Source of the DNA: Mesorhizobium sp. B2-1-8
Lineage (GTDB): Bacteria > Pseudomonadota > Alphaproteobacteria > Rhizobiales > Rhizobiaceae
Assembly (NCBI RefSeq): GCF_006442545.2
Contig: NZ_CP083952.1
Span: 3,821,501 to 3,885,500, forward strand
Length of the DNA stretch: 64,000 nt
Reading direction: 5' to 3'
A program made the position numbers and the translations under genes. The stretch's first letter is position 1; each line of letters starts with the position of its first letter. The notes beneath the pieces are model-generated. The model worked only from the letters and a program-made list of their open reading frames with translations, ran no database searches and had not been told where the DNA came from. Positions 1 to 64,000 of the stretch are shown in pieces.

Positions 1-128
<128 letters not shown>

Positions 129-1610
129 TTATTCCGGCAGGATCGGCGCCGGATCGTCGACGTGGCCTCGAAGTTCTTTCTCGGGCATCAGGGTCAGCGT
201 GATAAGGCCCAGTACCAGAGTGCCGGCCGCGACGAGAAAGATCATCACGAAGGGCTCGGCCGATACGACATGTCCAGCCACCTCGATGCCTTCGCCGGCC
301 AGCGGCAACCCAAATCCGAGAGCGACGGCGCCGAGCATCGCGACCCCCAATGCACTGCCGAGCGAACGTAGAAAGGTCAGCACTCCCGTCGCTACGCCAA
401 GATGCATGCGGTCGACGGCGTTCTGCACGGATACGGTGGTTACCGGAAATGTCGTCCCCGTCCCCAGTCCGATACAGATGGTCAGGACTTCGACGATAAG
501 CAGCGATGCATCGCCGGCGACAAAGGCCAGCAGGCCCATGCACAGGATGGCGAAGATGACGCCGACCATGGCGATGCGCTTGTAGTGGATGAAGCGCGGT
601 ATCAGGCGGCCGCTGGAAGCGGCGCCGGCCACGGTTCCAAGCAGAAGGCCAAGCATTGCAATGCCCGATTCGCTGGCCGTCAGGCCAAGGATCGATTGCA
701 GATAGACGGGCAGATAGACGGCGAGGCCGACGCTGGAGGCCTGGAGCAGGAACATCGACAGAGTGCCAGCCAGGACGATCGGGTTGCCCAGTACCTCGAG
801 CGAAATGAGCGGTTCGGCCGCCCGCGTCAGCCGCAGGGCAAAGGCGCCCCAGAAAAGCACGGAGCACGCCAGGACGCCAATGACTTCCGGCGATGACCAG
901 GGATAGGCGCTGCCGCCCCAGTTCAGCGCCAGCAGCAACAGCGCCGTGGCGACGATGAGCAGCAATGCGCCGAGACCATCGATGCTGTGATTCTTGGCCA
1001 CGATCGGCAGCTTCTTGAGCGGCTTGTTGATGATCGCCATCGCAACAAAGCCCAGCGGGATATTGATCCAGAAGATGAGTGACCAGTGCAGATGCTCGGC
1101 AAAAGTGCCGCCCAGCAGCGGACCGGCGACGCTGGCGACGGCCCAGGTGCCTGAGAACCACGCTGCATAGCGCGCCCGCTCGCGCGGCGGGACGAGGTCT
1201 CCGACCACGGTCTGCGTCAGCGCGAAAAGGCCACCGCCACCGGCCCCCTGGATCGCGCGCCCCAGGATAAGGACGAACATGTTGGGGGCCAGTGCGCTGA
1301 CCAGCGATCCGGCGAGAAAGATGAGGATTGCCGCGTAGACGGTCGGCCGACGCCCATGGACGTCGGAAATCTTACCGTAGAGCGGTGCCACGGCGGTTGC
1401 GGTCAAGAGATAACCGGTGACGATCCATGGCAGATATTCGGCATGGCCGAGCGAGCGCCCGATGGTCGGCATGGCGGGCGCGACGATGGTCTGGTCGAGG
1501 GCTGCCAGCAGCATCGACAGGAGAACGCCGCCGATGATGGCGTTCTTTTCGCTTTCTGTCAGCGGCGCGCTCGCTGCCGCCACGGCCTGCTTGTCGACAG
1601 CCTGGTCCAT
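129..1610 (-). CDS. MFS multidrug efflux transporter, DHA2 (EmrB/QacA) type
   Basis: Inner-membrane proton-driven exporter of 493 residues, the size of 14-helix DHA2 pumps. Family motifs are visible: LDQTIVAPAMP near residue 38 (motif D1), GKISDVHGRR near 80 (motif A), and the glycine-rich GAGGGG stretch near 123 followed by a motif C-like SVAGPLLGG, typical of drug:H+ antiporters. The start at MDQAVDK is chosen because purine-rich GGACGAGAAG precedes it; a GTG 60 bases upstream would add 20 residues unlike a transporter N-terminus. A perfect 16-bp palindrome lies about 57 bases upstream and may be its operator. No membrane-fusion partner or adjacent regulator is present. The substrate cannot be predicted. 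Confidence 0.9.
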   Translation of the reverse strand: MDQAVDKQAVAAASAPLTESEKNAIIGGVLLSMLLAALDQTIVAPAMPTIGRSLGHAEYLPWIVTGYLLTATAVAPLYGKISDVHGRRPTVYAAILIFLAGSLVSALAPNMFVLILGRAIQGAGGGGLFALTQTVVGDLVPPRERARYAAWFSGTWAVASVAGPLLGGTFAEHLHWSLIFWINIPLGFVAMAIINKPLKKLPIVAKNHSIDGLGALLLIVATALLLLALNWGGSAYPWSSPEVIGVLACSVLFWGAFALRLTRAAEPLISLEVLGNPIVLAGTLSMFLLQASSVGLAVYLPVYLQSILGLTASESGIAMLGLLLGTVAGAASSGRLIPRFIHYKRIAMVGVIFAILCMGLLAFVAGDASLLIVEVLTICIGLGTGTTFPVTTVSVQNAVDRMHLGVATGVLTFLRSLGSALGVAMLGAVALGFGLPLAGEGIEVAGHVVSAEPFVMIFLVAAGTLVLGLITLTLMPEKELRGHVDDPAPILPE

Positions 1611-1666
1611 GTCTTCTCGTCCACGCGCTTTGCGCTGCCGCATCGGGTCTGCCTGGTGCATCCGCG

Positions 1667-1682
1667 TCACGATCGATCGTGA
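1667..1682. promoter_or_regulatory. Perfect 16-bp palindrome upstream of the MFS gene
   Basis: TCACGATCGATCGTGA is a perfect dyad 57 bases upstream of the proposed MFS start. Its length and position fit the operator of a TetR- or MarR-type repressor of an efflux pump. This is inference; the regulator gene is not in the window. Confidence 0.4.
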
Positions 1683-1832
1683 TGCCCGTGCTTCCAGTTC
1701 GTGCCCGTGGCAACCCTGGATATGTCGTTCCGTATAGGCCGATTTCGCCTGGTGCTCGAAAAAAAATCGAAACTGGCTCTACGCTTCCACCCGGTTGGCT
1801 TGGACCCTGGCGAATGGAGGCGGCGAGGAAAT

Positions 1833-2453
1833 TCAGGTCGGCGGCTGCAATTGGCCACTTCCGATGCGTTCCATCCGGTAGCGCATCAGCCGCAGGATGC
1901 GGCTTTCGAAATTGACACCTTCGACACGGTCGAACCGCAGTTGGTCCTGATCGTGTCTGGCAAGCTCAGCCGCCGTGATCTCGGCGGCCTTGGCCTTTGC
2001 CGCATCGCAATCCTTCTGCGGATAGGTCGCCTTGAGCGCATCTTCCAATGCGCGGCCGTGGTTCTTGGCGATCTCGACATGGCGGTCTTCATGGCGCTTG
2101 ATGTCGGCCGACAATGTATCCCAGAACAGCCGCACATCGGCGTCGGCTTTGCGCGGGCGGCGCCATTCGGGAAGGATCACCTTGACCTTGACGGTGACGA
2201 CCGCGTCGGCGATCCGGCAGGAGCCGGACTGGCTGGCGTAGCTGATGCGTGTCGTGAAGGCCATCTGGGTGGCGCCAGGGTGGCGCGACCCCGTGCTTTT
2301 GACCTGCGGCCCGTGTTTGGCGAGTTGCTGCTCGATATCCTCCAGCGTTCTGCCGCCAATGGCGAAATAGCTGTATGTCTTCACCAGATTAGCCGCATCC
2401 GCCGGAACGGCGACGGTAAGCAGCAGTGCGCAGAGCAGGGATCGTGTCATCAT
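1833..2453 (-). CDS. Secreted DUF922-type protein with HExxH motif
   Basis: A 206-residue protein. It begins with a short signal peptide (MMTRSLLCALLL...ADA) and then has a globular domain containing HEDRH, an HExxH motif of the kind used by zinc metalloproteases. The overall pattern matches DUF922, annotated as predicted secreted Zn-dependent protease; proteolysis is not proven. The start at the paired ATGs (2453/2450) is chosen because AAGAGG lies just upstream and the signal peptide begins there; a longer frame back to 2567 has no such support. It is divergent from folP. Confidence 0.75.
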   Translation of the reverse strand: MMTRSLLCALLLTVAVPADAANLVKTYSYFAIGGRTLEDIEQQLAKHGPQVKSTGSRHPGATQMAFTTRISYASQSGSCRIADAVVTVKVKVILPEWRRPRKADADVRLFWDTLSADIKRHEDRHVEIAKNHGRALEDALKATYPQKDCDAAKAKAAEITAAELARHDQDQLRFDRVEGVNFESRILRLMRYRMERIGSGQLQPPT

Positions 2454-2566
2454 GTTGCCTCTTCGGTCACCTTGCTTTACGGCCTTTGCCGGCGCAACGG
2501 AACTGATCCGATGCGGATCACACATCGTTGATGGCCCTTGGTTGATGAACCCATGGTTGATGCGCA

Positions 2567-3415
2567 ATGACGGCGAGGCGATGGCAGCTGGCGCATGGGC
2601 GTCATCTCGAGCTTGGCGGCAAGGCCGTGGTCGTCGGCATCCTCAATATCACGCCCGACAGCTTCTCCGATGGCGGCCTGTTTGATGCTCCCGAAACCGC
2701 GATGGTCCAGGCGCACCGCATGATCGGGGAAGGCGCCGCGATCATCGATATCGGCGGAGAATCGACCCGGCCGGGCGCCGCCGCGATATCGGCCGGCGAG
2801 GAGCAGGCCCGTATCCTGCCCGTGATCGAAGCACTGGCGCATGCCGGCGACGTGCTGATCTCGGTCGACACCTATCGTGCGGAGACAGCGCGGCTCGCGG
2901 TGGCTGCCGGCGCGCACATCGTCAATGATGTCTGGGGTCTGCAGCGCGAACCCGACATTGCGCGGGTGGCGGCCGAAACCGGCGCCGGGCTTGTCATCAT
3001 GCATACCGGCCGGGATCGCGAGAAGCTGCCCGACGTGATCGCCGACCAACTGGCGTTCCTGGGAAAATCGCTGGAGATCGGGCGCGGGCAGGGTGTCGCC
3101 GACGACCACATCGTGCTGGACCCCGGCTTCGGCTTCGCCAAGGAGACCGCGGAGGAAAACCTCGACCTGATGGCGCGGTTCTCCGAGCTCTGCGCACTCG
3201 GCTTCCCGCTGATGGCCGGCACGTCGCGAAAACGCTTCATCGGCACCGTCACCGGTCGCGACGCCGCCGACCGGGCTGCCGGGACAGCGGCGACCAGCGT
3301 CATTCTCCGACTCAAGGGCGCGCATCTGTTTCGCGTCCATGATGTCGCAATCAACGTGGACGCGCTGGCCGTGGCGGATGCTATGCTGGCGCGGGAAACC
3401 GGATCGGAACGCTGA
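2567..3415 (+). CDS. folP: Dihydropteroate synthase
   Basis: Condenses 6-hydroxymethyl-7,8-dihydropterin pyrophosphate with p-aminobenzoate to make dihydropteroate; cytoplasmic folate synthesis and the sulfonamide target. The 282-residue TIM-barrel protein shows both family signatures: NITPDSFSDGG at residues 27-37, and GGESTRPGA at 61-69. A late GTSRKRFIG motif carries the Lys/Arg that bind substrate. It is first in folP-folB-folK, with four bases to folB, so the three are almost certainly one transcript for three linked steps of folate synthesis. Confidence 0.97.
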   Translation: MTARRWQLAHGRHLELGGKAVVVGILNITPDSFSDGGLFDAPETAMVQAHRMIGEGAAIIDIGGESTRPGAAAISAGEEQARILPVIEALAHAGDVLISVDTYRAETARLAVAAGAHIVNDVWGLQREPDIARVAAETGAGLVIMHTGRDREKLPDVIADQLAFLGKSLEIGRGQGVADDHIVLDPGFGFAKETAEENLDLMARFSELCALGFPLMAGTSRKRFIGTVTGRDAADRAAGTAATSVILRLKGAHLFRVHDVAINVDALAVADAMLARETGSER

Positions 3416-3418
3416 GCC

Positions 3419-3778
3419 ATGTATGTCATCCGCATGAAGAATTGCGCCTTCTTTGCCCGGCACGGCGTGCTGGATGAGGAAGAAGCGCTGGGGCAGCGCT
3501 TCTATGTCGATGCCTCGCTCACCGTCGAGCCCGGACGCGCGCTCGTCGATGATGCCATCGGGGAAACGGTCAATTACGGCGTTGCCTTCACCGTCATCGA
3601 GGAAATCATCACTGGACACAGGCGCTTCCTGATCGAGGCCTTGGCCCTGGAAGTCGCAAAGGCTCTCACCGGGCGCTTTCCCCAGATCAGGAAAGCCGAG
3701 ATCACCGTTCGCAAGCCCAATGCGCCGGTGCCTGGCGTGCTCGATTACGTCGAGGTGACCGTTGTCTGGCCCGAGTAA
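3419..3778 (+). CDS. folB: Dihydroneopterin aldolase
   Basis: Converts 7,8-dihydroneopterin to 6-hydroxymethyl-7,8-dihydropterin and glycolaldehyde. Its 119 residues are the usual FolB length. It begins with the family pattern IRMKNCAFFARHGVLDEE (substrate Glu after the HGV turn) and has the conserved Tyr in VNYGVAF near residue 60. It sits between folP and folK and its end overlaps the start of folK, suggesting translational coupling. Confidence 0.96.
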   Translation: MYVIRMKNCAFFARHGVLDEEEALGQRFYVDASLTVEPGRALVDDAIGETVNYGVAFTVIEEIITGHRRFLIEALALEVAKALTGRFPQIRKAEITVRKPNAPVPGVLDYVEVTVVWPE

Positions 3779-4274
3779 CACCGTCTATCTGAGCCTCGGT
3801 GGCAATCTCGGCGATCCGACGAAGTCGATGGGGGCTGCGTTACGCCTGCTCCACGCCGATCCCGATACTGACGTGGCCGCCGTTTCCTCGCTCTACCGGA
3901 CGCCGCCCTGGGGAAAGCTCGACCAGCCGGATTTCCTCAACGCGGCCGCCGAATTGTCGACGCGGCTGTCGCCGCGGGCATTGCTCGACCTGTGCCTCGA
4001 TGCCGAGCGAAAGCTCAAACGCGTGCGCGAGGAGAGGTGGGGACCGCGCCTGATCGACATCGACATCCTGGTGTTCGGCGACCGCATCATCCATGAAACG
4101 GGCCTGGAAGTGCCGCACCCGCGCATGCTGGAGCGCGCCTTCGTGCTGGCGCCGCTGGCCGAGATCGCGCCTGACCTTACCGTAGACGGCAAACGCGTTG
4201 TCGATCGCCTGGGCGCGGTCGATGCGGCGGGCATCGAGCGGCTGCCATCCGGCCGCGACTGGTGGCTGGCTTAG
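3762..4274 (+). CDS. folK: 2-amino-4-hydroxy-6-hydroxymethyldihydropteridine pyrophosphokinase
   Basis: Transfers pyrophosphate from ATP to 6-hydroxymethyl-7,8-dihydropterin, supplying the FolP substrate. The 170-residue protein starts with the YLSLGGNLGDP motif and contains the HPPK signature RWGPRLIDIDILVFG with its metal-binding Asp pair. Translation starts at a TTG inside the end of folB (17-base overlap); this is the only start that leaves the N-terminal strand intact. It is the last gene of the fol operon and is followed by a convergent gene. Confidence 0.96.
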   Translation: MSGPSNTVYLSLGGNLGDPTKSMGAALRLLHADPDTDVAAVSSLYRTPPWGKLDQPDFLNAAAELSTRLSPRALLDLCLDAERKLKRVREERWGPRLIDIDILVFGDRIIHETGLEVPHPRMLERAFVLAPLAEIAPDLTVDGKRVVDRLGAVDAAGIERLPSGRDWWLA

Positions 4275-4284
4275 ATCGGCGGTA

Positions 4285-4830
4285 TCAGCCGGAGAAACCA
4301 CCGTCATCCAGGAATGCTTTTTCCTCAGCCGTCGTCTCGCGGCCGAGCATTCTGTTGCGGTGCGGGAAGCGGCCGAAGCGCTGGATGATGTCACGATGTT
4401 CCAGCGCGTATTTCAGATTGAACTCGGCCCTGGCGGTGTGAAGTTCGACGGACAGGTCCTGGTCGGCAAGGTTTTCCGAATGTTCGAACGGCAGATAAAG
4501 GAACACGCGGACCTCCGGCTCCAGCACGACATCATGGCCGGCATCGACCGCCTTTTGCGCGAAGTGCTTTGCCAGTGGGTCGGTCGCGAACATGTGGCCG
4601 GTGCCGCGGAAGCAATTGCGCGGAAACTGGTCGAGCAGGATCATCAGCGCCAGCGAGCCGTCGGCATGGTTTGACCAGTCGTCGCACTCGCGCCGCGCCG
4701 CAGCGTAGTGGAGGTCGAGAAAGCGATCGCGGAAATCGGCATCGAAAGCGTTGTTCTTCTCGAACCACGCATCCTCGCCGGCGTCGCGCCAGAATTTGGT
4801 GACCGACAGGGCTCTGCTGTCCAATTCCAT
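4285..4830 (-). CDS. DUF924 family protein
   Basis: A 181-residue soluble protein matching DUF924 (COG3803), an all-helical family of unknown function with TPR-like folding. Recognisable family features are the opening FWRDAG...WF segment, LMILLDQFPRNCFRGTGHMFATD in the middle, and YLPFEHSE followed by the C-terminal RFGRFPHRN motif. It is convergent with folK and has only 15 bases to the antiporter gene upstream on the same strand, so it may be cotranscribed with it. No biochemical role is known to me. Confidence 0.85.
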   Translation of the reverse strand: MELDSRALSVTKFWRDAGEDAWFEKNNAFDADFRDRFLDLHYAAARRECDDWSNHADGSLALMILLDQFPRNCFRGTGHMFATDPLAKHFAQKAVDAGHDVVLEPEVRVFLYLPFEHSENLADQDLSVELHTARAEFNLKYALEHRDIIQRFGRFPHRNRMLGRETTAEEKAFLDDGGFSG

Positions 4831-4845
4831 GCCTGATTCTCTCGT

Positions 4846-6681
4846 TCAATCCGCCCGTTCGGATTTATGCAGTACGCCGGCCGTTTCCTCGTTGAGCGCC
4901 TGGCCAGGACGGCGGGGCGTGGAGAGCGGAGTCGGGATTGGCGTGCCGATATTGCCTTTCAGGAAACGCTGTCCCGAGCGGATGCCTTCGGCGAGCTGGG
5001 TCTCGAAGCGGGCCGTGTCGCGGCGCCTGACGTCCTCGATCGTTTCGGCGACGTCTTCGGGGTCAACGCCCAGCGCTTCCAGCGTCGAGCCGCCAAAGAC
5101 GAGCGCCGATTCGAAGGTCTCGCGCAACTGATAATCGACGCCGGCGCGGATGAGCTGCAACGCCGTGCCGCGGTCGAACGCACGTGCCAGCACCGTAAGC
5201 AAGGGAAATTCCGCCTTGACGAGTTCGGCGATGCGGATGGCGGCGTCGGGCTTGTCGACACAGATGAGCACGGCCCGCGCGCGGCCGGCCCCGGCAGCGT
5301 GCAGGATGTCCAGCCGCGTGCCGTCGCCATAATAGACCTTGAAGCCGAAATCGGCGGCCGCCTGGATCATCTCGACATCATTGTCGATGATCGAGACGTC
5401 GATGCCGCGCAAGAGCAGCGGTTGGCTGGCGATCTGGCCGAAGCGGCCGAAGCCGATGATCAGCACGCTGCCGGTGAGGCCGTCGGCGACTTCGACGCCG
5501 TCCAGCGACTGCTCGTCGCGCGGCGTGAAATAGCGCAAGGCAATGATCGCCAGCGGCGTCAGCACCATGGAGATGATGACGATCGCCGTCAGCGTCGCGT
5601 TTGCCTGGCCGTCGATGATGCCGACTGCGGCGGCCGCGGAATAGAGCACGAAGGCGAATTCACCGCCTTGCGCCATGAAGACCGCGCGCTCGAGCGCCTC
5701 GCGGTGGCCTGATTTCAGGATGCGGGCGACGATGTAGATGCCGAAGGCCTTCATCACCATGTAGGCGACGACATAGATGGCGATCAGCTTCCAGTTCGCG
5801 GCCACCACATGCAGATCGAGCGACATGCCGACCGCAAGGAAGAACAGGCCGAGCAGGATTCCACGGAACGGCTCGATGTCGGCTTCGAGCTGATGGCGGA
5901 AAGTCGATTCCGAAAGCAGCACGCCGGCCAGGAACGCGCCCATCGCCATCGACAGGCCGCTGAGTTGCATGGCGAGCGCCGACCCGAGCACGACCAGCAG
6001 AGCCGCGGCCGTCATCACCTCGCGTGCACGGGCATCCGCCAGGATGCGGAAGAAGGGGTTGAGCAGGTAGCGTCCCGCCACCACCAGTCCGACGATCGCG
6101 GCGAGGCCGATACCGACCTCGGTCAGCCGCTCCGACAGGCTGGTATCGGCACCGCCGGGCGCCAGGAAGGCGATCAGGGCGAGCAGAGGCACGATGGCCA
6201 GATCCTCCAGCAGCAGGATGGAGACGATACGCTGGCCCTTGGGCGAGGCGATTTCGCCGCGCTCCTCCAGAAGCTGCATGACGATGGCCGTCGAGGTCAG
6301 CACGAAACCGGCGCCGGCGACGAAGGATTGCGCGATCGGAAACCCTCCGGCCATGCCGACACCGGTCAGCAGCACGGCGCAGACCCCGACCTGGAGCGCG
6401 CCAAGCCCAAAGATCTCGCGGCGCAGGCCCCACAGCCGCGACGGCTGCATTTCCAGGCCGATGATGAACAGGAACATGACGACGCCGAGTTCGGCGACAT
6501 GGAGGATGGCTCCCGATTCGGAAAAGACGCCGATGCCGAACGGGCCGATCACCACGCCGGCGGCCAAGTAACCGAGAATCGAACCGAGACCCATGCGCTT
6601 GAAGATCGGGACGGCCACCACGCCTGCCGCCAACAACGCCACCACCTGAACTAGATCGCTGCCCGATGCTTCCGCTGCCAT
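4846..6681 (-). CDS. CPA2 monovalent cation:proton antiporter (KefB/KefC type)
   Basis: A 611-residue inner-membrane antiporter. About twelve hydrophobic segments fill the first 380 residues (Na+/H+ exchanger fold), then a cytoplasmic TrkA-N/RCK domain begins with the Rossmann motif GFGRFGQ near residue 415. The family exports K+ or Na+ in exchange for H+. Potassium is the usual substrate for KefB/C but cannot be told from sequence, and no KefF/KefG ancillary gene is adjacent. The start MAAEASGSD is used; an ATG 12 codons upstream would extend the protein without a clear ribosome site. It is divergent from the AraC gene. Confidence 0.9.
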   Translation of the reverse strand: MAAEASGSDLVQVVALLAAGVVAVPIFKRMGLGSILGYLAAGVVIGPFGIGVFSESGAILHVAELGVVMFLFIIGLEMQPSRLWGLRREIFGLGALQVGVCAVLLTGVGMAGGFPIAQSFVAGAGFVLTSTAIVMQLLEERGEIASPKGQRIVSILLLEDLAIVPLLALIAFLAPGGADTSLSERLTEVGIGLAAIVGLVVAGRYLLNPFFRILADARAREVMTAAALLVVLGSALAMQLSGLSMAMGAFLAGVLLSESTFRHQLEADIEPFRGILLGLFFLAVGMSLDLHVVAANWKLIAIYVVAYMVMKAFGIYIVARILKSGHREALERAVFMAQGGEFAFVLYSAAAAVGIIDGQANATLTAIVIISMVLTPLAIIALRYFTPRDEQSLDGVEVADGLTGSVLIIGFGRFGQIASQPLLLRGIDVSIIDNDVEMIQAAADFGFKVYYGDGTRLDILHAAGAGRARAVLICVDKPDAAIRIAELVKAEFPLLTVLARAFDRGTALQLIRAGVDYQLRETFESALVFGGSTLEALGVDPEDVAETIEDVRRRDTARFETQLAEGIRSGQRFLKGNIGTPIPTPLSTPRRPGQALNEETAGVLHKSERAD

Positions 6682-6844
6682 GCCTCTTGTCCCTGTGTCC
6701 GACAGCACTCCTTGCATGCAGTTGGAGCGGGAGGCAAGGGCGGGGAGCCTGCCAGGACAGGCAGGGGGTGCCGTTGAAGCGATTCCCCTGGTGGAACAGC
6801 GGTCTCCGCTTGCCTTCCGGACGTTTGGTATCTATATTGGCGGG

Positions 6845-7834
6845 ATGACTGACCATTCGTCCCGGCCGGGTCCCCCGCCTCACATCCCGATGGATGCGCT
6901 CAGCGAAGTTCTACAGGACTTTCGCTTGAGTGGAGTCAATTATGGCCGCTGCGAGCTCCGACATCCTTGGAGCATAGAATTTCCGCAACAATCGCTGCTT
7001 CGTTTTCACTTTGTTGGTCAGGGTCCATGCTGGATTCATACCGAAGCGCAAGGCTGGCAGGAGTTGCGCGATGGCGATCTGGTGCTGCTGCCGCAAGGTA
7101 TCGCCCATCGGCTGGCGAGTGCGCCGGACGTCGTGGGCGACTCGCTCGAGGGTTGCCAGGTGACCAAGTTGGGGGGCAACGTCTGCGAAGTGGTGCGGGA
7201 AGGCACGGGCGCGACAAGCACCCTTTTCTGCGGCTCGATGGCCTTGGGTGCCTGTGCGCTAAACCCGTTGATTACGTTGATGCCGCCCATCATCAAGGGT
7301 TGCGACGTGGCCGGCAATGACCCGGTCGTTGGTCCTTTACTGGCGGCTATGACCGCGGAAGCCGCGCAACCGCAGATGGGCAGCGCCACCATCTTGTCTC
7401 GGATGGCGGACTTGCTGACAGCCCGGCTCATTCGTTGCTGGGTCAATTGCACGGGGGCTTCGACCTCCGGTTGGCTCGCGGCCATCCGCGACCCCCATAT
7501 TGGCCGCGCTCTGGCAGCCATGCACAGAGACCCCGGCCATAACTGGACGCTCGAAAGCCTCGCCGGCCTGGCAGGCCAATCTCGCTCGATTTTCGCGGAG
7601 CGCTTCAGTGCCGTGTTGGGAGAAGGCGCGGCACACTATCTAGCCCGTCTGCGCATGCAACTTGCCCGCGAGTTGTTGGGGCAAAACGGCTTGTCGGTGG
7701 CTGAGGTTGCTACCCGCCTGGGCTATGATTCCGAGGCATCCTTCGCTCGCGCCTTCAAGCGCATCACCAATGTGTCGCCGGGCGTTGTGCGTCGCATAAC
7801 TCCCGGACGAATAGACATGAATTTCGGATTTTAA
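6845..7834 (+). CDS. AraC family transcriptional regulator (cupin sensor domain)
   Basis: A 329-residue regulator. An N-terminal cupin of the AraC_binding/cupin_6 type (RFHFVGQG..., LVLLPQGIAHRL) probably senses a small molecule. A C-terminal double helix-turn-helix follows from about residue 225, with SIFAERFSAVLGEG in the first half and VAEVATRLGYDSEASFARAFKR in the second. The start at MTDHSS is preferred; a frame open back to 6680 would run into the divergent antiporter start. The gene directly precedes an MFS exporter on the same strand. Regulators of this type commonly control an adjacent transporter, so it is the best candidate to act at the dyad between them. Confidence 0.85.
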   Translation: MTDHSSRPGPPPHIPMDALSEVLQDFRLSGVNYGRCELRHPWSIEFPQQSLLRFHFVGQGPCWIHTEAQGWQELRDGDLVLLPQGIAHRLASAPDVVGDSLEGCQVTKLGGNVCEVVREGTGATSTLFCGSMALGACALNPLITLMPPIIKGCDVAGNDPVVGPLLAAMTAEAAQPQMGSATILSRMADLLTARLIRCWVNCTGASTSGWLAAIRDPHIGRALAAMHRDPGHNWTLESLAGLAGQSRSIFAERFSAVLGEGAAHYLARLRMQLARELLGQNGLSVAEVATRLGYDSEASFARAFKRITNVSPGVVRRITPGRIDMNFGF

Positions 7835-7867
7835 GATACATATCATCCGGAAAGACTCGTTTATGAA

Positions 7868-7888
7868 GATCTCCAAACTTTGGAGATC
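7868..7888. promoter_or_regulatory. Perfect inverted repeat overlapping the MFS ribosome-binding site
   Basis: Two 10-base arms, GATCTCCAAA and TTTGGAGATC, flank a single central C. The GGAG of the Shine-Dalgarno sequence (7882-7885) lies in the right arm, eight bases before the GTG start of the exporter. It may be an operator for the upstream AraC protein or another dimeric regulator, or an RNA hairpin that hides the ribosome site. Confidence 0.6.
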
Positions 7889-7893
7889 CTTCC

Positions 7894-9102
7894 GTGACTG
7901 ACACAACATTACAGCTTGAAGACGCGGCGATAGACCTTGATGCCGCCGCGCCGGCCACATGGAGCGCAACCACATGGTTCGCGGTCCTTTCGTTGGCGGC
8001 CACCAGCTTTGCGCTGGTGTCCGCCGAATTCCTGCCGGCAGGTCTGTTGACGCCGATGGCGCGCGATCTCGGCATCAGCGAGGGGACGGCCGGGCAGGTG
8101 GTCACCGCCACCGCTTCCGTCGGCGCCGTGACGGCCATGTTGAGCAATGTCCTCATCGGCCGATTGAACCGCAAGACGGTGCTTGTCGGCCTCATGGCCT
8201 TGGCGGTCGGTTCCAACATTCTTGCGGCGCTGGCGCCCAATTTCTGGCTGTTATTGTTGGGCCGGGCCGGGCTGGGGATCGCTCTCAGCGCTTTCTGGGC
8301 ACTTTCGGTAGCCGTCGTGGCGAGGCTGGTTGGCGCCAATGCGACGGGGCGGGGCATGGCTATCGTCACCCTCGGCGTCTCGCTCGCAACAATTGCCGCA
8401 CCGTCGATGGGCGCATTGATCAGCGACTGGCTGGGTTGGCGCAGCGCCATGGCCATGACGGCGGGGTTGGCCTTGCTTGCCATGCTGCTGCAGTTACTCA
8501 GCCTGCCGACCTTGCCTGCAACGGCAAGCAATAGTCTTGCAGACGTCCTTCGCCTGACACGGCGGCGTGGCATTCAACTCGGTATGCTTGCTATCCTTTT
8601 GCTGATGACGGGGCATTTTGCCGGCTCGGTCTATGTGCGTCCGTTTCTCGAACACGTGACGCTCCTTGCGACCGGGCCAATCGCCCTGGCGTTGCTCGGA
8701 TTCGGCATCGCGGCTGTGATCGGCAATATTGCCGGTGGCCGCATGGCCGACGCCAATATCCACGTGGCTCTCGTGGTTACGGCCGCATTGATGGCGTTCG
8801 CGGCGCTGGCATTGGTGCTTTGGGGCGTGCACATCGGCGTTGCCTTTGGCTTCGCCACGCTATGGGGTTTCGCCTTCGGCATGGCGCCGGTGGTGCTGCC
8901 GACAAATCTGTCTCGCGCGGCGCCGGACGCGCTGGAAGCAGCGGGCAGCCTGATGGTCGCGTCCTTTCAGGTCGCCATCACCATCGGCGCGGTTGTCGGC
9001 GGCTATGTTGTGGACACTTATGGCCCGACAGCGCCTTTGACGGCGACTGCCATCCTTGCCGCATCGACGGCCGTCTTGGCGCTGCTACAACCGCGCAGCT
9101 GA
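7894..9102 (+). CDS. MFS transporter, DHA1 (sugar/drug efflux) type
   Basis: A 402-residue, 12-helix major facilitator resembling the AraJ/SotB group of arabinose and drug exporters. The N-terminal half has ALVSAEFLPAGLLTPMARDLGIS, the characteristic opening of that group, and a loop 2-3 motif A remnant (LIGRLNRK). The start is GTG, with GGAG at optimal spacing. The gene follows the AraC-type regulator by about 60 bases and a perfect dyad spans its ribosome site, so regulated expression is likely. The substrate is unknown. Confidence 0.88.
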   Translation: MTDTTLQLEDAAIDLDAAAPATWSATTWFAVLSLAATSFALVSAEFLPAGLLTPMARDLGISEGTAGQVVTATASVGAVTAMLSNVLIGRLNRKTVLVGLMALAVGSNILAALAPNFWLLLLGRAGLGIALSAFWALSVAVVARLVGANATGRGMAIVTLGVSLATIAAPSMGALISDWLGWRSAMAMTAGLALLAMLLQLLSLPTLPATASNSLADVLRLTRRRGIQLGMLAILLLMTGHFAGSVYVRPFLEHVTLLATGPIALALLGFGIAAVIGNIAGGRMADANIHVALVVTAALMAFAALALVLWGVHIGVAFGFATLWGFAFGMAPVVLPTNLSRAAPDALEAAGSLMVASFQVAITIGAVVGGYVVDTYGPTAPLTATAILAASTAVLALLQPRS

Positions 9103-9280
9103 ACTTTGCCGCCGCCGACACAGTAGCCTGAATCCGGCCGTTGGCGATGTTGCAGGCGCTTACACAAGTTGACGTCGGTAACGCGTTGCATCTTGCCACA
9201 ATCGAAGGCTAAGCACGCTCGGCTTCGGCCATCGGGGGTGAGCGGCGATCAAGTCGCACCCTTTTGAGGAGATGACTGAC

Positions 9281-9547
9281 ATGAAGAAGTTTTTGCTCGT
9301 CGCCGTCGGGCTGGCGGTGCTTGCCGGTTCGGCCTGTTCGAAGGCGTCGGAATGCACGACCGAGATGGCGACCAAGAAGGCGCAGGACATGGCCGCCGCG
9401 CTGCAGGAGGCAATCACCAAGGATCCGTCCAAGGCGGCTGACCTGACCGCCAAGGTCTAGGCGGTGACGACCAAGTATCAGGGCTCCACGACCCTGGCCG
9501 ACGCCTGCAAGGCGTATGACGAGGTGACCGCCGCGATCAAGGGCTGA
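9281..9547 (+). pseudogene. Small secreted protein gene with an in-frame amber codon
   Basis: The frame begins MKKFLLVAVGLAVLAGSACSK, a signal peptide with a Cys that could be a lipidation site, preceded by GAGGA. It runs 59 codons to a TAG at 9458-9460. The same frame continues without a break (AVTTKYQGS...AAIKG) to a TGA at 9545-9547, directly before a terminator. The 88-codon whole looks like one helical secreted protein interrupted by a single C-to-T change of CAG to TAG. Whether the 59-residue product is made or functional, or amber is read through, cannot be seen. The family is not recognised. Confidence 0.6.
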
Positions 9548-9566
9548 CGCTCGGTTCGTCTGTTTC

Positions 9567-9607
9567 AAAGGAGGCGGTGGCGATGGGCTGCCGCCTCTTT
9601 GGTTTTT
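9567..9607 (+). terminator. Rho-independent terminator after the interrupted small gene
   Basis: AAAGGAGGCGG pairs with CCGCCTCTTT (one bulged G) around a 13-base loop and is followed by GGTTTTT. It lies 20 bases after the distal TGA, supporting 9547 as the original gene end. Confidence 0.75.
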
Positions 9608-9690
9608 CGGGGGGTATTCGAGCAATTCCGGGGAAAGTGTGAGGCAGTTTTCCGTCGGGAATTGCGTAAAGAAACAGAGGCGGGGTGCGC

Positions 9691-10242
9691 TCAGTTCGGC
9701 GCGATGGACCCGACTTCGACGGCATCGACCCGCTTAAGGCTCATGCCGATGACCGGCACCAACTGGTCCTGAACGCGCACGGCGACCGTCACCGTCATCG
9801 AATTGTCGTCGGGAATGCGTGCCTGCATGACGCCGCGCAATTGGTTGCGGTTGATGGTGAAGACCACCTTGCGGGCATCGACCACGTTGCCACCGATGAT
9901 GTCGAGGCCCGCGCCGGCCGAGCCACCCATGAAGGAACCCTTGTAGTCGCGGCCCTTGCGCTCGATCCTGGCCGACATCGGCTGGGTGAACACGCCGACC
10001 CGGCAACCGCCGTCAAGCGTCATGCCCATCTTGCCGTCGGGCGTGGAGCCGGTGAAGCTGCAGTTGAACTTCGTACCCTTGTACTTGCCGGCGACGATTT
10101 CGCCGGGGCCGACCCATTTGCCTTCGGCTGACTGGAAAAACTGCTTGTCCGGCTCTCCGGCGCAAGCCCCGGAGGCAATACCGGCCACTGCTGTGATCGC
10201 CACCACCAGGGGCAGGATGCTGGACAGAATTACGCTTTTCAT
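9691..10242 (-). CDS. Secreted protein of unknown function
   Basis: A 183-residue protein with an N-terminal signal peptide (MKSVILSSILPLVVAITAVAGIA...ACAG), then a glycine-rich, probably beta-sheet domain with two Cys (NCSF and GGCR) that could form a disulfide in the periplasm. No enzymatic motif is visible. I do not recognise a named family. An upstream ATG three codons earlier (10251) is also possible. It is convergent with the terminator of the small broken gene and is probably monocistronic. Confidence 0.7.
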   Translation of the reverse strand: MKSVILSSILPLVVAITAVAGIASGACAGEPDKQFFQSAEGKWVGPGEIVAGKYKGTKFNCSFTGSTPDGKMGMTLDGGCRVGVFTQPMSARIERKGRDYKGSFMGGSAGAGLDIIGGNVVDARKVVFTINRNQLRGVMQARIPDDNSMTVTVAVRVQDQLVPVIGMSLKRVDAVEVGSIAPN

Positions 10243-10365
10243 CGACGACACCCGGCAACAACGAGGCTGTTTGAAACCGGTTCGACCATGAAGAAGATTG
10301 GTTAATGCTTCGTCACCGGGAGCCTTCGAAACCGCGATCCGAGCGTCGTCCCAAAGAGCTGGACG

Positions 10366-11451
10366 CTATCTGCCGGGGCCGGCTGTTTCGGCGTCTTTCT
10401 TGGTCGCGAACGATGTCAGGGCGGCGAGGAAATCGCCCAGTCCCGGGCGCCTGGCGGCGCTGAAGGGCAGGGGGCGCGCCGTCTCCATCGCCGCGATGCC
10501 GATGCGCGCCGTCATCATGCCGTTGACGACGCCCTCGCCGAGCTTTGCCGAGAGACGCGCCGCCAGGCCGTGGCCGACGATCTGTTGGACAAAACTGTCG
10601 CCGACGGCGATCGAACCGGTGACCGCCAGATGCGCCAGCACGCTGCGCGCCAAGCGGAAGAAACCCAGCGTTCCGGGCCGTCCGCCATAGAGTTCCGACA
10701 GCCGGCGGATGAGGCGCCCGGCCTCGAAGACGACATAGGCGACATCGACGAGCGCGCGCGGGCTGACCGCCGTCACCAGGGAGACGCGCTTGGCGGCCTC
10801 GAGGATCATCGCCTTGGCCCTCACATCGAGGGGACCGAGGATTTCCGCTTCCGCCAGGCGCACCAGATTGGCGCCGTCGATGATCTCGCCGCGCAATTCG
10901 GCCAGCGCGCGCCGGCCGGCCGCGGTCTCGGGCTTGGCCGCGACAAAGGCCGACAGTTCGTCGACCACCGCGCGTGCTGCCTTCGGATCGTCGCGCGCGG
11001 TGGCATCGAGCGCGCGCTTCTGCAGCTTTTCGACCTCGGCGAGACGGGCGATCGCCAGGAATTCGCGTATCAGGATCACCAGGAGCGCCAGCAGTGCAAT
11101 GGCCGCCATGCCGGCGGCCAGCCAGCCCAGCCATTCGGCGCGGGCAAAGAGATCGCGTATCAGCTGGTCGGTCCACAGGCCGACAGCCAGCGAAACCAGC
11201 ACGCCGAAGGCGCCGAAGAAAATGCTGCCGAGAACCGAGCGCTTTCTGGGGGCGACCGACGGCGGCGGCTCGGCTGCAATGATGTCCCGTTCGTCGAAGA
11301 CATCGACCTCCGCCGGGATGACCAGCGCCACATCGGCCTTCATCGGGCGCGGTCTGCGCGACGGTTCGGCCTGGCGTGCTTGTGGCGCGTTTTGTTTCGG
11401 CGCGGCTTCCGGCTCGATACGGAATGCCGCCGGTTTGCGGGGCGCGGTCAT
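10366..11451 (-). CDS. YcjF/TIGR01620 family inner-membrane protein (DUF697)
   Basis: A 361-residue protein. It has a basic, Pro/Ala-rich cytoplasmic N-terminus, two adjacent transmembrane segments (about residues 75-95 and 100-130), and a C-terminal DUF697-like helical domain with RLSELYGGRPG and a late GxxxxARxG pattern. Its start overlaps the stop of the ycjX-like gene by four bases (ATGA). Members pair with YcjX across proteobacteria. In E. coli ycjXF belongs to the phage-shock response; that role here is inference, since no psp gene is in the window. Confidence 0.85.
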   Translation of the reverse strand: MTAPRKPAAFRIEPEAAPKQNAPQARQAEPSRRPRPMKADVALVIPAEVDVFDERDIIAAEPPPSVAPRKRSVLGSIFFGAFGVLVSLAVGLWTDQLIRDLFARAEWLGWLAAGMAAIALLALLVILIREFLAIARLAEVEKLQKRALDATARDDPKAARAVVDELSAFVAAKPETAAGRRALAELRGEIIDGANLVRLAEAEILGPLDVRAKAMILEAAKRVSLVTAVSPRALVDVAYVVFEAGRLIRRLSELYGGRPGTLGFFRLARSVLAHLAVTGSIAVGDSFVQQIVGHGLAARLSAKLGEGVVNGMMTARIGIAAMETARPLPFSAARRPGLGDFLAALTSFATKKDAETAGPGR

Positions 11452-12926
11452 GCCAGATGGTCTCCGATCAGGAACTGCAAGGCGCGGTCGAGCCTGATGT
11501 GCGGCAGCGACAGCGTGCCACCTTCGGCCGTGCGTTCGAGTTTCGGCGGGCGGAACCGGACGAAGCGGATTGCCGGGTCCGTGGAGTCCTGCCTGTGGTC
11601 CGGCCCCGAAAGGTCGAAAACAGCATCAATGTTTTCTGGTAAATCACCAGGAAATATAGCTGTTTCCGTTTTTCCGTCGAATGCTTCGCCATTGATCTTC
11701 TCGCCGGCTATCGGCGTGCCGATGATGACAGGCAATGTTTCGCGGCCCTGCTTTACGGTGCCCTCGCGGGTCGCGCGCATCGCCGCCATGGCGACCACGT
11801 CGACATCGGCACCAGTGAAATTCGCCCGCGCCACGGCGCGGTCGGCAAGGCGCCGCACGATCGCCTGCAACCGGTCATGGCTCTCGTGATGCAGATGATC
11901 GGCCTTGGTCGCTGCAACCAGGATGCGGTCGATACGCCGGGAGAAAAGGTCGGTGAGGAAGCTGCCCCGGCCGGGACGGAAACAGCTCAGGATCTCGGTG
12001 ACGGCGCGCTCCAGGTCGGCCATGGCACCAGGCCCGGCGTTCAGCGCCTGCATGGCGTCGATGAGCACGATCTGGCGGTCCAGACGCGTGATATGCTCGC
12101 GGAAGAACGGTTTGACGACATGTGTCTTGTAGGCCTCGTAGCGTCGTTCCATCATGGCGTACAGGGAACCGTTGCGCGCGCGCCTGTCGCCGAGGCCTGC
12201 CAGCGGCGCGAAGGTCAGCGCGGGCGAGCCTTCGAGGTCGCCGGGCATCAGGAAGCGTCCGGGCGGCAAGGTGGAAAGCGCCCGCTCGTCCAGCTTGCAT
12301 GCCTTGAGGTAGGCGGCGAAGCTTTCAGCCAGCCGGCGTGCCGTCATTTCGTCGGCGTCGGCATTCGGATCGATTTCCTCCAAGATCGCTCGCCAGTCCC
12401 GCGAAAGCTCCTCGCGCACCGGCAGCGTGGCCATTTCGAGGGCCTCGCGCGAAAAATCGGCGAAGGATTTGCCGAGCAGCGGCAGGTCGAGCAGCCATTC
12501 GCCGGGGTAGTCGACGATGTCGACCGACAGTTTGCCTGACGAGAACATGCGGCTCCAGCCGGAGGCCGATTCATATTCGATCGTCAGCCGCAGCTCCGAA
12601 ATGGCGCGGGTCGAGTCCGGCCAGACGCGATCGTTGACCAAAGCGGCGATGTGGTCCTCGTACTGAAAGCGCGGCACGGCGTCGTCGGGCTGCTGTTCGA
12701 GGAAGGCGCGCGCGATACGCCCCGATTTCTGCGCCTCGAACAGCGGCAGGCGTCCGCCGTGGATCAGATTGTGGACGAAGGCCGAAATGAAGACGGTCTT
12801 GCCGGCGCGGGAGAGACCGGTGACACCCAAACGCAGCGATGGAGAAAAAAGTCCGGTGGCACGTCCCGACAATGTGTCGAGGGCAATTCTTGCCTCGTCG
12901 GTGAAGGTGGTCAGCGATGATGCCAA
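11448..12926 (-). CDS. YcjX-like P-loop ATPase/GTPase
   Basis: A 492-residue COG3106 protein. The P-loop GLSRAGKT appears near residue 35, followed by the family pattern VFISAFVHNLIHGGRLP. A Walker B-like VDIVDYPGEWLLDLP lies near residue 130, and an LVAATKADHLHHESHDRL segment, resembling the NKxD base-recognition motif, near 345. The biochemical role is unknown; nucleotide hydrolysis at the membrane is likely. It is first in a two-gene operon with the overlapping YcjF-like gene. Confidence 0.9.
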   Translation of the reverse strand: MASSLTTFTDEARIALDTLSGRATGLFSPSLRLGVTGLSRAGKTVFISAFVHNLIHGGRLPLFEAQKSGRIARAFLEQQPDDAVPRFQYEDHIAALVNDRVWPDSTRAISELRLTIEYESASGWSRMFSSGKLSVDIVDYPGEWLLDLPLLGKSFADFSREALEMATLPVREELSRDWRAILEEIDPNADADEMTARRLAESFAAYLKACKLDERALSTLPPGRFLMPGDLEGSPALTFAPLAGLGDRRARNGSLYAMMERRYEAYKTHVVKPFFREHITRLDRQIVLIDAMQALNAGPGAMADLERAVTEILSCFRPGRGSFLTDLFSRRIDRILVAATKADHLHHESHDRLQAIVRRLADRAVARANFTGADVDVVAMAAMRATREGTVKQGRETLPVIIGTPIAGEKINGEAFDGKTETAIFPGDLPENIDAVFDLSGPDHRQDSTDPAIRFVRFRPPKLERTAEGGTLSLPHIRLDRALQFLIGDHLA

Positions 12927-13002
12927 AATATGATCTCTCGGACTTGCGTCCGCCCGATATAGGCGCTGGAACCCGGCTTTGAAATGGCGCCGGAAATCGG
13001 CA

Positions 13003-13506
13003 TCAGAGATCGACCGGTGTCAGGAACGCTTCGAGATAGCCCGCTCCCTGGGCCGCTTTCGCCAGGTTGCCGGGGAAACGGACGACCGCGAGGCCCGAGG
13101 TCGGAAAGCCATGATTGAGCATTGCCCGCGCCGTCTCGCCACCATCGCCCGAAACCGCCATGGCGAGATCCTCCGTCATCGGGTTGTGGCCTATGACCAG
13201 CAATGAGCCGGATCCGCCATGATCCCGGACGAGGCGGAGATAGCCGGCCGCGTCGTCGCTGTAGAGCGAGTCGAAAAACAGCACCTTGCCCGTGTCTGTC
13301 TGGCTGGCCAGCCCCTCGAGCGTTTCCCTGGCGCGTTTGGCATTGGAGCACAGCGTCAGGTCCGGCACATAGGAACGGGATCGCATCGCGGTCCCCATCT
13401 TTTCGGCATCGGCGCGGCCGGATGCGTCGAGTGGACGATCGAAATCACGCATGCCCGGCAAGGCCCAGCCGGCCTTGGCGTGTCGCAACAGATAGAGCCT
13501 GCTCAC
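13003..13506 (-). CDS. SixA-like histidine phosphatase
   Basis: A 167-residue phosphohistidine phosphatase of the phosphoglycerate mutase superfamily. The RHG-type motif LLRHAKAGW comes at the very N-terminus with its catalytic His, and the second catalytic His is in VIGHNPMTEDLA. SixA removes phosphate from His residues of phosphorelay or PTS proteins; the target here is unknown. The start is the GTG at 13506: GGAGG precedes it and it places the RH motif at the usual position. A frame open to 13686 adds residues with no family similarity. Confidence 0.88.
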   Translation of the reverse strand: MSRLYLLRHAKAGWALPGMRDFDRPLDASGRADAEKMGTAMRSRSYVPDLTLCSNAKRARETLEGLASQTDTGKVLFFDSLYSDDAAGYLRLVRDHGGSGSLLVIGHNPMTEDLAMAVSGDGGETARAMLNHGFPTSGLAVVRFPGNLAKAAQGAGYLEAFLTPVDL

Positions 13507-13720
13507 CCAACCTCCAATGACGCCCGAGAGCCGATGTCCCGCCGCGATTAGCCACGAGAAAAGCTTCACGCACAATGGTGCGCGCTCTTCAGTGCGGCGA
13601 ATCACTTGCGGGGCGAGCGGTGAAGATCGTCCTACTTTCGCCATTAAAACAGACCCATCCCCCTCCGGAGAAGGCGGCGGACGCACTTTAACAATTGCGT
13701 GAGACAGCCGCTGATTGCGC

Positions 13721-13749
13721 TTGTACAGGCGTCAGGCGACGAATATATA
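13721..13749 (+). promoter_or_regulatory. Putative sigma-70 promoter of dksA
   Basis: TTGTAC (13721-13726) and TATATA (13744-13749) are separated by 17 bases, about 30 bases before the dksA start. This position argues against an upstream start for dksA. Confidence 0.55.
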
Positions 13750-13781
13750 GGCGCCAAATTTGGGGCAGTTGGGTGAGTCGA

Positions 13782-14198
13782 ATGAACGACATCGTTACCG
13801 CCGATTACGTACCCTCCGAAGACGAGCCGTTCATGAACGAACGGCAGAAATCCTACTTCCGCCTGAAGCTCGTCACCTGGAAAAATGACATCTTGCGCGA
13901 AGCGCGCGAAACCCTCGAAATCCTGCAGCAGGAAAACGCCAACCATCCCGACCTCGCCGACCGCGCCTCTTCGGAAACCGACCGCGCCATCGAGCTCAGG
14001 GCCCGCGACCGTCAGCGGAAGCTCATCTCAAAGATCGATTCGGCGCTGCAGCGCATCGACGAAGGCACTTATGGCTATTGCGAGGAGACCGGTGAGCCGA
14101 TCGCGTTGAAGCGGCTCGACGCGCGCCCGATCGCTACCTTGTCGATCGAAGCGCAGGAGCGGCACGAGCGCCGTGAAAAAGTCTATCGCGACGACTGA
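13782..14198 (+). CDS. dksA: RNA polymerase-binding transcription factor DksA
   Basis: A 138-residue DksA. It binds the RNA polymerase secondary channel and, with ppGpp, tunes stringent-response promoters. The coiled-coil region with ILQQENANHPDLADRASSE and the C-terminal globular part (YGYCEETGEPI...RLDARPIATLSIEAQERHE) are clear. Only one of the four zinc-finger Cys residues is present; the others are Thr, Ser and Ala, a form I recall from Hyphomicrobiales and comparable to zinc-independent DksA variants. It is flanked by its own promoter and terminator, so it is monocistronic. Confidence 0.93.
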   Translation: MNDIVTADYVPSEDEPFMNERQKSYFRLKLVTWKNDILREARETLEILQQENANHPDLADRASSETDRAIELRARDRQRKLISKIDSALQRIDEGTYGYCEETGEPIALKRLDARPIATLSIEAQERHERREKVYRDD

Positions 14199-14222
14199 TA
14201 GATCGCCTCCGCATTGATTTCC

Positions 14223-14248
14223 AAATGGCCGGTTTTCCGGCCATTTTT
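14223..14248 (+). terminator. Rho-independent terminator of dksA
   Basis: Perfect 10-bp stem AAATGGCCGG / CCGGCCATTT with a TTTT loop and a short T tail, 25 bases after the dksA stop. Confidence 0.85.
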
Positions 14249-14333
14249 GTTCGATGTCGCCGCGCACTTCAACAGGCCAAGCGCGCTTGAACGTCGACCA
14301 GTTCAATTCACTGGCGGGCGGTCCAGGTGCAAA

Positions 14334-15086
14334 TCATTTCTTCTGGCTCGAGAGTTCGCCCAAAAGCCTGGTCATTTCATCGTCGAGCGACGGCGGCGCC
14401 TTGGCCGCCGGTTTGCCTGTCGAGGCGCCGGACCGGGGCTGGTCCAGCGAAACCTCGAGCTCCTTCATCAGCGTGTCGTCGATGCTGTCCTGCCTCGGCG
14501 GCGGTGGCGCTTGCCTGGCGCCATTGGTGTTGGCGGAGCCATAGGCAGGCAGCGGCGTGACATTGGTCGACTGGTAGTTTTGCGTCGCTGGTTTCGGCGC
14601 GGGCGTGGGCGCCGGTGGTGGCGCAGCCGGACGCTGGCGGGCGGGCCCTGCCACCGGCTGCGGTGCGGGTGCTTGTCGGGGAGGCGCGGGAGCGGGCTGC
14701 GGCGGCCGCGGCTTCGCGGCCGGGGCCGCGGCCGCGGCCGCCGGGACGGGCTGCAGGCCGCCATCTCCGGTCAACGCCGGACGGCGCGGCGCGGCGAGGC
14801 GGATGTCGCGTTCGACAACGACGTCGGTCGGGCCCCCGATCAGAAGCAGATGTTCGATGTCGTCGCGTCGCACCAGCACCAGTCGGCGATGGCTGTCGAC
14901 GGCGGTGGCGTCCATGACAGCGAGCCGCGTCTTGCGGTTGCGGCCGCCGGCGACAAACGTGCCGAAGGTCAGGTTGCGCACGAGCCTGACGATGATGAGA
15001 ACGATGACCAGCAGGATCAGCGCCGCGAAAGTCCACAGGAGTGCCGCCGCATAACCGGGACCCGCCACGCTATCCAGCCACTGCAT
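14334..15086 (-). CDS. FliO-like membrane protein with Pro/Ala-rich tail
   Basis: A 250-residue protein with one N-terminal transmembrane helix (about residues 13-38). A short FliO/MopB-like cytoplasmic domain follows (TRLAVMDATAVDSHRRLVLVRRDDIEHLLLIGG), then a low-complexity Pro/Ala region (about 110-190) and an acidic C-terminal tail. FliO helps assemble the flagellar export gate, but there are no flagellar genes nearby and the similarity covers only about 80 residues. The conserved V-D-(x)n-R-L-V-L-V-R pattern supports the family call; the function here is uncertain. Confidence 0.6.
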   Translation of the reverse strand: MQWLDSVAGPGYAAALLWTFAALILLVIVLIIVRLVRNLTFGTFVAGGRNRKTRLAVMDATAVDSHRRLVLVRRDDIEHLLLIGGPTDVVVERDIRLAAPRRPALTGDGGLQPVPAAAAAAPAAKPRPPQPAPAPPRQAPAPQPVAGPARQRPAAPPPAPTPAPKPATQNYQSTNVTPLPAYGSANTNGARQAPPPPRQDSIDDTLMKELEVSLDQPRSGASTGKPAAKAPPSLDDEMTRLLGELSSQKK

Positions 15087-15269
15087 TGGTTTCCCCTGAT
15101 CGGTTTTGGAAAGTGACGCGACACTAGACCGTTGCGACTGGCTACGGCAAGTTGCCTTTCACGCATCGTGAACAGGCTTGAAACACTCGAAGGCCGGCCG
15201 ACATCATTTTTATCCGACATTTGCCGCCCGGGCCTTTTCCGGACTAGGAGAATGTGATTCAACCGGCTA

Positions 15270-15371
15270 AAGCGCGTCGCGCTGAAACGGATTCATGCGA
15301 CGCGCTTCAGGTCCTTGTTTTTCATGCATGTCGTTTTCCCAAAACCGAAGTCACTTTTGGGCGATATGCAT
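15270..15371. repeat. Two-hairpin intergenic repeat upstream of cckA
   Basis: The first hairpin is AAGCGCGTCGC (15270-15280) with GCGACGCGCTT (15297-15307), a perfect 11 bp. The second is ATGCATGTCG-TTTT-CCCAAAA (15324-15344) with TTTTGGGCGATATGCAT (15355-15371), paired apart from a TTTT bulge and one mismatch. I recall similar modules between genes in Mesorhizobium. A second, shorter copy of the first hairpin is at 39601-39634. The rest of the 329-base gap (15087-15415) shows nothing else I can support. Confidence 0.75.
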
Positions 15372-15415
15372 TAGGGGCGGGTGTCGGAAACTCGGATTTC
15401 ACGAGCAGGGGGCAT

Positions 15416-17992
15416 ATGGCCAAGGAAGCGCGCGCCGATTTCTATCCGGTACCGATCGTCGACCAGAATACGCGACCGGGCGCGGTCACCCGGCTTGTCA
15501 TCTTCATCGTCGTCCTGACGGGCGCGGCCGTCGTCTTCGGCCTTTTCCGCGAGCGCCTCGGCGATCCCTTCCTGCTTGGCATGCTCGGCGTGCTGGCGAT
15601 GATCGGCGTCGGCTTCCTGTTCGCGACCGCGATCGGCTTTGTGCAGATCACACCGCGCTCGACGGGTGACGAACTGTCCAAGGCTTTCGTCGATTCGATG
15701 TCGCAAGGCCTGCTGGTCACAGACACCAAGGGCCGCGTCATCTACGCCAACCGAGCCTATGCCGATATGACCGGAGCCGCCTCGGCTGCCGACCTGAAGA
15801 CGGTCGAAGGATTGCTCTCGGATGTCCCCGAGGCCTCGGTGACCATCTATCGGCTGGCGTCGGGATTGCGTGACGGGCAGCCGGGCGATGGCGAGTTCCG
15901 GCTCGCGCAATCGATCCGGCCCGGCGCCGAACCGGGCGCCCGCTGGTACCGGGCACGCGCACGCACATTCAGCGTTCCGGGCCAGCGCTTGCCGATGCTG
16001 GCATGGCAGCTCGCCGATATTTCGCAGGAGCGGGCCGAGCAGGAGCGTTTCTTCCTCGACCTGCAGAAAGCCATCGATCACCTCGACCACGCACCGGCCG
16101 GTTTCTTTTCGGCGGACCAGGACGGCCGCGTCACCTACATCAACGCCACGCTCGCCGGATGGCTGGGCATCGACCTTGCCAGCTTCACGCCCGGAGCCGT
16201 CACCTTGCCCGATATCGTTGCCGGCGACGGCATGGCGCTTGTGCGCTCCGTCAAGGCGGACCCCGGAACGACGCGCAATGCGGTCATCGATCTCGACTTG
16301 ACGACGATGACCGGCGAGGCGCTGCCAGTACGCTTCATGCATCGCGTGTCCGCCAGCCGCGAAGGTGTCGGCGGGCCGACGCGCACCATCGTGCTCAACC
16401 GCACGCAAGGCGAGGATGCCTCGGCCGATCTGCGGGCTTCGGAAGTGCGCTTCACCCGCTTCTTCAATTCGACACCGATGGCGATCGCCGGCGTCGATGC
16501 CGGCGGGCGCATCCTGCGCACCAACGCACCATTCCTGTCGCTGTTTTCCTCGGTCGTCGACCGCGATGCCGTGGATCGCCGTGTGCGGCTCGACACGGTA
16601 ATCCATGACCGCGACCGGCCGGCCTTTGCCGCCGCGTTCGAGAAAGCCCGGCAGCGGCAGGCCGATATCGATCCGATCGACACCGTTCTGCCCGGCAATG
16701 AAGAGCGGCATATCCGTTTCTACGTCAACGCCGTCGCCGACGGCACGGGCGGCGAAGGAGCCGAGGAATCGGCCATCGTCTACGCTGTCGAGACGACCGA
16801 GCAGAAGGCGCTCGAAGGGCAGATGGCGCAAAGCCAGAAGATGCAGGCCGTCGGCCAGCTCGCCGGTGGCATCGCGCACGACTTCAACAATGTGCTGACC
16901 GCCATAATCATGGCATCCGACCTGCTTTTGACCAATCACAGGCCGTCGGATCCGTCCTTCCCGGACATCATGAACATCAAGCAGAATGCCAATCGCGCGG
17001 CCTCCCTGGTGAGACAGTTGCTGGCCTTCTCGCGCAAGCAGACGCTGCGGCCGGAAGTGCTGAACCTCACCGACGTGCTCGCCGATCTCAGGATGCTGCT
17101 TGCCCGCCTCGTTGGCAACGACATCAAGCTCAAGATCGACCATGGCCGCGACCTGTGGCCGGTCAAGGTCGATATCGGCCAGTTCGAGCAAGTGGTGGTC
17201 AACCTGGCGGTCAACGCGCGCGACGCGATGCCGGCCGGCGGCGATCTTACGGTGCGCACCCGCAACGTGACCGCCGAGGAGTGCAAGACCTTTCCCTATC
17301 GCGAACTTGCAGCCGCCGACTATGTGGTGGTCGAAGTCGAGGATACCGGCAGCGGCATCGCGCCCGACGTGCTGAAGAAGATCTTCGAGCCGTTCTTCAC
17401 CACCAAGGAGGTCGGCAAGGGCACGGGCCTTGGCCTGTCCATGGTCTACGGCATCATCAAGCAGACCGGCGGTTTCATTTTCTGTGATTCCGAACTCAGC
17501 AAGGGATCGACCTTCCGCATCTTCCTGCCGCGTCACGTCGCTGAAGCGAAAAAAGCAGCCGAACCCGGCGAAGCGCCGGCCGCGGCACCGGTCAAACCGG
17601 TCGACAATGCCAAGGACCTGTCCGGGTCGGCCACGGTGCTGCTGGTCGAGGACGAGGACGCGGTGCGCATGGGCGGCATGCGGGCGCTGACCTCGCGCGG
17701 CTACACCGTTCACGAGGCGTCCTCGGGCGTCGAGGCGCTGGAAGTGTTCGAAGCGCTCGGCGGCAAGGTCGATATCGTCGTTTCCGACGTGGTGATGCCG
17801 GAAATGGACGGGCCGACGCTGCTCGGTGAATTGCGCAAACGTCAGCCGGACATCAAGTTCGTCTTCGTCTCCGGCTATGCCGAGGACGCGTTCGCCAGGA
17901 ACCTGCCGGCGGAGGCGCATTTCGGCTTCCTGCCAAAGCCGTTCTCGCTCAAACAACTGGCCACGATCGTGAAGGATGTGCTTGAAGCTTAG
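15416..17992 (+). CDS. cckA: Hybrid sensor histidine kinase CckA
   Basis: Membrane kinase/phosphatase that, in alphaproteobacteria, passes phosphate through ChpT to the cell-cycle regulators CtrA and CpdR. The 858-residue protein has two transmembrane helices (about 25-75) and PAS-like segments (about 90-440). Its HisKA domain has the H-box GGIAHDFNN with phospho-accepting His488, and its HATPase has [25 protein letters not shown] and [12 protein letters not shown]. The C-terminal receiver carries Asp791 in [12 protein letters not shown]. The ATG at 15416 is chosen: it follows AGCAGGGGG and the frame before it lies in the repeat. It stands alone behind the repeat element. Confidence 0.93.
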
Positions 17993-18078
17993 GTATTTCC
18001 GATGCTGCGCCCTTGCACAACGCCGTAACAACGCCATGATTATTGGCAATACGGCAGGCGGGCTCGGGGGAGCAGCTG

Positions 18079-18792
18079 TTGACGCCACACATCGAGGCAG
18101 GCAAAGGCGACTACGCCGACACGGTATTGTTGCCGGGCGACCCGCAGCGCGCGGAGTGGATGGCGCAGGCATTCCTGGACGCGCCGCGTTGCGTCAATCG
18201 CCGACGCGGTGCGCTCGGTTTTACCGGTTCGTTTCGCGGCAAGCCTGTCAGCATTCAGACGACAGGAATCGGCGTGTCGTCGTTCCTGATCTATGCGCAT
18301 GAATTGCTTGAGTATTATGGCGCCCGAACACTGATCCGCACCGGCACCTGCGGTACCCTGAGCGCCGAGGCAAAGCTTCGCAGCCTTGTGATCTCGCAAT
18401 CGGCGCGGCCTGAAAACACCGAGAGCGGTCGCGTCTTTGGCCTTTACGATGCTGATGTCGGCCCGGATCCAGCGCTGCTCGCTTGCGCATTGGTCAAGGC
18501 AGCCGAACTCGGCATCGATCACCACGCCGGCCTGACAGCCTGCACCGACGTATTCTACCATCCTGAAGCACGCGTCCGCTATGCCGACGCAAGGGCGCTC
18601 GGAGCGCTGGCCGTAGACATGGAAACCAGCGCTCTCTATCGCATCTCGGCGCATTTCGGCGCGAGGGCATTGTCGCTGCTGACCGTCGTCGACGATCTGG
18701 TCACCGGCGAACCGACCGACTATTCCGAACGCCAGGAACTTTTCACCGACATGAGCCGCCTGGCGCTCGAAATTGCCACGGCAGGGCGCTAG
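18079..18792 (+). CDS. Purine nucleoside phosphorylase (DeoD type)
   Basis: Phosphorolysis of purine nucleosides to base and (deoxy)ribose-1-phosphate. The 237-residue protein aligns with the DeoD pattern from its first residues: TPHIEAGKGDYADTVLLPGDP, then RGALGFTGSF, RTGTCGTL, and DMETSALY near the C-terminus for ribose binding. The expected catalytic Asp follows in LLTVVDDLVTGE. The start is TTG at 18079 because GGGGGAG is well placed and it matches the DeoD N-terminus; TTG at 18043 is the alternative. Its 3' end overlaps the convergent RHH gene by four bases. Confidence 0.88.
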   Translation: MTPHIEAGKGDYADTVLLPGDPQRAEWMAQAFLDAPRCVNRRRGALGFTGSFRGKPVSIQTTGIGVSSFLIYAHELLEYYGARTLIRTGTCGTLSAEAKLRSLVISQSARPENTESGRVFGLYDADVGPDPALLACALVKAAELGIDHHAGLTACTDVFYHPEARVRYADARALGALAVDMETSALYRISAHFGARALSLLTVVDDLVTGEPTDYSERQELFTDMSRLALEIATAGR

Positions 18793-19088
18793 GCGGCCTC
18801 GCGCTTCAGCACCTCCTCCATGGATGGCCGGTGGCCGCGCAGATAGAGTGCGCAAGTGGTGCGCAGCATCGACGCGAAGTTCGGGATTTCGCCGTTGATC
18901 TCGATCGCTTCGTCGTAGAGTTTCGAGATGAACTTCGGCGTTGTCAGATTCTGGCTTTCCGCGATTTCGTCAAGCAAGGCCCAGAACGTGGCCTCGAGCT
19001 GAATGCTGGTCGAATGTCCGTCGATGCGGATCGACCGGTTGATCTGGCGATAGCCTTCCGGATCCTGTGCGGCAAAGACTCTGCACAT
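18789..19088 (-). CDS. Ribbon-helix-helix domain protein
   Basis: A 99-residue protein with a ribbon-helix-helix pattern (SIRIDGHSTSIQLEATFWALL then a helix-turn-helix-like DEIAESQNLTTPKFISKLYDE), matching the RHH_4 group of small alphaproteobacterial DNA-binding proteins. It is preceded by a strong GGGAGGT site, which sets the start at MCRVF. No toxin partner is adjacent, so a free-standing regulator is more likely than an antitoxin. Its target is unknown. Confidence 0.75.
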   Translation of the reverse strand: MCRVFAAQDPEGYRQINRSIRIDGHSTSIQLEATFWALLDEIAESQNLTTPKFISKLYDEAIEINGEIPNFASMLRTTCALYLRGHRPSMEEVLKREAA

Positions 19089-19318
19089 CGTTACCTCCCA
19101 TTTTTGTTGGTCTTGGGCACCGACGGGCGGTCGGTGCCTTTTGAACACTGCCTGCGGTTTCATCATCGACCGGACGGTCGTCAACGGCAAGCAGACTTTC
19201 GTCCTTAGGATGGGAACATATCGGTTTTTCCAATCTCATGCGTGGTAATCGGCTGCCACCACCTTTCTTCGCAGGCGCGCATAATCACCCTCGAAATCAC
19301 GAAGCTGCGGAGTCTGAT

Positions 19319-19714
19319 TTGGCGAAGGCAATCCACACCATGATCCGGGTTCTCGACGATGCCCGCTCCATCGATTTCTACACCAAGGCATTCGGCCTGG
19401 AGGTCGCCGAACGGCTGGATTTCGAAACCTTCACGCTGGTCTACCTCAGCAATGCCGATGCACCCTTCGAGGTCGAACTGACCGTCAACAAAGGGCGGCA
19501 GGAGCCCTATGTGCTGGGCGACGGCCATGGCCACCTGGCGGTCTCGGTCGCCGATCTCGACAGCGAGCACGACCGGCTCGGCGCGCTCGGCCTCAATCCG
19601 AAGAAGATCGTCGAATTCAACCGCGACGGCGCGCTCATCGCCCGCTTCTTCTTCATCGAGGATCCCGACGGCTACAAGATCGAGGTCCTACAGCGCGGAG
19701 GGCGCTTCCAATAG
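19319..19714 (+). CDS. Glyoxalase I-like metalloenzyme (VOC fold)
   Basis: A protein of about 131 residues of the vicinal-oxygen-chelate family, closest in pattern to lactoylglutathione lyase. Both halves are present, with the metal ligands at the expected places: His in AIHTMIRVLD, Glu in FEVELTVN, His in GHGHLAVSV and Glu in YKIEVLQ. It would isomerise the hemithioacetal of methylglyoxal and glutathione, or act on a related substrate. The start is a TTG at 19319 with GGAG six bases upstream; ATG at 19340 would remove the first metal-ligand His. It lies 80 bases before the dehydrogenase pair. Confidence 0.82.
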   Translation: MAKAIHTMIRVLDDARSIDFYTKAFGLEVAERLDFETFTLVYLSNADAPFEVELTVNKGRQEPYVLGDGHGHLAVSVADLDSEHDRLGALGLNPKKIVEFNRDGALIARFFFIEDPDGYKIEVLQRGGRFQ

Positions 19715-19793
19715 GGGACAACCGGCTGCGCGGGTCGGCGCGGCGCCAGCAACGGCACCCTCGGCGGTGCGAACAGCAAGCAGGGAGGAACAT

Positions 19794-20324
19794 ATGGTCA
19801 CGATCTATGACGGAAAGCCCGGACTTTCACGTCGCGAACTCTTGAAACGCAGTGGTATCGGCGCTCTGCTCGTCATTTCCGGCAGTGCCGTTATCAGCCC
19901 AGAACACGCCTGGGGGCTGGAGACATCGGCGCTGAAGCCTGAAACCATGGCGACGCTGATCCAGATGGCGCGCGACGTCTATCCGCATGATCAGGTTCCC
20001 GACAAATACTATGCCGTCACGGTCAAGGGCCATGACGAGATGGCCGCCAAGGACCCGGCTCACAAGGAGCTGATCGAAAACGGCATCGCCGATCTCGACA
20101 AGAGAGCCGGCGAGGGCGGTTATCGTGGGCTCGGCTGGGAAGAGCAGCGTGTGGCGCTGCTTCGGGATATCGAGAGCTCGCCCTTCTTTCAGGCGGTGCG
20201 CGGCGGCCTCGTCGTCAGCCTCTATAACCAGAAGGAGGTCTGGCCGATCTTCGGCTACGAGGGCGAATCCTACTCCAAAGGCGGCTATATCGCGCGCGGT
20301 TTCAGCGACATCGAGTGGCTCTGA
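19794..20324 (+). CDS. Tat-exported small subunit of a GMC dehydrogenase (gluconate 2-dehydrogenase subunit 3 family)
   Basis: A 176-residue protein with a twin-arginine signal (SRRELLKRSGIG followed by a hydrophobic stretch ending near WG) and the gluconate 2-dehydrogenase subunit 3 domain. This family is the small partner that carries the flavoprotein subunit across the membrane by the Tat route and stabilises it. GGAGGAA lies just before the ATG. The GMC oxidoreductase gene follows by 46 bases on the same strand, so the two are very likely one periplasmic enzyme. Confidence 0.88.
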   Translation: MVTIYDGKPGLSRRELLKRSGIGALLVISGSAVISPEHAWGLETSALKPETMATLIQMARDVYPHDQVPDKYYAVTVKGHDEMAAKDPAHKELIENGIADLDKRAGEGGYRGLGWEEQRVALLRDIESSPFFQAVRGGLVVSLYNQKEVWPIFGYEGESYSKGGYIARGFSDIEWL

Positions 20325-20370
20325 CCTCACTTCGCTCAACCGCATTCAATTGACTTCATGGGAGGAAACC

Positions 20371-21942
20371 ATGGCAGCAGCATTTGACCTGAAAAACGAT
20401 GGCGTGGTCGTCATCATCGGCTCCGGCGCCGGCGGCGGCACGCTCGGCAACGAACTGGCGCAGAAGGGCATCGACGTCGTCATCCTCGAGGCCGGCGCCC
20501 GCCATGAATATGAGGACTTCATCAACGACGAGTGGGATTCGTTCGCCCAACTCGCCTGGACCGACAAACGCACCACATCCGGCGACTGGCGCGTGGCCAA
20601 GAATTTTCCCAACCTGCCGGCCTGGATCGTCAAATCGGTCGGCGGCTCGACCACGCACTGGGCGGGCGCATCGCTGCGCTTCCAGGAGCATGAGTTCAGG
20701 GCGCTGTCGACCTACGGCAAGCTCGAAGGCGCCAATCTTCTGGATTGGCCGGTGACGCTCGCCGAAATGGAACCCTACTACGCCAAGGCGGAGGCCAAGA
20801 TGGGCGTCACCGGCACCAATGACTGGCCGCGGCTGCCGGGCAACAACAATTTCAAGGTACTGAAGGCCGGCGCCGACAAGCTCGGCTACAAGGAGTGCCA
20901 TACCGGCAACATGGCGATCAATTCGGTCGAACGCGACGACCGCAATTCCTGTCAGCAGACCGGCTTCTGCTTCCAAGGCTGCAAATGGGGCGCCAAATGG
21001 TCGACGCTCTATACCGAAATCCCCAAGGGCGAGGCGACAGGCCATCTCGAAGTCCGGCCGAACGCCATGGCGATCAAGATCAACCATGACGCCTCGGGAA
21101 AGGTCACCGGCGTCGTCTATGCGGACAAGGACGGCAAGCTGCAGGAGCAGAAGGCCCGCATCGTCGCCGTCGCCGGCAACTCCATCGAGAGTCCGCGCCT
21201 GCTGCTCAATTCGCAATCGGCCAAGTTCCCGCACGGCCTTGCCAATTCGTCGGGGCAGGTAGGAAAGAACTACATGCGGCATACGACGGGATCGGTCTAT
21301 GCGATCTTCGACAAGCCGGTGCACATGTATCGCGGCACCACCATGGCCGGTATCATCCGCGACGAGGCTCGCCATGATCCATCGCGAGGGTTCGTCGGCG
21401 GTTACGAGTTCGAGACGCTTTCGCTCGGGCTGCCGTTCATGGCTGCCTTCCTCGACCCAGGCAGCTGGGGTAGGTCGTTCACCACCGCACTCGACCACTA
21501 CGACCACATGGCCGGCCTGTGGATCGTCGGCGAGGACATGCCGCGCGAAGAGAACCGCATCACACTGCATGCCGACGAGAAGGACGAGCACGGCATGCCG
21601 ATCGCCGATGTGCATTTCGACGACCATCCCAACGACACGGCGATGCGCAACCATGCCTACAAGCAGGCCTCGGCGCTTTACGATGCGGTCGGCGCCACGC
21701 GCACCTTCCCGACGCCACCCTATCCCTCGACCCACAATCTCGGCACAAACCGGATGAGCGAGAAGGCGGCCGACGGCGTCGTCAACAAGCATGGCCAGAC
21801 GCACGACATCAAGAACCTGTTCGTGTCGGACGGCAGCCAGTTCACCACGGGTGCCGCCGAGAATCCGACCCTCACAATCGTGTCGCTGGCGATCCGCCAG
21901 GCCGATTACATCGCTGCGCAAATGTCGGCGAAAACCATCTGA
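20371..21942 (+). CDS. GMC family FAD-dependent dehydrogenase, large subunit
   Basis: A 523-residue flavoprotein. The FAD-binding GSGAGGGTLGNELA is near residue 17, and the family motif GGSTTHWAGASLRF near 91. The C-terminal catalytic block has THNLGTNRMS and a final FVSDGSQFTTGAAENPTLTI. It has no signal of its own and should be co-exported with the upstream Tat subunit. Relatives oxidise gluconate, 2-ketogluconate, sorbitol or other sugars at the periplasmic face and pass electrons to a cytochrome c subunit. No cytochrome gene follows here, and the substrate is not predictable. Confidence 0.9.
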   Translation: MAAAFDLKNDGVVVIIGSGAGGGTLGNELAQKGIDVVILEAGARHEYEDFINDEWDSFAQLAWTDKRTTSGDWRVAKNFPNLPAWIVKSVGGSTTHWAGASLRFQEHEFRALSTYGKLEGANLLDWPVTLAEMEPYYAKAEAKMGVTGTNDWPRLPGNNNFKVLKAGADKLGYKECHTGNMAINSVERDDRNSCQQTGFCFQGCKWGAKWSTLYTEIPKGEATGHLEVRPNAMAIKINHDASGKVTGVVYADKDGKLQEQKARIVAVAGNSIESPRLLLNSQSAKFPHGLANSSGQVGKNYMRHTTGSVYAIFDKPVHMYRGTTMAGIIRDEARHDPSRGFVGGYEFETLSLGLPFMAAFLDPGSWGRSFTTALDHYDHMAGLWIVGEDMPREENRITLHADEKDEHGMPIADVHFDDHPNDTAMRNHAYKQASALYDAVGATRTFPTPPYPSTHNLGTNRMSEKAADGVVNKHGQTHDIKNLFVSDGSQFTTGAAENPTLTIVSLAIRQADYIAAQMSAKTI

Positions 21943-21966
21943 CTGACCTCCCGACTGCCTGCTGGT

Positions 21967-21998
21967 GCGGAACCTGACCGGGTTCCGCGCTATTTTTT
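21967..21998 (+). terminator. Terminator after the GMC dehydrogenase
   Basis: GCGGAACC (21967-21974) pairs with GGTTCCGC (21981-21988), followed within a few bases by a run of six T. It marks the end of the two-gene dehydrogenase transcript and argues against a cotranscribed downstream subunit. Confidence 0.8.
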
Positions 21999-22115
21999 GT
22001 TGTTCGCGGCCTCAGGCTCCGACCGGCCGGCGGTCGTTGCGGCAACATCCAAATGACGTGATAAGACGGGCAGGGTTGCAGACCGCACCGAGGTGGTGCC
22101 GTTGCAAGGGAAGAC

Positions 22116-22523
22116 CTACTGATTGCCTCCCCGGGTGCAGGTCGAGGCGGTGAAGGCACCATCGGGCTGCTTCATGATGATGTCGAAGGAGGGCGGGCTC
22201 TCGCCGTCCAGCGTGGCCTGGGTCATCGAGAGCGCGTTGCCGCCAGTAGTGTAGCCGCCCAGTGGACCCAGCCAGGAGATCACACCGTTTGCGTCCATCT
22301 GGTAATTGTAAGCCTGTTGGGCGGTACCGAAGGTGACGGGGCCTGTATAGATGTTTCCCTTGATGGTGATGTCGCCGAGATTGAGGAACATGCCGAGCAG
22401 GTAGACTTCGCAGTGATAGGTGCCGTCGGGCATCTTGCCGTCGCTGAAATCGGCCCGCGCCGCCCCGGTTGCCGCCGCCAGAAGCACTGTGCCAATAAAA
22501 GTGCGGGAAATCAGGGATGCCAT
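22116..22523 (-). CDS. Secreted protein of unknown function
   Basis: A 135-residue protein with a signal peptide (MASLISRTFIGTVLLAAATGAARA). The mature part of about 110 residues is rich in Gly, Tyr and Thr with two Cys (YHCEV and STCT), probably a small periplasmic beta-domain. No family is recognised. It is convergent with the dehydrogenase operon and divergent from urtA. Confidence 0.65.
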   Translation of the reverse strand: MASLISRTFIGTVLLAAATGAARADFSDGKMPDGTYHCEVYLLGMFLNLGDITIKGNIYTGPVTFGTAQQAYNYQMDANGVISWLGPLGGYTTGGNALSMTQATLDGESPPSFDIIMKQPDGAFTASTCTRGGNQ

Positions 22524-22836
22524 GACGTTGCTCGGTTGAAACGCGAGCTTGCCCTATTTCCGTTCCGTGCCGCAACATCCGCTGTCTGCGATCTGTTTGT
22601 CGAGATCAAAAACTAGGCACTTGATCAATTTGGGCAAAATTTAGGCAAATGCCTGTGTGCTGCGCAAAATTCCCTCAGCCAATTCTTAACCGGCTCTCTT
22701 TATTTTGTTCAGTCTAATATAATAACTAACTGACAAAGTTCGATTATTTTCCCATTTTCGGCATACCCACAGCGGTTGGCATGGGGGTTGCATCGTAGTG
22801 TTGCGGTGCAATCAACCAGCTTGGGAGTCTTCCGCA
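22524..22836. other. Intergenic region upstream of the urea transporter operon
   Basis: About 310 bases without a gene, with an AT-rich stretch from about 22610 to 22760 in an otherwise GC-rich window, as is common upstream of sigma-54 promoters where an activator binds and the DNA bends. I looked for an NtrC-type TGCACC-N5-GGTGCA dyad and could not identify one convincingly. The -24/-12 promoter is listed separately. Confidence 0.5.
22776..22793 (+). promoter_or_regulatory. Sigma-54 (RpoN) -24/-12 promoter of urtA
   Basis: TTGGCAT-GGGGG-TTGCAT matches the RpoN consensus TGGCAC-N5-TTGCA, with only the last base of the -24 element differing and exact spacing. The expected transcript start near 22803 is about 34 bases before the urtA ATG. 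Confidence 0.85.
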
Positions 22837-24147
22837 ATGAGGGGTAATTTCTCGACAATAACAAAAATGTTCTCGGCGAGCGTGGTTGCCGCCGGTCTGG
22901 TGATGTCCGCTCCGGCCAGGGCTGCCGACGACACGATCAAGGTCGGCATTCTCCATTCGCTGTCGGGCACGATGGCGATTTCGGAGACGACGCTCAAGGA
23001 CGCCATGCTGATGCTCATCGACGAGCAGAACGCCAAGGGCGGGCTGCTCGGCAAGAAGCTCGAAGCTGTCGTCGTCGATCCGGCTTCCAACTGGCCCCTG
23101 TTCGCCGAAAAGGCGCGCGAGCTGATCTCGAAGGACAAGGTCGCGGCGGTGTTCGGCTGCTGGACCTCGGTGTCGCGCAAGTCGGTGCTGCCGGTGTTCT
23201 CCGAGCTCGACAACATCCTGTTCTACCCCGTCCAGTATGAAGGCGAGGAGAGCGAGCGCAACGTGTTCTACACGGGCGCCGCGCCGAACCAGCAGGCCAT
23301 TCCGGCGGTCGACTACCTGATGAGCGAGGATGGCGGTTCGGTGAAGCGCTGGGTGCTCGAAGGCACCGACTACGTTTATCCACGCACCACCAACAAGATC
23401 CTCGAAGCCTATCTGAAAGCCAAGGGCGTCGCGGCTGAAGACATCATGGTCAACTATACGCCGTTCGGCTTCTCCGACTGGCAGACCGAAGTCTCGGCGA
23501 TCAAGAAATTCGGCTCGGGCGGCAAGAAGACCGCCGTCGTGTCGACCGTCAATGGCGATGCCAACGTGCCGTTCTACAAGGAACTCGGCAACCAGGGCAT
23601 CAAGGCCGAGGACATCCCGGTCATGGCCTTTTCTGTCGGCGAGGAAGAACTTGCCGGTCTCGACACCGCGCCGCTGGTCGGCCATCTCGCCGCGTGGAAC
23701 TATTTCGAGAGCGTCGACACGCCCGAGAACAAGAAGTTCATCGCCGACTGGCACAAGTTCATCAAGAACGACAAGCGCACCACCAACGACCCGATGGAAG
23801 CCCATTATATCGGCTTCAACATGTGGGTGAAGGCGGTCGAGAAGGCCGGCACCACCGATCCGGACAAAGTCATCGACGCCATGATCGGCGTTTCTGTGCC
23901 GAACCTGACCGGCGGCTACTCGACGATGATGCCGAACCATCACATCACCAAGCCGGTGCTGATCGGCGAAATCCAGGCCGACGGCCAGTTCGAAACGGTT
24001 TCGCGCACGCCGGGCCTGGTGATGGGCGACGAATGGTCGGATTACCTGCCCGACTCCAAGGACCTGATCTCCGATTGGCGCAAGCCTCTGTCCTGCGGCA
24101 ACTTCAATGTTGCCACCGGCAAGTGCGGCGGCAAGGGAACGAACTGA
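22837..24147 (+). CDS. urtA: Urea ABC transporter, substrate-binding protein
   Basis: Periplasmic urea receptor feeding UrtBC-DE. The 436-residue protein has a signal peptide (MRGNFSTITKMFSASVVAAGLVMSAPARA) followed by DDTIKVGILHSLSGTMAISE, the opening of the UrtA/AmiC branch of type I binding proteins, and family segments such as FYPVQYEGEES. An ATG at 22798 is in frame, but it lies upstream of the predicted transcription start; GGGAG at 22823-22827 supports 22837. It is first in urtABCDE, under a sigma-54 promoter, so urea uptake is probably induced under nitrogen limitation. Confidence 0.95.
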   Translation: MRGNFSTITKMFSASVVAAGLVMSAPARAADDTIKVGILHSLSGTMAISETTLKDAMLMLIDEQNAKGGLLGKKLEAVVVDPASNWPLFAEKARELISKDKVAAVFGCWTSVSRKSVLPVFSELDNILFYPVQYEGEESERNVFYTGAAPNQQAIPAVDYLMSEDGGSVKRWVLEGTDYVYPRTTNKILEAYLKAKGVAAEDIMVNYTPFGFSDWQTEVSAIKKFGSGGKKTAVVSTVNGDANVPFYKELGNQGIKAEDIPVMAFSVGEEELAGLDTAPLVGHLAAWNYFESVDTPENKKFIADWHKFIKNDKRTTNDPMEAHYIGFNMWVKAVEKAGTTDPDKVIDAMIGVSVPNLTGGYSTMMPNHHITKPVLIGEIQADGQFETVSRTPGLVMGDEWSDYLPDSKDLISDWRKPLSCGNFNVATGKCGGKGTN

Positions 24148-24197
24148 TCCTCCCAGGTCTACCGGCTGGGCCTTCGGGCCCATGCCCAAGACCGCGC

Positions 24198-24230
24198 GCG
24201 TCCGGACGGTTTCCTCCATCGTCCGGACGC
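24198..24230 (+). other. Stem-loop between urtA and urtB
   Basis: GCGTCCGGACG (24198-24208) and CGTCCGGACGC (24220-24230) form a perfect 11-bp stem with an 11-base loop and no T-run. Such hairpins after binding-protein genes often protect the upstream mRNA or partly stop transcription, giving more binding protein than permease. Confidence 0.65.
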
Positions 24231-24264
24231 CCCATTTCAAGCCTCCAAGGGTTCACGGAAGCCG

Positions 24265-25881
24265 ATGACCTTGATCCGCACGATTGGCCTGACGCTGTTG
24301 TTCCTGCTGGCGACGCTGTCGTCGTCGGGGGCAGGCGAAGCCGATCTGCGCGCCATCATCGCCAAATTCGCGACGGCCAAGGGTTTTTCGGAGACCGGAG
24401 CTGTCGTCCATGAACTGGCGGCTACCGGCGATCCGACCGTCGAGCGCCCGCTCTCGGCACTCGCCGACGGCAACCTCTATGTCCGCAAGACCGATTCCCT
24501 GGTCTTCGTCGGCAAGGAAACCGGCGAAAGCGTCCAGCTTTTCGATCCGCTCAGCAGCGATGCATCGGGCGAGGCTGCCAAGGACGACGTTGCCAAGATC
24601 AAGGTCAACAACACGCTGCGCCGCGTCATCCGCGACGCACTGGGCACGTTGACGCTTGGCGCCAAGGATCCGGCTGTGCGGTTGGCCGCGGCCGACACCA
24701 TGTTCAAGACGCCCGATGCCGCAAATATCGGGCCGCTCGACACGGCGATCGCCAGCGAGACCGTGGCCAGCGTCAAGGCCCTTCTAGAACAGGCCCGTGC
24801 GGCCTCGGTGCTTGTTTCCGATAGGCCTGAGGCCGACAAACTCGCCGCAGTCGCCTCGATCGGTGCGCGTGGCGACCGCGACGCGGTTTCGCTGCTCACC
24901 TCGGTCGAAGCCAATGCGTCCGGCACCGTCAAGGACGCGGCGACGGCTGCGATCGCCAGTATCAATTCGACGCTGGCCTTGTGGGATGCCGGCCAGAACA
25001 TCTGGTACGGGATTTCGCTGGGGTCGGTCTTGCTGCTGGCCGCAATCGGTCTTGCCATCACGTTCGGCGTCATGGGCGTCATCAACATGGCACATGGCGA
25101 GATGGTGATGCTTGGCGCCTACACGACCTTCGTCGTCCAGCAGGTGATCCGGACATCCTTTCCCACATTGTTCGACTGGTCGCTGGTGATTGCGCTGCCG
25201 CTTGCCTTCCTGGTTGCGGCGTTCGTCGGTCTCATCATAGAACGCGGTGTGATCCGCTTCCTCTACGGCCGGCCGCTGGAGACGCTGCTGGCGACCTGGG
25301 GCGTCTCGCTTATCCTGCAGCAGGCGGTGCGCTCGATCTTCGGACCGACCAACCAGGAGGTCGGCAATCCGTCCTGGATGTCCGGCTCATTCGACATCGG
25401 ACAACTGGCCATCACCTGGAACCGTCTGTGGATTCTGGTGTTCGCGCTCACGGTGTTCGGCATGTTGCTCTACGTGATGAAGCGCACGCCCTGGGGTTTG
25501 CAGATGCGCGCCGTCACCGCCAACCGGCGCATGGCCGCCTCGATGGGCATCAGGACGCCCTGGGTCGACGCGCTGACTTTCGCGCTGGGATCGGGAATTG
25601 CCGGCATTGCCGGCGTCGCGCTCAGCCAGATCGACAATGTCTCGCCCAATCTCGGCCGCGGCTACATCATCGACAGCTTCATGGTCGTCGTCTTCGGCGG
25701 TGTCGGCAATCTCTGGGGCACGTTGGTCGGCGCCTTTTCGCTGGGCATCGTCAACAAGGTTCTCGAGCCCTATGCCGGCGCCGTGCTCGGCAAGATCGTC
25801 GTGCTGGTGCTGATCATCCTGTTCATCCAGAAGCGCCCGCGCGGCCTGTTCGCGCTCAAGGGCAGGGCGGTGGAAGCATGA
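24265..25881 (+). CDS. urtB: Urea ABC transporter, permease UrtB
   Basis: Inner-membrane permease of the LivH type. The 538-residue protein has a signal-like N-terminal helix and about 200 periplasmic residues rich in Ala, Asp and Thr, an extension typical of proteobacterial UrtB. The permease core follows from about residue 250, with ITFGVMGVINMAHGEMVMLGAY and the EAA-like GSGIAGIAGVAL loop. It is linked to urtA through the hairpin region, and its TGA overlaps the start of urtC (ATGATG), pointing to coupled translation. Confidence 0.94.
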   Translation: MTLIRTIGLTLLFLLATLSSSGAGEADLRAIIAKFATAKGFSETGAVVHELAATGDPTVERPLSALADGNLYVRKTDSLVFVGKETGESVQLFDPLSSDASGEAAKDDVAKIKVNNTLRRVIRDALGTLTLGAKDPAVRLAAADTMFKTPDAANIGPLDTAIASETVASVKALLEQARAASVLVSDRPEADKLAAVASIGARGDRDAVSLLTSVEANASGTVKDAATAAIASINSTLALWDAGQNIWYGISLGSVLLLAAIGLAITFGVMGVINMAHGEMVMLGAYTTFVVQQVIRTSFPTLFDWSLVIALPLAFLVAAFVGLIIERGVIRFLYGRPLETLLATWGVSLILQQAVRSIFGPTNQEVGNPSWMSGSFDIGQLAITWNRLWILVFALTVFGMLLYVMKRTPWGLQMRAVTANRRMAASMGIRTPWVDALTFALGSGIAGIAGVALSQIDNVSPNLGRGYIIDSFMVVVFGGVGNLWGTLVGAFSLGIVNKVLEPYAGAVLGKIVVLVLIILFIQKRPRGLFALKGRAVEA

Positions 25882-27113
25882 TGTCAGGACGCTTCTTCGC
25901 CGCGGGCGCTGACCGCCGCATCGCCATCACCATTTTCGTCCTGCTGGCGGTGGCCGTCATCGTGCCGCTGCTCAACCTGGCCGTTTCGCCGACCAGCGCC
26001 TTCTACGTGCCGTCCTACATCGTGGCGCTGACCGGCAAATATCTCTGCTATGCGCTGCTGGCGCTCTCGCTCGACCTGGTCTGGGGGTATTGCGGCATCC
26101 TCTCGCTCGGCCACGGCGCGTTTTTCGCGCTCGGCGGCTATGCGATGGGAATGTATCTGATGCGCCAGATCGGCTCGCGCGGCGTCTACGGCAACCCGAT
26201 CCTGCCCGATTTCATGGTGTTCCTGAACTACAAGGAGTTGCCCTGGTTCTGGACCGGCTTCGACCATTTCTGGTTCGCCGGCCTCATGGTGCTGGCAGCG
26301 CCCGGCCTGCTTGCCTTCGTCTTCGGCTGGTTCGCTTTCCGCAGCCGTGTCACCGGCGTCTATCTCTCGATCATCACCCAGGCGATGACCTATGCGCTGC
26401 TGCTTGCCTTCTTCCGCAACGATATGGGTTTCGGCGGCAACAACGGGCTCACCGATTTCAAGGATATTCTGGGCTTCAACGTGCAGGCCGATGCGACCCG
26501 TTCGGCACTGTTCGCCGCCAGCGCCATCATGCTCGCACTCGCCGTCTTCATCACCTGGGCGATCGTCGGCTCCAAATACGGCAAGCTGCTGATGGCCGTG
26601 CGCGACGCCGAGAGCCGCACGCGCTTCCTCGGCTGGCGGGCGGAGAACGTGAAGCTGTTTGCCTTCACCGTTTCGGCCGTCATGGCCGGTATTGCCGGCG
26701 CGCTCTACGTGCCGCAGGTCGGCATCATCAACCCCGGCGAATTCGAGCCGTCCAACTCCATCGAGGTGGTGATCTGGGCGGCGGTCGGCGGGCGGGGCAC
26801 CATTGTCGGACCGATCATCGGCGCGTTGCTGGTCAATGCCGGAAAATCCTGGTTCACCGGCGTGCTGCCGGAATTCTGGTTGTTTGCGCTCGGCGGCCTG
26901 TTCGTCGCCGTCACCTTGCTCTTGCCGAAGGGCATCATCGGCATGTGGGACAGCTGGCGCGGCAATGCCAGGGCGTTGCGCGCGGCCTCCGCCGCTGAAG
27001 AAGCCGGCACCGAGGTTGGGATCGTGTCCGCGACCTCGAAGCCGGTTCGTTCGCCGGCGAGAAATCCGGGCGAATGGTCCTGGTCCGCCCCCGAACCGCA
27101 GGCGGCGGAGTAA
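25878..27113 (+). CDS. urtC: Urea ABC transporter, permease UrtC
   Basis: LivM-type permease partner of UrtB, 411 residues. Hydrophobic helices begin at about residue 15; SLDLVWGYCGILSLGHGAFFALGGYAMG is the family's Q-loop-side segment, and the cytoplasmic coupling loop is in VMAGIAGALYVPQVG. The hydrophilic C-terminal tail of about 45 residues is rich in Ala, Pro and Ser. The start is the first ATG of ATGATG that overlaps the urtB stop; the frame stays open far upstream inside urtB, but that is a by-product of base composition. Six bases separate it from urtD. Confidence 0.94.
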   Translation: MMSGRFFAAGADRRIAITIFVLLAVAVIVPLLNLAVSPTSAFYVPSYIVALTGKYLCYALLALSLDLVWGYCGILSLGHGAFFALGGYAMGMYLMRQIGSRGVYGNPILPDFMVFLNYKELPWFWTGFDHFWFAGLMVLAAPGLLAFVFGWFAFRSRVTGVYLSIITQAMTYALLLAFFRNDMGFGGNNGLTDFKDILGFNVQADATRSALFAASAIMLALAVFITWAIVGSKYGKLLMAVRDAESRTRFLGWRAENVKLFAFTVSAVMAGIAGALYVPQVGIINPGEFEPSNSIEVVIWAAVGGRGTIVGPIIGALLVNAGKSWFTGVLPEFWLFALGGLFVAVTLLLPKGIIGMWDSWRGNARALRAASAAEEAGTEVGIVSATSKPVRSPARNPGEWSWSAPEPQAAE

Positions 27114-27119
27114 GCGGCC

Positions 27120-27866
27120 ATGAGCAAATCCAACACCATCCTCTATCTCGACGGCGTCTCGGTCTCCTTCGACGGCTTTCGCGCCATCAACAATCTGTCG
27201 CTGGTGCTCGACAAGGGCGAGATGCGCGCCATCATCGGTCCCAACGGCGCCGGCAAGACGACAATGATGGACATCGTCACCGGCAAGACACGGCCCGACG
27301 AAGGCGAAGTATTCTTCGACGGCCAGGTGGACCTCACCAGGCATGACGAGGCCGAGATCGCCATGATGGGCATCGGTCGCAAATTCCAGAAGCCCACCGT
27401 CTTCGAAAGCCACAGCGTTGAAGACAACCTGATGCTGGCGCTAAAGGGGCCGCGTTCGATCTTCCCGGCGCTGTTCCACCGCCAATCGGCCGCCGAGGCT
27501 CGGCGGATCGATGACATACTCGGCATCATCCGGTTGGGTGACAAGCGCCGCGAGCTCGCCGCCAATCTCAGCCACGGCCAGAAACAATGGCTCGAGATCG
27601 GTATGCTGCTGGCGCAGGACCCGAAGCTGCTTCTGGTCGATGAGCCGGTTGCCGGCATGACCGATGCCGAGACCGAGGAAACCGCGCGGCTGCTCAGGGA
27701 TATCGCCCACGACCATTCGGTCATCGTCGTCGAGCACGACATGCACTTCGTGCGCGAACTCGGCGTGAAGGTCACCTGCCTGCATGAAGGTTCGGTGCTC
27801 TCCGAAGGGACGCTCGATTTCGTCTCGGCCGACGAGCGCGTCGTCGAAGTCTATCTGGGGAGATGA
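27120..27866 (+). CDS. urtD: Urea ABC transporter, ATP-binding protein UrtD
   Basis: A 248-residue ATPase of the LivG branch. Walker A GPNGAGKTT, signature LSHGQKQW (the variant usual for UrtD), Walker B LLLVDEPVAGMTD and switch VEHDM are all present, so the nucleotide site looks functional. It pairs with UrtE below the UrtBC channel. It follows urtC by six bases. Confidence 0.95.
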   Translation: MSKSNTILYLDGVSVSFDGFRAINNLSLVLDKGEMRAIIGPNGAGKTTMMDIVTGKTRPDEGEVFFDGQVDLTRHDEAEIAMMGIGRKFQKPTVFESHSVEDNLMLALKGPRSIFPALFHRQSAAEARRIDDILGIIRLGDKRRELAANLSHGQKQWLEIGMLLAQDPKLLLVDEPVAGMTDAETEETARLLRDIAHDHSVIVVEHDMHFVRELGVKVTCLHEGSVLSEGTLDFVSADERVVEVYLGR

Positions 27867-27868
27867 GC

Positions 27869-27934
27869 ATGATCTGGCGGGTGCAATTCCATCACTTCGA
27901 CATGTCGTTCCTCCGGTTCTGGAGAAGGCGCTGA
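27869..27934 (+). CDS. Possible 21-codon micro-ORF filling the urtD-urtE gap
   Basis: ATG at 27869 opens a frame of 21 residues (very basic and aromatic: MIWRVQFHH...RFWRRR) that ends in TGA two bases before the urtE ATG. GGGGAG at the urtD end lies in front of it. It spans the only sizeable gap between the four distal urt genes. It may couple translation to urtE or may be chance; coding potential cannot be judged at this length. Confidence 0.3.
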   Translation: MIWRVQFHHFDMSFLRFWRRR

Positions 27935-27935
27935 C

Positions 27936-28631
27936 ATGCTCGAAGTTTCCAATGCCACGCTCCACTATGGCGCCGCCCAGGCGCTGCGCGGCGTGTCACT
28001 GAAGGCGGGTGCGGGCAAGATCACCTGCGTGCTCGGCCGTAACGGCGTCGGCAAGACCAGTTTGATGAGATCGATCGTCGGCCACCACCGGCTGACGAGC
28101 GGAAGCGTTGCCTTCGAGGGGAAGGCGCTCGACCGGAGCGCGGCGTATGACCGCGCCCGGTCGGGCATCGCATTCGTGCCGCAGGGCAGGGAGATTTTTC
28201 CGCTGCTCAGCGTGCGGGAAAACCTCGAATCCGGCTTCGCCCCCTTGAGGCGCGCCGACCGCAACGTGCCGGCGCACGTTTTCGAGCTGTTTCCGGTGCT
28301 GAGGCAGATGCTTGGCCGCCGTGGCGGCGATCTTTCCGGCGGTCAACAACAGCAGTTGGCCATCGGCAGGGCGCTGGTAATGCGGCCGAAGCTGCTGGTG
28401 CTCGATGAGCCGACCGAAGGCATCCAGCCCTCTGTCATCAAGGATATCGGCCGCGCCATACGCTATCTGCGCGACCAGGCCGGCATCGCGGTGCTGCTGG
28501 TCGAACAGTATCTCGACTTCTGCCGCGAACTCGCCGACGAGGTCAACATCATGGATCGCGGCCAGATCGTCCACACCGGCCCGGCGGAAGATTTGGACCG
28601 GGCTGATGTTCGCAAATTCCTCACGGTCTAG
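27936..28631 (+). CDS. urtE: Urea ABC transporter, ATP-binding protein UrtE
   Basis: A 231-residue ATPase of the LivF branch. Walker A GRNGVGKTS, a canonical signature LSGGQQQQ, Walker B LLVLDEPTEGIQP and the switch region VEQYLDF (a Gln in the His position, as in LivF proteins). It completes the urea importer. No urease structural genes follow in this window, so urea hydrolysis must be encoded elsewhere. Confidence 0.95.
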   Translation: MLEVSNATLHYGAAQALRGVSLKAGAGKITCVLGRNGVGKTSLMRSIVGHHRLTSGSVAFEGKALDRSAAYDRARSGIAFVPQGREIFPLLSVRENLESGFAPLRRADRNVPAHVFELFPVLRQMLGRRGGDLSGGQQQQLAIGRALVMRPKLLVLDEPTEGIQPSVIKDIGRAIRYLRDQAGIAVLLVEQYLDFCRELADEVNIMDRGQIVHTGPAEDLDRADVRKFLTV

Positions 28632-28641
28632 AATCGGCACT

Positions 28642-28667
28642 GAACTTCATTTGAAGATTTGAAGTTC
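28642..28667. other. Inverted repeat just after urtE
   Basis: GAACTTCA (28642-28649) and TGAAGTTC (28660-28667) form an 8-bp stem, with a nested CTTCA/TGAAG inside. There is no proper T-run, so it is only a weak candidate for the end of the urt transcript. Confidence 0.35.
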
Positions 28668-28894
28668 TTGGCAAGTCCAATATTTCTTCCGTCCATCATC
28701 TGCGTCTCTGGCACATGCAATATCGCATGCTAGTCTTTTCCAGGCTTTGTGAGTCGGCCGCTTCCGTATCAGTCTGGTTATCGCAGATCGAGGCGCGGCG
28801 AAGGTTCTGCAAGTTCCACGCAAGCAAGGCTTCCTAGCTTCCCCGATCTGATTGTCGTTCAAACGCGTTTGGGCACACAGGCTAAGGGACAGCC

Positions 28895-29071
28895 ATGGAA
28901 CGTTACGTCGAGGACTACCAGAAGCGGCGGCTTACCGAACGCGTCGACATCATCGCCGCCATCAATATCTTGAGGTCACAGGGCTGCGACTACGACGATC
29001 TGATCGAGGAGATCACCAAGGTCTTCTACGTCGACCTCGATGCCTTCAATGAAATCGTCATGGCGGCCTAA
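28895..29071 (+). CDS. Small conserved-looking protein of unknown function
   Basis: A 58-residue, charged, helical protein (MERYVEDYQKRRLTERVDIIAA...). AAGGGAC precedes its ATG at a plausible distance, and its composition is that of a real protein rather than a shadow frame. About 260 bases separate it from urtE, so it probably has its own promoter. It shows no signal peptide, membrane helix or recognised motif. Confidence 0.6.
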   Translation: MERYVEDYQKRRLTERVDIIAAINILRSQGCDYDDLIEEITKVFYVDLDAFNEIVMAA

Positions 29072-29119
29072 GGGCGGCCTCCGCTATCCAACAATCACAG
29101 GCTCGGCATGTACGCGTGA

Positions 29120-30271
29120 TCAACTCGCGCGTCGGAAGGGAGAGGCGGTCATGACGCGGTTGCGACCGCCTCGCTTGGCGTCGTAGAGCGCCTTGTCGGC
29201 GGCGTTGAGCACTTTGTCGAAGCTGAGCCCTTCCTTGGTGCCAAACGCAAAACCGGCGCTCACCGTGCAGCTCAGCGAGCCGTTTTCGGTTTCTATCTGC
29301 CGCGTCGCGAACACGGCCCGGATGCGCTCTGCCGATTCCTCGACCGTTTCCGGCAGAGTGCGCTTCAGCACCAGTGCGAATTCTTCGCCGCCCATGCGCG
29401 CGGCGACGTCGGTCGGGCGAAGATTGCCAGCGAGTTCCCTGGCGAACACCTTCAGCACCTCATCGCCCGCCGCGTGGCCGAATTCGTCGTTGATGGCTTT
29501 GAAATTGTCGAGGTCGAAGACGACCACCGCGGTAAAGGCGCCAACCGGGACGTCGCCGTGCATCTCGAACAGAGCGCGCCGGTTGAGCAGGCCGGTCAAG
29601 GAATCCGTCAGGGCGTTACGGCGGTGGTGCCGCGCCAGACGCCCCTGGTTGAGGGCAAGCGAAAGCGCGCCAATACCCGTCATGCTGGCGATAACCACGA
29701 TGAGGCTGAACTCCTCGGCCCAGTTGCTTGGTGCGTGTCCGAGCACCAGTTCGCCATCCCAGGCGAGAACCATGGCGCAGAGCGCGAAGGACGTGGCCGT
29801 GGCCGAATAGAGCGCGGTGATGCCGATCGTCAGGGCGGGTGCCTCATCGCGGCCTCTCCAATATTCGAACGCCGTGGCGAACAGGAGCAAGGCGGCGAAC
29901 ATGTTCTCGAACATGAAGCCGAGGCCGTCATAACCCAAACCCATGGGAGGCAACGCTATCACCAAGGAAACGCAACCCCACAGCGCCCGCGGCAAGGGCG
30001 AGCCGCCGGTTCGAAACTGATAGGCAGCACCCAGCATGGCCGAAAAGCCGATCAGCAGGAACGCCGAGGTGGCGATGCCGAGCAGGCGTCCCGGCATCTC
30101 GATATAGGCGTCATAGATGGAGATATCGCCGACCACGAACACCAGGCTGATCGCCCATGTAAGCAGGAATTTTTCCGTGCGGGCGGTCAGCCACATGCCA
30201 AACAATGTGAGGCTGAGGCAAGCGGCGGAGAACCCGACGGCCAGCAGAAGCGAAGTGTAGTCGAGCGACAT
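29120..30271 (-). CDS. Membrane-bound diguanylate cyclase (GGDEF domain)
   Basis: A 383-residue protein. Six or seven transmembrane helices fill residues 1-215 and a C-terminal GGDEF domain follows (from TDSLTGLLNRRALF). The active site reads GGEEF, an accepted catalytic variant. An inhibitory I-site RPTD lies exactly five residues before it, so it should make cyclic di-GMP from two GTP and be product-inhibited. The start at MSLDYTS follows AGAGGGG; a longer frame to 30337 lacks support. The signal sensed by the membrane part is unknown. Confidence 0.9.
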   Translation of the reverse strand: MSLDYTSLLLAVGFSAACLSLTLFGMWLTARTEKFLLTWAISLVFVVGDISIYDAYIEMPGRLLGIATSAFLLIGFSAMLGAAYQFRTGGSPLPRALWGCVSLVIALPPMGLGYDGLGFMFENMFAALLLFATAFEYWRGRDEAPALTIGITALYSATATSFALCAMVLAWDGELVLGHAPSNWAEEFSLIVVIASMTGIGALSLALNQGRLARHHRRNALTDSLTGLLNRRALFEMHGDVPVGAFTAVVVFDLDNFKAINDEFGHAAGDEVLKVFARELAGNLRPTDVAARMGGEEFALVLKRTLPETVEESAERIRAVFATRQIETENGSLSCTVSAGFAFGTKEGLSFDKVLNAADKALYDAKRGGRNRVMTASPFRRAS

Positions 30272-30389
30272 GCCCCTCTTTCCCTGCCGGCGGCGGTCCC
30301 ATCTCTGCGGCTTGGCGTCGGCGCATTCATGCGGCAAGGAAGTGTCGATAAGGTTACGATGGCCCGAGAACGCCAGGGATTTCCCTGTG

Positions 30390-30650
30390 TCAGAGAATTG
30401 CCACCGACAACAGCATGATGATGCCGACCGCCATCATCAGCAAACCCGGCCAATGTTGCGAGAGGCCCAGGAAGCGAAGGCCACGCCGGGGTGGCTCAAG
30501 CGTCGGACCCGTCATTGCCAGGTTTGGCTTCGGTTGATCCGAGCCCACAGCCACCGAGCCGCCGCTCAACTGGCCGCGCCTCAGAGCTGCAACCGCCATG
30601 TACACAACGCCGGCTATAGTCAGCAGCGCTCCGATGAGGATGATAGCCAT
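30390..30650 (-). CDS. Small two-helix membrane protein
   Basis: An 86-residue protein with one hydrophobic helix at each end (IILIGALLTIAGVVYMAVAAL and GLLMMAVGIIMLLSVAIL), joined by a polar loop of about 40 residues. A GAGGAGAG site sets the ATG at 30650. The family is not recognised. It stands alone between the cyclase and DUF72 genes on the same strand. Confidence 0.6.
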   Translation of the reverse strand: MAIILIGALLTIAGVVYMAVAALRRGQLSGGSVAVGSDQPKPNLAMTGPTLEPPRRGLRFLGLSQHWPGLLMMAVGIIMLLSVAIL

Positions 30651-30811
30651 CTCTCCTCGCTTTTGCCCACCCGGCCGCCATTGAAACCGGCTCTCGGCGA
30701 GATAGGCGAAACGGTCAAGATGCCCCGCAGGTTCCGAACACGCACCAACACCCGACCTCGAAGTCGCGACAAAAGACATGGCCGCGGCGCAAGCTTGCCA
30801 CTTTAATCGGC

Positions 30812-31618
30812 TTAATCGGCCACACGCTTCATCAGCGCCATCGCCCCGAAGGGCGCGCGCACCTTGCCCTCGGTGATGAAGTAGACGAACACGTCGCGCG
30901 GCAGGACCGGGGCGTCGGTGGCGGGGTCGGCGCGCCGCAGATCGGCCGGCTGCTTGCCTTCCGCCCAGATTTTTGCGCGCGCTGCCCATTCGTCGAGGCC
31001 CTTTGGCGTGTAGCAATCAGGATTGTCGTCGCTACCGGTCTGCAGCCGCGCATAGACGAAATCGCCGGTGATATCGGCGATGTCAGGATATTTGGCATGG
31101 TCGGCATTGACGATCGCCGCCTTGTATTTTCGGGCAAGCGCGGCGAATTCCGGCACGATAAAGCTGTCGTTGCGGACTTCGAGCGCGTGGCGCAGCGCGA
31201 CGCCGTCCTGCCTTTCCGGCAGCAGCTTCAGAAACGCTTCGAAATCGTCCGGATCGAACTTCTTGGTCGGCGCGAACTGCCACAGGATCGGCCCGAGCTT
31301 GTCGCCGAGTGCTGCAACGCCGGAACCCAGGAAACGCATCATCGATTCACCGGCTTCGCCCAGCACGCGCCTGTTGGTGACGAAGCGGTTGCCTTTCAGC
31401 GAATAGACGAAACCGTCGGGCGCCTCGTTGGCCCATTTGACGAAGGTCGGCTCCTTAAAGCTCGAATAATAGGTGCCGTTGACCTCGATGCTCGGCACCT
31501 GCCGGGTGGCATATTGCAGCTGTTTCGCCTTCGACAGTTTTTCGGGATAGAAGGACGTGTCCCAAGGCTCGAAGGTCCAGCCGCCCATGCCGGCGCGGAT
31601 TGTTCCCGATGTGCTCAT
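30812..31618 (-). CDS. DUF72 family protein
   Basis: A 268-residue TIM-barrel protein of DUF72 (COG1801, YecE-like), biochemical function unknown. Family markers are GMGGWTFEPW near the N-terminus, SIEVNGTYYSSFKEPTF, FVYSLKGNRFVTN, and PILWQFAPTKKF in the middle. The start at MSTSGT follows a good GGGAGG site; a longer frame to 31831 overlaps the neighbouring acetyltransferase. It lies 28 bases downstream of that gene and probably shares its transcript, which begins at uvrA. Confidence 0.85.
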   Translation of the reverse strand: MSTSGTIRAGMGGWTFEPWDTSFYPEKLSKAKQLQYATRQVPSIEVNGTYYSSFKEPTFVKWANEAPDGFVYSLKGNRFVTNRRVLGEAGESMMRFLGSGVAALGDKLGPILWQFAPTKKFDPDDFEAFLKLLPERQDGVALRHALEVRNDSFIVPEFAALARKYKAAIVNADHAKYPDIADITGDFVYARLQTGSDDNPDCYTPKGLDEWAARAKIWAEGKQPADLRRADPATDAPVLPRDVFVYFITEGKVRAPFGAMALMKRVAD

Positions 31619-31646
31619 TGTCGTCCTCCCAGATTTCTCAAAGCGA

Positions 31647-32152
31647 TCAGGCTGCGGTGGGCCTGTCGACGGGTTTGGCCATGTCGACCAGTATCCACCC
31701 TGGCTGATAGGGGTTGGGCCGGCGACCCGTTTCGTGAAAACCATAGGCGAGATAGAGCGCGATGTTCCGCTCCATCTTGGCGTTGGTGTAGAGCCGCACC
31801 TCCGACAAACCCCACAGACGCGCTTGTTCATCCGCGTGATCGAGCAGCGCGATGCCGAGTTTTTTGCCCTGAAAAGCAGGGGAGACGGCGACGCTGAAGA
31901 TCATCGCGTGATCGGAATGGCGCTCCAGTGTGATCAGTCCGGCAAGCGCGTCGCCACTTTCCAGAAGCCAGACTTCGCCTTGGGCGATGCGTGGCGCGTA
32001 GTCCTCGGTAACCGGGATCGGTGGCGCGTCGAGTATCGCATTGTAGGGAGCATAGGCCGCTTGCGTCAGCGCGACGATCGCGGCGAGATCTTCGGGACGG
32101 GCAAGCCTCATGCCAAAGCGGCTCTGGACCGTGATCAGACCATCCTCTGTCA

Positions 32153-32153
<1 letters not shown>
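31647..32153 (-). CDS. GNAT family N-acetyltransferase
   Basis: A 168-residue acetyl-CoA-dependent acyltransferase. The N-terminal strand-helix (MRLARPEDLAAIVALTQAAY), the acetyl-CoA-binding motif FQGKKLGIALLDHADEQA, and the C-terminal NIALYLAYGFHETGRRPN pattern are clear. The ATG overlaps the uvrA stop (ATGA), with a GTG one codon earlier as alternative, so it is coupled to uvrA. The substrate is unknown. Confidence 0.87.
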
Positions 32154-35074
<2,921 letters not shown>

Positions 35075-35225
35075 CGCCGGTCGCCGCCTCAGATCTGGAA
35101 TTCGTGGGATTGGCGGGTTTTCCCAGCCATCCCCTATGTAGTTCTTTTTGCCGCCACGTCGAGAGACGCCACAACTCCCGACAGAACTCGTTTAACCGTC
35201 TTTCGCGCGAAGGGGCAAGCAGAAA

Positions 35226-35240
35226 GAACAAAGGCCGAAC
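35226..35240. promoter_or_regulatory. LexA (SOS) box upstream of uvrA
   Basis: GAAC-AAAGGCC-GAAC is an exact match to the alphaproteobacterial LexA motif GAAC-N7-GAAC. It lies 152 bases before the uvrA ATG, with no other gene between. Confidence 0.75.
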
Positions 35241-35697
35241 ACGCTCCTGACAAAGCTGTGCGGAAACTGACCTGGACGTAACCTCCCGGCGATCACATTT
35301 TCCCGTAACCGGCTATTGATGGTTGACGCGGCCAACTCACGGGAGCAGTCTTCGGAAGTCAGCGAAGCCGGCCGTCTTTCGATGGCCTCGCCGCCCCAAG
35401 GCGGCCTGCGAGACGCCGCAGGCATTAGCGATTTGCGCTTCGCCAGGACAATGTCGCAATGGACACAGGAGCGGAGCATGACGCCACCGGATAGTCCACC
35501 AGGGCTTCAGTTGTCACTGGAGCCGCGGCAGGCATAAGTGCCAGAGGCAGGCGTTTGCGCCGCCCGACAAACCGTGACCTGCCGTATTCCTTAAAATCAG
35601 AGACTATGGTCGGATCGTCGGCTGAATGCCGCGAAGCATCCGAAATCGAACGCCGGCAGTACACTCCCGGCAAGAATGGATTAAAAATCCAGAAAGA
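35241..35697. other. Non-coding stretch between uvrA and a small secreted-protein gene
   Basis: The whole gap from the uvrA start (35074) to the next gene (35768) is 693 bases. Besides the LexA box and the terminator near its right end, I see no gene. Short frames of 60-130 codons on both strands have poor composition for proteins and no ribosome sites. It could be a decayed gene or hold an RNA I cannot recognise. Confidence 0.5.
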
Positions 35698-35740
35698 AGC
35701 CCCGTCCGTTTGCCCAAGGCACGGCGGGGCTGTTCTTTTT
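35698..35740. terminator. Bidirectional-looking terminator hairpin
   Basis: AGCCCCG...CGG (35698-35708) pairs with CGGCGGGGCT (35722-35731). On the plus strand it is followed by GTTCTTTTT; on the minus strand by TCTTTC and then an AT-rich tail. It sits 28 bases past the stop of the minus-strand gene and most likely ends that transcript. Confidence 0.65.
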
Positions 35741-35767
35741 GGGCGACGGCTTGCGTTGGCGGCCTGC

Positions 35768-36067
35768 CTATCTGGGCGGCTTGATCCCGCCAACTCCGAC
35801 ATCGACGGTGATGCTGCCGGAAATCCTGACATCCGTATCGCCGATCCTGAACTGTCCGTTGCCGCTGCTGGGGAACGCGTCGTCTGGTTCGGGCGCCGGG
35901 GCCGGCTTGGCGATGCGATAGTCGCCGGTCACGCCAGGCAGGGCACCTTTTTGCGCCGACAACGAAGCGTCGTCTGCAAGTGCCGAACTGGACGCAAGGC
36001 CGACGATGGCAAGCACCATGGCGGCTGCGACACGGTGCGATGTTCCGGATCGATGAGTGTCGGTCAT
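35768..36067 (-). CDS. Small secreted protein of unknown function
   Basis: A 99-residue protein with a signal peptide (hydrophobic VAAAMVLAIVGLASSSALA), a Pro/Ala linker (KPAPAPEPDD), and a short C-terminal part ending GVGGIKPPR (GDTDVRISGSITVDVGVGG) that looks like a small beta-structure or repeat end. The start is ATG 36067, after GGGGG. A terminator follows. The family is not recognised. Confidence 0.6.
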   Translation of the reverse strand: MTDTHRSGTSHRVAAAMVLAIVGLASSSALADDASLSAQKGALPGVTGDYRIAKPAPAPEPDDAFPSSGNGQFRIGDTDVRISGSITVDVGVGGIKPPR

Positions 36068-36155
36068 CCCCCTGTTATAGGGACCTGCCGCCAGCGGAAC
36101 CAGATCGGTGTCGTCAAATTTTCGACACCTAACAGGATCTGATCTGGCCTCTGCT

Positions 36156-36761
36156 TCACGCCGCCTTTTTGCGGGTGTCGAAGACATGGTCGACAATGCC
36201 CCATGCCTGGGCCTCGCGGGCCGTCATGAAATGGTCGCGGTCGAGCGTGCGCTCGACCTCTTCATAGCTGCGGCCACAATGCTGGGCGTAGAGTTCGGTC
36301 ATGTGGCGTTTGGTCTGGCCAATGCGTTCGGCGTGCCGCTGGATGTCGGAAGCCTGGCCCTGGAAGCCGCCCAGCGGCTGATGCAGCAGGATGGTGGCGT
36401 TCGGCAGCGCGATGCGGCGCCCGGCCGCACCCGCCATCAGCAGGAACGATCCCATCGATGCGGCAAAGCCCATGCACACGGTCGACACCGGACAGCTGAT
36501 ATACTGCATCGTGTCGTAGATGGCGAAGCCGCTGGTCACCATGCCACCGGGCGAGTTGATGTAGAGCGAGATCTCCTTCTCGGGATTGTCCGACTCCAGC
36601 GACAAAAGCTGCGCGCAGACCAGCGCCGAGACGTCGTCGTTGATCTCGCCGTTGATGAAGACGATGCGCTCGCGCAGCAGCCGTGAAAAAATGTCGAAGG
36701 CACGTTCGCCGCGGCTCGATTGCTCGATGACCATCGGCACTAGACTGGCAACACCGCTCAT
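36156..36761 (-). CDS. clpP: ATP-dependent Clp protease proteolytic subunit
   Basis: Tetradecameric serine protease that degrades unfolded or tagged proteins with a ClpX or ClpA partner. The 201-residue protein shows catalytic Ser102 in GFAASMGS and His127 in LLHQPLGG, with the Asp in the RTLDRDHF segment near residue 175. No clpX or lon is adjacent, so it may be one of several ClpP paralogues rather than the clpP of a clpPX operon; rhizobia commonly carry more than one. It is separated from the SRPBCC gene by 24 bases on the same strand. Confidence 0.93.
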
Positions 36762-36784
36762 TTTCCTTCTCCGATTTTCCGTGT

Positions 36785-37246
36785 TCAGGCCGCGCGCAGC
36801 AGCTGAAGGCGTGGTGTGTTCGCGGCGATAGGTTTTCCGGCCCCGCGCAGCGAAAGCCGGCAGCCGGCGCCAGCCATCGCAACTGCGGGCATCGTCTTGC
36901 GGGCAAAGCCGTCATGGACGATGCGCAGATGCGTGCCGCCGGAGACGGTACGGGCGAGCGTGAAGGTGACGGTGCTGTCGAGCGGGTGCGCCGCATCGTC
37001 CGACTGCTCGCGCCAGGAATAGCGCAGCAGGCACTCGGGCTCGGCGTCGAGGATCTCGCATTCGATCGGCGCGTCAGACCCGGCGAAGGCAAAGCGGCTG
37101 CCAGTCCGAGGCCTAATGTCATTCGGCATCATCCAGGCGGCGAGCAATTCCGGCACGGTCAGCGCCCGCCAAACCTTTTCCGGCGGCTCGGCAAGGTCGT
37201 ATTCGAATTCGAGCGCATCTGGAGCGACTTCGCTTTGGCTCTTCAT
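36785..37246 (-). CDS. SRPBCC (AHSA1-like) protein
   Basis: A 153-residue START/SRPBCC protein, AHSA1 type ([26 protein letters not shown] at the start, a typical opening). The C-terminal half is less typical ([20 protein letters not shown]). It lies behind and overlaps by four bases an ArsR-type regulator, the common ArsR-SRPBCC pair in which the regulator controls a ligand-binding partner. The ligand is unknown. Confidence 0.85.
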
Positions 37247-37557
37247 TGATCCATGTCCTTCAAAACGGCCTTCAGTCTTTCGATGCGTTCCGGCCAGAAC
37301 GTCCGATAGCGTTCAATCCAGGAGAGCAGCGGGGCAAGTCCCTGTGGATCGGCGCGGTAATAGGCGTTGCGGCCGGCACGCCGTTCGACCACCAGGCCGG
37401 CGCCGCGCAGCACCGCCAGATGCTGGGAGACGGCTGGCTGCGAAACCGTGAGGCCGCTGCGCAGTTCCGACACGCTCATCTCGCTCGTCGCGAGACGCTC
37501 GAAGACGGCGCGGCGCGTCGGGTCGGCCAGGGCGCGGAAAATCTCTGCTTCGATCAT
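37243..37557 (-). CDS. ArsR/SmtB-type transcriptional regulator
   Basis: A 104-residue winged-helix protein starting IFRALADPTRRAVFERLA, with the recognition helix VSQPAVSQHLAVLR. It lacks the CxC metal sites of arsenic or cadmium sensors, fitting the metal-independent subgroup that sits next to SRPBCC genes. A dyad (ATAAGT/ACTTAT) ten bases before its start suggests autoregulation. It overlaps the SRPBCC gene by four bases and is divergent from ssb. Confidence 0.9.
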   Translation of the reverse strand: MIEAEIFRALADPTRRAVFERLATSEMSVSELRSGLTVSQPAVSQHLAVLRGAGLVVERRAGRNAYYRADPQGLAPLLSWIERYRTFWPERIERLKAVLKDMDQ

Positions 37558-37566
37558 GGCAAAAGC

Positions 37567-37582
37567 ATAAGTCGATACTTAT
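37567..37582. promoter_or_regulatory. Dyad upstream of the ArsR-type gene
   Basis: ATAAGT (37567-37572) and ACTTAT (37577-37582) are inverted around CGAT, immediately upstream of the ArsR-type start. Its size and place suit an autoregulatory operator. Confidence 0.5.
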
Positions 37583-37641
37583 TGATTTGGCAAGCGCTGT
37601 TTTGAGACCCATATGCAGCGTGGAGGCATTGCTGCCATTCC

Positions 37642-37682
37642 TTGACAATCAGCGGCAGTGCATATAGGAACGAAAAGGGAAC
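37642..37682 (+). promoter_or_regulatory. ssb promoter region with a LexA (SOS) box
   Basis: TTGACA (37642-37647) is a consensus -35. GAAC-GAAAAGG-GAAC at 37668-37682 is an exact LexA motif placed where it would overlap the -10 region and start point. It lies 100 bases before the ssb ATG. LexA control of ssb is known in several bacteria. Confidence 0.75.
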
Positions 37683-37782
37683 AAAAACCTTGTGGGAAAA
37701 GCCAGCCTTGGCAGGCGGCTGACGTCGGTAGCCTGTAAGGTGCTGCGACAAAATTTGTTAGAGATGAGCGCGGAGAAATATC

Positions 37783-38301
37783 ATGGCGGGTAGCGTCAAC
37801 AAGGTCATTCTGGTCGGTAATCTCGGCGCGGACCCTGAAATCCGCCGCCTCAATTCGGGCGAGCCGGTCGTCAACATCCGCATCGCCACGTCGGAAAGCT
37901 GGCGCGACAAGAATTCCGGCGAGCGCAAGGAAAAGACCGAGTGGCATAACGTCGTCATCTTCAATGAGGGCATCGCCAAGGTGGCCGAGCAGTATCTGAA
38001 GAAGGGCATGAAGGTCTATGTCGAGGGCCAGCTGCAGACGCGCAAATGGCAGGACCAGACCGGTGCCGACAAATACACGACCGAAGTCGTGCTGCAGAAA
38101 TTCCGTGGCGAGTTGCAGATGCTCGACGCGCGCGGCCAGGGTGAGGGCGGTCAGGTCGGAGGCTACAGCGGTGGCGGCAGCAGCCGCGGTTCCGATTTCG
38201 GCCAGTCGAGCCCGAATGAAGGGTTCAACCGCGGTGGCGGCAACGCTCCCAGGGGTGGCGGTGGTTCGTCGCGCGAACTGGACGACGAAATTCCGTTCTG
38301 A
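37783..38301 (+). CDS. ssb: Single-stranded DNA-binding protein
   Basis: A 172-residue SSB. It has an OB-fold N-terminus ([19 protein letters not shown]...WHNVVIF), a glycine-rich disordered linker from about residue 115, and the acidic DDEIPF tip that recruits repair proteins. It coats single-stranded DNA in replication, recombination and repair. The ATG is preceded by CGGAG. It is monocistronic, with an SOS box upstream and a terminator downstream. Confidence 0.98.
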
Positions 38302-38342
38302 TCGGAAGCCGTACCAAACGGCGAATGCTTGTGCTCGATATG

Positions 38343-38374
38343 CCCCGAGGGTCCGGATGGACTTTCGGGGTTTT
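38343..38374 (+). terminator. Terminator of ssb
   Basis: CCCCGA...TCC and GGA...TCGGGG form an interrupted stem around a GGAT loop, followed by TTTT, about 40 bases after the ssb stop. Confidence 0.7.
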
Positions 38375-38429
38375 GCATTGGTGGTTTTGAGCTGACGCCA
38401 GCTCGATCAAGGGCTGAAAGGACTGAGCG

Positions 38430-38855
38430 ATGAAGGCACGGGTAAAGTGGGTCGAGGAGCGCACCTTCGTCGGCGAGTCCGGCAGCGGCCACAAGGTCGT
38501 GCTGGGCACGGCGTCCAGTCCGGAAGGCAAGACGCCGGGACCGAGCCCGATGGAGCTGGTGCTGATCGGCACCGGCGGCTGCTCGGCCTATGACGTCGTC
38601 CATATCCTCGAAAAAGGCCGCGAGGCGGTCGAGGACTGCGTGGTCGAACTCGACGCCGACCGGGCCGAGACCGACCCGAAGGTGTTCACCCGCATCCATA
38701 TGCATTTCATCGTCAAGGGCCATGCGCTGTCGCGCGACAAGGTCAAGCGCGCGATCGACCTTTCGATCGACAAATATTGCTCGGCTTCCGCCATGATGGC
38801 CAAGACGGCCACGCTTACGCATGATTTCGAGATCGTCGATACGGCGGCGAAGTAG
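38430..38855 (+). CDS. OsmC family peroxiredoxin-like protein (YhfA type)
   Basis: A 141-residue OsmC-fold protein. Both active-site Cys are present (GGCSAYDV near residue 50 and KYCSASAM near 115), so peroxide or hydroperoxide reduction by a thiol mechanism is likely. The short N-terminus and length match the YhfA branch rather than OsmC proper. It lies 128 bases after ssb, beyond a terminator, so it is probably an independent unit. Confidence 0.85.
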   Translation: MKARVKWVEERTFVGESGSGHKVVLGTASSPEGKTPGPSPMELVLIGTGGCSAYDVVHILEKGREAVEDCVVELDADRAETDPKVFTRIHMHFIVKGHALSRDKVKRAIDLSIDKYCSASAMMAKTATLTHDFEIVDTAAK

Positions 38856-38872
38856 GTTGAGCGGGATATCGC

Positions 38873-39502
38873 TCAACCGGCCATCAGCGCCTTGATGCCA
38901 TCCGCCACGAACTGCACGGCCAGTGCCGCCAGGATGACGCCGAGCAGGCGGGTCAGGATCGAGCGGCCGGTCTGGCCGAGGATGCGGTCGATGCGTTCCG
39001 ACAGCACGAACACCAGATAGGTTATGACGAGGCAGACAAGAATGATGCCGACCAGGGCCGCCTGCGCGGCAAAGCCCTGAAACGAGCCGGAGAGCAGCAC
39101 CGTCGCTGAAATTGCGCCGGGGCCGGCGATCAGCGGGATCGCCAGCGGAAAGGCGGCGATGTTGTGGATCATGTCCTTGGTGATGGCGACGTCGCCGATC
39201 TTCTCCTTGCGGTCCTGCCGGCGCTCGAAGACCATTTCGAAGGCGATGAAGAACAGCAAAAACCCTCCCGCGACGCGGAAGGCCGGCAAGGTGATGCCAA
39301 ACACCGACAGGATAGAGGCACCGGCGACGGCGAACAGCGCCATCACCAGGAAACCGATGATCGAGGCGCGCACGGAAACTTGGCTGCGCTCCTCGCGGTT
39401 CATGCCGCGTGTCACAGCCAGGAAGAGAGGCGCCAGGCCGGGCGGATCGATGGTCACGAGAATGGTGACGAAGGCATTGAACAGGCTGTCGAAACTCGGC
39501 AT
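38873..39502 (-). CDS. MarC family integral membrane protein
   Basis: A 209-residue protein with six hydrophobic segments. MarC family markers are VTILVTIDPPGLAPLFLAVTRG near the N-terminus and AFPLAIPLIAGPGAISATVLL in the middle. Function is unknown; an old link to multidrug resistance has not held up. GGGAGG places the start at 39502. It is convergent with the OsmC gene. Confidence 0.9.
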   Translation of the reverse strand: MPSFDSLFNAFVTILVTIDPPGLAPLFLAVTRGMNREERSQVSVRASIIGFLVMALFAVAGASILSVFGITLPAFRVAGGFLLFFIAFEMVFERRQDRKEKIGDVAITKDMIHNIAAFPLAIPLIAGPGAISATVLLSGSFQGFAAQAALVGIILVCLVITYLVFVLSERIDRILGQTGRSILTRLLGVILAALAVQFVADGIKALMAG

Positions 39503-39600
39503 CGCTGACCCTCCCGCCGGGACAAGCCCGTACCCGCATTGGTAGAGCAAAGCCCGGTCGGTGGGAACTGTCGGAAGGCTGGAGACTTCGATGCGGTATG

Positions 39601-39634
39601 GCGCGTCGAGTCGAAACGGTTTCAGGCGACGCGC
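39601..39634. repeat. Short intergenic hairpin repeat
   Basis: GCGCGTCG and CGACGCGC are inverted around AGTCGAAACGG-TTTCAGG, the same stem and loop motif as the first hairpin upstream of cckA. It supplies the last codons and TGA of the adjacent minus-strand gene. Confidence 0.7.
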
Positions 39635-40137
39635 TTTGTTCGGTGGGCTAAATGTTCATAGGTGATTTGCCAAGGGTCGCTCTCGGAAGGTCTTTCCTCG
39701 CCGATCCAATGGAAGCTGTTGGCCGTGATCTCGGTGAAACGCCATCGAGTTTGCAGACCGCGCGAGTCATCGCCGATCTGGACAATGTCCTTACCGTCGG
39801 CCCGCCCGATCTGGCGCGAGTAATCCTGGTTGAGCGGATCACTCCAGATGATGTGCCAGCCACCGATCCCAGGATCGAAGATGCGCAAGGTCGTGCCATA
39901 CATAGTGGACCGCGCAGGGCGCCTTGGCCTGATCCAGATATCCTGAATCGCGCGGCCTTCAAGCACCCAGCCGAAATGGCATTCTCCAGTCCATTTCTGG
40001 ATTGTGCCATCGTCAAGGTGGCGGACCGTGTCCATTTCCCAGCTTCCGATCAGCCATCCGTACAGCTCCATGTCTTTCGCTCGATCGGCTGTGGGAGCTT
40101 CGGATCCAAGAGCGGTGAGAAACGAAGAAATCGCCAT
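39622..40137 (-). CDS. Tandem paralogue 1, function unknown
   Basis: A 171-residue soluble protein. It shares long segments with its upstream neighbour: LYG...GxW near the N-terminus, HFGW.LEGRAIQD.WI near residue 55, and YGTTLR..DPG...WHI.WSDP.NQ near 80-105. The pattern suggests a lipocalin-like or DUF1579-like beta-barrel. The last residues and TGA lie in a repeat element, so the C-terminus has probably been replaced by it. No function is known. Confidence 0.75.
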   Translation of the reverse strand: MAISSFLTALGSEAPTADRAKDMELYGWLIGSWEMDTVRHLDDGTIQKWTGECHFGWVLEGRAIQDIWIRPRRPARSTMYGTTLRIFDPGIGGWHIIWSDPLNQDYSRQIGRADGKDIVQIGDDSRGLQTRWRFTEITANSFHWIGEERPSESDPWQITYEHLAHRTKRVA

Positions 40138-40237
40138 AGTCACGAGGCCTTTTCGTATCTGGTATATTGGGCGTCGCGGACACCGATTGAGACATGATCG
40201 AACATGTTTTTCTCCATTCTTACAATGTATTACAGCC

Positions 40238-40771
40238 TCATCTTGTTGCCGTCCGCCGCGCCAGGAACTCGACTTCGAGGTGCCAGTCCGCACCGTCGTG
40301 CGAGCGCTCGCCGAGCCATCGGAAGGAATCTTCGGTAATGCGCGAAAAGCTCCAGCGCACGGAGGAGCCGGTGCCATCGGCGCCGACCTGCACGATCGTG
40401 TCGCCTTCGGCGCGGCCGAGCTGGCGGCTGAAATACTGGTTGCGCGGATCGCTCCAGAAAATGTGCCAGGCGTCGACGCCGGGGTCATAGACCCGCAGCG
40501 TCGTGCCGTAAAAGGTCCATTTGCCGAGCGAGGGCGAGGGGCCGGCGTCACGCGCGGGCAGGATCCAGACATCCTGGATGGCGCGGCCTTCCAGCGCCCA
40601 GCCGAAATGCACCTCGCCACGTCCGGTCAGCACCGTGCCGTCTTCGAGATGGCGCGAGGCTTCAAACGTCCAGGCACCGACGAAGCGGCCATAAAGGTTC
40701 AGTTTTTCGGCGAGACCTTCGATCGGTCCGGGACTGTGCAAGGCTTCGGCAAACGAGGATTGATCGAACAT
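40238..40771 (-). CDS. Tandem paralogue 2, function unknown
   Basis: A 177-residue protein clearly related to the downstream gene, with roughly half of aligned positions alike by eye. It keeps the complete C-terminus (EVEFLARRTATR) that its sibling lost to the repeat. There is no signal peptide and no catalytic motif. It is divergent from an AraC-type regulator 85 bases away, which may control both copies. Confidence 0.75.
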   Translation of the reverse strand: MFDQSSFAEALHSPGPIEGLAEKLNLYGRFVGAWTFEASRHLEDGTVLTGRGEVHFGWALEGRAIQDVWILPARDAGPSPSLGKWTFYGTTLRVYDPGVDAWHIFWSDPRNQYFSRQLGRAEGDTIVQVGADGTGSSVRWSFSRITEDSFRWLGERSHDGADWHLEVEFLARRTATR

Positions 40772-40856
40772 GGCAGCGGCCTCATCTTGTCAGGAGACCG
40801 CGAGGAATAGGCGCTGACGGGGTTCTGGGCTTGGGAAAAATTGCTATATTTCAGCC

Positions 40857-41687
40857 ATGACGGTAACCGCGAATACCCTTGCATCGGGACCTGGCTGGCA
40901 GGTGGCGGATGTGATCTGCACGGCAAGCGCCGGCGATCGGCCGTTCGAGGAGACGCATCGGGATTTTTGCGTCGCGGCGGTCACCAGCGGCTCATTTTGC
41001 TACCGCGCGCAGCAAGGTACGGCAATGCTCGCGCCAGGCAGCCTCCTGCTCGGCAATTCCGGCACATGCTACGAATGCGGGCACGAGCATGGCAGAGGCG
41101 ACCGCTGCCTCTCCTTCCGTTTCGGGCCGGCTTATATGGACCGGATCGTGGCTGATGTACCGGGCGCCAGGAGGCTCCCCTTCGCGGCGCCACGCCTGCC
41201 GCCGTTGCAGGCCTTGGCGCCGCTGCTGGCCGAGGCGGAAGCCGCGCGCGACATGGCCGACACGGGCGCATTCGAGGAGCTCGCCCTACGCATCGCGGGT
41301 GCCGCCGTGACCACGATCTCCGGCGCCACGCATGCCCGTTGCGACCCAAGCCGCCGCGATCAGAAAAGGGTTGCCGAAGCGGTACGGCGGATCGAACTGG
41401 ATGCCGACGGACCGATCTCGCTTCCGGCGCTGGCGGATGAGACCGCGACCAGTCCCTATCATTTCCTGCGCAGCTTCCGAAGGGTCGCTGGCATGACGCC
41501 CTATCAGTACCTGCTCAGGACCCGGTTGCATCGCGCGGCGGTGCGATTGCGCACGTCGAACGATGCCATCTCGGCAATTGCCTTCGGGGCCGGCTTCAAT
41601 GATCTGTCGACGTTCAATCGGCGGTTTCGGCGTGTCATGGGCGAGACGCCGGGCCGCTATCGCGCCAGGCGCGCGGGCCGCAGCTGA
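40857..41687 (+). CDS. AraC family transcriptional regulator
   Basis: A 276-residue regulator. The N-terminal sensor of about 150 residues has a small Cys-rich stretch (TCYECGHEHGRGDRC) that could bind a metal or respond to redox. A C-terminal AraC double helix-turn-helix follows from about residue 170 (SLPALADETATSPYHFLRSF and ISAIAFGAGFNDLSTFNRRFR). It is divergent from the tandem paralogues and is convergent with the ParB-like gene. The ligand is unknown. Confidence 0.87.
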   Translation: MTVTANTLASGPGWQVADVICTASAGDRPFEETHRDFCVAAVTSGSFCYRAQQGTAMLAPGSLLLGNSGTCYECGHEHGRGDRCLSFRFGPAYMDRIVADVPGARRLPFAAPRLPPLQALAPLLAEAEAARDMADTGAFEELALRIAGAAVTTISGATHARCDPSRRDQKRVAEAVRRIELDADGPISLPALADETATSPYHFLRSFRRVAGMTPYQYLLRTRLHRAAVRLRTSNDAISAIAFGAGFNDLSTFNRRFRRVMGETPGRYRARRAGRS

Positions 41688-41710
41688 AAAGTCGCGTCAC
41701 ACCCGCGACA

Positions 41711-42331
41711 TCAGTCCATGATCGGCCCGCACCAGCCGGGCAGATAGTCGGCGTCCTTGCCCTTGGCCAGCACGAGCGCGTCCTTCATCGCCTTGTCGAA
41801 ATTTTTCGCCACCGCACTCCTGTCGATGCGCCGGCGCAGGAAATCCGCCCACAGGAATTCGCTGAACGGGGTGGTGTCCTTGGCATAACCGCCCAGCCGC
41901 CGCAGTTCGCCCGCCATGCTCCGGTAGGGGTCGTCGACGAGTTCGCCGATGGTCTTTGGCAGGGCGGCATAGTCGCGGCGCTGGCCGTTTTCATCGAACG
42001 GGTGCATCCAGCCGCGATTGTCGAGCATGAAAAGGAACGCGTCCTTGTCCAGGGCCGACAGGTCGCTGATCACCGTCACGAGCACATCCTTGACACCTTC
42101 GTCGATCAGGGCGCGGGCGAGATGATGGTGGTCGGTGACGTAGTTGCGCTTTTTGGGCCCCAACACGACTGGGATCATGTGCTTGCCCAGAAAAGCGCCT
42201 GTTTTCGCGGCGCTCTGCGAGCGGATCAGCTGGCGTTTGAGGTCCACCTCGCGCATCCCGACGGTAATCTGCGTTGGCCGCAGTTCCTTGACCGGAACCG
42301 GGGTCACCAGCGGTTCTCTCAGGACGACCAT
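41711..42331 (-). CDS. ParB-like nuclease-fold protein (ParBc_2)
   Basis: A 206-residue protein matching the ParB-like ParBc_2 family: LRPTQITVGMREV near the N-terminus, YVTDHHHLARAL near residue 80, and the long FDENGQRRDYAALPKTIGELVDDPYRS middle block. Nuclease activity is a family label, not shown. The start at 42331 has AGGAGAG upstream. The coding region overlaps the end of the SulP gene by 13 bases, an unusual pairing. Confidence 0.75.
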   Translation of the reverse strand: MVVLREPLVTPVPVKELRPTQITVGMREVDLKRQLIRSQSAAKTGAFLGKHMIPVVLGPKKRNYVTDHHHLARALIDEGVKDVLVTVISDLSALDKDAFLFMLDNRGWMHPFDENGQRRDYAALPKTIGELVDDPYRSMAGELRRLGGYAKDTTPFSEFLWADFLRRRIDRSAVAKNFDKAMKDALVLAKGKDADYLPGWCGPIMD

Positions 42332-44100
42332 GGCGTACTCTCCTGGTTTTCCGGCTGGCCGGAATGCAGAGCCCTGATGGCGGCATCGACACTGTGAAAG
42401 ATCCGCTGCGGGCCGACGAGATCGATGATGCCGAACCTTGCAAGGGCTTCTTGGGCACGCACCGACTCCATTCGAGCAATGGCGAATATTGCGCCCGCAT
42501 TGCGGCAATAGGCGATGGTTTCGATCAATGCCTGGGCGGCGGTGTAGTCGATCTCGACAATGTTACTGGCCTCCAGCACGGCGAGTTTTACATCGCCCTT
42601 GCCGGCGTCGACCAGATCGCAAAAGCCGCGTTTGAAACGGTCGGCATTGACGAAGGACAATGGCGCCTGGAACGCCGCGACCAGCACGCCGGGGAGTTTT
42701 TCGCCAGCGCCCGGCTTGGCCGGCGGCCACCAGACCGAAGTTCCCGGCACTTGTTCCAGTTCGATCGGCAGCGTCCGGGTCGCGCTCCAGATTCCATGCA
42801 GCAGCGAGAGGCCGATGCCGACCGCCACGCCGGTTTCGATGGGCAGCACGACGATGGCCGCCATGGTGATCAGGATCAATGCGAATTCGACCGGCGCCTG
42901 CCGGTAGACGCTGGCGAATACCTTCCAGCGCAAAATGTGCTGGGCGACGAACATCAGGACCCCGGCGAGGGCGGCCTGCGGGACGTCGGCGAGCAGACCG
43001 CCGCCAAAGGCGCCAAGGGCCAGAACGATCGCCGCTGCAACAAGGCTCGAGAATTGCGAGCGGCCGCCCGACTGGGAGACGATTGCCGTGCGTGGTGGGC
43101 TGGCGTTGACGGCGAAGGCGCCGAACAGGCTGGACGCGATGCTGCCGGCGCCGACACCAACGAAATCGCGATTGACGTCGGGCGCGTCGCCCTGCTGGGC
43201 GAAGGAGCGGGACGTGGCGGCCGTCTGCACCATGACGACGATGGCGATCAGCAGTGCCAGCGGAACGAGCGCCTGCACATCGTTGAGACTGGCAAGCGGC
43301 AGTCCGGCGTGCGGCAGTCCATTGGGCAGGGCGCCAAGCACCTCGACGCCACGATTCTCGAGGCCGAAGGCGGCGACCGCCAATGTGGCGAGCACCATGC
43401 CAATCAAGGCGCCGGGAATGCGTGGGCTGATGTGGTCGGCGCCAAGGACGATCGCGAACACGCCAAGGCCGAGCCCGAGGCTCCAGGGATTGGTGAGATG
43501 GAGACTGCCGGCAATCTCGCCGACACGTCGTAAGGTTTCACCGCTCTCGGAGGGCAAGCCGAGCAGTCCGGGCATCTGTGAAACGATGATATGGACGGCG
43601 ATGCCGGCCAGAAATCCCGTGGTGACCGGAACCGACAAAAGATCGGCAAGCCAGCCAAGGCGAAGGATGCCGCTCAACGTCACAATCAGCCCGACCATCA
43701 GCGCCAGTATGGCGGCCAGCGCCAGATAGTGCGGCGAACCGGACGCGGCCAGCATGGCGAGGCCGCCGGCAAACAAAGGCGTGATGGTCGAATCCGCGCC
43801 GGCCGAAAGGTGGCGATTGGCGCCGAACAGCGCAAACGCCACCGAACCGGCGACAAAGGCGAAAAACCCGACCTCGGGCGCAAAGCCGCCGAGCCTGGCT
43901 GTCGCCATCTGTTCGGGAATGGCGATCGCGGCCAGTGTCATACCGGCGATCAGATCGCCATTGAGATCCCGCGGTGTCCAACCGCGCAGCGCCCGCAAAG
44001 GCAGCCACGAGCTCAGGCTCATCGCGCTCGCTGCTTTCGACTGGGGGAAACGGTCCATTGCCGGCTTTTGCCTTACTGGCGGCGAAAGCGCCGTGGCCAT
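42319..44100 (-). CDS. SulP family anion transporter with STAS domain
   Basis: A 593-residue inner-membrane transporter. It has ten or more transmembrane segments with the SulP opening GDLIAGMTLAAIAIPEQMATARLGG, then a C-terminal STAS domain from about residue 480 (LAVLEASNIVEIDYTAAQALIETI). Relatives carry sulfate, bicarbonate or other anions; the substrate is uncertain. No carbonic anhydrase or sulfate gene is adjacent. The ATG lies 11 bases past a 9-bp dyad. Confidence 0.9.
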   Translation of the reverse strand: MATALSPPVRQKPAMDRFPQSKAASAMSLSSWLPLRALRGWTPRDLNGDLIAGMTLAAIAIPEQMATARLGGFAPEVGFFAFVAGSVAFALFGANRHLSAGADSTITPLFAGGLAMLAASGSPHYLALAAILALMVGLIVTLSGILRLGWLADLLSVPVTTGFLAGIAVHIIVSQMPGLLGLPSESGETLRRVGEIAGSLHLTNPWSLGLGLGVFAIVLGADHISPRIPGALIGMVLATLAVAAFGLENRGVEVLGALPNGLPHAGLPLASLNDVQALVPLALLIAIVVMVQTAATSRSFAQQGDAPDVNRDFVGVGAGSIASSLFGAFAVNASPPRTAIVSQSGGRSQFSSLVAAAIVLALGAFGGGLLADVPQAALAGVLMFVAQHILRWKVFASVYRQAPVEFALILITMAAIVVLPIETGVAVGIGLSLLHGIWSATRTLPIELEQVPGTSVWWPPAKPGAGEKLPGVLVAAFQAPLSFVNADRFKRGFCDLVDAGKGDVKLAVLEASNIVEIDYTAAQALIETIAYCRNAGAIFAIARMESVRAQEALARFGIIDLVGPQRIFHSVDAAIRALHSGQPENQESTPWSS

Positions 44101-44110
44101 ATCGTCGCAA

Positions 44111-44140
44111 TTAGTGGTATCCTTTTGAAATTACCACTAA
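44111..44140. promoter_or_regulatory. Inverted repeat upstream of the SulP gene
   Basis: TTAGTGGTA (44111-44119) and TACCACTAA (44132-44140) are perfect 9-base arms around a 12-base spacer, just before the SulP start. It is a probable operator. Confidence 0.55.
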
Positions 44141-44168
44141 AAATGACACTGGAAAAGTGCCGCGGACA

Positions 44169-44196
44169 TTGGAGTTTCAGCCTCGCTTCCTATATA
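44169..44196 (+). promoter_or_regulatory. Putative sigma-70 promoter of gyrA
   Basis: TTGGAG (44169-44174) and TATATA (44191-44196) with a 16-base spacer, about 37 bases before the gyrA start. It is moderate in match but well placed. Confidence 0.45.
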
Positions 44197-44232
44197 AGCA
44201 GCGAGTGATTCCTGTTTAGATTGTGATCCGAT

Positions 44233-47034
44233 TTGACCGACCAAAAGACACCGCGCGGCGCCGACGGCGGCCCCACCGGCATCGAACCCATCTCCATCAT
44301 AGAGGAGATGCAGAGTTCTTATCTTTCTTACGCCATGAGCGTGATCGTCAGCCGTGCGTTGCCCGATGTCCGCGACGGCCTGAAGCCGGTGCACCGTCGC
44401 ATTCTCTATGCGGCGCATGAGAGCGGCTACCACTGGAACCGCAAATATGTGAAGTCGGCGCGTCCGGTCGCCGACGTGATGGGTAAATACCATCCGCATG
44501 GCGACGCCTCGATCTATGACGCCTTGGTACGCATGGCGCAGGACTGGTCGTTGCGCGTGCCGTTGATCGACGGGCAAGGCAATTTCGGCTCGATCGACGG
44601 CGATCCGCCGGCCGCGATGCGCTATACCGAATCGCGCCTGACCAAGGTCGCGCATGAGCTGCTGGAGGATATCGACAAGGATACCGTCGATTTCCAGGAC
44701 ACATATGATGCCTCGGACACCGAGCCGAAGGTTCTGCCGGCGCGCTTTCCCAATCTGCTGGTCAACGGCTCGGGCGGCATTGCCGTCGGCATGGCCACCA
44801 ACATCCCGCCACACAATCTCGGCGAAGTCTGTAACGCCGCCATCGCCGTCATCGACAATCCGGCGATCGACCTGCCGGCGCTGATCGAGATCATTCCGGG
44901 CCCCGATTTCCCGACCGGCGGCATCGTGCTTGGCCGCTCCGGTATCTACAGCGCCTATTCCACCGGCCGCGGCTCCATCGTCATGCGCGGCAAGGTCAAC
45001 ATCGAACAGCGCGGCAACGACCGCGAATCGATCATCATCACCGAGGTTCCCTATCAGGTGAACAAGGCCTCGATGATCGAGAAGATGGCCGAACTGGTGC
45101 GCGACAAGCGCGTCGAGGGTATTTCCGACATCCGCGACGAAAGCGACCGTCAGGGTTATCGTGTCGTCATCGAGCTCAAGCGCGACGCCGTCGCCGACGT
45201 CGTCCTCAACCAGCTCTACCGGTTCACCCCGCTGCAGACGTCTTTCGGCGCCAATATGGTGGCGCTGAACGGCGGCAAGCCGGAACTGCTGAACCTGACC
45301 GACATGCTGACGGCGTTCGTCACCTTCCGCGAGGAGGTGATCAGCCGGCGGACAAAGTTCCTGCTCCGCAAGGCGCGCGACCGCGCCCATGTGCTGGTTG
45401 GTCTGGCAATCGCCGTCGCCAACATCGATGAAGTGATCAAGCTTATCCGCACCGCGCCGGATCCGCAGACGGCGCGCGAGCAGTTGATGGAGCGGCGCTG
45501 GCCCGCGGGTGACGTCGAATCGCTGATCCTTCTGATCGACGATCCGCGCCACCGCATCAACGAGGACGGTACCTACAATCTGTCCGAGGAACAGGCGCGC
45601 GCCATCCTCGAACTGCGCCTGCAGCGCCTGACCGCGCTCGGCCGCGACGAAATCGCCGATGAGTTGAACACGATCGGCGACGAGATCAAGGACTACCTCG
45701 ACATCCTGTCGTCTCGCGCGCGCATTCAGCAGATCGTCAAGGACGAGCTCGCCGCCGTACGCGACGAGTTCGGCACGCCACGCCGCACCGAGCTCACCGA
45801 CGGCGGCGCGGACATGGAAGACGAGGACCTGATCCAACGCGAGGACATGGTCGTGACGGTGAGCCATTCCGGCTACATCAAGCGCGTGCCGCTTTCGCTC
45901 TACCGGGCGCAGCGCCGCGGCGGCAAGGGCCGCTCCGGCATGTCGACCAAGGAAGAGGATTTCGTCACCCGGCTGTTCGTCGCCAACACGCACACGCCGG
46001 TGCTGTTCTTCTCCTCGCGCGGCATCGTCTACAAGGAAAAGGTCTGGCGCCTGCCGATCGGCAATCCGCAGTCACGCGGCAAGGCACTGATCAACATGCT
46101 GCCGCTGGAGCAGGGCGAGCGCATCACCACGATCATGCCGCTGCCCGAGGACGAGACGAGCTGGGGCGAACTCGACGTGATGTTCGCCACCACGCGCGGA
46201 ACCGTGCGCCGCAACAAACTGTCCGACTTCGTCCAGGTCAACCGCAACGGCAAAATCGCCATGAAGCTGGAGGAGGAGGGCGACGAGATCCTCGGCGTCG
46301 AGACCTGCACCGACAATGACGACGTGCTTTTGACCGCCAGCTCCGGCCAGTGCATCCGCTTCTCGGTCGGCGACGTGCGCGTCTTCCAGAGCCGCAACTC
46401 GGTCGGTGTGCGCGGCATCACCATGGCAGACACCGACCGCATCATCTCAATGTCGGTGATCGAGAATGTCGATGCGCCGCCGGCCGAACGCGCCGCCTAT
46501 CTCAAGCGGGCGGCGGCCGAACGGCGGCTTGCCGCCGGTATCGCCGCCGGTGAAGAGGAAGAGATCGCGCTGACCAACGAAGAGGTCGGCGAGGAGACGG
46601 AGCTTTCAGACGAACGCTACGAGTTCCTCAAGATGCACGAACAATACGTGCTGACAGTGACTGAATATGGCTACGGCAAGCGCTCTTCGTCCTATGATTT
46701 CCGCCTGACCGGGCGTGGCGGCAAGGGCATCCGAGCCACAGATGTCTCGAAGACGGCCGAAATCGGCCGTCTGGTGGCAACTTTCCCGGTCGGCAACGAC
46801 GATCAGATCATGCTGGTTTCGGACGGCGGCACCGTCATTCGGGTGCCCGTCAACGGCATCCGTTTCGCCAGCCGCGCCACCAAGGGCGTGACCATCTTCA
46901 ACACGGCTGAAGGTGAAAAGGTGGTTTCGGTCGAGCGAATCTCGGAGCCGCAATCGGACGAGGAAGTGGAGGAGGCCGTCGAGGATGGCGCGGAGCCCAA
47001 TTCGACGACTGACGGTCCGGATAGCGCCGAATAG
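44233..47034 (+). CDS. gyrA: DNA gyrase subunit A
   Basis: Cuts and rejoins DNA in the A2B2 gyrase to introduce negative supercoils. The 933-residue protein has [27 protein letters not shown], catalytic Tyr131 in AAMRYTESR, and six-bladed C-terminal pinwheel repeats including the GyrA-box region RRGGKGR. The quinolone region reads GDASIYD, so the E. coli Ser83 position is Ala92 and Asp87 is kept (Asp96). The start is a TTG: an in-frame stop lies three codons upstream, and the residues that follow fit GyrA. Confidence 0.98.
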
Positions 47035-47102
47035 CTCCTGGGGCGGGTTTGACATAGCAACGCCGGCCTAGTCGCCGGGCGCGGCAGCAAGTCAATACTG
47101 AC

Positions 47103-47255
47103 TTAGTAGTGACGATACGGCTTGCGCGAGCCGAAGCCTTCGAAGCGCTTGGTGGTTGCCTTGACGCGGATGCGCTGTGCCTCCTGATGCAGCCCGAATA
47201 CTGTGGCGATCAGCATGGCGACGGTCATCGCTGTGGCGAGCATGTAGATCAGCAT
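47103..47255 (-). CDS. Small membrane protein
   Basis: A 50-residue protein with one N-terminal hydrophobic helix (MLIYMLATAMTVAMLIATVFGL) and a basic C-terminal tail ending KPYRHY. AGGAG nine bases before ATG 47255 supports it. Membrane-anchored, basic micro-protein of unknown function; convergent with gyrA. Confidence 0.55.
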   Translation of the reverse strand: MLIYMLATAMTVAMLIATVFGLHQEAQRIRVKATTKRFEGFGSRKPYRHY

Positions 47256-47450
47256 GTGCGTGTTCTCCTGCGTCTTACCAACGGATATATGGGAGTTTGG
47301 TTTCATCTTATTAAGGGTGGAACCTAGTGAACGCTGCGTGAAGGCTTCGTGATCAGCGTATTCATCTGTCGTTCATGTGCCGGAAAAGGTTCACGGGCCG
47401 CCTGCTGATCGGATTTGCCTTTGTGAGAGAGGCTCGCTAGAAGCTCCCGC

Positions 47451-47951
47451 ATGACCGAACGCATCGCCCTATATGCCGGCTCATTCGACCCGCTGACCAA
47501 CGGCCATCTCGATGTGCTGAAAGCATCGCTGGCGGTTGCCGACATCGTTTATGCCGCCATCGGCATTCATCCGGGCAAGAAGCCGCTGTTCTCCTTCGAG
47601 GAGCGGGTGCGGTTGATCGAAGCCGCCACGAAAGCCGAATTCGGCCGCGATGGCGCCCGCATCAAAGTGGTTGCTTTCGATGGGCTGGTGATCGATGCCG
47701 CCAGAAGAGAAGGCGCATCAATCATGATCCGCGGTTTGCGCGATGGCACCGACCTCGACTACGAAATGCAGATGGCCGGCATGAACGAAACCATGGCGTC
47801 GGAGCTGCAGACGGTTTTCCTGCCCGCCAGCCCGTCGGTGCGAACCATTACCGCCACACTTGTGCGCCAGATAGCCTCGATGGGTGGCGACATCCGCCCC
47901 TTCGTGCCGGCGGCGGTGGCCGGTGCGCTCACCGCAAAATTCGCGAAATAA
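47451..47951 (+). CDS. coaD: Phosphopantetheine adenylyltransferase
   Basis: Transfers AMP to 4'-phosphopantetheine, the fourth step of CoA synthesis. The 166-residue protein has the nucleotidyltransferase opening [18 protein letters not shown] (TxGH motif) and [21 protein letters not shown], with [19 protein letters not shown] near the C-terminus in place of the ISST motif. It leads the run coaD-ppi-ppi-ydcZ-queA-orf-tgt. Confidence 0.96.
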
Positions 47952-47968
47952 GCTCGGAGAAAATCCTC

Positions 47969-48556
47969 ATGCAGCTCAAAAGGCTCGCCTCATTCTTTGT
48001 TGTGCTCGCCGGTCTTTTGACCGCGTCCGTTTCGGCCTATGCCGCCGACCCGGAAAACACCATGATCATCACGCTGAAAGATGGCGACGTGACCGTCGCG
48101 CTGCGCCCCGACCTGGCGCCCAAGCATGTTGCCCAGATCAAGAAGCTGGTGCGCGATCATGCCTATGACAATGTCGCTTTCCATCGCGTCATCGACGGCT
48201 TCATGGCGCAGACCGGCGACGTCAAGTTCGGCAACATGGAGAAGGGTTTCAATGCGCAGGCCGTCGGCACCGGCGGCTCGGACCTGCCCGACCTGCCGGC
48301 CGAATTTTCGCAGACCGAGCACTACAAGCGTGGCGTGGTCGGCATGGCCCGCTCGCAGGATCCGAATTCCGCCAATTCGCAGTTCTTCATCATGTTCGCA
48401 CCGGCACCGCCGCTCGATGGCCAGTACACCATCGTCGGCAATGTCGTCAGCGGCATGGACCTGGTGGACAAGATCAAGAAGGGCGACGAGGCGGACAACG
48501 GCACGGTCACCGAGCCCGACCGGATGATCAAAGTGCGCATCGCCGCTGACAAATAA
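47969..48556 (+). CDS. ppiA: Periplasmic peptidyl-prolyl isomerase (cyclophilin)
   Basis: A 195-residue cyclophilin with a signal peptide (FVVLAGLLTASVSAYA). Catalytic-site pattern: VAFHRVIDGFMAQTGD, then QFFIMFAPAPPLDGQYTIVGNV. It helps fold proteins in the periplasm. It is followed 26 bases later by a cytoplasmic cyclophilin of the same family, an arrangement that may come from duplication. Confidence 0.93.
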   Translation: MQLKRLASFFVVLAGLLTASVSAYAADPENTMIITLKDGDVTVALRPDLAPKHVAQIKKLVRDHAYDNVAFHRVIDGFMAQTGDVKFGNMEKGFNAQAVGTGGSDLPDLPAEFSQTEHYKRGVVGMARSQDPNSANSQFFIMFAPAPPLDGQYTIVGNVVSGMDLVDKIKKGDEADNGTVTEPDRMIKVRIAADK

Positions 48557-48582
48557 TTCAATTTTTCAAAAGGATATCTGAC

Positions 48583-49095
48583 ATGGCTGAGATCAAGGAT
48601 CGCGAGAACGCGCTCATCATGGAAACGACCAAGGGCAAGGTCGTCATCGAACTGTTTCCCGATTTGGCCCCCGGCCATGTCGCCCGCATCAAGGAACTGG
48701 CGCGCGAAGGCGCCTATGACGGCGTCGTCTTCCATCGCGTCATCGAGGGCTTCATGGCGCAGACCGGCGACGTCAAGTTCGGCAATTCGAGCAAGCCCTC
48801 GTTTGCGCCGTCGCGCGCTGGCATGGGCGGCTCTGAAAAGCCTGACCTGAAGGCTGAATTCTCCAACGCGAACCACGGGCGCGGTACCTGCTCGATGGCT
48901 CGTTCGCAGAACCCGAACTCGGCCAACTCGCAGTTCTTCATCTGCTTCGACGATGCCGCTTTCCTCAACCGCCAGTACACGGTCTGGGGCCAGGTCATCG
49001 AAGGCATGGACAATGTCGACAAGATCAAGCGCGGCGAGCCTGTGCAGGATCCCGACAAGATCGTGTCGCTGAAGGTCGCGGCAGACGTCAAGTAA
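48583..49095 (+). CDS. ppiB: Cytoplasmic peptidyl-prolyl isomerase (cyclophilin)
   Basis: A 170-residue cyclophilin without a signal peptide. VVFHRVIEGFMAQTGDVKFG is nearly identical to its neighbour, with the same QFFICFDDA segment and an FLNRQYTVWGQV loop. It isomerises proline peptide bonds in the cytoplasm. It lies in the same run as coaD, probably cotranscribed. Confidence 0.95.
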   Translation: MAEIKDRENALIMETTKGKVVIELFPDLAPGHVARIKELAREGAYDGVVFHRVIEGFMAQTGDVKFGNSSKPSFAPSRAGMGGSEKPDLKAEFSNANHGRGTCSMARSQNPNSANSQFFICFDDAAFLNRQYTVWGQVIEGMDNVDKIKRGEPVQDPDKIVSLKVAADVK

Positions 49096-49107
49096 GGCGA
49101 AACGACA

Positions 49108-49557
49108 ATGATGGGCGTCGTCTGGTCGCTTCTCGGCATCCTGTCCGGCGCCTTCATTGCCATTCAGGCGCCGATCAACTCGCAGCTTGCACGCGGCCTG
49201 GGTCTTCCTGTCGCGGCGGCCGCGTTTTCATTCCTGTCGGGCGCGGTCGTGCTTGGCATCATCTCGGTCACGGTGGTGAAGCTGCAAGGCATATCGCTCG
49301 ACTGGAAGGCGCCGGCGCCGTGGTTGTTCGTCGCCGGCGGCATGCTCGGCGGCTTCTATGTCACGCTCTCCACCATCCTGACGCCACGCATCGGTGCCGC
49401 CGCCCTGATGGCGTTCCTGGTGGCCGGTCAGTTGATCGCCGGCATGCTCATCGACCGCGTCGGCTTCCTTGGCGTCGCGGTGCGTGAAATCTCGCTCGGC
49501 CGGATCGCCGGCGCGGTGCTTCTGCTGGCCGGAGCGCTGCTCGTTCGGCTGTTTTGA
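49108..49557 (+). CDS. DMT-type membrane protein, YdcZ (DUF606) family
   Basis: A 149-residue protein with five hydrophobic helices. It opens WSLLGILSGAFIAIQAPINSQLAR, the DUF606/YdcZ pattern, a family placed in the drug/metabolite transporter superfamily. The last helix ends LLVRLF. The substrate is unknown. It is 12 bases after the cyclophilin gene and 6 before queA, so it is part of the same transcript. Confidence 0.83.
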   Translation: MMGVVWSLLGILSGAFIAIQAPINSQLARGLGLPVAAAAFSFLSGAVVLGIISVTVVKLQGISLDWKAPAPWLFVAGGMLGGFYVTLSTILTPRIGAAALMAFLVAGQLIAGMLIDRVGFLGVAVREISLGRIAGAVLLLAGALLVRLF

Positions 49558-49563
49558 TTCCCG

Positions 49564-50652
49564 ATGCGCGTCGACCTCTTTGATTTCGACCTGCCGGAGG
49601 AGCGTATCGCGCTTCGCCCGGCGGAACCGCGCGACAGCGCCAAAATGCTCGTCATCAAGCCGGGCGAGGAGCTGGAGGACCGGACGGTTGGCGATCTGCC
49701 GTCCTTGCTCGGCGCCGGCGACGTGCTGGTCTTCAACGACACCATGGTCATTCCAGCGCAGCTGAAGGGCATCAGGCGGCGCGGCGAAGCACAAGCGCAG
49801 GTCGAGGCCACGCTGCACATGCGCATGGCTCCTGACCGTTGGCTAGCGTTCATGCGGCCGGGAAAGCGCATCGCCGCCGACGACCGCATCCATTTCGGCC
49901 ATGACGGCAATTCCTGTTTCCTCGGCCAGCTCGACGCCACCGTGATCGAAAAAGGCGAGGGCGGTGAAGCGCTGCTCGGCTTTGATCTATCCGGGCCTTT
50001 CCTCGACGAAGCGCTGCACGCGGTCGGCCACATTCCGCTGCCGCCCTACATCGCCTCGAAGCGCGACGACGACGAGCGCGATCGTGCCGATTACCAGACC
50101 ATCTATGCCAGGGAAGAGGGTGCGGTAGCGGCACCCACCGCGGGCCTGCATTTCACACCGGAACTTTTCGCGGCGCTGGATGCCAAGGGCATCGAACGCC
50201 ACTTCGTCACGCTTCATGTCGGCGCCGGTACGTTCCTGCCGGTGAAAGCGGACGACACCGCCGACCACAAGATGCATGCCGAGATCGGCTCGGTCAGCGC
50301 GGCGACCGCCGAGGCGCTCAACGCCGCGAAGGCGAGGGGCGGGCGCATCGTTGCCGTCGGTACGACCTCGCTGCGCCTGCTGGAGAGCGCGGCGCGTGAA
50401 GACGGCACGCTGGCGCCATGGTCCGGACCGACCGACATTTTCATCACGCCCGGTTACCGCTTTCGCACCGCCGACATGCTGATGACCAATTTCCATCTGC
50501 CGCGCTCGACATTGTTCATGCTTGTCTCGGCCTTCAGCGGCCTCGACACGATGCGTGCCGCCTATGCGCATGCCATCGCGAACCGTTACAGGTTCTACTC
50601 CTATGGCGATGCAAGCCTGCTTTACCGAGCGGAGATGAGCGATGGACGATGA
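49564..50652 (+). CDS. queA: S-adenosylmethionine:tRNA ribosyltransferase-isomerase
   Basis: Moves the ribosyl group of SAM to preQ1 in tRNA to make epoxyqueuosine. The 362-residue length is usual. Motifs visible are [50 protein letters not shown], and [20 protein letters not shown]. It lies just before tgt, which acts one step earlier on the same tRNA base, so the two queuosine genes are one operon. Confidence 0.97.
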
Positions 50653-50911
50653 TCTGCAAACCCTCGATCGCGAAAGCCTGATCGCGGAAGTGAAAAAGCT
50701 GCGCGCCGGCATTCGCGCGCACCGCGATACATCAGGCCACGATCTGTGCTGGCATCACCCCGATCTGTGGGACCTGCTGCCTGAGAAGACCCAGCCATCG
50801 ATCGCCGTGCCGCCATGGCCCAAATTCATGCGAGGCTGCATCCGGTACCGTCAATCGCTCGACAGGCAGGCGCCGGATGCGCCGGTCCACGACAAGGAAT
50901 TCAATGACTGA
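50642..50911 (+). CDS. Small conserved-looking protein between queA and tgt
   Basis: An 89-residue, charged protein ([25 protein letters not shown]...). It overlaps the end of queA by 11 bases and the start of tgt by eight, and keeps the frame open with normal codon use. GAGATGAGCG lies before its start. A coiled-coil N-terminal helix is likely, then a Trp/His-rich part ([15 protein letters not shown]). There is no known family; its place suggests a link to queuosine or at least to the operon. Confidence 0.7.
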
Positions 50912-52034
50912 GACGTTCAGCTTCAAGGTGCTGGCGACCGATGGCAAGGCGCGGCGCGGCCTGATCGACATGCCGCGCGGCGAAATCCGCACGCCGGCCT
51001 TCATGCCGGTCGGCACCGGTGGCACGGTCAAGGCCATGTACATGGACCAGGTGCGCGGCGTCGGCGCCGACATCATCCTTGGCAACACCTATCACCTGAT
51101 GCTGCGGCCCGGGGCCGAGCGCGTGGCGCGGCTCGGCGGTCTGCACGAATTCGCCCGCTGGCCGCACCCGATCCTGACCGACAGCGGCGGATTCCAGGTG
51201 ATGTCGCTGTCGACGCTGAGGAAGCTGACCGAGAAAGGCGTCACCTTCCGTTCGCACATCGATGGCGCGGCCTATGAAATGTCACCGGAGCGCTCCATAG
51301 AAATTCAAGGATTGCTCGATTCCGACATCCAGATGCAGCTCGACGAATGCACGGCGCTGCCTGCCGAGGTGAAAGAGATCGAGCGCGCCATGGAACTGTC
51401 GCTGCGCTGGGCGGAGCGCTGCAAGACGGCGTTCGGCGACCAGCCAGGCAAGGCGATGTTCGGCATCGTGCAGGGTGGCGACAACGCCGCGCTCAGGGTG
51501 CGCTCGGCGCAGGCGCTGAGCGCGATGAACCTGAAGGGCTATGCTGTCGGCGGCCTGGCTGTCGGCGAGCCGCAAGCGGTGATGCTCGATATGCTCGACA
51601 TCACGTGCCCGGAACTGCCCGACAACAAGCCGCGCTACCTGATGGGCGTGGGCACGCCGGACGATATCCTGAAATCGGTGGCGCGCGGCATCGACATGTT
51701 CGACTGCGTGATGCCGACGCGAGCCGGCCGGCATGGTCTCGCCTATACCAGGCGCGGCAAAGTCAATCTGCGCAACGCCCGCCACGCCGACGATCCGCGC
51801 CCGCTCGACGAAGAGAGCGATTGCCCCGCGGCGCGCGACTATTCGCGTGCCTATCTGCACCATCTGGTGCGCTCGCAAGAGGCGCTCGGGGCGATGCTGC
51901 TGACCTGGAACAACCTTTCCTACTACCAGAAGCTGATGCAGGACATCCGGGCCGCGATCGAAGCGGGCAGCTTCGAGGCACGCGGCGCGGAGATCAGCGA
52001 AGGCTGGGCGAGGGGCGATATCCCGGGGGTGTAA
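50904..52034 (+). CDS. tgt: tRNA-guanine transglycosylase
   Basis: Exchanges guanine 34 of GUN-anticodon tRNAs for preQ1. The 376-residue protein has [10 protein letters not shown] with the general acid/base Asp, GG...FGIVQGG, the nucleophile region [13 protein letters not shown], and GDIPGV at the end. The zinc site is mostly gone: in place of CxCxxC there is S305-D-C307-P-A-A310, and the His is Asn336. The ATG at 50904 matches the family N-terminus; it overlaps the preceding small gene. Confidence 0.95.
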
Positions 52035-52053
52035 CGCTCCGACGCTGCAGCAT

Positions 52054-52473
52054 TCACGTGCTCAGCGAATTCGACGCCCGCAGGCTGCAGCCGGTGATCT
52101 GGAACGTGCCGTCGGGCTGTTGCTGTAGCGTGTAGACCGCCTCGTAGTCCTTGCCGTCGGGGCCGACGATCAGCACCTGCTGGACGATCGAACCCGGGCC
52201 CCTCTGCTCGACCTTGCCGAAAGAGTAGGACTGTGGCCTGCGCACAGGCGGATAGCCGTTGATCACCATGTTCATGAAGGCGTCGACGGTCGGGAATACC
52301 TGCTTCACATTCGGGGCGGCGAAGCTGTAGGCCTTGGCGCCGTCATTGGCGACGAGGGCCTTCAATTGACCGTCGATGACGGCCTGGCCAGCCTTGATCT
52401 CGGCATCGCCGGCAAACGCCTGGGAAACCAGCATGAGCGAAACGAATGCGAATGCGAAAAAGCCGCGGCGCAT
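52054..52473 (-). CDS. Secreted DUF4864-type protein
   Basis: A 139-residue protein with a signal peptide (FFAFAFVSLMLVSQAFA), then the DUF4864 pattern: IDGQLKALVANDGAKAYSFAAPNV and MVINGYPPVRRPQSYSFGKVEQRG. The family has no assigned function; its fold resembles small ligand-binding or NTF2-like domains. It is convergent with tgt. Confidence 0.75.
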   Translation of the reverse strand: MRRGFFAFAFVSLMLVSQAFAGDAEIKAGQAVIDGQLKALVANDGAKAYSFAAPNVKQVFPTVDAFMNMVINGYPPVRRPQSYSFGKVEQRGPGSIVQQVLIVGPDGKDYEAVYTLQQQPDGTFQITGCSLRASNSLST

Positions 52474-52720
52474 GGCCTGTCTCCACCGTCCCTTCGAAAA
52501 GCCGCCTCCAGAAACGCTGTTCCAGGAGGCATCCTAACATATGGGTGACGGTGCTTCACGGTTTCAGAGGCGCCAATGATGGACCCCGAGGGAGAGAGCG
52601 TGTGCTGCGCGAGGCCGTTGCCAAAGCAGGTGCCCGGCCAAGTGCGCATTCCAACGCTTGAAAGGCCGCCTCCAGTCTGCCAGAAGGGCCGCTGGACCTG
52701 GAAGTTAGCGGGACGAAGCC

Positions 52721-52957
52721 ATGAAGGCGTTTTTCGTGCAGATCAAATGCGAGCTGGGCAAATCCTATGAGGTTGCCAGCGCGCTTGCCGACGCCGAGAT
52801 CGCCTCGGAAATCTATTCCACCGCCGGCAATTACGATCTGCTCGCCAAATTCTATGTCGACGATGAGGAAGACGTCGGCCATTTCGTCAACGAGAAGGTG
52901 CAGATTCTTCCCGGCATCAAGGACACGTTCACCGTCGTCACCTTCCGCGCCTTTTAG
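52721..52957 (+). CDS. Stand-alone Lrp/AsnC-type RAM domain protein
   Basis: A 78-residue protein consisting only of the Lrp/AsnC effector-binding (RAM) domain: FFVQIKCELGKSYEVASALAD, EIYSTAGNYDLLAKFYVDDEEDVGHFVNEKV, GIKDTFTVVTF. The DNA-binding helix-turn-helix of Lrp is absent, as in the SMLA group that assembles into rings and binds amino acids. Its role in the cell is unclear. It has its own upstream region of about 240 bases. Confidence 0.87.
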   Translation: MKAFFVQIKCELGKSYEVASALADAEIASEIYSTAGNYDLLAKFYVDDEEDVGHFVNEKVQILPGIKDTFTVVTFRAF

Positions 52958-53104
52958 CAGCGCGAGGCATTTGCCCGGGCATGAGGCAAAGCCTGATCAA
53001 GCTCATATTTTAGCTGCCTCAATTTTAAGCAGCCGCAACATACTGATCGTCCGCATCTCCCAAATCACCGATTGCGCTTGATTTTCTCCGACGACGCCAG
53101 TGAA

Positions 53105-54541
53105 ATGGCGTCACAGGGGAGTATGCGATTGGCCGCGTTCGATGAAATGCTTCCGGAGGTCTCCGGACTTAGAAGACCATATTCGGCTTACGATCGCTGG
53201 CTGAAGGAGCAGGATCCAGCCAGACTTACCGAAAAGATGCAGGATGCCGAACGCGTCTTCCGCAAGACCGGGATCACGTTTGCGGTCTACGGCGAGCAGG
53301 AAGCATCCGAACGGCTGATCCCTTTCGATATCGTTCCCCGCATCATTTCAGGCAATGAGTGGCGCCGCCTGACGCAAGGCATCGAGCAACGCGTACAGGC
53401 GCTGAACGCCTTCCTCGACGACATCTACCATCGCCAGGAAATCCTTCGCGCCGGCCGCGTCCCCAGGGACCTGATCGCCAGGAACGAGGCGTTCCTCCCG
53501 GAAATGATTGGCGTGCGGCCGCCGGCCGGCGTCTACACCCACATCATCGGCGTCGACATCGTGCGTATCGGCGAGGACGAGTTCTACGTGCTGGAAGACA
53601 ATGCGCGCACGCCGTCCGGTGTCTCCTACATGCTAGAGAACCGCGAAACGATGATGCAACTGTTCCCCGAGCTGTTCCAGAAGATCAAGGTGCGGCCGGT
53701 GGAGAATTATCCGCAGCTGCTGCGCCAGTCGCTGGCGGCGGTGCGGCCACAAGGCACCAAGGGCGCGCCGACCATCGCGGTTCTGACGCCCGGCAGTTTC
53801 AATTCCGCCTATTTCGAACACGCCTTCCTTGCAGATCAGATGGGCGTGCAACTGGTGGAGGGGCAGGATCTGCGCGTCGTCGACGGCCATGTCGCGATGC
53901 GGACGACCGAAGGCTACAAGCAGATCGACGTTCTCTACCGCCGCGTGGATGATTCTTTCCTGGACCCGCTGACCTTCAGGCCGGATTCGGCCCTTGGCAT
54001 ACCCGGCATCATGGATGTCTACCGCGCCGGCAATATCACCATCGCCAATGCGCCGGGAACCGGCATTGCCGACGACAAGGCGATCTATTCCTACATGCCG
54101 GAGATCGTCGAATTCTACACCGGCCGCAAGGCCATCCTCGGCAACATCCCGACATGGCGCTGTTCGGAGCCGGACAGCCTGAAATATGTGCTCGAACACA
54201 TCCACGAGCTTGTGATCAAGGAAGTGCATGGTTCCGGCGGCTACGGCATGCTGGTCGGCCCGGCGGCGACCAAGAAAGAATGTCAGGATTTTGCCAAGAA
54301 GCTGCAGGCCAAGCCGTCTAATTACATCGCCCAGCCGACGCTCGCGCTCTCGACCTGTCCGATCCTGACTGAAAAGGGGCTGGCGCCGCGCCACGTCGAC
54401 TTGCGGCCTTATGTGCTGGTTTCCGACCGCATCCAGATCGTGCCTGGTGGGCTGACGCGTGTCGCGCTGAAGGAAGGCTCGCTGGTTGTCAATTCCTCTC
54501 AGGGCGGCGGGACGAAGGATACGTGGGTGCTGGATGATTAA
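53105..54541 (+). CDS. Circularly permuted ATP-grasp protein (COG2308) of an Anbu operon
   Basis: A protein of about 478 residues, type 2 circularly permuted ATP-grasp (DUF404/DUF407 family). Visible segments include RPYSAYDRWLKEQ, NAFLDDIYHRQEIL, FYVLEDNARTPSGVSYMLENRE, VIKEVHGSGGYGMLVGP (the ATP-grasp Lys/Gly loop) and RHVDLRPYVLVSD. ATP-grasp proteins form amide bonds between a carboxylate and an amine. It leads a four-gene run with alpha-E, transglutaminase-like and Anbu. The start is uncertain: ATG 53105 or 53123, or TTG 53072. Confidence 0.88.
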   Translation: MASQGSMRLAAFDEMLPEVSGLRRPYSAYDRWLKEQDPARLTEKMQDAERVFRKTGITFAVYGEQEASERLIPFDIVPRIISGNEWRRLTQGIEQRVQALNAFLDDIYHRQEILRAGRVPRDLIARNEAFLPEMIGVRPPAGVYTHIIGVDIVRIGEDEFYVLEDNARTPSGVSYMLENRETMMQLFPELFQKIKVRPVENYPQLLRQSLAAVRPQGTKGAPTIAVLTPGSFNSAYFEHAFLADQMGVQLVEGQDLRVVDGHVAMRTTEGYKQIDVLYRRVDDSFLDPLTFRPDSALGIPGIMDVYRAGNITIANAPGTGIADDKAIYSYMPEIVEFYTGRKAILGNIPTWRCSEPDSLKYVLEHIHELVIKEVHGSGGYGMLVGPAATKKECQDFAKKLQAKPSNYIAQPTLALSTCPILTEKGLAPRHVDLRPYVLVSDRIQIVPGGLTRVALKEGSLVVNSSQGGGTKDTWVLDD

Positions 54542-54546
54542 AATGG

Positions 54547-54657
54547 GTGAGTAGGGAATAGTCAGTAGTCAGTAGTGGAAGCAGAGGGGACAGGGAAATG
54601 CCATATTCCGTTGAAATTCAATCGCTTGCTATTCGCTGCTCGCTATTCCCTACTCAC
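54547..54657. repeat. Miniature element with 15-bp inverted ends inside the Anbu operon
   Basis: GTGAGTAGGGAATAG (54547-54561) and CTATTCCCTACTCAC (54643-54657) are perfect inverted ends of a 111-base stretch. The interior has tandem AGT-AGTC repeats near the left end and a TATTCGCTGCTCGC near the right. The stretch fills most of the gap between the ATP-grasp and alpha-E genes. Size and ends fit a MITE-like or hairpin repeat. Confidence 0.6.
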
Positions 54658-54676
54658 TAGCCCGAAGGGCCATTCC

Positions 54677-55618
54677 ATGCTTCTCGGCCGCACCGCCAAC
54701 GGGCTCTACTGGATGAACCGCTATATCGAGCGGGCGGAAAACATGGCGCGGCTGGTCGACGCCGGGCTGCGCATGGCGCTGACCCGCACCCAGAATGCGT
54801 CCGAGGAATGGAATTCGGTGCTGCTCAGCGCCGGCTCCGACGTCGCCTTCAAGCAGAAATACCCGGACTATACGGCGGCCAATGTCTCTGATTTCCTTTT
54901 GCGCGACACGTCGAACCCATCGAGCACGATGTCGTCGATCGAGACTGCCCGCAACAATGCGCGCATGGTGCGCACCGCGCTGACGCGCGAGACCTGGGAG
55001 AGCATCAACGAAGCCTGGATGGCGCTGAAACGGATGCTGGCGAGGCCGATCGACGAGCGCGACCTGCCCAACGTGCTCGACGCGATCAAGCGCGAGACCG
55101 CGCTGATCCGTGGCTCGTTCTACGGTACCATGCTGCGCAACGAGATTTTCGATTTCTCGCAGCTCGGCACCTATGTCGAGCGCGCCGACAACACCGCGCG
55201 CATCCTCGACGTGAAATACTACGTGCTGTTGCCGTCGATCTCATGGGTCGGCTCGACGCTCGACAACTATCAGTGGGAATCGATCCTGCGCTCGGTATCG
55301 GCGCATCGCTCCTACCGCTGGGTCTACGACGCCGACTACAAGCCGACCAATATCGCGGACTACCTGATCCTCAACGTCCGCATGCCGCGGTCGCTGACCT
55401 TCTGCTATCGCTTCCTGGCAGAGCATCTGAAGTTCCTCTCCGACGACTATGGCGAGCGCCATGCGTGTCACGCAACGGCGGAAAAGACGCAGGCAATGCT
55501 GAGGGCAGGGTCGATCAAGGATATATTCGACACCGGTCTGCATGAGTTCCTGGCCGGGTTCATCCGCGACAACACCAGGCTCGGCGACGAGATCGCGCAG
55601 GACTACAGGTTTTATTGA
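54677..55618 (+). CDS. Alpha-E domain protein (COG2307)
   Basis: A 313-residue, largely helical alpha-E protein. It opens LLGRTANGLYWMNRYIERAENMARLVDA, a strongly conserved family start, and later has a second YVERADNTARILDVKYY repeat of the same pattern, which suggests two related halves. The family always appears beside ATP-grasp and transglutaminase-like genes and is thought to be a structural or binding partner of the ATP-grasp enzyme; no activity is known to me. The start is at 54677, 19 bases after the inverted-repeat element. It is 7 bases before the next gene. Confidence 0.88.
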   Translation: MLLGRTANGLYWMNRYIERAENMARLVDAGLRMALTRTQNASEEWNSVLLSAGSDVAFKQKYPDYTAANVSDFLLRDTSNPSSTMSSIETARNNARMVRTALTRETWESINEAWMALKRMLARPIDERDLPNVLDAIKRETALIRGSFYGTMLRNEIFDFSQLGTYVERADNTARILDVKYYVLLPSISWVGSTLDNYQWESILRSVSAHRSYRWVYDADYKPTNIADYLILNVRMPRSLTFCYRFLAEHLKFLSDDYGERHACHATAEKTQAMLRAGSIKDIFDTGLHEFLAGFIRDNTRLGDEIAQDYRFY

Positions 55619-55625
55619 GGAAGCC

Positions 55626-56417
55626 ATGCGGCTGAAAATCACGCACCGGACCGAATACCGCTACGACGCACCGGTGCAGTATTTGCTTCAGAGGCTGCGA
55701 CTTCTGCCCATGAGCGGTCCGACCCAGACCGTGCTGTCCTGGGCGCTGAAGGTCGAAGGCGCGCGCGAGGAAGTGCGATTTTCCGACCATTTCGGCAACG
55801 ATAACAGGCTGTTGAGCGTCGAAGGTGACCACGACTTCATCACAGTCGAAGCGTTGGGCGAGGTGGTGACGCGCGATACATCGGGCGTTTGCGGGCCGCA
55901 TCAAGGCTTCGCGCCACTCTGGTTGTTCGCGCAGGAAACCGCTTTGACCACCATAGGCGGCGGCATCCGTGATCTTACCGAGGCAATCGGCAAGGGCAAC
56001 GACCTCGAAAGGCTGCATCGGCTGATGGCCGCCATCGGCGAACGCGTCGCCTACACGCCGGGAACCACCAATGCGACAACCTCGGCCGAGGAGGCCTTGG
56101 AGCTGAAAACCGGCGTTTGCCAGGATCATAGCCACATTTTTGCCGCCGCCGCGCGCGCCATGGGATTTCCGGCCCGCTACGTCAGCGGCTATCTGATGAT
56201 GGATGCGGTGGAGCAGGCGGCGAGCCACGCCTGGGCCGAAGCCCATGTCGCGGGCCTCGGTTGGGTTGCCTTCGATCCCGCCAACGGTATTTCTCCCGAC
56301 GAACGCTATGTGAAGGTGGCCACCGGCCGCGACTACCGTGACGCTTCGCCGGTGTCGGGAATTCGGCTGGGACAGGCGGAAGAACTGCTTGCGGTCACCG
56401 TCACGGTAGAGCAGTAA
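55626..56417 (+). CDS. Transglutaminase-like cysteine hydrolase (COG1305)
   Basis: A 263-residue papain-like enzyme with an intact catalytic triad: Cys165 in GVCQDHSH, His201 in SHAWAEAH and Asp217 in FDPANG. The N-terminal half has the transglut_N pattern (LKITHRTEYRYDAPVQ...LRLLP). Bacterial members mostly hydrolyse or transfer amides. GAGG precedes ATG 55626. It sits between alpha-E and Anbu, and its start is a short step after the alpha-E stop, so all four are cotranscribed. Confidence 0.92.
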   Translation: MRLKITHRTEYRYDAPVQYLLQRLRLLPMSGPTQTVLSWALKVEGAREEVRFSDHFGNDNRLLSVEGDHDFITVEALGEVVTRDTSGVCGPHQGFAPLWLFAQETALTTIGGGIRDLTEAIGKGNDLERLHRLMAAIGERVAYTPGTTNATTSAEEALELKTGVCQDHSHIFAAAARAMGFPARYVSGYLMMDAVEQAASHAWAEAHVAGLGWVAFDPANGISPDERYVKVATGRDYRDASPVSGIRLGQAEELLAVTVTVEQ

Positions 56418-56448
56418 TCCCCCAGGGATTGCTGCCTTAAGAGATTCC

Positions 56449-57180
56449 ATGACCTATTGCGTCGGCCTCAAGATCGATCGCGGGCTCGTGTTCATGTCGG
56501 ACACGCGCACCAATGCCGGCATGGATTCGATCTCGACCTTCAAGAAGATGCATGTCTGGGAACAGCCTGGCGAGCGTGTCATCGTCTTGATGTCGGCCGG
56601 CAATCTGGCGACGACGCAGGCCGTGGTCAGCCTGCTCGACGAGCGCACCAAGGCGGTGACCGACCGGCACGAGAAGCTGCTCGAAACGCCGTCCATGTAC
56701 CAGACGGTGCGGTTGGTTGGCGACACGGTGAAAGAGGTGATCGCGCAGTCGTCGCCCGCCGGCGAGAAGGCCGATTCCTATTTCAATGCCTCCTTCATCC
56801 TCGGCGGGCAGATCAAGGGCAGCCCGCCGCGCCTTTTCATGATCTATCCCGAAGGCAATTTCATCGAATCGACCGACGACACGCCGTTCTTCCAGATCGG
56901 CGAAACCAAATACGGCAAACCGATCATCATTCGCGCCTACGAAAAGACGATGAGCCTCGCCGCGACGGTGAAACTCCTGCTGGTGTCGTTCGATTCGACG
57001 TTGAAGTCGAACCTGTCGGTCGGCTTGCCTCTCGACCTGCTTTTCCTGGAACAGGACGCCTTTCAGGTCGGCCTGAAAAAGCGGATCGCCCAGGACGATC
57101 AGTATTACCGCACGATCTCCGACGGATGGTCGAATGCCCTAAAGACGGCTTTCGCCAGTTTGCCGGATTTTCCTGGCTAG
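56449..57180 (+). CDS. Proteasome-like peptidase Anbu (COG3484)
   Basis: A 243-residue N-terminal-nucleophile hydrolase of the Anbu class. MTYCVGLKIDRGLVFMSDTR leaves Thr as first residue after Met removal, with the following Lys and Asp placed as in proteasome beta subunits. FKKMHVW and VIVLMSAGNLATTQAVVS are family-specific. Anbu proteins form open rings or spirals, and proteolysis has been hard to show for most of them. It ends the four-gene operon, 31 bases after the cysteine hydrolase. Confidence 0.92.
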   Translation: MTYCVGLKIDRGLVFMSDTRTNAGMDSISTFKKMHVWEQPGERVIVLMSAGNLATTQAVVSLLDERTKAVTDRHEKLLETPSMYQTVRLVGDTVKEVIAQSSPAGEKADSYFNASFILGGQIKGSPPRLFMIYPEGNFIESTDDTPFFQIGETKYGKPIIIRAYEKTMSLAATVKLLLVSFDSTLKSNLSVGLPLDLLFLEQDAFQVGLKKRIAQDDQYYRTISDGWSNALKTAFASLPDFPG

Positions 57181-57288
57181 TCCGCTGTTTCGCCATTTGA
57201 CGGCGGTTGCAATTATTTCACATGTTAATTAATATCTGAAGAGCCGGCGGCAACCACCGGCAGCGAAGGATCATGTCGGGAGGACAAG

Positions 57289-58701
57289 ATGAACAATGAT
57301 GATTTCCGGGAATGGTCGCAACGCGCCGCCGATTGGGGTGCCGACTATCGCAACAATTTGCGTGAGCAGCCGGTGCGGCCGCTGGTCGAGCCGGGCGACA
57401 TTTTCAGGAGCATCGAGGCGTCGCCGCCCGAAGAGGCGGAACCGATGGACAGGATTTTCGCCGACTTTGAAGCCAAGATCGTACCGGGGATGACCCATTG
57501 GCAGCACCCGCGTTTCTTCGCCTATTTCCCGGCAAACGCCGCGCCGGTCTCGGTGGTGGCGGAGTATCTGGTGTCGGCGATGGCCGCGCAATGCATGCTT
57601 TGGCAGACGTCACCGGCGGCGACCGAGCTTGAAACGCGCACCGTCGACTGGATGCGCCAGGCGCTCGGCCTGCCGGAAGGCTTTTCCGGCGTCATCCAGG
57701 ATTCGGCCTCCTCGGCGACACTGAACGCCGTGCTGACGATGCGCGAGCGAGCGCTCGATTGGCAAGGCAACAAAAAGGGCCTGGTTGGACAGTCGAGGTT
57801 GCGGATCTATTCTTCCGACCAGGTGCATACATCGATCGACCGGGCGATCTGGGTGTCAGGCATCGGTGAGGACAATCTGGTGCGCATTCCGGTCGCCGGC
57901 CGTTTTCGCGCCATGGACACGGCGGCCCTGGAAGCAGCCATCATCGCCGACCGGAAAGCCGGCATGCTGCCGGCCGGCATTATCGCCTGCGTCGGCGGCA
58001 CCAGCACCGGCGGCACGGACGATATTGCAGCGGTCGCGGAGATTGCCCGGCGGCACGGGCTCTACCTGCATGTCGATGCCGCCTGGGCCGGGTCGGCGAT
58101 GATCTGTCCGGAGTTCCGGCATTTCTGGATCGGTGTCGAAGGCGCGGACTCGATCGTCTTCAATCCGCACAAATGGCTCGGCGCGCAGTTCGATTGCTCG
58201 ATCCAGTTCCTGCGTGACCCCTTGAGCCATATCAGGACGCTGGCCATCAAGCCCGACTATCTCAAGACGCACGGCCATGACGGCATCATCAACTTCTCAG
58301 AATGGTCGGTGCCGCTCGGCCGGCGCTTCCGCGCGCTGAAGCTTTGGTTTCTGCTGCGTGCCCATGGACTGGAAAATCTGCGAACCATGATCCGCAACCA
58401 TGTCACCTGGAGCGAAGGCCTTGCCACGCGTCTGGCAAGGGAGCCGGATTTCGAGATTGTCAGCGAGCCGATGCTGTCGCTGTTTTCGTTCCGGCACAAG
58501 GCTGCCTCGGGCGCCGATGCCGACGAGCACAATCTGCGGCTGGTCAATGTGATCAACGACGATGGCCGCATCTACCTGACGCAAACGAAAGTCGATGGCA
58601 GGGTGGCGATCCGCTTCCAGGTCGGCCAGTTCGATACGACGGCGGAGGATGTCGATACTGCTTTCGCCGTCATTACCGAAATTGCGCGTGCCACGGTCTG
58701 A
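57289..58701 (+). CDS. PLP-dependent group II decarboxylase
   Basis: A 470-residue fold-type I decarboxylase of the aromatic-amino-acid/glutamate group. The PLP Lys is 295 in NPHKWLG, with HVDAAWAGSAM and QDSASSATLNAVLTMRERAL as further markers. It would release CO2 from an L-amino acid, probably aromatic, yielding an amine; the substrate cannot be read. GGGAGGA precedes the ATG. It lies 108 bases past Anbu and its own SD suggests a separate unit. Confidence 0.9.
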   Translation: MNNDDFREWSQRAADWGADYRNNLREQPVRPLVEPGDIFRSIEASPPEEAEPMDRIFADFEAKIVPGMTHWQHPRFFAYFPANAAPVSVVAEYLVSAMAAQCMLWQTSPAATELETRTVDWMRQALGLPEGFSGVIQDSASSATLNAVLTMRERALDWQGNKKGLVGQSRLRIYSSDQVHTSIDRAIWVSGIGEDNLVRIPVAGRFRAMDTAALEAAIIADRKAGMLPAGIIACVGGTSTGGTDDIAAVAEIARRHGLYLHVDAAWAGSAMICPEFRHFWIGVEGADSIVFNPHKWLGAQFDCSIQFLRDPLSHIRTLAIKPDYLKTHGHDGIINFSEWSVPLGRRFRALKLWFLLRAHGLENLRTMIRNHVTWSEGLATRLAREPDFEIVSEPMLSLFSFRHKAASGADADEHNLRLVNVINDDGRIYLTQTKVDGRVAIRFQVGQFDTTAEDVDTAFAVITEIARATV

Positions 58702-58779
58702 AAAGGCTGGATCAAGGTCGCGCGGAGGTTCATTCGTACAATCATCGGATTTCATTAGCCGGCTTATGCCTTTTCAACG

Positions 58780-58815
58780 GTTTCGTTTTCGATTATAAGC
58801 AAGAAAAACGAAAAC
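58780..58815. promoter_or_regulatory. GTTTTCG-type operator candidate before glpR
   Basis: GTTTCGTTTTC (58780-58790) and an inverted AAAACGAAAAC (58805-58815) lie just before the regulator start. TTTCG repeats recur near the glpD promoter, so both may be sites of the same DeoR-family repressor. Confidence 0.5.
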
Positions 58816-58828
58816 GGGAGCTTGTCTG

Positions 58829-59596
58829 ATGTACCTGTCGCCGCGCCATGCCGAGATCATCCAGATGGCCAAGGACAATGGCCGCGTGCTGGTCGATGAC
58901 CTGGCCACGCATTTCAACGTGACGCCGCAGACCATACGCAAGGACCTCAATGATCTGTGCGACCAACGGCTGCTTTCGCGCATTCATGGCGGCGCCTTGT
59001 TCCCGTCTGGTATCGAGAACATGGAGTATGAAGCCAGGCGCAAGATCGCGGCGGACGAGAAGGAAGCGATCGGCCGCGCGGCGGCCAGGTTGATCCCCGA
59101 CAACGCCTCGCTGTTCATCAACATCGGCACCACGACGGAAGCGGTCAGCAAGGCATTGCTCGATCATGACGGCCTGATGGTCATCACCAATAACATTAAC
59201 GTTGCCAACAGGATGCGCATTTACCCCTCGATCGAGGTGGTGATTGCAGGGGGCGTGGTGCGCGGCTCGGACGGGGGTGTCGTCGGCGAGGCGGCAGTCG
59301 ATTTCATCAGGCAGTTCAAAGTCGATTATGCTGTTATCGGCGCCTCTGCCATCGATCATGATGGCGCCTTGCTCGACTTCGATTTTCGAGAGGTGAAGGT
59401 AGCGCAAGCGATCATCGCCAATGCCAGGCACGTCATCCTTGTATCCGACCAGACCAAATTCGAGCGTACGGCGCCGGTGCGCATTGGTCACCTGTCGCAG
59501 GTCAACACCTTCATCACCGATCGTTGCGATATCGCGTCGGTGCGCAAAATCTGCCAGGAGGCCGAGGTTCAGTTGATCGAGACATCGCTTGGCTAA
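58829..59596 (+). CDS. glpR: DeoR/GlpR family transcriptional regulator
   Basis: A 255-residue repressor. Its N-terminal DeoR helix-turn-helix is RHAEIIQMAKDNGRVLVDDLATHFNVTPQTIRKDLNDL, followed by the SRIHGGA linker. The DeoRC sugar-phosphate domain has INIGTTTEAVSKALL and DYAVIGASAIDHDGALLDFDFREV. The GlpR assignment rests on its place directly upstream of glpD and on GlpR-like sequence; the ligand would be glycerol-3-phosphate. GGGAG precedes the ATG. Confidence 0.87.
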   Translation: MYLSPRHAEIIQMAKDNGRVLVDDLATHFNVTPQTIRKDLNDLCDQRLLSRIHGGALFPSGIENMEYEARRKIAADEKEAIGRAAARLIPDNASLFINIGTTTEAVSKALLDHDGLMVITNNINVANRMRIYPSIEVVIAGGVVRGSDGGVVGEAAVDFIRQFKVDYAVIGASAIDHDGALLDFDFREVKVAQAIIANARHVILVSDQTKFERTAPVRIGHLSQVNTFITDRCDIASVRKICQEAEVQLIETSLG

Positions 59597-59627
59597 GGCA
59601 ATTCACGGTCCTCTCACAGGCCTGTGA

Positions 59628-59663
59628 TATTTCGTTTGACATTCGTTATGAGTTCGAAATAAT
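59628..59663 (+). promoter_or_regulatory. Promoter and operator of the glpD-glpSTP operon
   Basis: TTGACA (59636-59641) and AATAAT (59658-59663) with 16 bases between them form a near-consensus promoter. TATTTCG (59628-59634) and CGAAATA (59655-59661) are inverted around it and would let a dimer block both elements. The start of transcription should be about 60 bases before the GTG of glpD. Confidence 0.65.
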
Positions 59664-59722
59664 TCCGCCACGGTTTCGCAAAAGACCCAAAATGGTGCAA
59701 TGCGAAATCGTGGAGGAATTAG

Positions 59723-61249
59723 GTGGACACATCTTCAGTCCGGGACATTTTCGTCATAGGTGGCGGCATCAACGGCTGCGGCATCGCTCGTGATGCCGTT
59801 GGGCGCGGGTTTTCGGTCTTTCTCGCCGAGATGAACGATCTCGCCAGCGGAACCTCGTCCGGCTCGACCAAGCTGATCCATGGCGGGCTGCGCTATCTCG
59901 AATTCTACGAATTCCGCCTGGTGCGCGAGGCGCTCATGGAGCGCGAGGTTCTGTGGAAGAACGCGCCGCACATCATCTGGCCTATGCGCTTCGTGCTGCC
60001 CTACGCCAAGGGCCTGCGCCCCGCCTGGCTGATCCGGCTTGGCCTATTCCTTTACGACCACATTGGCGGGCGCAAATTGCTGCCGGCGACCAGGACGCTC
60101 GACATGACAAGCGACCCGGCAGGCAAGCCTTTGAAACCACTGTTCAAGAAGGCTTTCGAATATTCCGACGGCTGGGTCAACGACGCGCGGCTGGTGGCGC
60201 TGAATGCACGTGACGCCGCTGACCGGGGCGCAACGATCCGGACCCGCACGAAAGTGGTCGGAGCCCGCCGCGAAGGCGGCATCTGGACGATAAAGATCGA
60301 GAACCTGCGGACCGGCGAGACCGAAGAGGTCAAGGCACGGTTGCTGGTCAATGCGGCGGGTCCTTGGGTCGACCACGTGCTGTCCGGCGTTGTCGGCCTC
60401 AACGACGTGCACAATGTCCGCCTGGTGCAGGGCAGCCACATCGTCATCGCCAAGAAGTTCGACGATCCGCGCGCCTATTTCTTCCAGAACAAGGATGGCC
60501 GCATCATCTTCGCCATTCCCTACGAGGACGAGTTCACGCTGATCGGCACCACCGATCAGGATTATCCAGGCGATCCGCATGATGTGAAGATCAGCGACAC
60601 GGAGATTGATTATCTCTGCGCCGCGGCCAGCGAGTATTTCGCGGTTCCCGTCAAGCGTTCGGACATCGTCTGGACCTATTCGGCCGTGCGTCCGCTCTAT
60701 GATGACGGCGCCTCCAAGGCGCAGGAAGCGACACGTGACTATGTGCTGAAGGCCGATGGCGGCGAGGGCGCCGCGCCGCTGGTCAACGCGTTTGGCGGCA
60801 AGATCACCACCTACCGCCGGCTGTCGGAATCGATGCTGGAGAAGGTCGAAGGTTTTCTCGGCAAGCGCGGCAAGCCGTGGACATCAGATGCGCCGCTGCC
60901 AGGCGGCGATTTTCCGGCCACCGGTTTCGATGCGCAGGTGGCGAAGCTGAAAAGCGCCTATCCTTTCCTCGACCAGCGCTTGGCGCGCCGGCTGACGAGG
61001 CTCTACGGGACGCGTGCACAGGTTCTGCTCGGCTTGGCCAAGTCGATTGCCGATCTCGGCCGCAATTTCGGCGGCGATCTCCACGAGGCCGAGGTGCGCT
61101 ATCTCGTTGAAAACGAATGGGCCGTCACGGCGGAAGATGTTCTGTGGCGGCGGACCAAGCGCGGCCTGCATCTCAGCCGCGAGCAGGTCGCGGCACTCGA
61201 TGAATTCATGCGCGGCATAAGCCGGCGGCATGTCGCGGCTGCCGAATGA
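59723..61249 (+). CDS. glpD: Aerobic glycerol-3-phosphate dehydrogenase
   Basis: FAD enzyme at the inner membrane that oxidises glycerol-3-phosphate to dihydroxyacetone phosphate and feeds electrons to quinone. The 508-residue protein has FVIGGGINGCGIARDAVGRG, SSGSTKLIHGGLRYLEFYEF, and GTTDQDYPGDP, a family marker. The start is GTG at 59723, with GGAGGA six bases upstream. It is the first gene of the operon and is followed by the glycerol ABC transporter genes. Confidence 0.95.
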   Translation: MDTSSVRDIFVIGGGINGCGIARDAVGRGFSVFLAEMNDLASGTSSGSTKLIHGGLRYLEFYEFRLVREALMEREVLWKNAPHIIWPMRFVLPYAKGLRPAWLIRLGLFLYDHIGGRKLLPATRTLDMTSDPAGKPLKPLFKKAFEYSDGWVNDARLVALNARDAADRGATIRTRTKVVGARREGGIWTIKIENLRTGETEEVKARLLVNAAGPWVDHVLSGVVGLNDVHNVRLVQGSHIVIAKKFDDPRAYFFQNKDGRIIFAIPYEDEFTLIGTTDQDYPGDPHDVKISDTEIDYLCAAASEYFAVPVKRSDIVWTYSAVRPLYDDGASKAQEATRDYVLKADGGEGAAPLVNAFGGKITTYRRLSESMLEKVEGFLGKRGKPWTSDAPLPGGDFPATGFDAQVAKLKSAYPFLDQRLARRLTRLYGTRAQVLLGLAKSIADLGRNFGGDLHEAEVRYLVENEWAVTAEDVLWRRTKRGLHLSREQVAALDEFMRGISRRHVAAAE

Positions 61250-61291
61250 AGGGGGCTTTGAGCTGATGCGGAAAGCCTGGGAGGAGGCGTC

Positions 61292-62371
61292 ATGCTTGAA
61301 CTGAGGAATGTCACCAAGACGGTGGGTGCGGTCGAGCACATCCGCGATGTGTCGCTGACGCTTCAGCACGGCTCGCTCAACGTTTTGCTCGGGCCCACGC
61401 TTTCCGGCAAGACCAGCCTGATGCGCCTGATGGCCGGCCTCGATGTGCCGACTTCCGGCTCGGTCTGGTTCGACTGCCAGAATGTCACCGGCACGCCGGT
61501 GCAGAAGCGCAAGATCGCCATGGTCTACCAGCAGTTCATCAACTATCCGGCGATGACCGTCTACGACAACATCGCTTCGCCGCTCAGGGTGGCCGGCGTC
61601 GAGCAGGACAAAATCGACAGCCAGGTGCGCGAAGCGGCGGCACTCCTCAAGCTGACACCCTATCTCGACCGCACCCCGCTCAGCCTGTCGGGCGGCCAGC
61701 AGCAGCGCACGGCGCTGGCGCGTGCCATCGTCAAGAATGCCAGCCTGGTGCTGCTCGACGAGCCGCTTGCCAATCTCGACTACAAGCTGCGCGAGGAATT
61801 GCGGGCCGAGCTGCCGAGGATCTTTGCCGCCGCCGGCACCATCTTCGTCTATGCCACCACCGAGCCGCACGAGGCCCTGCTGCTCGGCGGCAACACGGCA
61901 ACGCTGTCGGAAGGCCGCATCACCCAGTTCGGGCCGACCATCGACGTATTCCGCAAACCGGTCGATCTGGTGACGGCCAGGACCTTCGCCGATCCTCCGC
62001 TCAACACCATCGTGCTGGCCAAGAAAGGCCCGGACTTCCTGCTCGAGGGTGGTGTCAAGCTGCCGGTGCCCTCAGAACTCGCCGGCATCACCGATACGAA
62101 CTATACGATTGGCTTCCAGCCGCACCATCTTTCGCTCGACCGGCCCAATGCCTCCGCGGCGTCGGTGCGGGCAAAGGTCACGATCACCGAAATCACCGGG
62201 TCCGAAAGCTTCATCCATCTCGACTTTGCCGATGAGCGCTGGGTGATGCTGACCCACGGCATCAGGGATTTCGAGACCGATGCAGTGGTCGAGGTGTTCA
62301 TCGACCCGCGTCACATCATGGTCTTCGACGAGCACGGCCGCGCCGTGACCGCGCCGAAGCTGGCGGCTTAG
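61292..62371 (+). CDS. glpS: Glycerol ABC transporter ATPase GlpS
   Basis: A 359-residue ATPase of the CUT1/MalK-like type with a C-terminal TOBE-like regulatory region. Walker A is G34-PTLSGK-T41 (a Leu where Gly is usual), the signature LSGGQ (132-136) is canonical, and Walker B is LVLLDEPLANLD. The switch His is missing: TTEPHEA has Thr190 in its place. These are complementary to GlpT. It follows glpD by 42 bases. The names follow the rhizobial glpDSTPQUV operon. Confidence 0.87.
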   Translation: MLELRNVTKTVGAVEHIRDVSLTLQHGSLNVLLGPTLSGKTSLMRLMAGLDVPTSGSVWFDCQNVTGTPVQKRKIAMVYQQFINYPAMTVYDNIASPLRVAGVEQDKIDSQVREAAALLKLTPYLDRTPLSLSGGQQQRTALARAIVKNASLVLLDEPLANLDYKLREELRAELPRIFAAAGTIFVYATTEPHEALLLGGNTATLSEGRITQFGPTIDVFRKPVDLVTARTFADPPLNTIVLAKKGPDFLLEGGVKLPVPSELAGITDTNYTIGFQPHHLSLDRPNASAASVRAKVTITEITGSESFIHLDFADERWVMLTHGIRDFETDAVVEVFIDPRHIMVFDEHGRAVTAPKLAA

Positions 62372-62381
62372 GAGGAACGAT

Positions 62382-63449
62382 ATGGCACGCATCGACGTCA
62401 ACCATGTCAGGCATTCCTATCTGCCGAACCCGCGCACGGATGCCGATTTCGCGCTACGCGAAGTGCACCACACTTTCGAGGATGGTGGTGCCTATGCGCT
62501 GCTCGGGCCGTCCGGCTGCGGCAAGACCACGCTGCTCAACATCATTTCAGGCCTGCTTCATCCCTCGCACGGCCAGCTGCTGTTCAACGGCCGGGACGTG
62601 ACTACCCTGTCGACGCAGGAGCGCAACATCGCGCAGGTGTTCCAGTTCCCGGTCATCTACGACACCATGACGGTCTACGACAATCTGGCCTTCCCGCTGC
62701 GCAACCGCGGCGTGCCGGAAGCCGACGTCGACCGCAAGGTGCGCGAGACGCTGGAGATGATCGACCTGGCCTCCTGGGCGAAGAAGAAGGCGAGGGGCCT
62801 GACCGCCGACCAGAAGCAGAAGATATCGCTCGGCCGCGGGTTGGTGCGCTCGGACGTCAACGCCATCCTGTTCGATGAACCGCTGACCGTCATCGATCCG
62901 CATATGAAATGGGTGCTGCGCTCGCAGTTGAAGCAGTTGCACCGCCGCTTCGGCTACACGATGGTCTATGTCACGCACGACCAGACCGAGGCGCTGACCT
63001 TCGCCGACCAGGTCGTGGTGATGTATGATGGCGGCATCGTGCAGATCGGCACGCCGGCGGAACTGTTCGAGCGGCCGCGTCACACTTTTGTCGGCTATTT
63101 CATCGGCTCGCCAGGCATGAATGTGGTGCCGGTGGCAATCGAAGGCAGGATGGCGACACTCGGTTCGCAACGGATCGAATTGCCTGGAGTGCCGAAGGCC
63201 AGCGCCGGGGCCGTCGAGCTTGGCATCCGTCCAGAATATGTACGGCTCGGCCGCGACGGCATGGCCGTCTCAATCACCAAGGTCGAGGATGTCGGCCGCC
63301 ACAAGGTGGTGCGCGCCAAGCTGGAGGGCCGCGACATCGCGGCGGTGATCGGCGAGGACGAGACCGTTCCGGCCGAACCGAAGGTGTGGTTCGATCCGGC
63401 CGGTATCAACATCTATGCCGATTCCTGGCGTGTCGAGATGGGGGCATAG
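62382..63449 (+). CDS. glpT: Glycerol ABC transporter ATPase GlpT
   Basis: A 355-residue ATPase and the partner of GlpS. Walker A is a canonical G42-PSGCGK-T49, Walker B ILFDEPLTVIDP, and the switch His199 is in VTHDQTEA. The ABC signature is degraded: LTADQKQ (140-146) replaces LSGGQ. A TOBE region is at the C-terminus. AGGAGG is seven bases before the ATG, and the stop touches the permease start. The name glpT here is the rhizobial ABC subunit, not the E. coli antiporter. Confidence 0.88.
   Translation: MARIDVNHVRHSYLPNPRTDADFALREVHHTFEDGGAYALLGPSGCGKTTLLNIISGLLHPSHGQLLFNGRDVTTLSTQERNIAQVFQFPVIYDTMTVYDNLAFPLRNRGVPEADVDRKVRETLEMIDLASWAKKKARGLTADQKQKISLGRGLVRSDVNAILFDEPLTVIDPHMKWVLRSQLKQLHRRFGYTMVYVTHDQTEALTFADQVVVMYDGGIVQIGTPAELFERPRHTFVGYFIGSPGMNVVPVAIEGRMATLGSQRIELPGVPKASAGAVELGIRPEYVRLGRDGMAVSITKVEDVGRHKVVRAKLEGRDIAAVIGEDETVPAEPKVWFDPAGINIYADSWRVEMGA

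Positions 63450-64000
<551 letters not shown>

Follow-up and report, generated by a model that had tools for sequence, protein, structure and literature searches.

In glutathionylspermidine synthetase/amidase and trypanothione synthetase, an ATP-grasp ligase is coupled to a papain-fold cysteine amidase. An ATP-grasp protein and a peptidase are also found together in RimK/RimB and RloABC (PMC12239564). Anbu, which is encoded beside an ATP-grasp gene, has been discussed as an early proteasome relative, and the available text of PMC5666114 and PMC6376114 reports no substrate or activity for it. In the window analyzed here (the whole 64,000-nucleotide stretch of DNA from Mesorhizobium sp. B2-1-8), positions 53105-57180 are, judged by sequence, the published "Anbu operon", with the identical four genes in the identical order. 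The genes lie on the (+) strand in the order CP-ATP-grasp, Alpha-E, transglutaminase-fold (TG) cysteine hydrolase and Anbu, are all intact, and are separated by 135, 7 and 31 bases. As far as they are described in PMC6376114 and PMC5666114, the Anbu operons of Yersinia bercovieri, Pseudomonas and Hyphomicrobium have the same families, order and catalytic Thr1/Asp17/Lys32. The initial annotation had named these four members, gave the spacings of the last three genes as 7-31 bases and called the set already known; it had no word on the longer first gap and its strong hairpin. Pfam and PDB sequence matches bore out the identities, the measured spacings agreed, and the same four-gene operon appears in the two reports. 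The ligase-hydrolase-peptidase route that it proposed is partly supported. The parts that stood are the gene identities, the known set, and the intact catalytic residues in TG and Anbu, as judged by conservation counts across relatives. Its suggestion that the route acts on a peptide or a tagged protein gained no support, with no conserved carrier or precursor gene of at least 80 aa seen next to the operon.

Compared with the published Anbu operons, the one in the window has a 135-base hairpin region between genes 1 and 2, and the same genome adds a locus that lacks Anbu and whose ATP-grasp is predicted to be dead. Compared with glutathionylspermidine synthetase/amidase, the ligase belongs to another Pfam family, the hydrolase is a separate TG-fold gene and not part of the same polypeptide, and Alpha-E and Anbu are added, but an Asp...Glu-x-Asn-x-x-x-Pro-Ser/Thr motif is shared with that enzyme and with trypanothione synthetase. 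RimK/RimB and RloABC differ in having a RimK-like ATP-grasp, an aspartic peptidase and, in Rlo, a membrane-bound inactive transglutaminase, and Alpha-E is not mentioned in the available text of PMC12239564. The Burkholderia cenocepacia row I35_5080-5083 shares DUF404/407, DUF403 and TG genes with the window, but its fourth gene encodes a large TG protein where the window has Anbu; expression of the shared genes there depends on NtrC/sigma54, according to the available text of PMC5491218. To what is published on the Anbu operon, our analysis adds the Alpha-E duplication, a predicted pseudo-ligase paralogue, the accessory status of Anbu, a search for a conserved fifth gene that found none, and sigma54-site enrichment upstream in relatives.

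The four proteins and a proposed amide cycle

The ATP-grasp gene (53105..54541, + strand) encodes a circularly permuted type 2 protein of 478 aa that is predicted to be an active amide ligase. Positions 53126-54538 matched CP_ATPgrasp_2 (PF14403) with 555 bits, and the protein matched PDB 3N6X with 664 bits. D151, E164, N166, K325, K372 and G378-G381 were present in 69/69 window-type ATP-grasps (window included), and 83/478 positions were fully invariant over these 69 sequences. The Asp...Glu-x-Asn magnesium motif of glutathionylspermidine/trypanothione synthetases was matched in register, with a weak overall profile score: hhalign aligned D151, E164, N166 and S171 with the GSP_synth motif at E 0.1 and probability 0.6/100. 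A modelling study of TryS (PMC3581523) has both Mg ions bound by Asp330, Glu344 and Asn346, and the carboxylate by Ser351; we assigned these residue numbers to the motif by spacing. PF03738 (GSP_synth) had no match anywhere in the genome, the window's ATP-grasp matched only CP_ATPgrasp families in Pfam, and an NCBIfam search gave no name above the family cut-offs. In published assays, the ATP-grasp released phosphate from ATP (PMC6376114).

The Alpha-E gene (54677..55618, + strand) encodes 313 aa, and positions 54677-55615 matched Alpha-E (PF04168) with 312 bits. Alignment of its N half with its C half by hhalign gave a probability of 99.2, an E of 6e-20 and a score of 118.9; over 100 column shuffles the score never rose above 19.8. 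By this measure, Alpha-E is an internal tandem duplication. It has two Glu-Arg motifs, E18R19 and E168R169. Sequence comparison with the PDB gave no relative under E 0.4, and a scan of viral contigs with Alpha-E found none. Neither the duplication nor the predicted inactive fused ATP-grasp described below was met in the literature searched, which did not include Iyer et al. 2009.

The TG-fold cysteine hydrolase (55626..56417, + strand; 263 aa) matched Bact_transglu_N (PF08379) and Transglut_core (PF01841) over positions 55626-56414, with 3ISR as its best PDB match (E 7e-16). Its triad, numbered as in the initial annotation, was kept at C165 in 62/64, H201 in 64/64 and D217 in 64/64 sequences. 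Anbu (56449..57180, + strand), a predicted proteasome-fold N-terminal-nucleophile hydrolase, matched Proteasome with 31 bits over positions 56449-57177, and its residues 1-242, nearly the full length, matched the solved Anbu chains 5LOY, 5NYJ, 5NYF, 5NYW and 5LOX. T2 was kept in 67/68 sequences, and D18 and K33 in 68/68 each; these correspond to mature Thr1, Asp17 and Lys32. In the assays described in the available text of PMC6376114, Anbu had no peptidase activity on standard or proteasome substrates, and pull-downs gave no specific contact among the operon proteins. Two 'Acinetobacter phage' records carry an Anbu gene with 47% identity.

We propose that the operon performs a cytosolic make-and-break cycle of an amide when nitrogen is scarce, a reading to which we give a probability of about 0.4. 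The ATP-grasp would phosphorylate a carboxylate and then join it to an amine. Alpha-E, as a two-repeat helical partner, may sit on the ATP-grasp and aid in holding or shaping the substrate. The cysteine hydrolase would cut the amide bond that the ATP-grasp makes, or one next to it, like the amidase half of glutathionylspermidine synthetase/amidase, and Anbu would be an optional second amidase or peptidase acting on the product. Physical contact of the two is suggested by the paralogue, which fuses Alpha-E to an ATP-grasp. The reaction, its direction, its substrate, its cytosolic place and nitrogen control in this species are presumed parts of the cycle. The published pull-downs and the inactivity of Anbu in the assays speak against it.

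Distribution and gene neighbourhood

At 80 named ATP-grasp loci, Alpha-E recurred in 80/80, TG in 79/80 and Anbu in 60/80, so the four-gene association is not chance. A search for co-occurring genes across genomes, named as a check in the initial annotation, found Alpha-E in 68/69 Anbu genomes (Fisher p 6e-22, uncorrected for phylogeny), and Anbu was absent from 44/112 Alpha-E genomes. Anbu is an accessory member of the set, because it occurs almost only with Alpha-E and the ATP-grasp while the reverse is untrue. Several loci would fit an Anbu that acts as an independent cytosolic peptidase and whose only tie to a ligase/hydrolase pair is a common promoter. Anbu lies >8 kb from Alpha-E in 9/67 loci, some distant copies are near apparent housekeeping genes such as mutS (names read from the sequences), and in one genome (G094) Anbu was present but neither Alpha-E nor a CP-ATP-grasp was matched. 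However, the near-constant presence of Alpha-E in Anbu genomes, with the same phylogenetic caveat, makes such independence very unlikely.

With the earliest possible start codon taken as each gene's beginning, 119/150, 111/122 and 63/100 gene pairs had gaps of at most 50 bases. A search of the gene neighbours gave no recurrent fifth gene: among the best 45 clusters, there was no recurrent real neighbour (fifth gene, carrier or precursor) of at least 80 aa. Among 104 neighbouring proteins of at least 110 aa, no family recurred more than 5 times, and the 25 commonest families included none for nitrogen assimilation, a point against the nitrogen part of the proposed cycle. In the window, the immediate neighbours encode an Lrp/AsnC ligand-domain protein and a PLP decarboxylase; there is no AAA+ gene among these two.

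These neighbourhoods bear on two other readings. The first is protein tagging and untagging, in which the ATP-grasp would add a short tag or an amino acid to proteins, TG would remove it or cross-link, and Anbu would degrade or trim the tagged proteins, as a minimal ubiquitin- or Pup-like system. Anbu is proteasome-like, the idea is already in print (PMC6376114), and RimK/RimB provides a precedent, because there an ATP-grasp, paired with a peptidase, attaches glutamates to a ribosomal protein (PMC12239564). We nevertheless consider tagging unlikely, given that neither the 45 clusters nor the 104 neighbours held a conserved carrier gene of at least 80 aa in or beside the operon, whose genes mostly follow one another within 50 bases (a carrier of 60-70 aa would fall below these size limits), that the two window neighbours include no AAA+ gene, and that the published assays on proteasome substrates, as available to us, report no activity. 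The second is that the set makes a natural product (a small peptide or amide) or a storage compound, and that TG and Anbu serve its maturation and are not scavenging enzymes. The proposal first made from comparative genomics (Iyer et al. 2009, as cited in PMC5666114 and PMC6376114) was close to this, and the high conservation of the ATP-grasp over the 69 sequences fits one fixed small substrate. However, the neighbouring proteins gave no fixed transporter or tailoring gene, and the operon is chromosomal and nearly universal in the genus (Anbu in 136/146 genomes), unlike a secondary-metabolite cluster, which leaves biosynthesis improbable as well.

Upstream regions and nitrogen

The start of the ATP-grasp gene at 53105 is supported by sequence comparison, because the ATG there is conserved and the ATG at 53126 is often replaced. 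By eye, the former is present in 13/13 Mesorhizobium-type rows including the window and in frame in 12/13 (at locus L056 the equivalent ATG is one base out of frame), and the latter is replaced by ACG or TTG in 8/13. The upstream block AAATCACCGATTGCGCTTGATTTTC (53062..53086, + strand), retained with small changes in all 13 rows by eye, may be a promoter. Between the ATP-grasp and Alpha-E genes, the intergenic hairpin region (54542..54676, + strand) folded, over 54539-54680, with an MFE of -59.5 kcal/mol (z -5.9). Seven Mesorhizobium-type loci have a similar sequence along most of the hairpin at the corresponding position, and three more have it in pieces; in the rest of the genome, four short stretches of 25-34 bases matched it in part. 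At gathering thresholds, the window had no Rfam match.

For the proposed amide cycle, the nitrogen component was assessed from sigma54-type sites. Such sites (11 or 12 of 12 positions) were found upstream of 31/151 standalone loci, window counted, whereas the reverse strand gave 3, the gene interior 1 and dinucleotide shuffles 2.2 on average; the remaining 120/151 loci scored <11. The 300 bases upstream of the window operon contained no sigma54-type -24/-12 site and no GG-N10-GC at all, and of the 12 other Mesorhizobium-type loci all except L139 (10/12) scored at most 9. This suggests that the control region indicates nitrogen limitation in part of the relatives, not in the window's own genus. 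The low scores of the window and of these loci, like those of the 120/151, count against the nitrogen part of the cycle and leave nitrogen control in the window's species a presumption. The Acidithiobacillus caldus cluster has ntrB, ntrC, glnA, P-II, amt and aliphatic amidase genes nearby. In the available text of earlier reports, Anbu (COG3484) was placed in a predicted sigma54 regulon (PMC12316311), Anbu was up in P. putida under nitrogen limitation (cited in PMC5666114), and urea-metabolism domains were associated with operon-family domains in marine metagenomes (PMC3597751).

A fused ATP-grasp-Alpha-E paralogue

The genome carries a second, Anbu-less locus with an ATP-grasp-Alpha-E fusion. 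In an alignment of 152 such fusions (own genome and 151 others), E164 and G378 were each kept in 2/152 and N166, D324, D432 and N463 in 0/152, while D106, P170, G172, R180, E238, R434, G449 and D472 were fixed in 152/152. The pattern of loss and retention was equal in 24 fusions dereplicated at 60%. The fused ATP-grasp is predicted to be a pseudo-ligase, with Mg-site and glycine-loop residues lost and the core fixed. The initial annotation had held that its proposal would be refuted if homologues of the ATP-grasp showed a conserved loss of catalytic residues; the window-type orthologues keep them (69/69), whereas the fused paralogue has lost them. The fusion adjoins a putative amidoligase (DUF2126) in 27/32 loci seen, and TG triads at fusion loci were intact, in 34, 34 and 32 of 34 large proteins and in 33/33 small proteins.

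In a 200-genome sample, among the matches listed, every genome in which a second copy is fused carried standalone Alpha-E too, save the fragmentary G149. Strict dependence of the fusion on an active ATP-grasp/Alpha-E pair was dropped, because the genus sample includes a one-contig genome (G265) where the fusion and DUF2126 occur with no standalone ATP-grasp. Anbu and DUF2126 were jointly lost in 8/146 genus genomes (Fisher p 2e-7). We did not take this as proof of linkage, because 3/8 also lack any CP-ATP-grasp and the remaining 5 may be one lineage. Tentatively, and with more doubt than confidence, we suggest that the family runs an amide cycle under nitrogen stress in two modules, one being the active ATP-grasp/Alpha-E pair of the window and the other the fused paralogue. 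The fused pseudo-ligase would keep acyl-substrate and core residues, DUF2126 would usually supply the ligase chemistry there, and Alpha-E would be a platform in both modules that offers the substrate to the ligase and hydrolase at hand.

The comparative results point to the conditions under which to look, namely nitrogen limitation in species with the sigma54 site. They also indicate an accumulation strain, with both hydrolases out and the ligase retained, and the paralogue without the Mg site is a natural negative control. The question of Anbu function, which dates from about 2008-2009, becomes directly testable.

Layout and conserved residues of the Anbu operon

The Mesorhizobium genome (6.87 Mb, two contigs; G000) carries the window at G000:C1:3821501-3885500. 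On the forward strand lie the genes for CP-ATP-grasp (53105-54541), Alpha-E (54677-55618), and TG, a transglutaminase-fold cysteine hydrolase (55626-56417), all assigned by Pfam family, and for the proteasome relative Anbu (56449-57180), assigned by similarity to solved Anbu chains. The four co-directional genes are separated by gaps of 135, 7, and 31 bases, in agreement with the initial annotation, which gave spacings of 7-31 bases among the last three. Read by eye, the ATP-grasp start codon (ATG, 53105) was conserved in 13 of 13 Mesorhizobium-type rows and in-frame in 12. The operon is flanked 5' by a short Lrp/AsnC ligand-domain gene and 3' by a PLP decarboxylase gene. The former, directly adjacent (52721-52957), encodes a 78-aa protein matching the Lrp/AsnC ligand-binding domain alone. 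A strong hairpin (z -5.9; arms resembling GTGAGTAGGGAATAG / CTATTCCCTACTCAC) was observed in the ATP-grasp/Alpha-E gap (54539-54680), with a counterpart at the equivalent position in Mesorhizobium relatives and short partial matches at four further genome sites. No Rfam match was found anywhere in the window, and the hairpin is perhaps a genus-specific palindromic repeat.

We aligned 69 ATP-grasp, 69 Alpha-E, 64 TG, and 68 Anbu proteins from fetched loci, window included; TG proteins >800 aa and two short fragments of TG were set aside, as were two duplicate loci and the ATP-grasp-Alpha-E fusions. The catalytic residues of the hydrolases had been described as apparently intact, and this was borne out by the TG triad (C165 62/64, H201 64/64, D217 64/64) and by Anbu T2 (67/68), D18 (68/68), and K33 (68/68), which correspond to mature Thr1, Asp17, and Lys32. 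In the standalone ATP-grasp, 83 of 478 positions were fully invariant, and E164, N166, R168, K325, K372, R434, and R452 were each found in 69/69 sequences. A weak hhalign match to 12 GSP_synth proteins (one local alignment spanning 27 columns; probability 0.6 out of 100, E 0.1) sets D151, E164, N166, and S171 onto the motif R-x-D...E-x-N-A-D-T-P-T/S. According to passages of a modelling study of trypanothione synthetase, two Mg ions are held there by Asp330, Glu344, and Asn346, the phosphates by Lys513 and Lys548, and the acyl carboxylate by Ser351 (PMC3581523). From the invariant positions and the weak motif match, the window ligase looks active. Phosphate release from ATP is described for the Yersinia bercovieri ATP-grasp in an excerpt of PMC6376114.

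Alpha-E is, by profile comparison, an internally duplicated protein. Residues 1-145 matched residues 146-313 with probability 99.2, E 6e-20, and score 118.9, against scores of at most 19.8 in 100 column shuffles and 15.7 for a reversed half. Each half contains one Glu-Arg motif (E18R19 and E168R169). The excerpts of literature on these families contained no earlier mention of the duplication.

Co-occurrence, neighbours, and a possible mechanism

In a sample of 200 genomes from the phylum, Anbu was found in 69, Alpha-E in 112, and the putative amidoligase DUF2126 in 63, with CP-ATP-grasp and Bact_transglu_N above the family cut-off in 113 and 109. Anbu and Alpha-E occurred together in 68 genomes, Anbu only in one, Alpha-E only in 44, and neither in 87; all 63 DUF2126 genomes had Alpha-E. 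The single exception among the 69 Anbu genomes (G094:C88:6053-6775, locus L102) lacked an Alpha-E or CP-ATP-grasp match; it carries a GSP_synth gene, possibly by coincidence. Apart from the window's own locus and a fragment in genome G149, 67 Anbu loci were fetched; Anbu lay within 8 kb of Alpha-E, alone or fused, in 58 of them, and in 40 all four genes followed one another in canonical order on the same strand. Among the best 80 of 595 named ATP-grasp loci, mostly Alphaproteobacteria, Alpha-E was present in 80, TG in 79, and Anbu in 60.

Within the genus (146 genomes), 10 lacked Anbu, 17 lacked DUF2126, and eight lacked both; nine had Anbu and no DUF2126. Of those lacking both, G228, G229, and G270 had no CP-ATP-grasp match and G194, G197, G256, G289, and G333 had two. 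G265 and G315 (79% complete) had DUF2126 plus fused ATP-grasp alone; the tally by copy type sets aside G227 and G262. In G194 and G197, ligase, Alpha-E, and TG were retained and Anbu was gone from the TG-decarboxylase interval, where tblastn found no Anbu remnant. From these presence/absence patterns, Anbu is an optional add-on, and the window-type locus and the paralogous locus can each exist without the other. Two genus genomes carried Anbu as two overlapping pieces (G283:C1:3634068-3634792 and G222:C79:88466-89193), possibly a frameshift or assembly error. Two records of 232-306 kb named Acinetobacter phage MD-2021a (CAKLQH020000004.1, CAKLQF020000002.1) contained Anbu at 47% identity and may be bacterial sequence.

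We searched for further members of the set. When ORFs of at least 80 aa around the loci were clustered, the 45 clusters listed read mostly as antisense shadows of core genes and genus synteny. In a Pfam scan of 104 neighbours, hand-picked from 400 listed, no family recurred in more than five, among 25 of 144 families listed. On these results, no carrier or precursor gene of at least 80 aa was found to belong to the operon set, and the search for co-occurring genes suggested in the initial annotation added none of that size. The ligase and both hydrolases of the operon are intact and, with Alpha-E as their duplicated helical partner, form a closed set. The ligase would make an amide, which TG and, where present, Anbu would cut. 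The nearest working analogue of this pairing is glutathionylspermidine synthetase/amidase, an ATP-grasp plus a papain-fold amidase; however, the window ATP-grasp lacks the GSP_synth domain and its hydrolase is a separate TG-fold protein, which places the operon outside that family. Protein tagging, in which the product would be a tagged protein, is still a live alternative, but it is weakened by the lack of a carrier gene among ORFs of at least 80 aa near the loci. Taken alone, the window operon is real, intact, and of an already known kind, with modest novelty.

Upstream sites and a possible link to nitrogen

For 151 standalone ATP-grasp genes, we scored the 300-base upstream regions against a 12-position sigma54 consensus in which GG and GC were obligatory. 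Scores of 11 or 12 were found in 31, compared with three on the reverse strand, one within the gene, and a mean of 2.2 in dinucleotide shuffles (maximum 5, 40 rounds); the loci are related, and the 31 matches are not 31 independent events. Among 37 fusions, one site was found versus 0.3 expected from mononucleotide shuffles. No such site was present in the 300 bases upstream of the window operon, and the other 12 Mesorhizobium-type rows scored 10 (L139) or at most 9. These loci have a common upstream block, at 53062-53086 in the window, which is perhaps an ordinary promoter. On the Acidithiobacillus caldus megaplasmid mpAca1.1 (NZ_CP005987; L237:10018-38027), Alpha-E, ATP-grasp, TG, and Anbu are co-directional. 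The stretch about 4 to 14 kb past Anbu holds ntrB, ntrC, glnA, amt, and two P-II genes, and an aliphatic amidase gene lies on the opposite side; this island is a single instance amid insertion sequences.

Passages of five published studies already point to nitrogen or sigma54: NtrC/sigma54-dependent expression in B. cenocepacia (PMC5491218), a sigma54-type box tabulated upstream of a Bradyrhizobium CP_ATPgrasp gene (PMC13207237), a sigma54 regulon study that includes Anbu (COG3484; PMC12316311), raised Anbu in nitrogen-limited P. putida (as cited in PMC5666114), and, for marine metagenomes, an association between urea-metabolism domains and the domains of this set (PMC3597751). The nitrogen link is therefore not new, and the upstream site enrichment and the A. 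caldus island provide additional support.

A predicted pseudo-ligase at the paralogous locus

The paralogous locus of the same genome (G000:C1:2028470-2035198; L033:4471-11199) encodes a TG-DUF2126 protein (1137 aa), a CP-ATP-grasp-Alpha-E fusion (803 aa), and a further, small TG. The comparison covered 152 fusions. A protein search supplied 120, of which 70 are at least 80% identical to the own-genome fusion, and genome samples supplied the other 12 and 20. The amide-bond formation suggested for the ATP-grasp in the initial annotation fits the standalone type, with catalytic residues kept in 69/69 proteins. In the fusions, E164 was retained in 2/152 (Asp in 10) and N166 in none. D324, D432, and N463 were likewise found in 0/152 and K325 in 1/152, and the glycine loop was largely lost (G378 2, G379 27, Y380 5, and G381 3 of 152). 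Site loss is not total, since individual proteins retain K372 (53/152) or an Asp (53) or Glu (77) at the D151 position. D106, P170, G172, R180, E238, R434, G449, and D472 were present in 152/152 and S171 in 148/152. After reduction at 60% identity, E164, N166, D324, Y380, D432, and N463 were found in 0/24 fusions, the eight core residues in 24/24, and S171 in 20/24. This fixed core alongside the lost Mg and glycine-loop residues points to a fold, and probably also an acyl site, under selection with the Mg/ATP site gone. The fusion is thus a predicted pseudo-ATP-grasp, or pseudo-ligase.

The TG triads at paralogous loci were intact in 33/33 small proteins and, in the large ones, present as C 34/34, H 34/34, and D 32/34 (two gaps). 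A large TG-DUF2126 gene lay on the same stretch as the fusion in 27/32 loci, and on another contig for L127. The fusions of four genomes lacking DUF2126 (G194, G197, G024, G126) had likewise lost these sites, and DUF2126 is therefore not the sole reason that site loss was possible. The predicted pseudo-ligase paralogue, together with the duplication in Alpha-E, is what is most worth following in these families.
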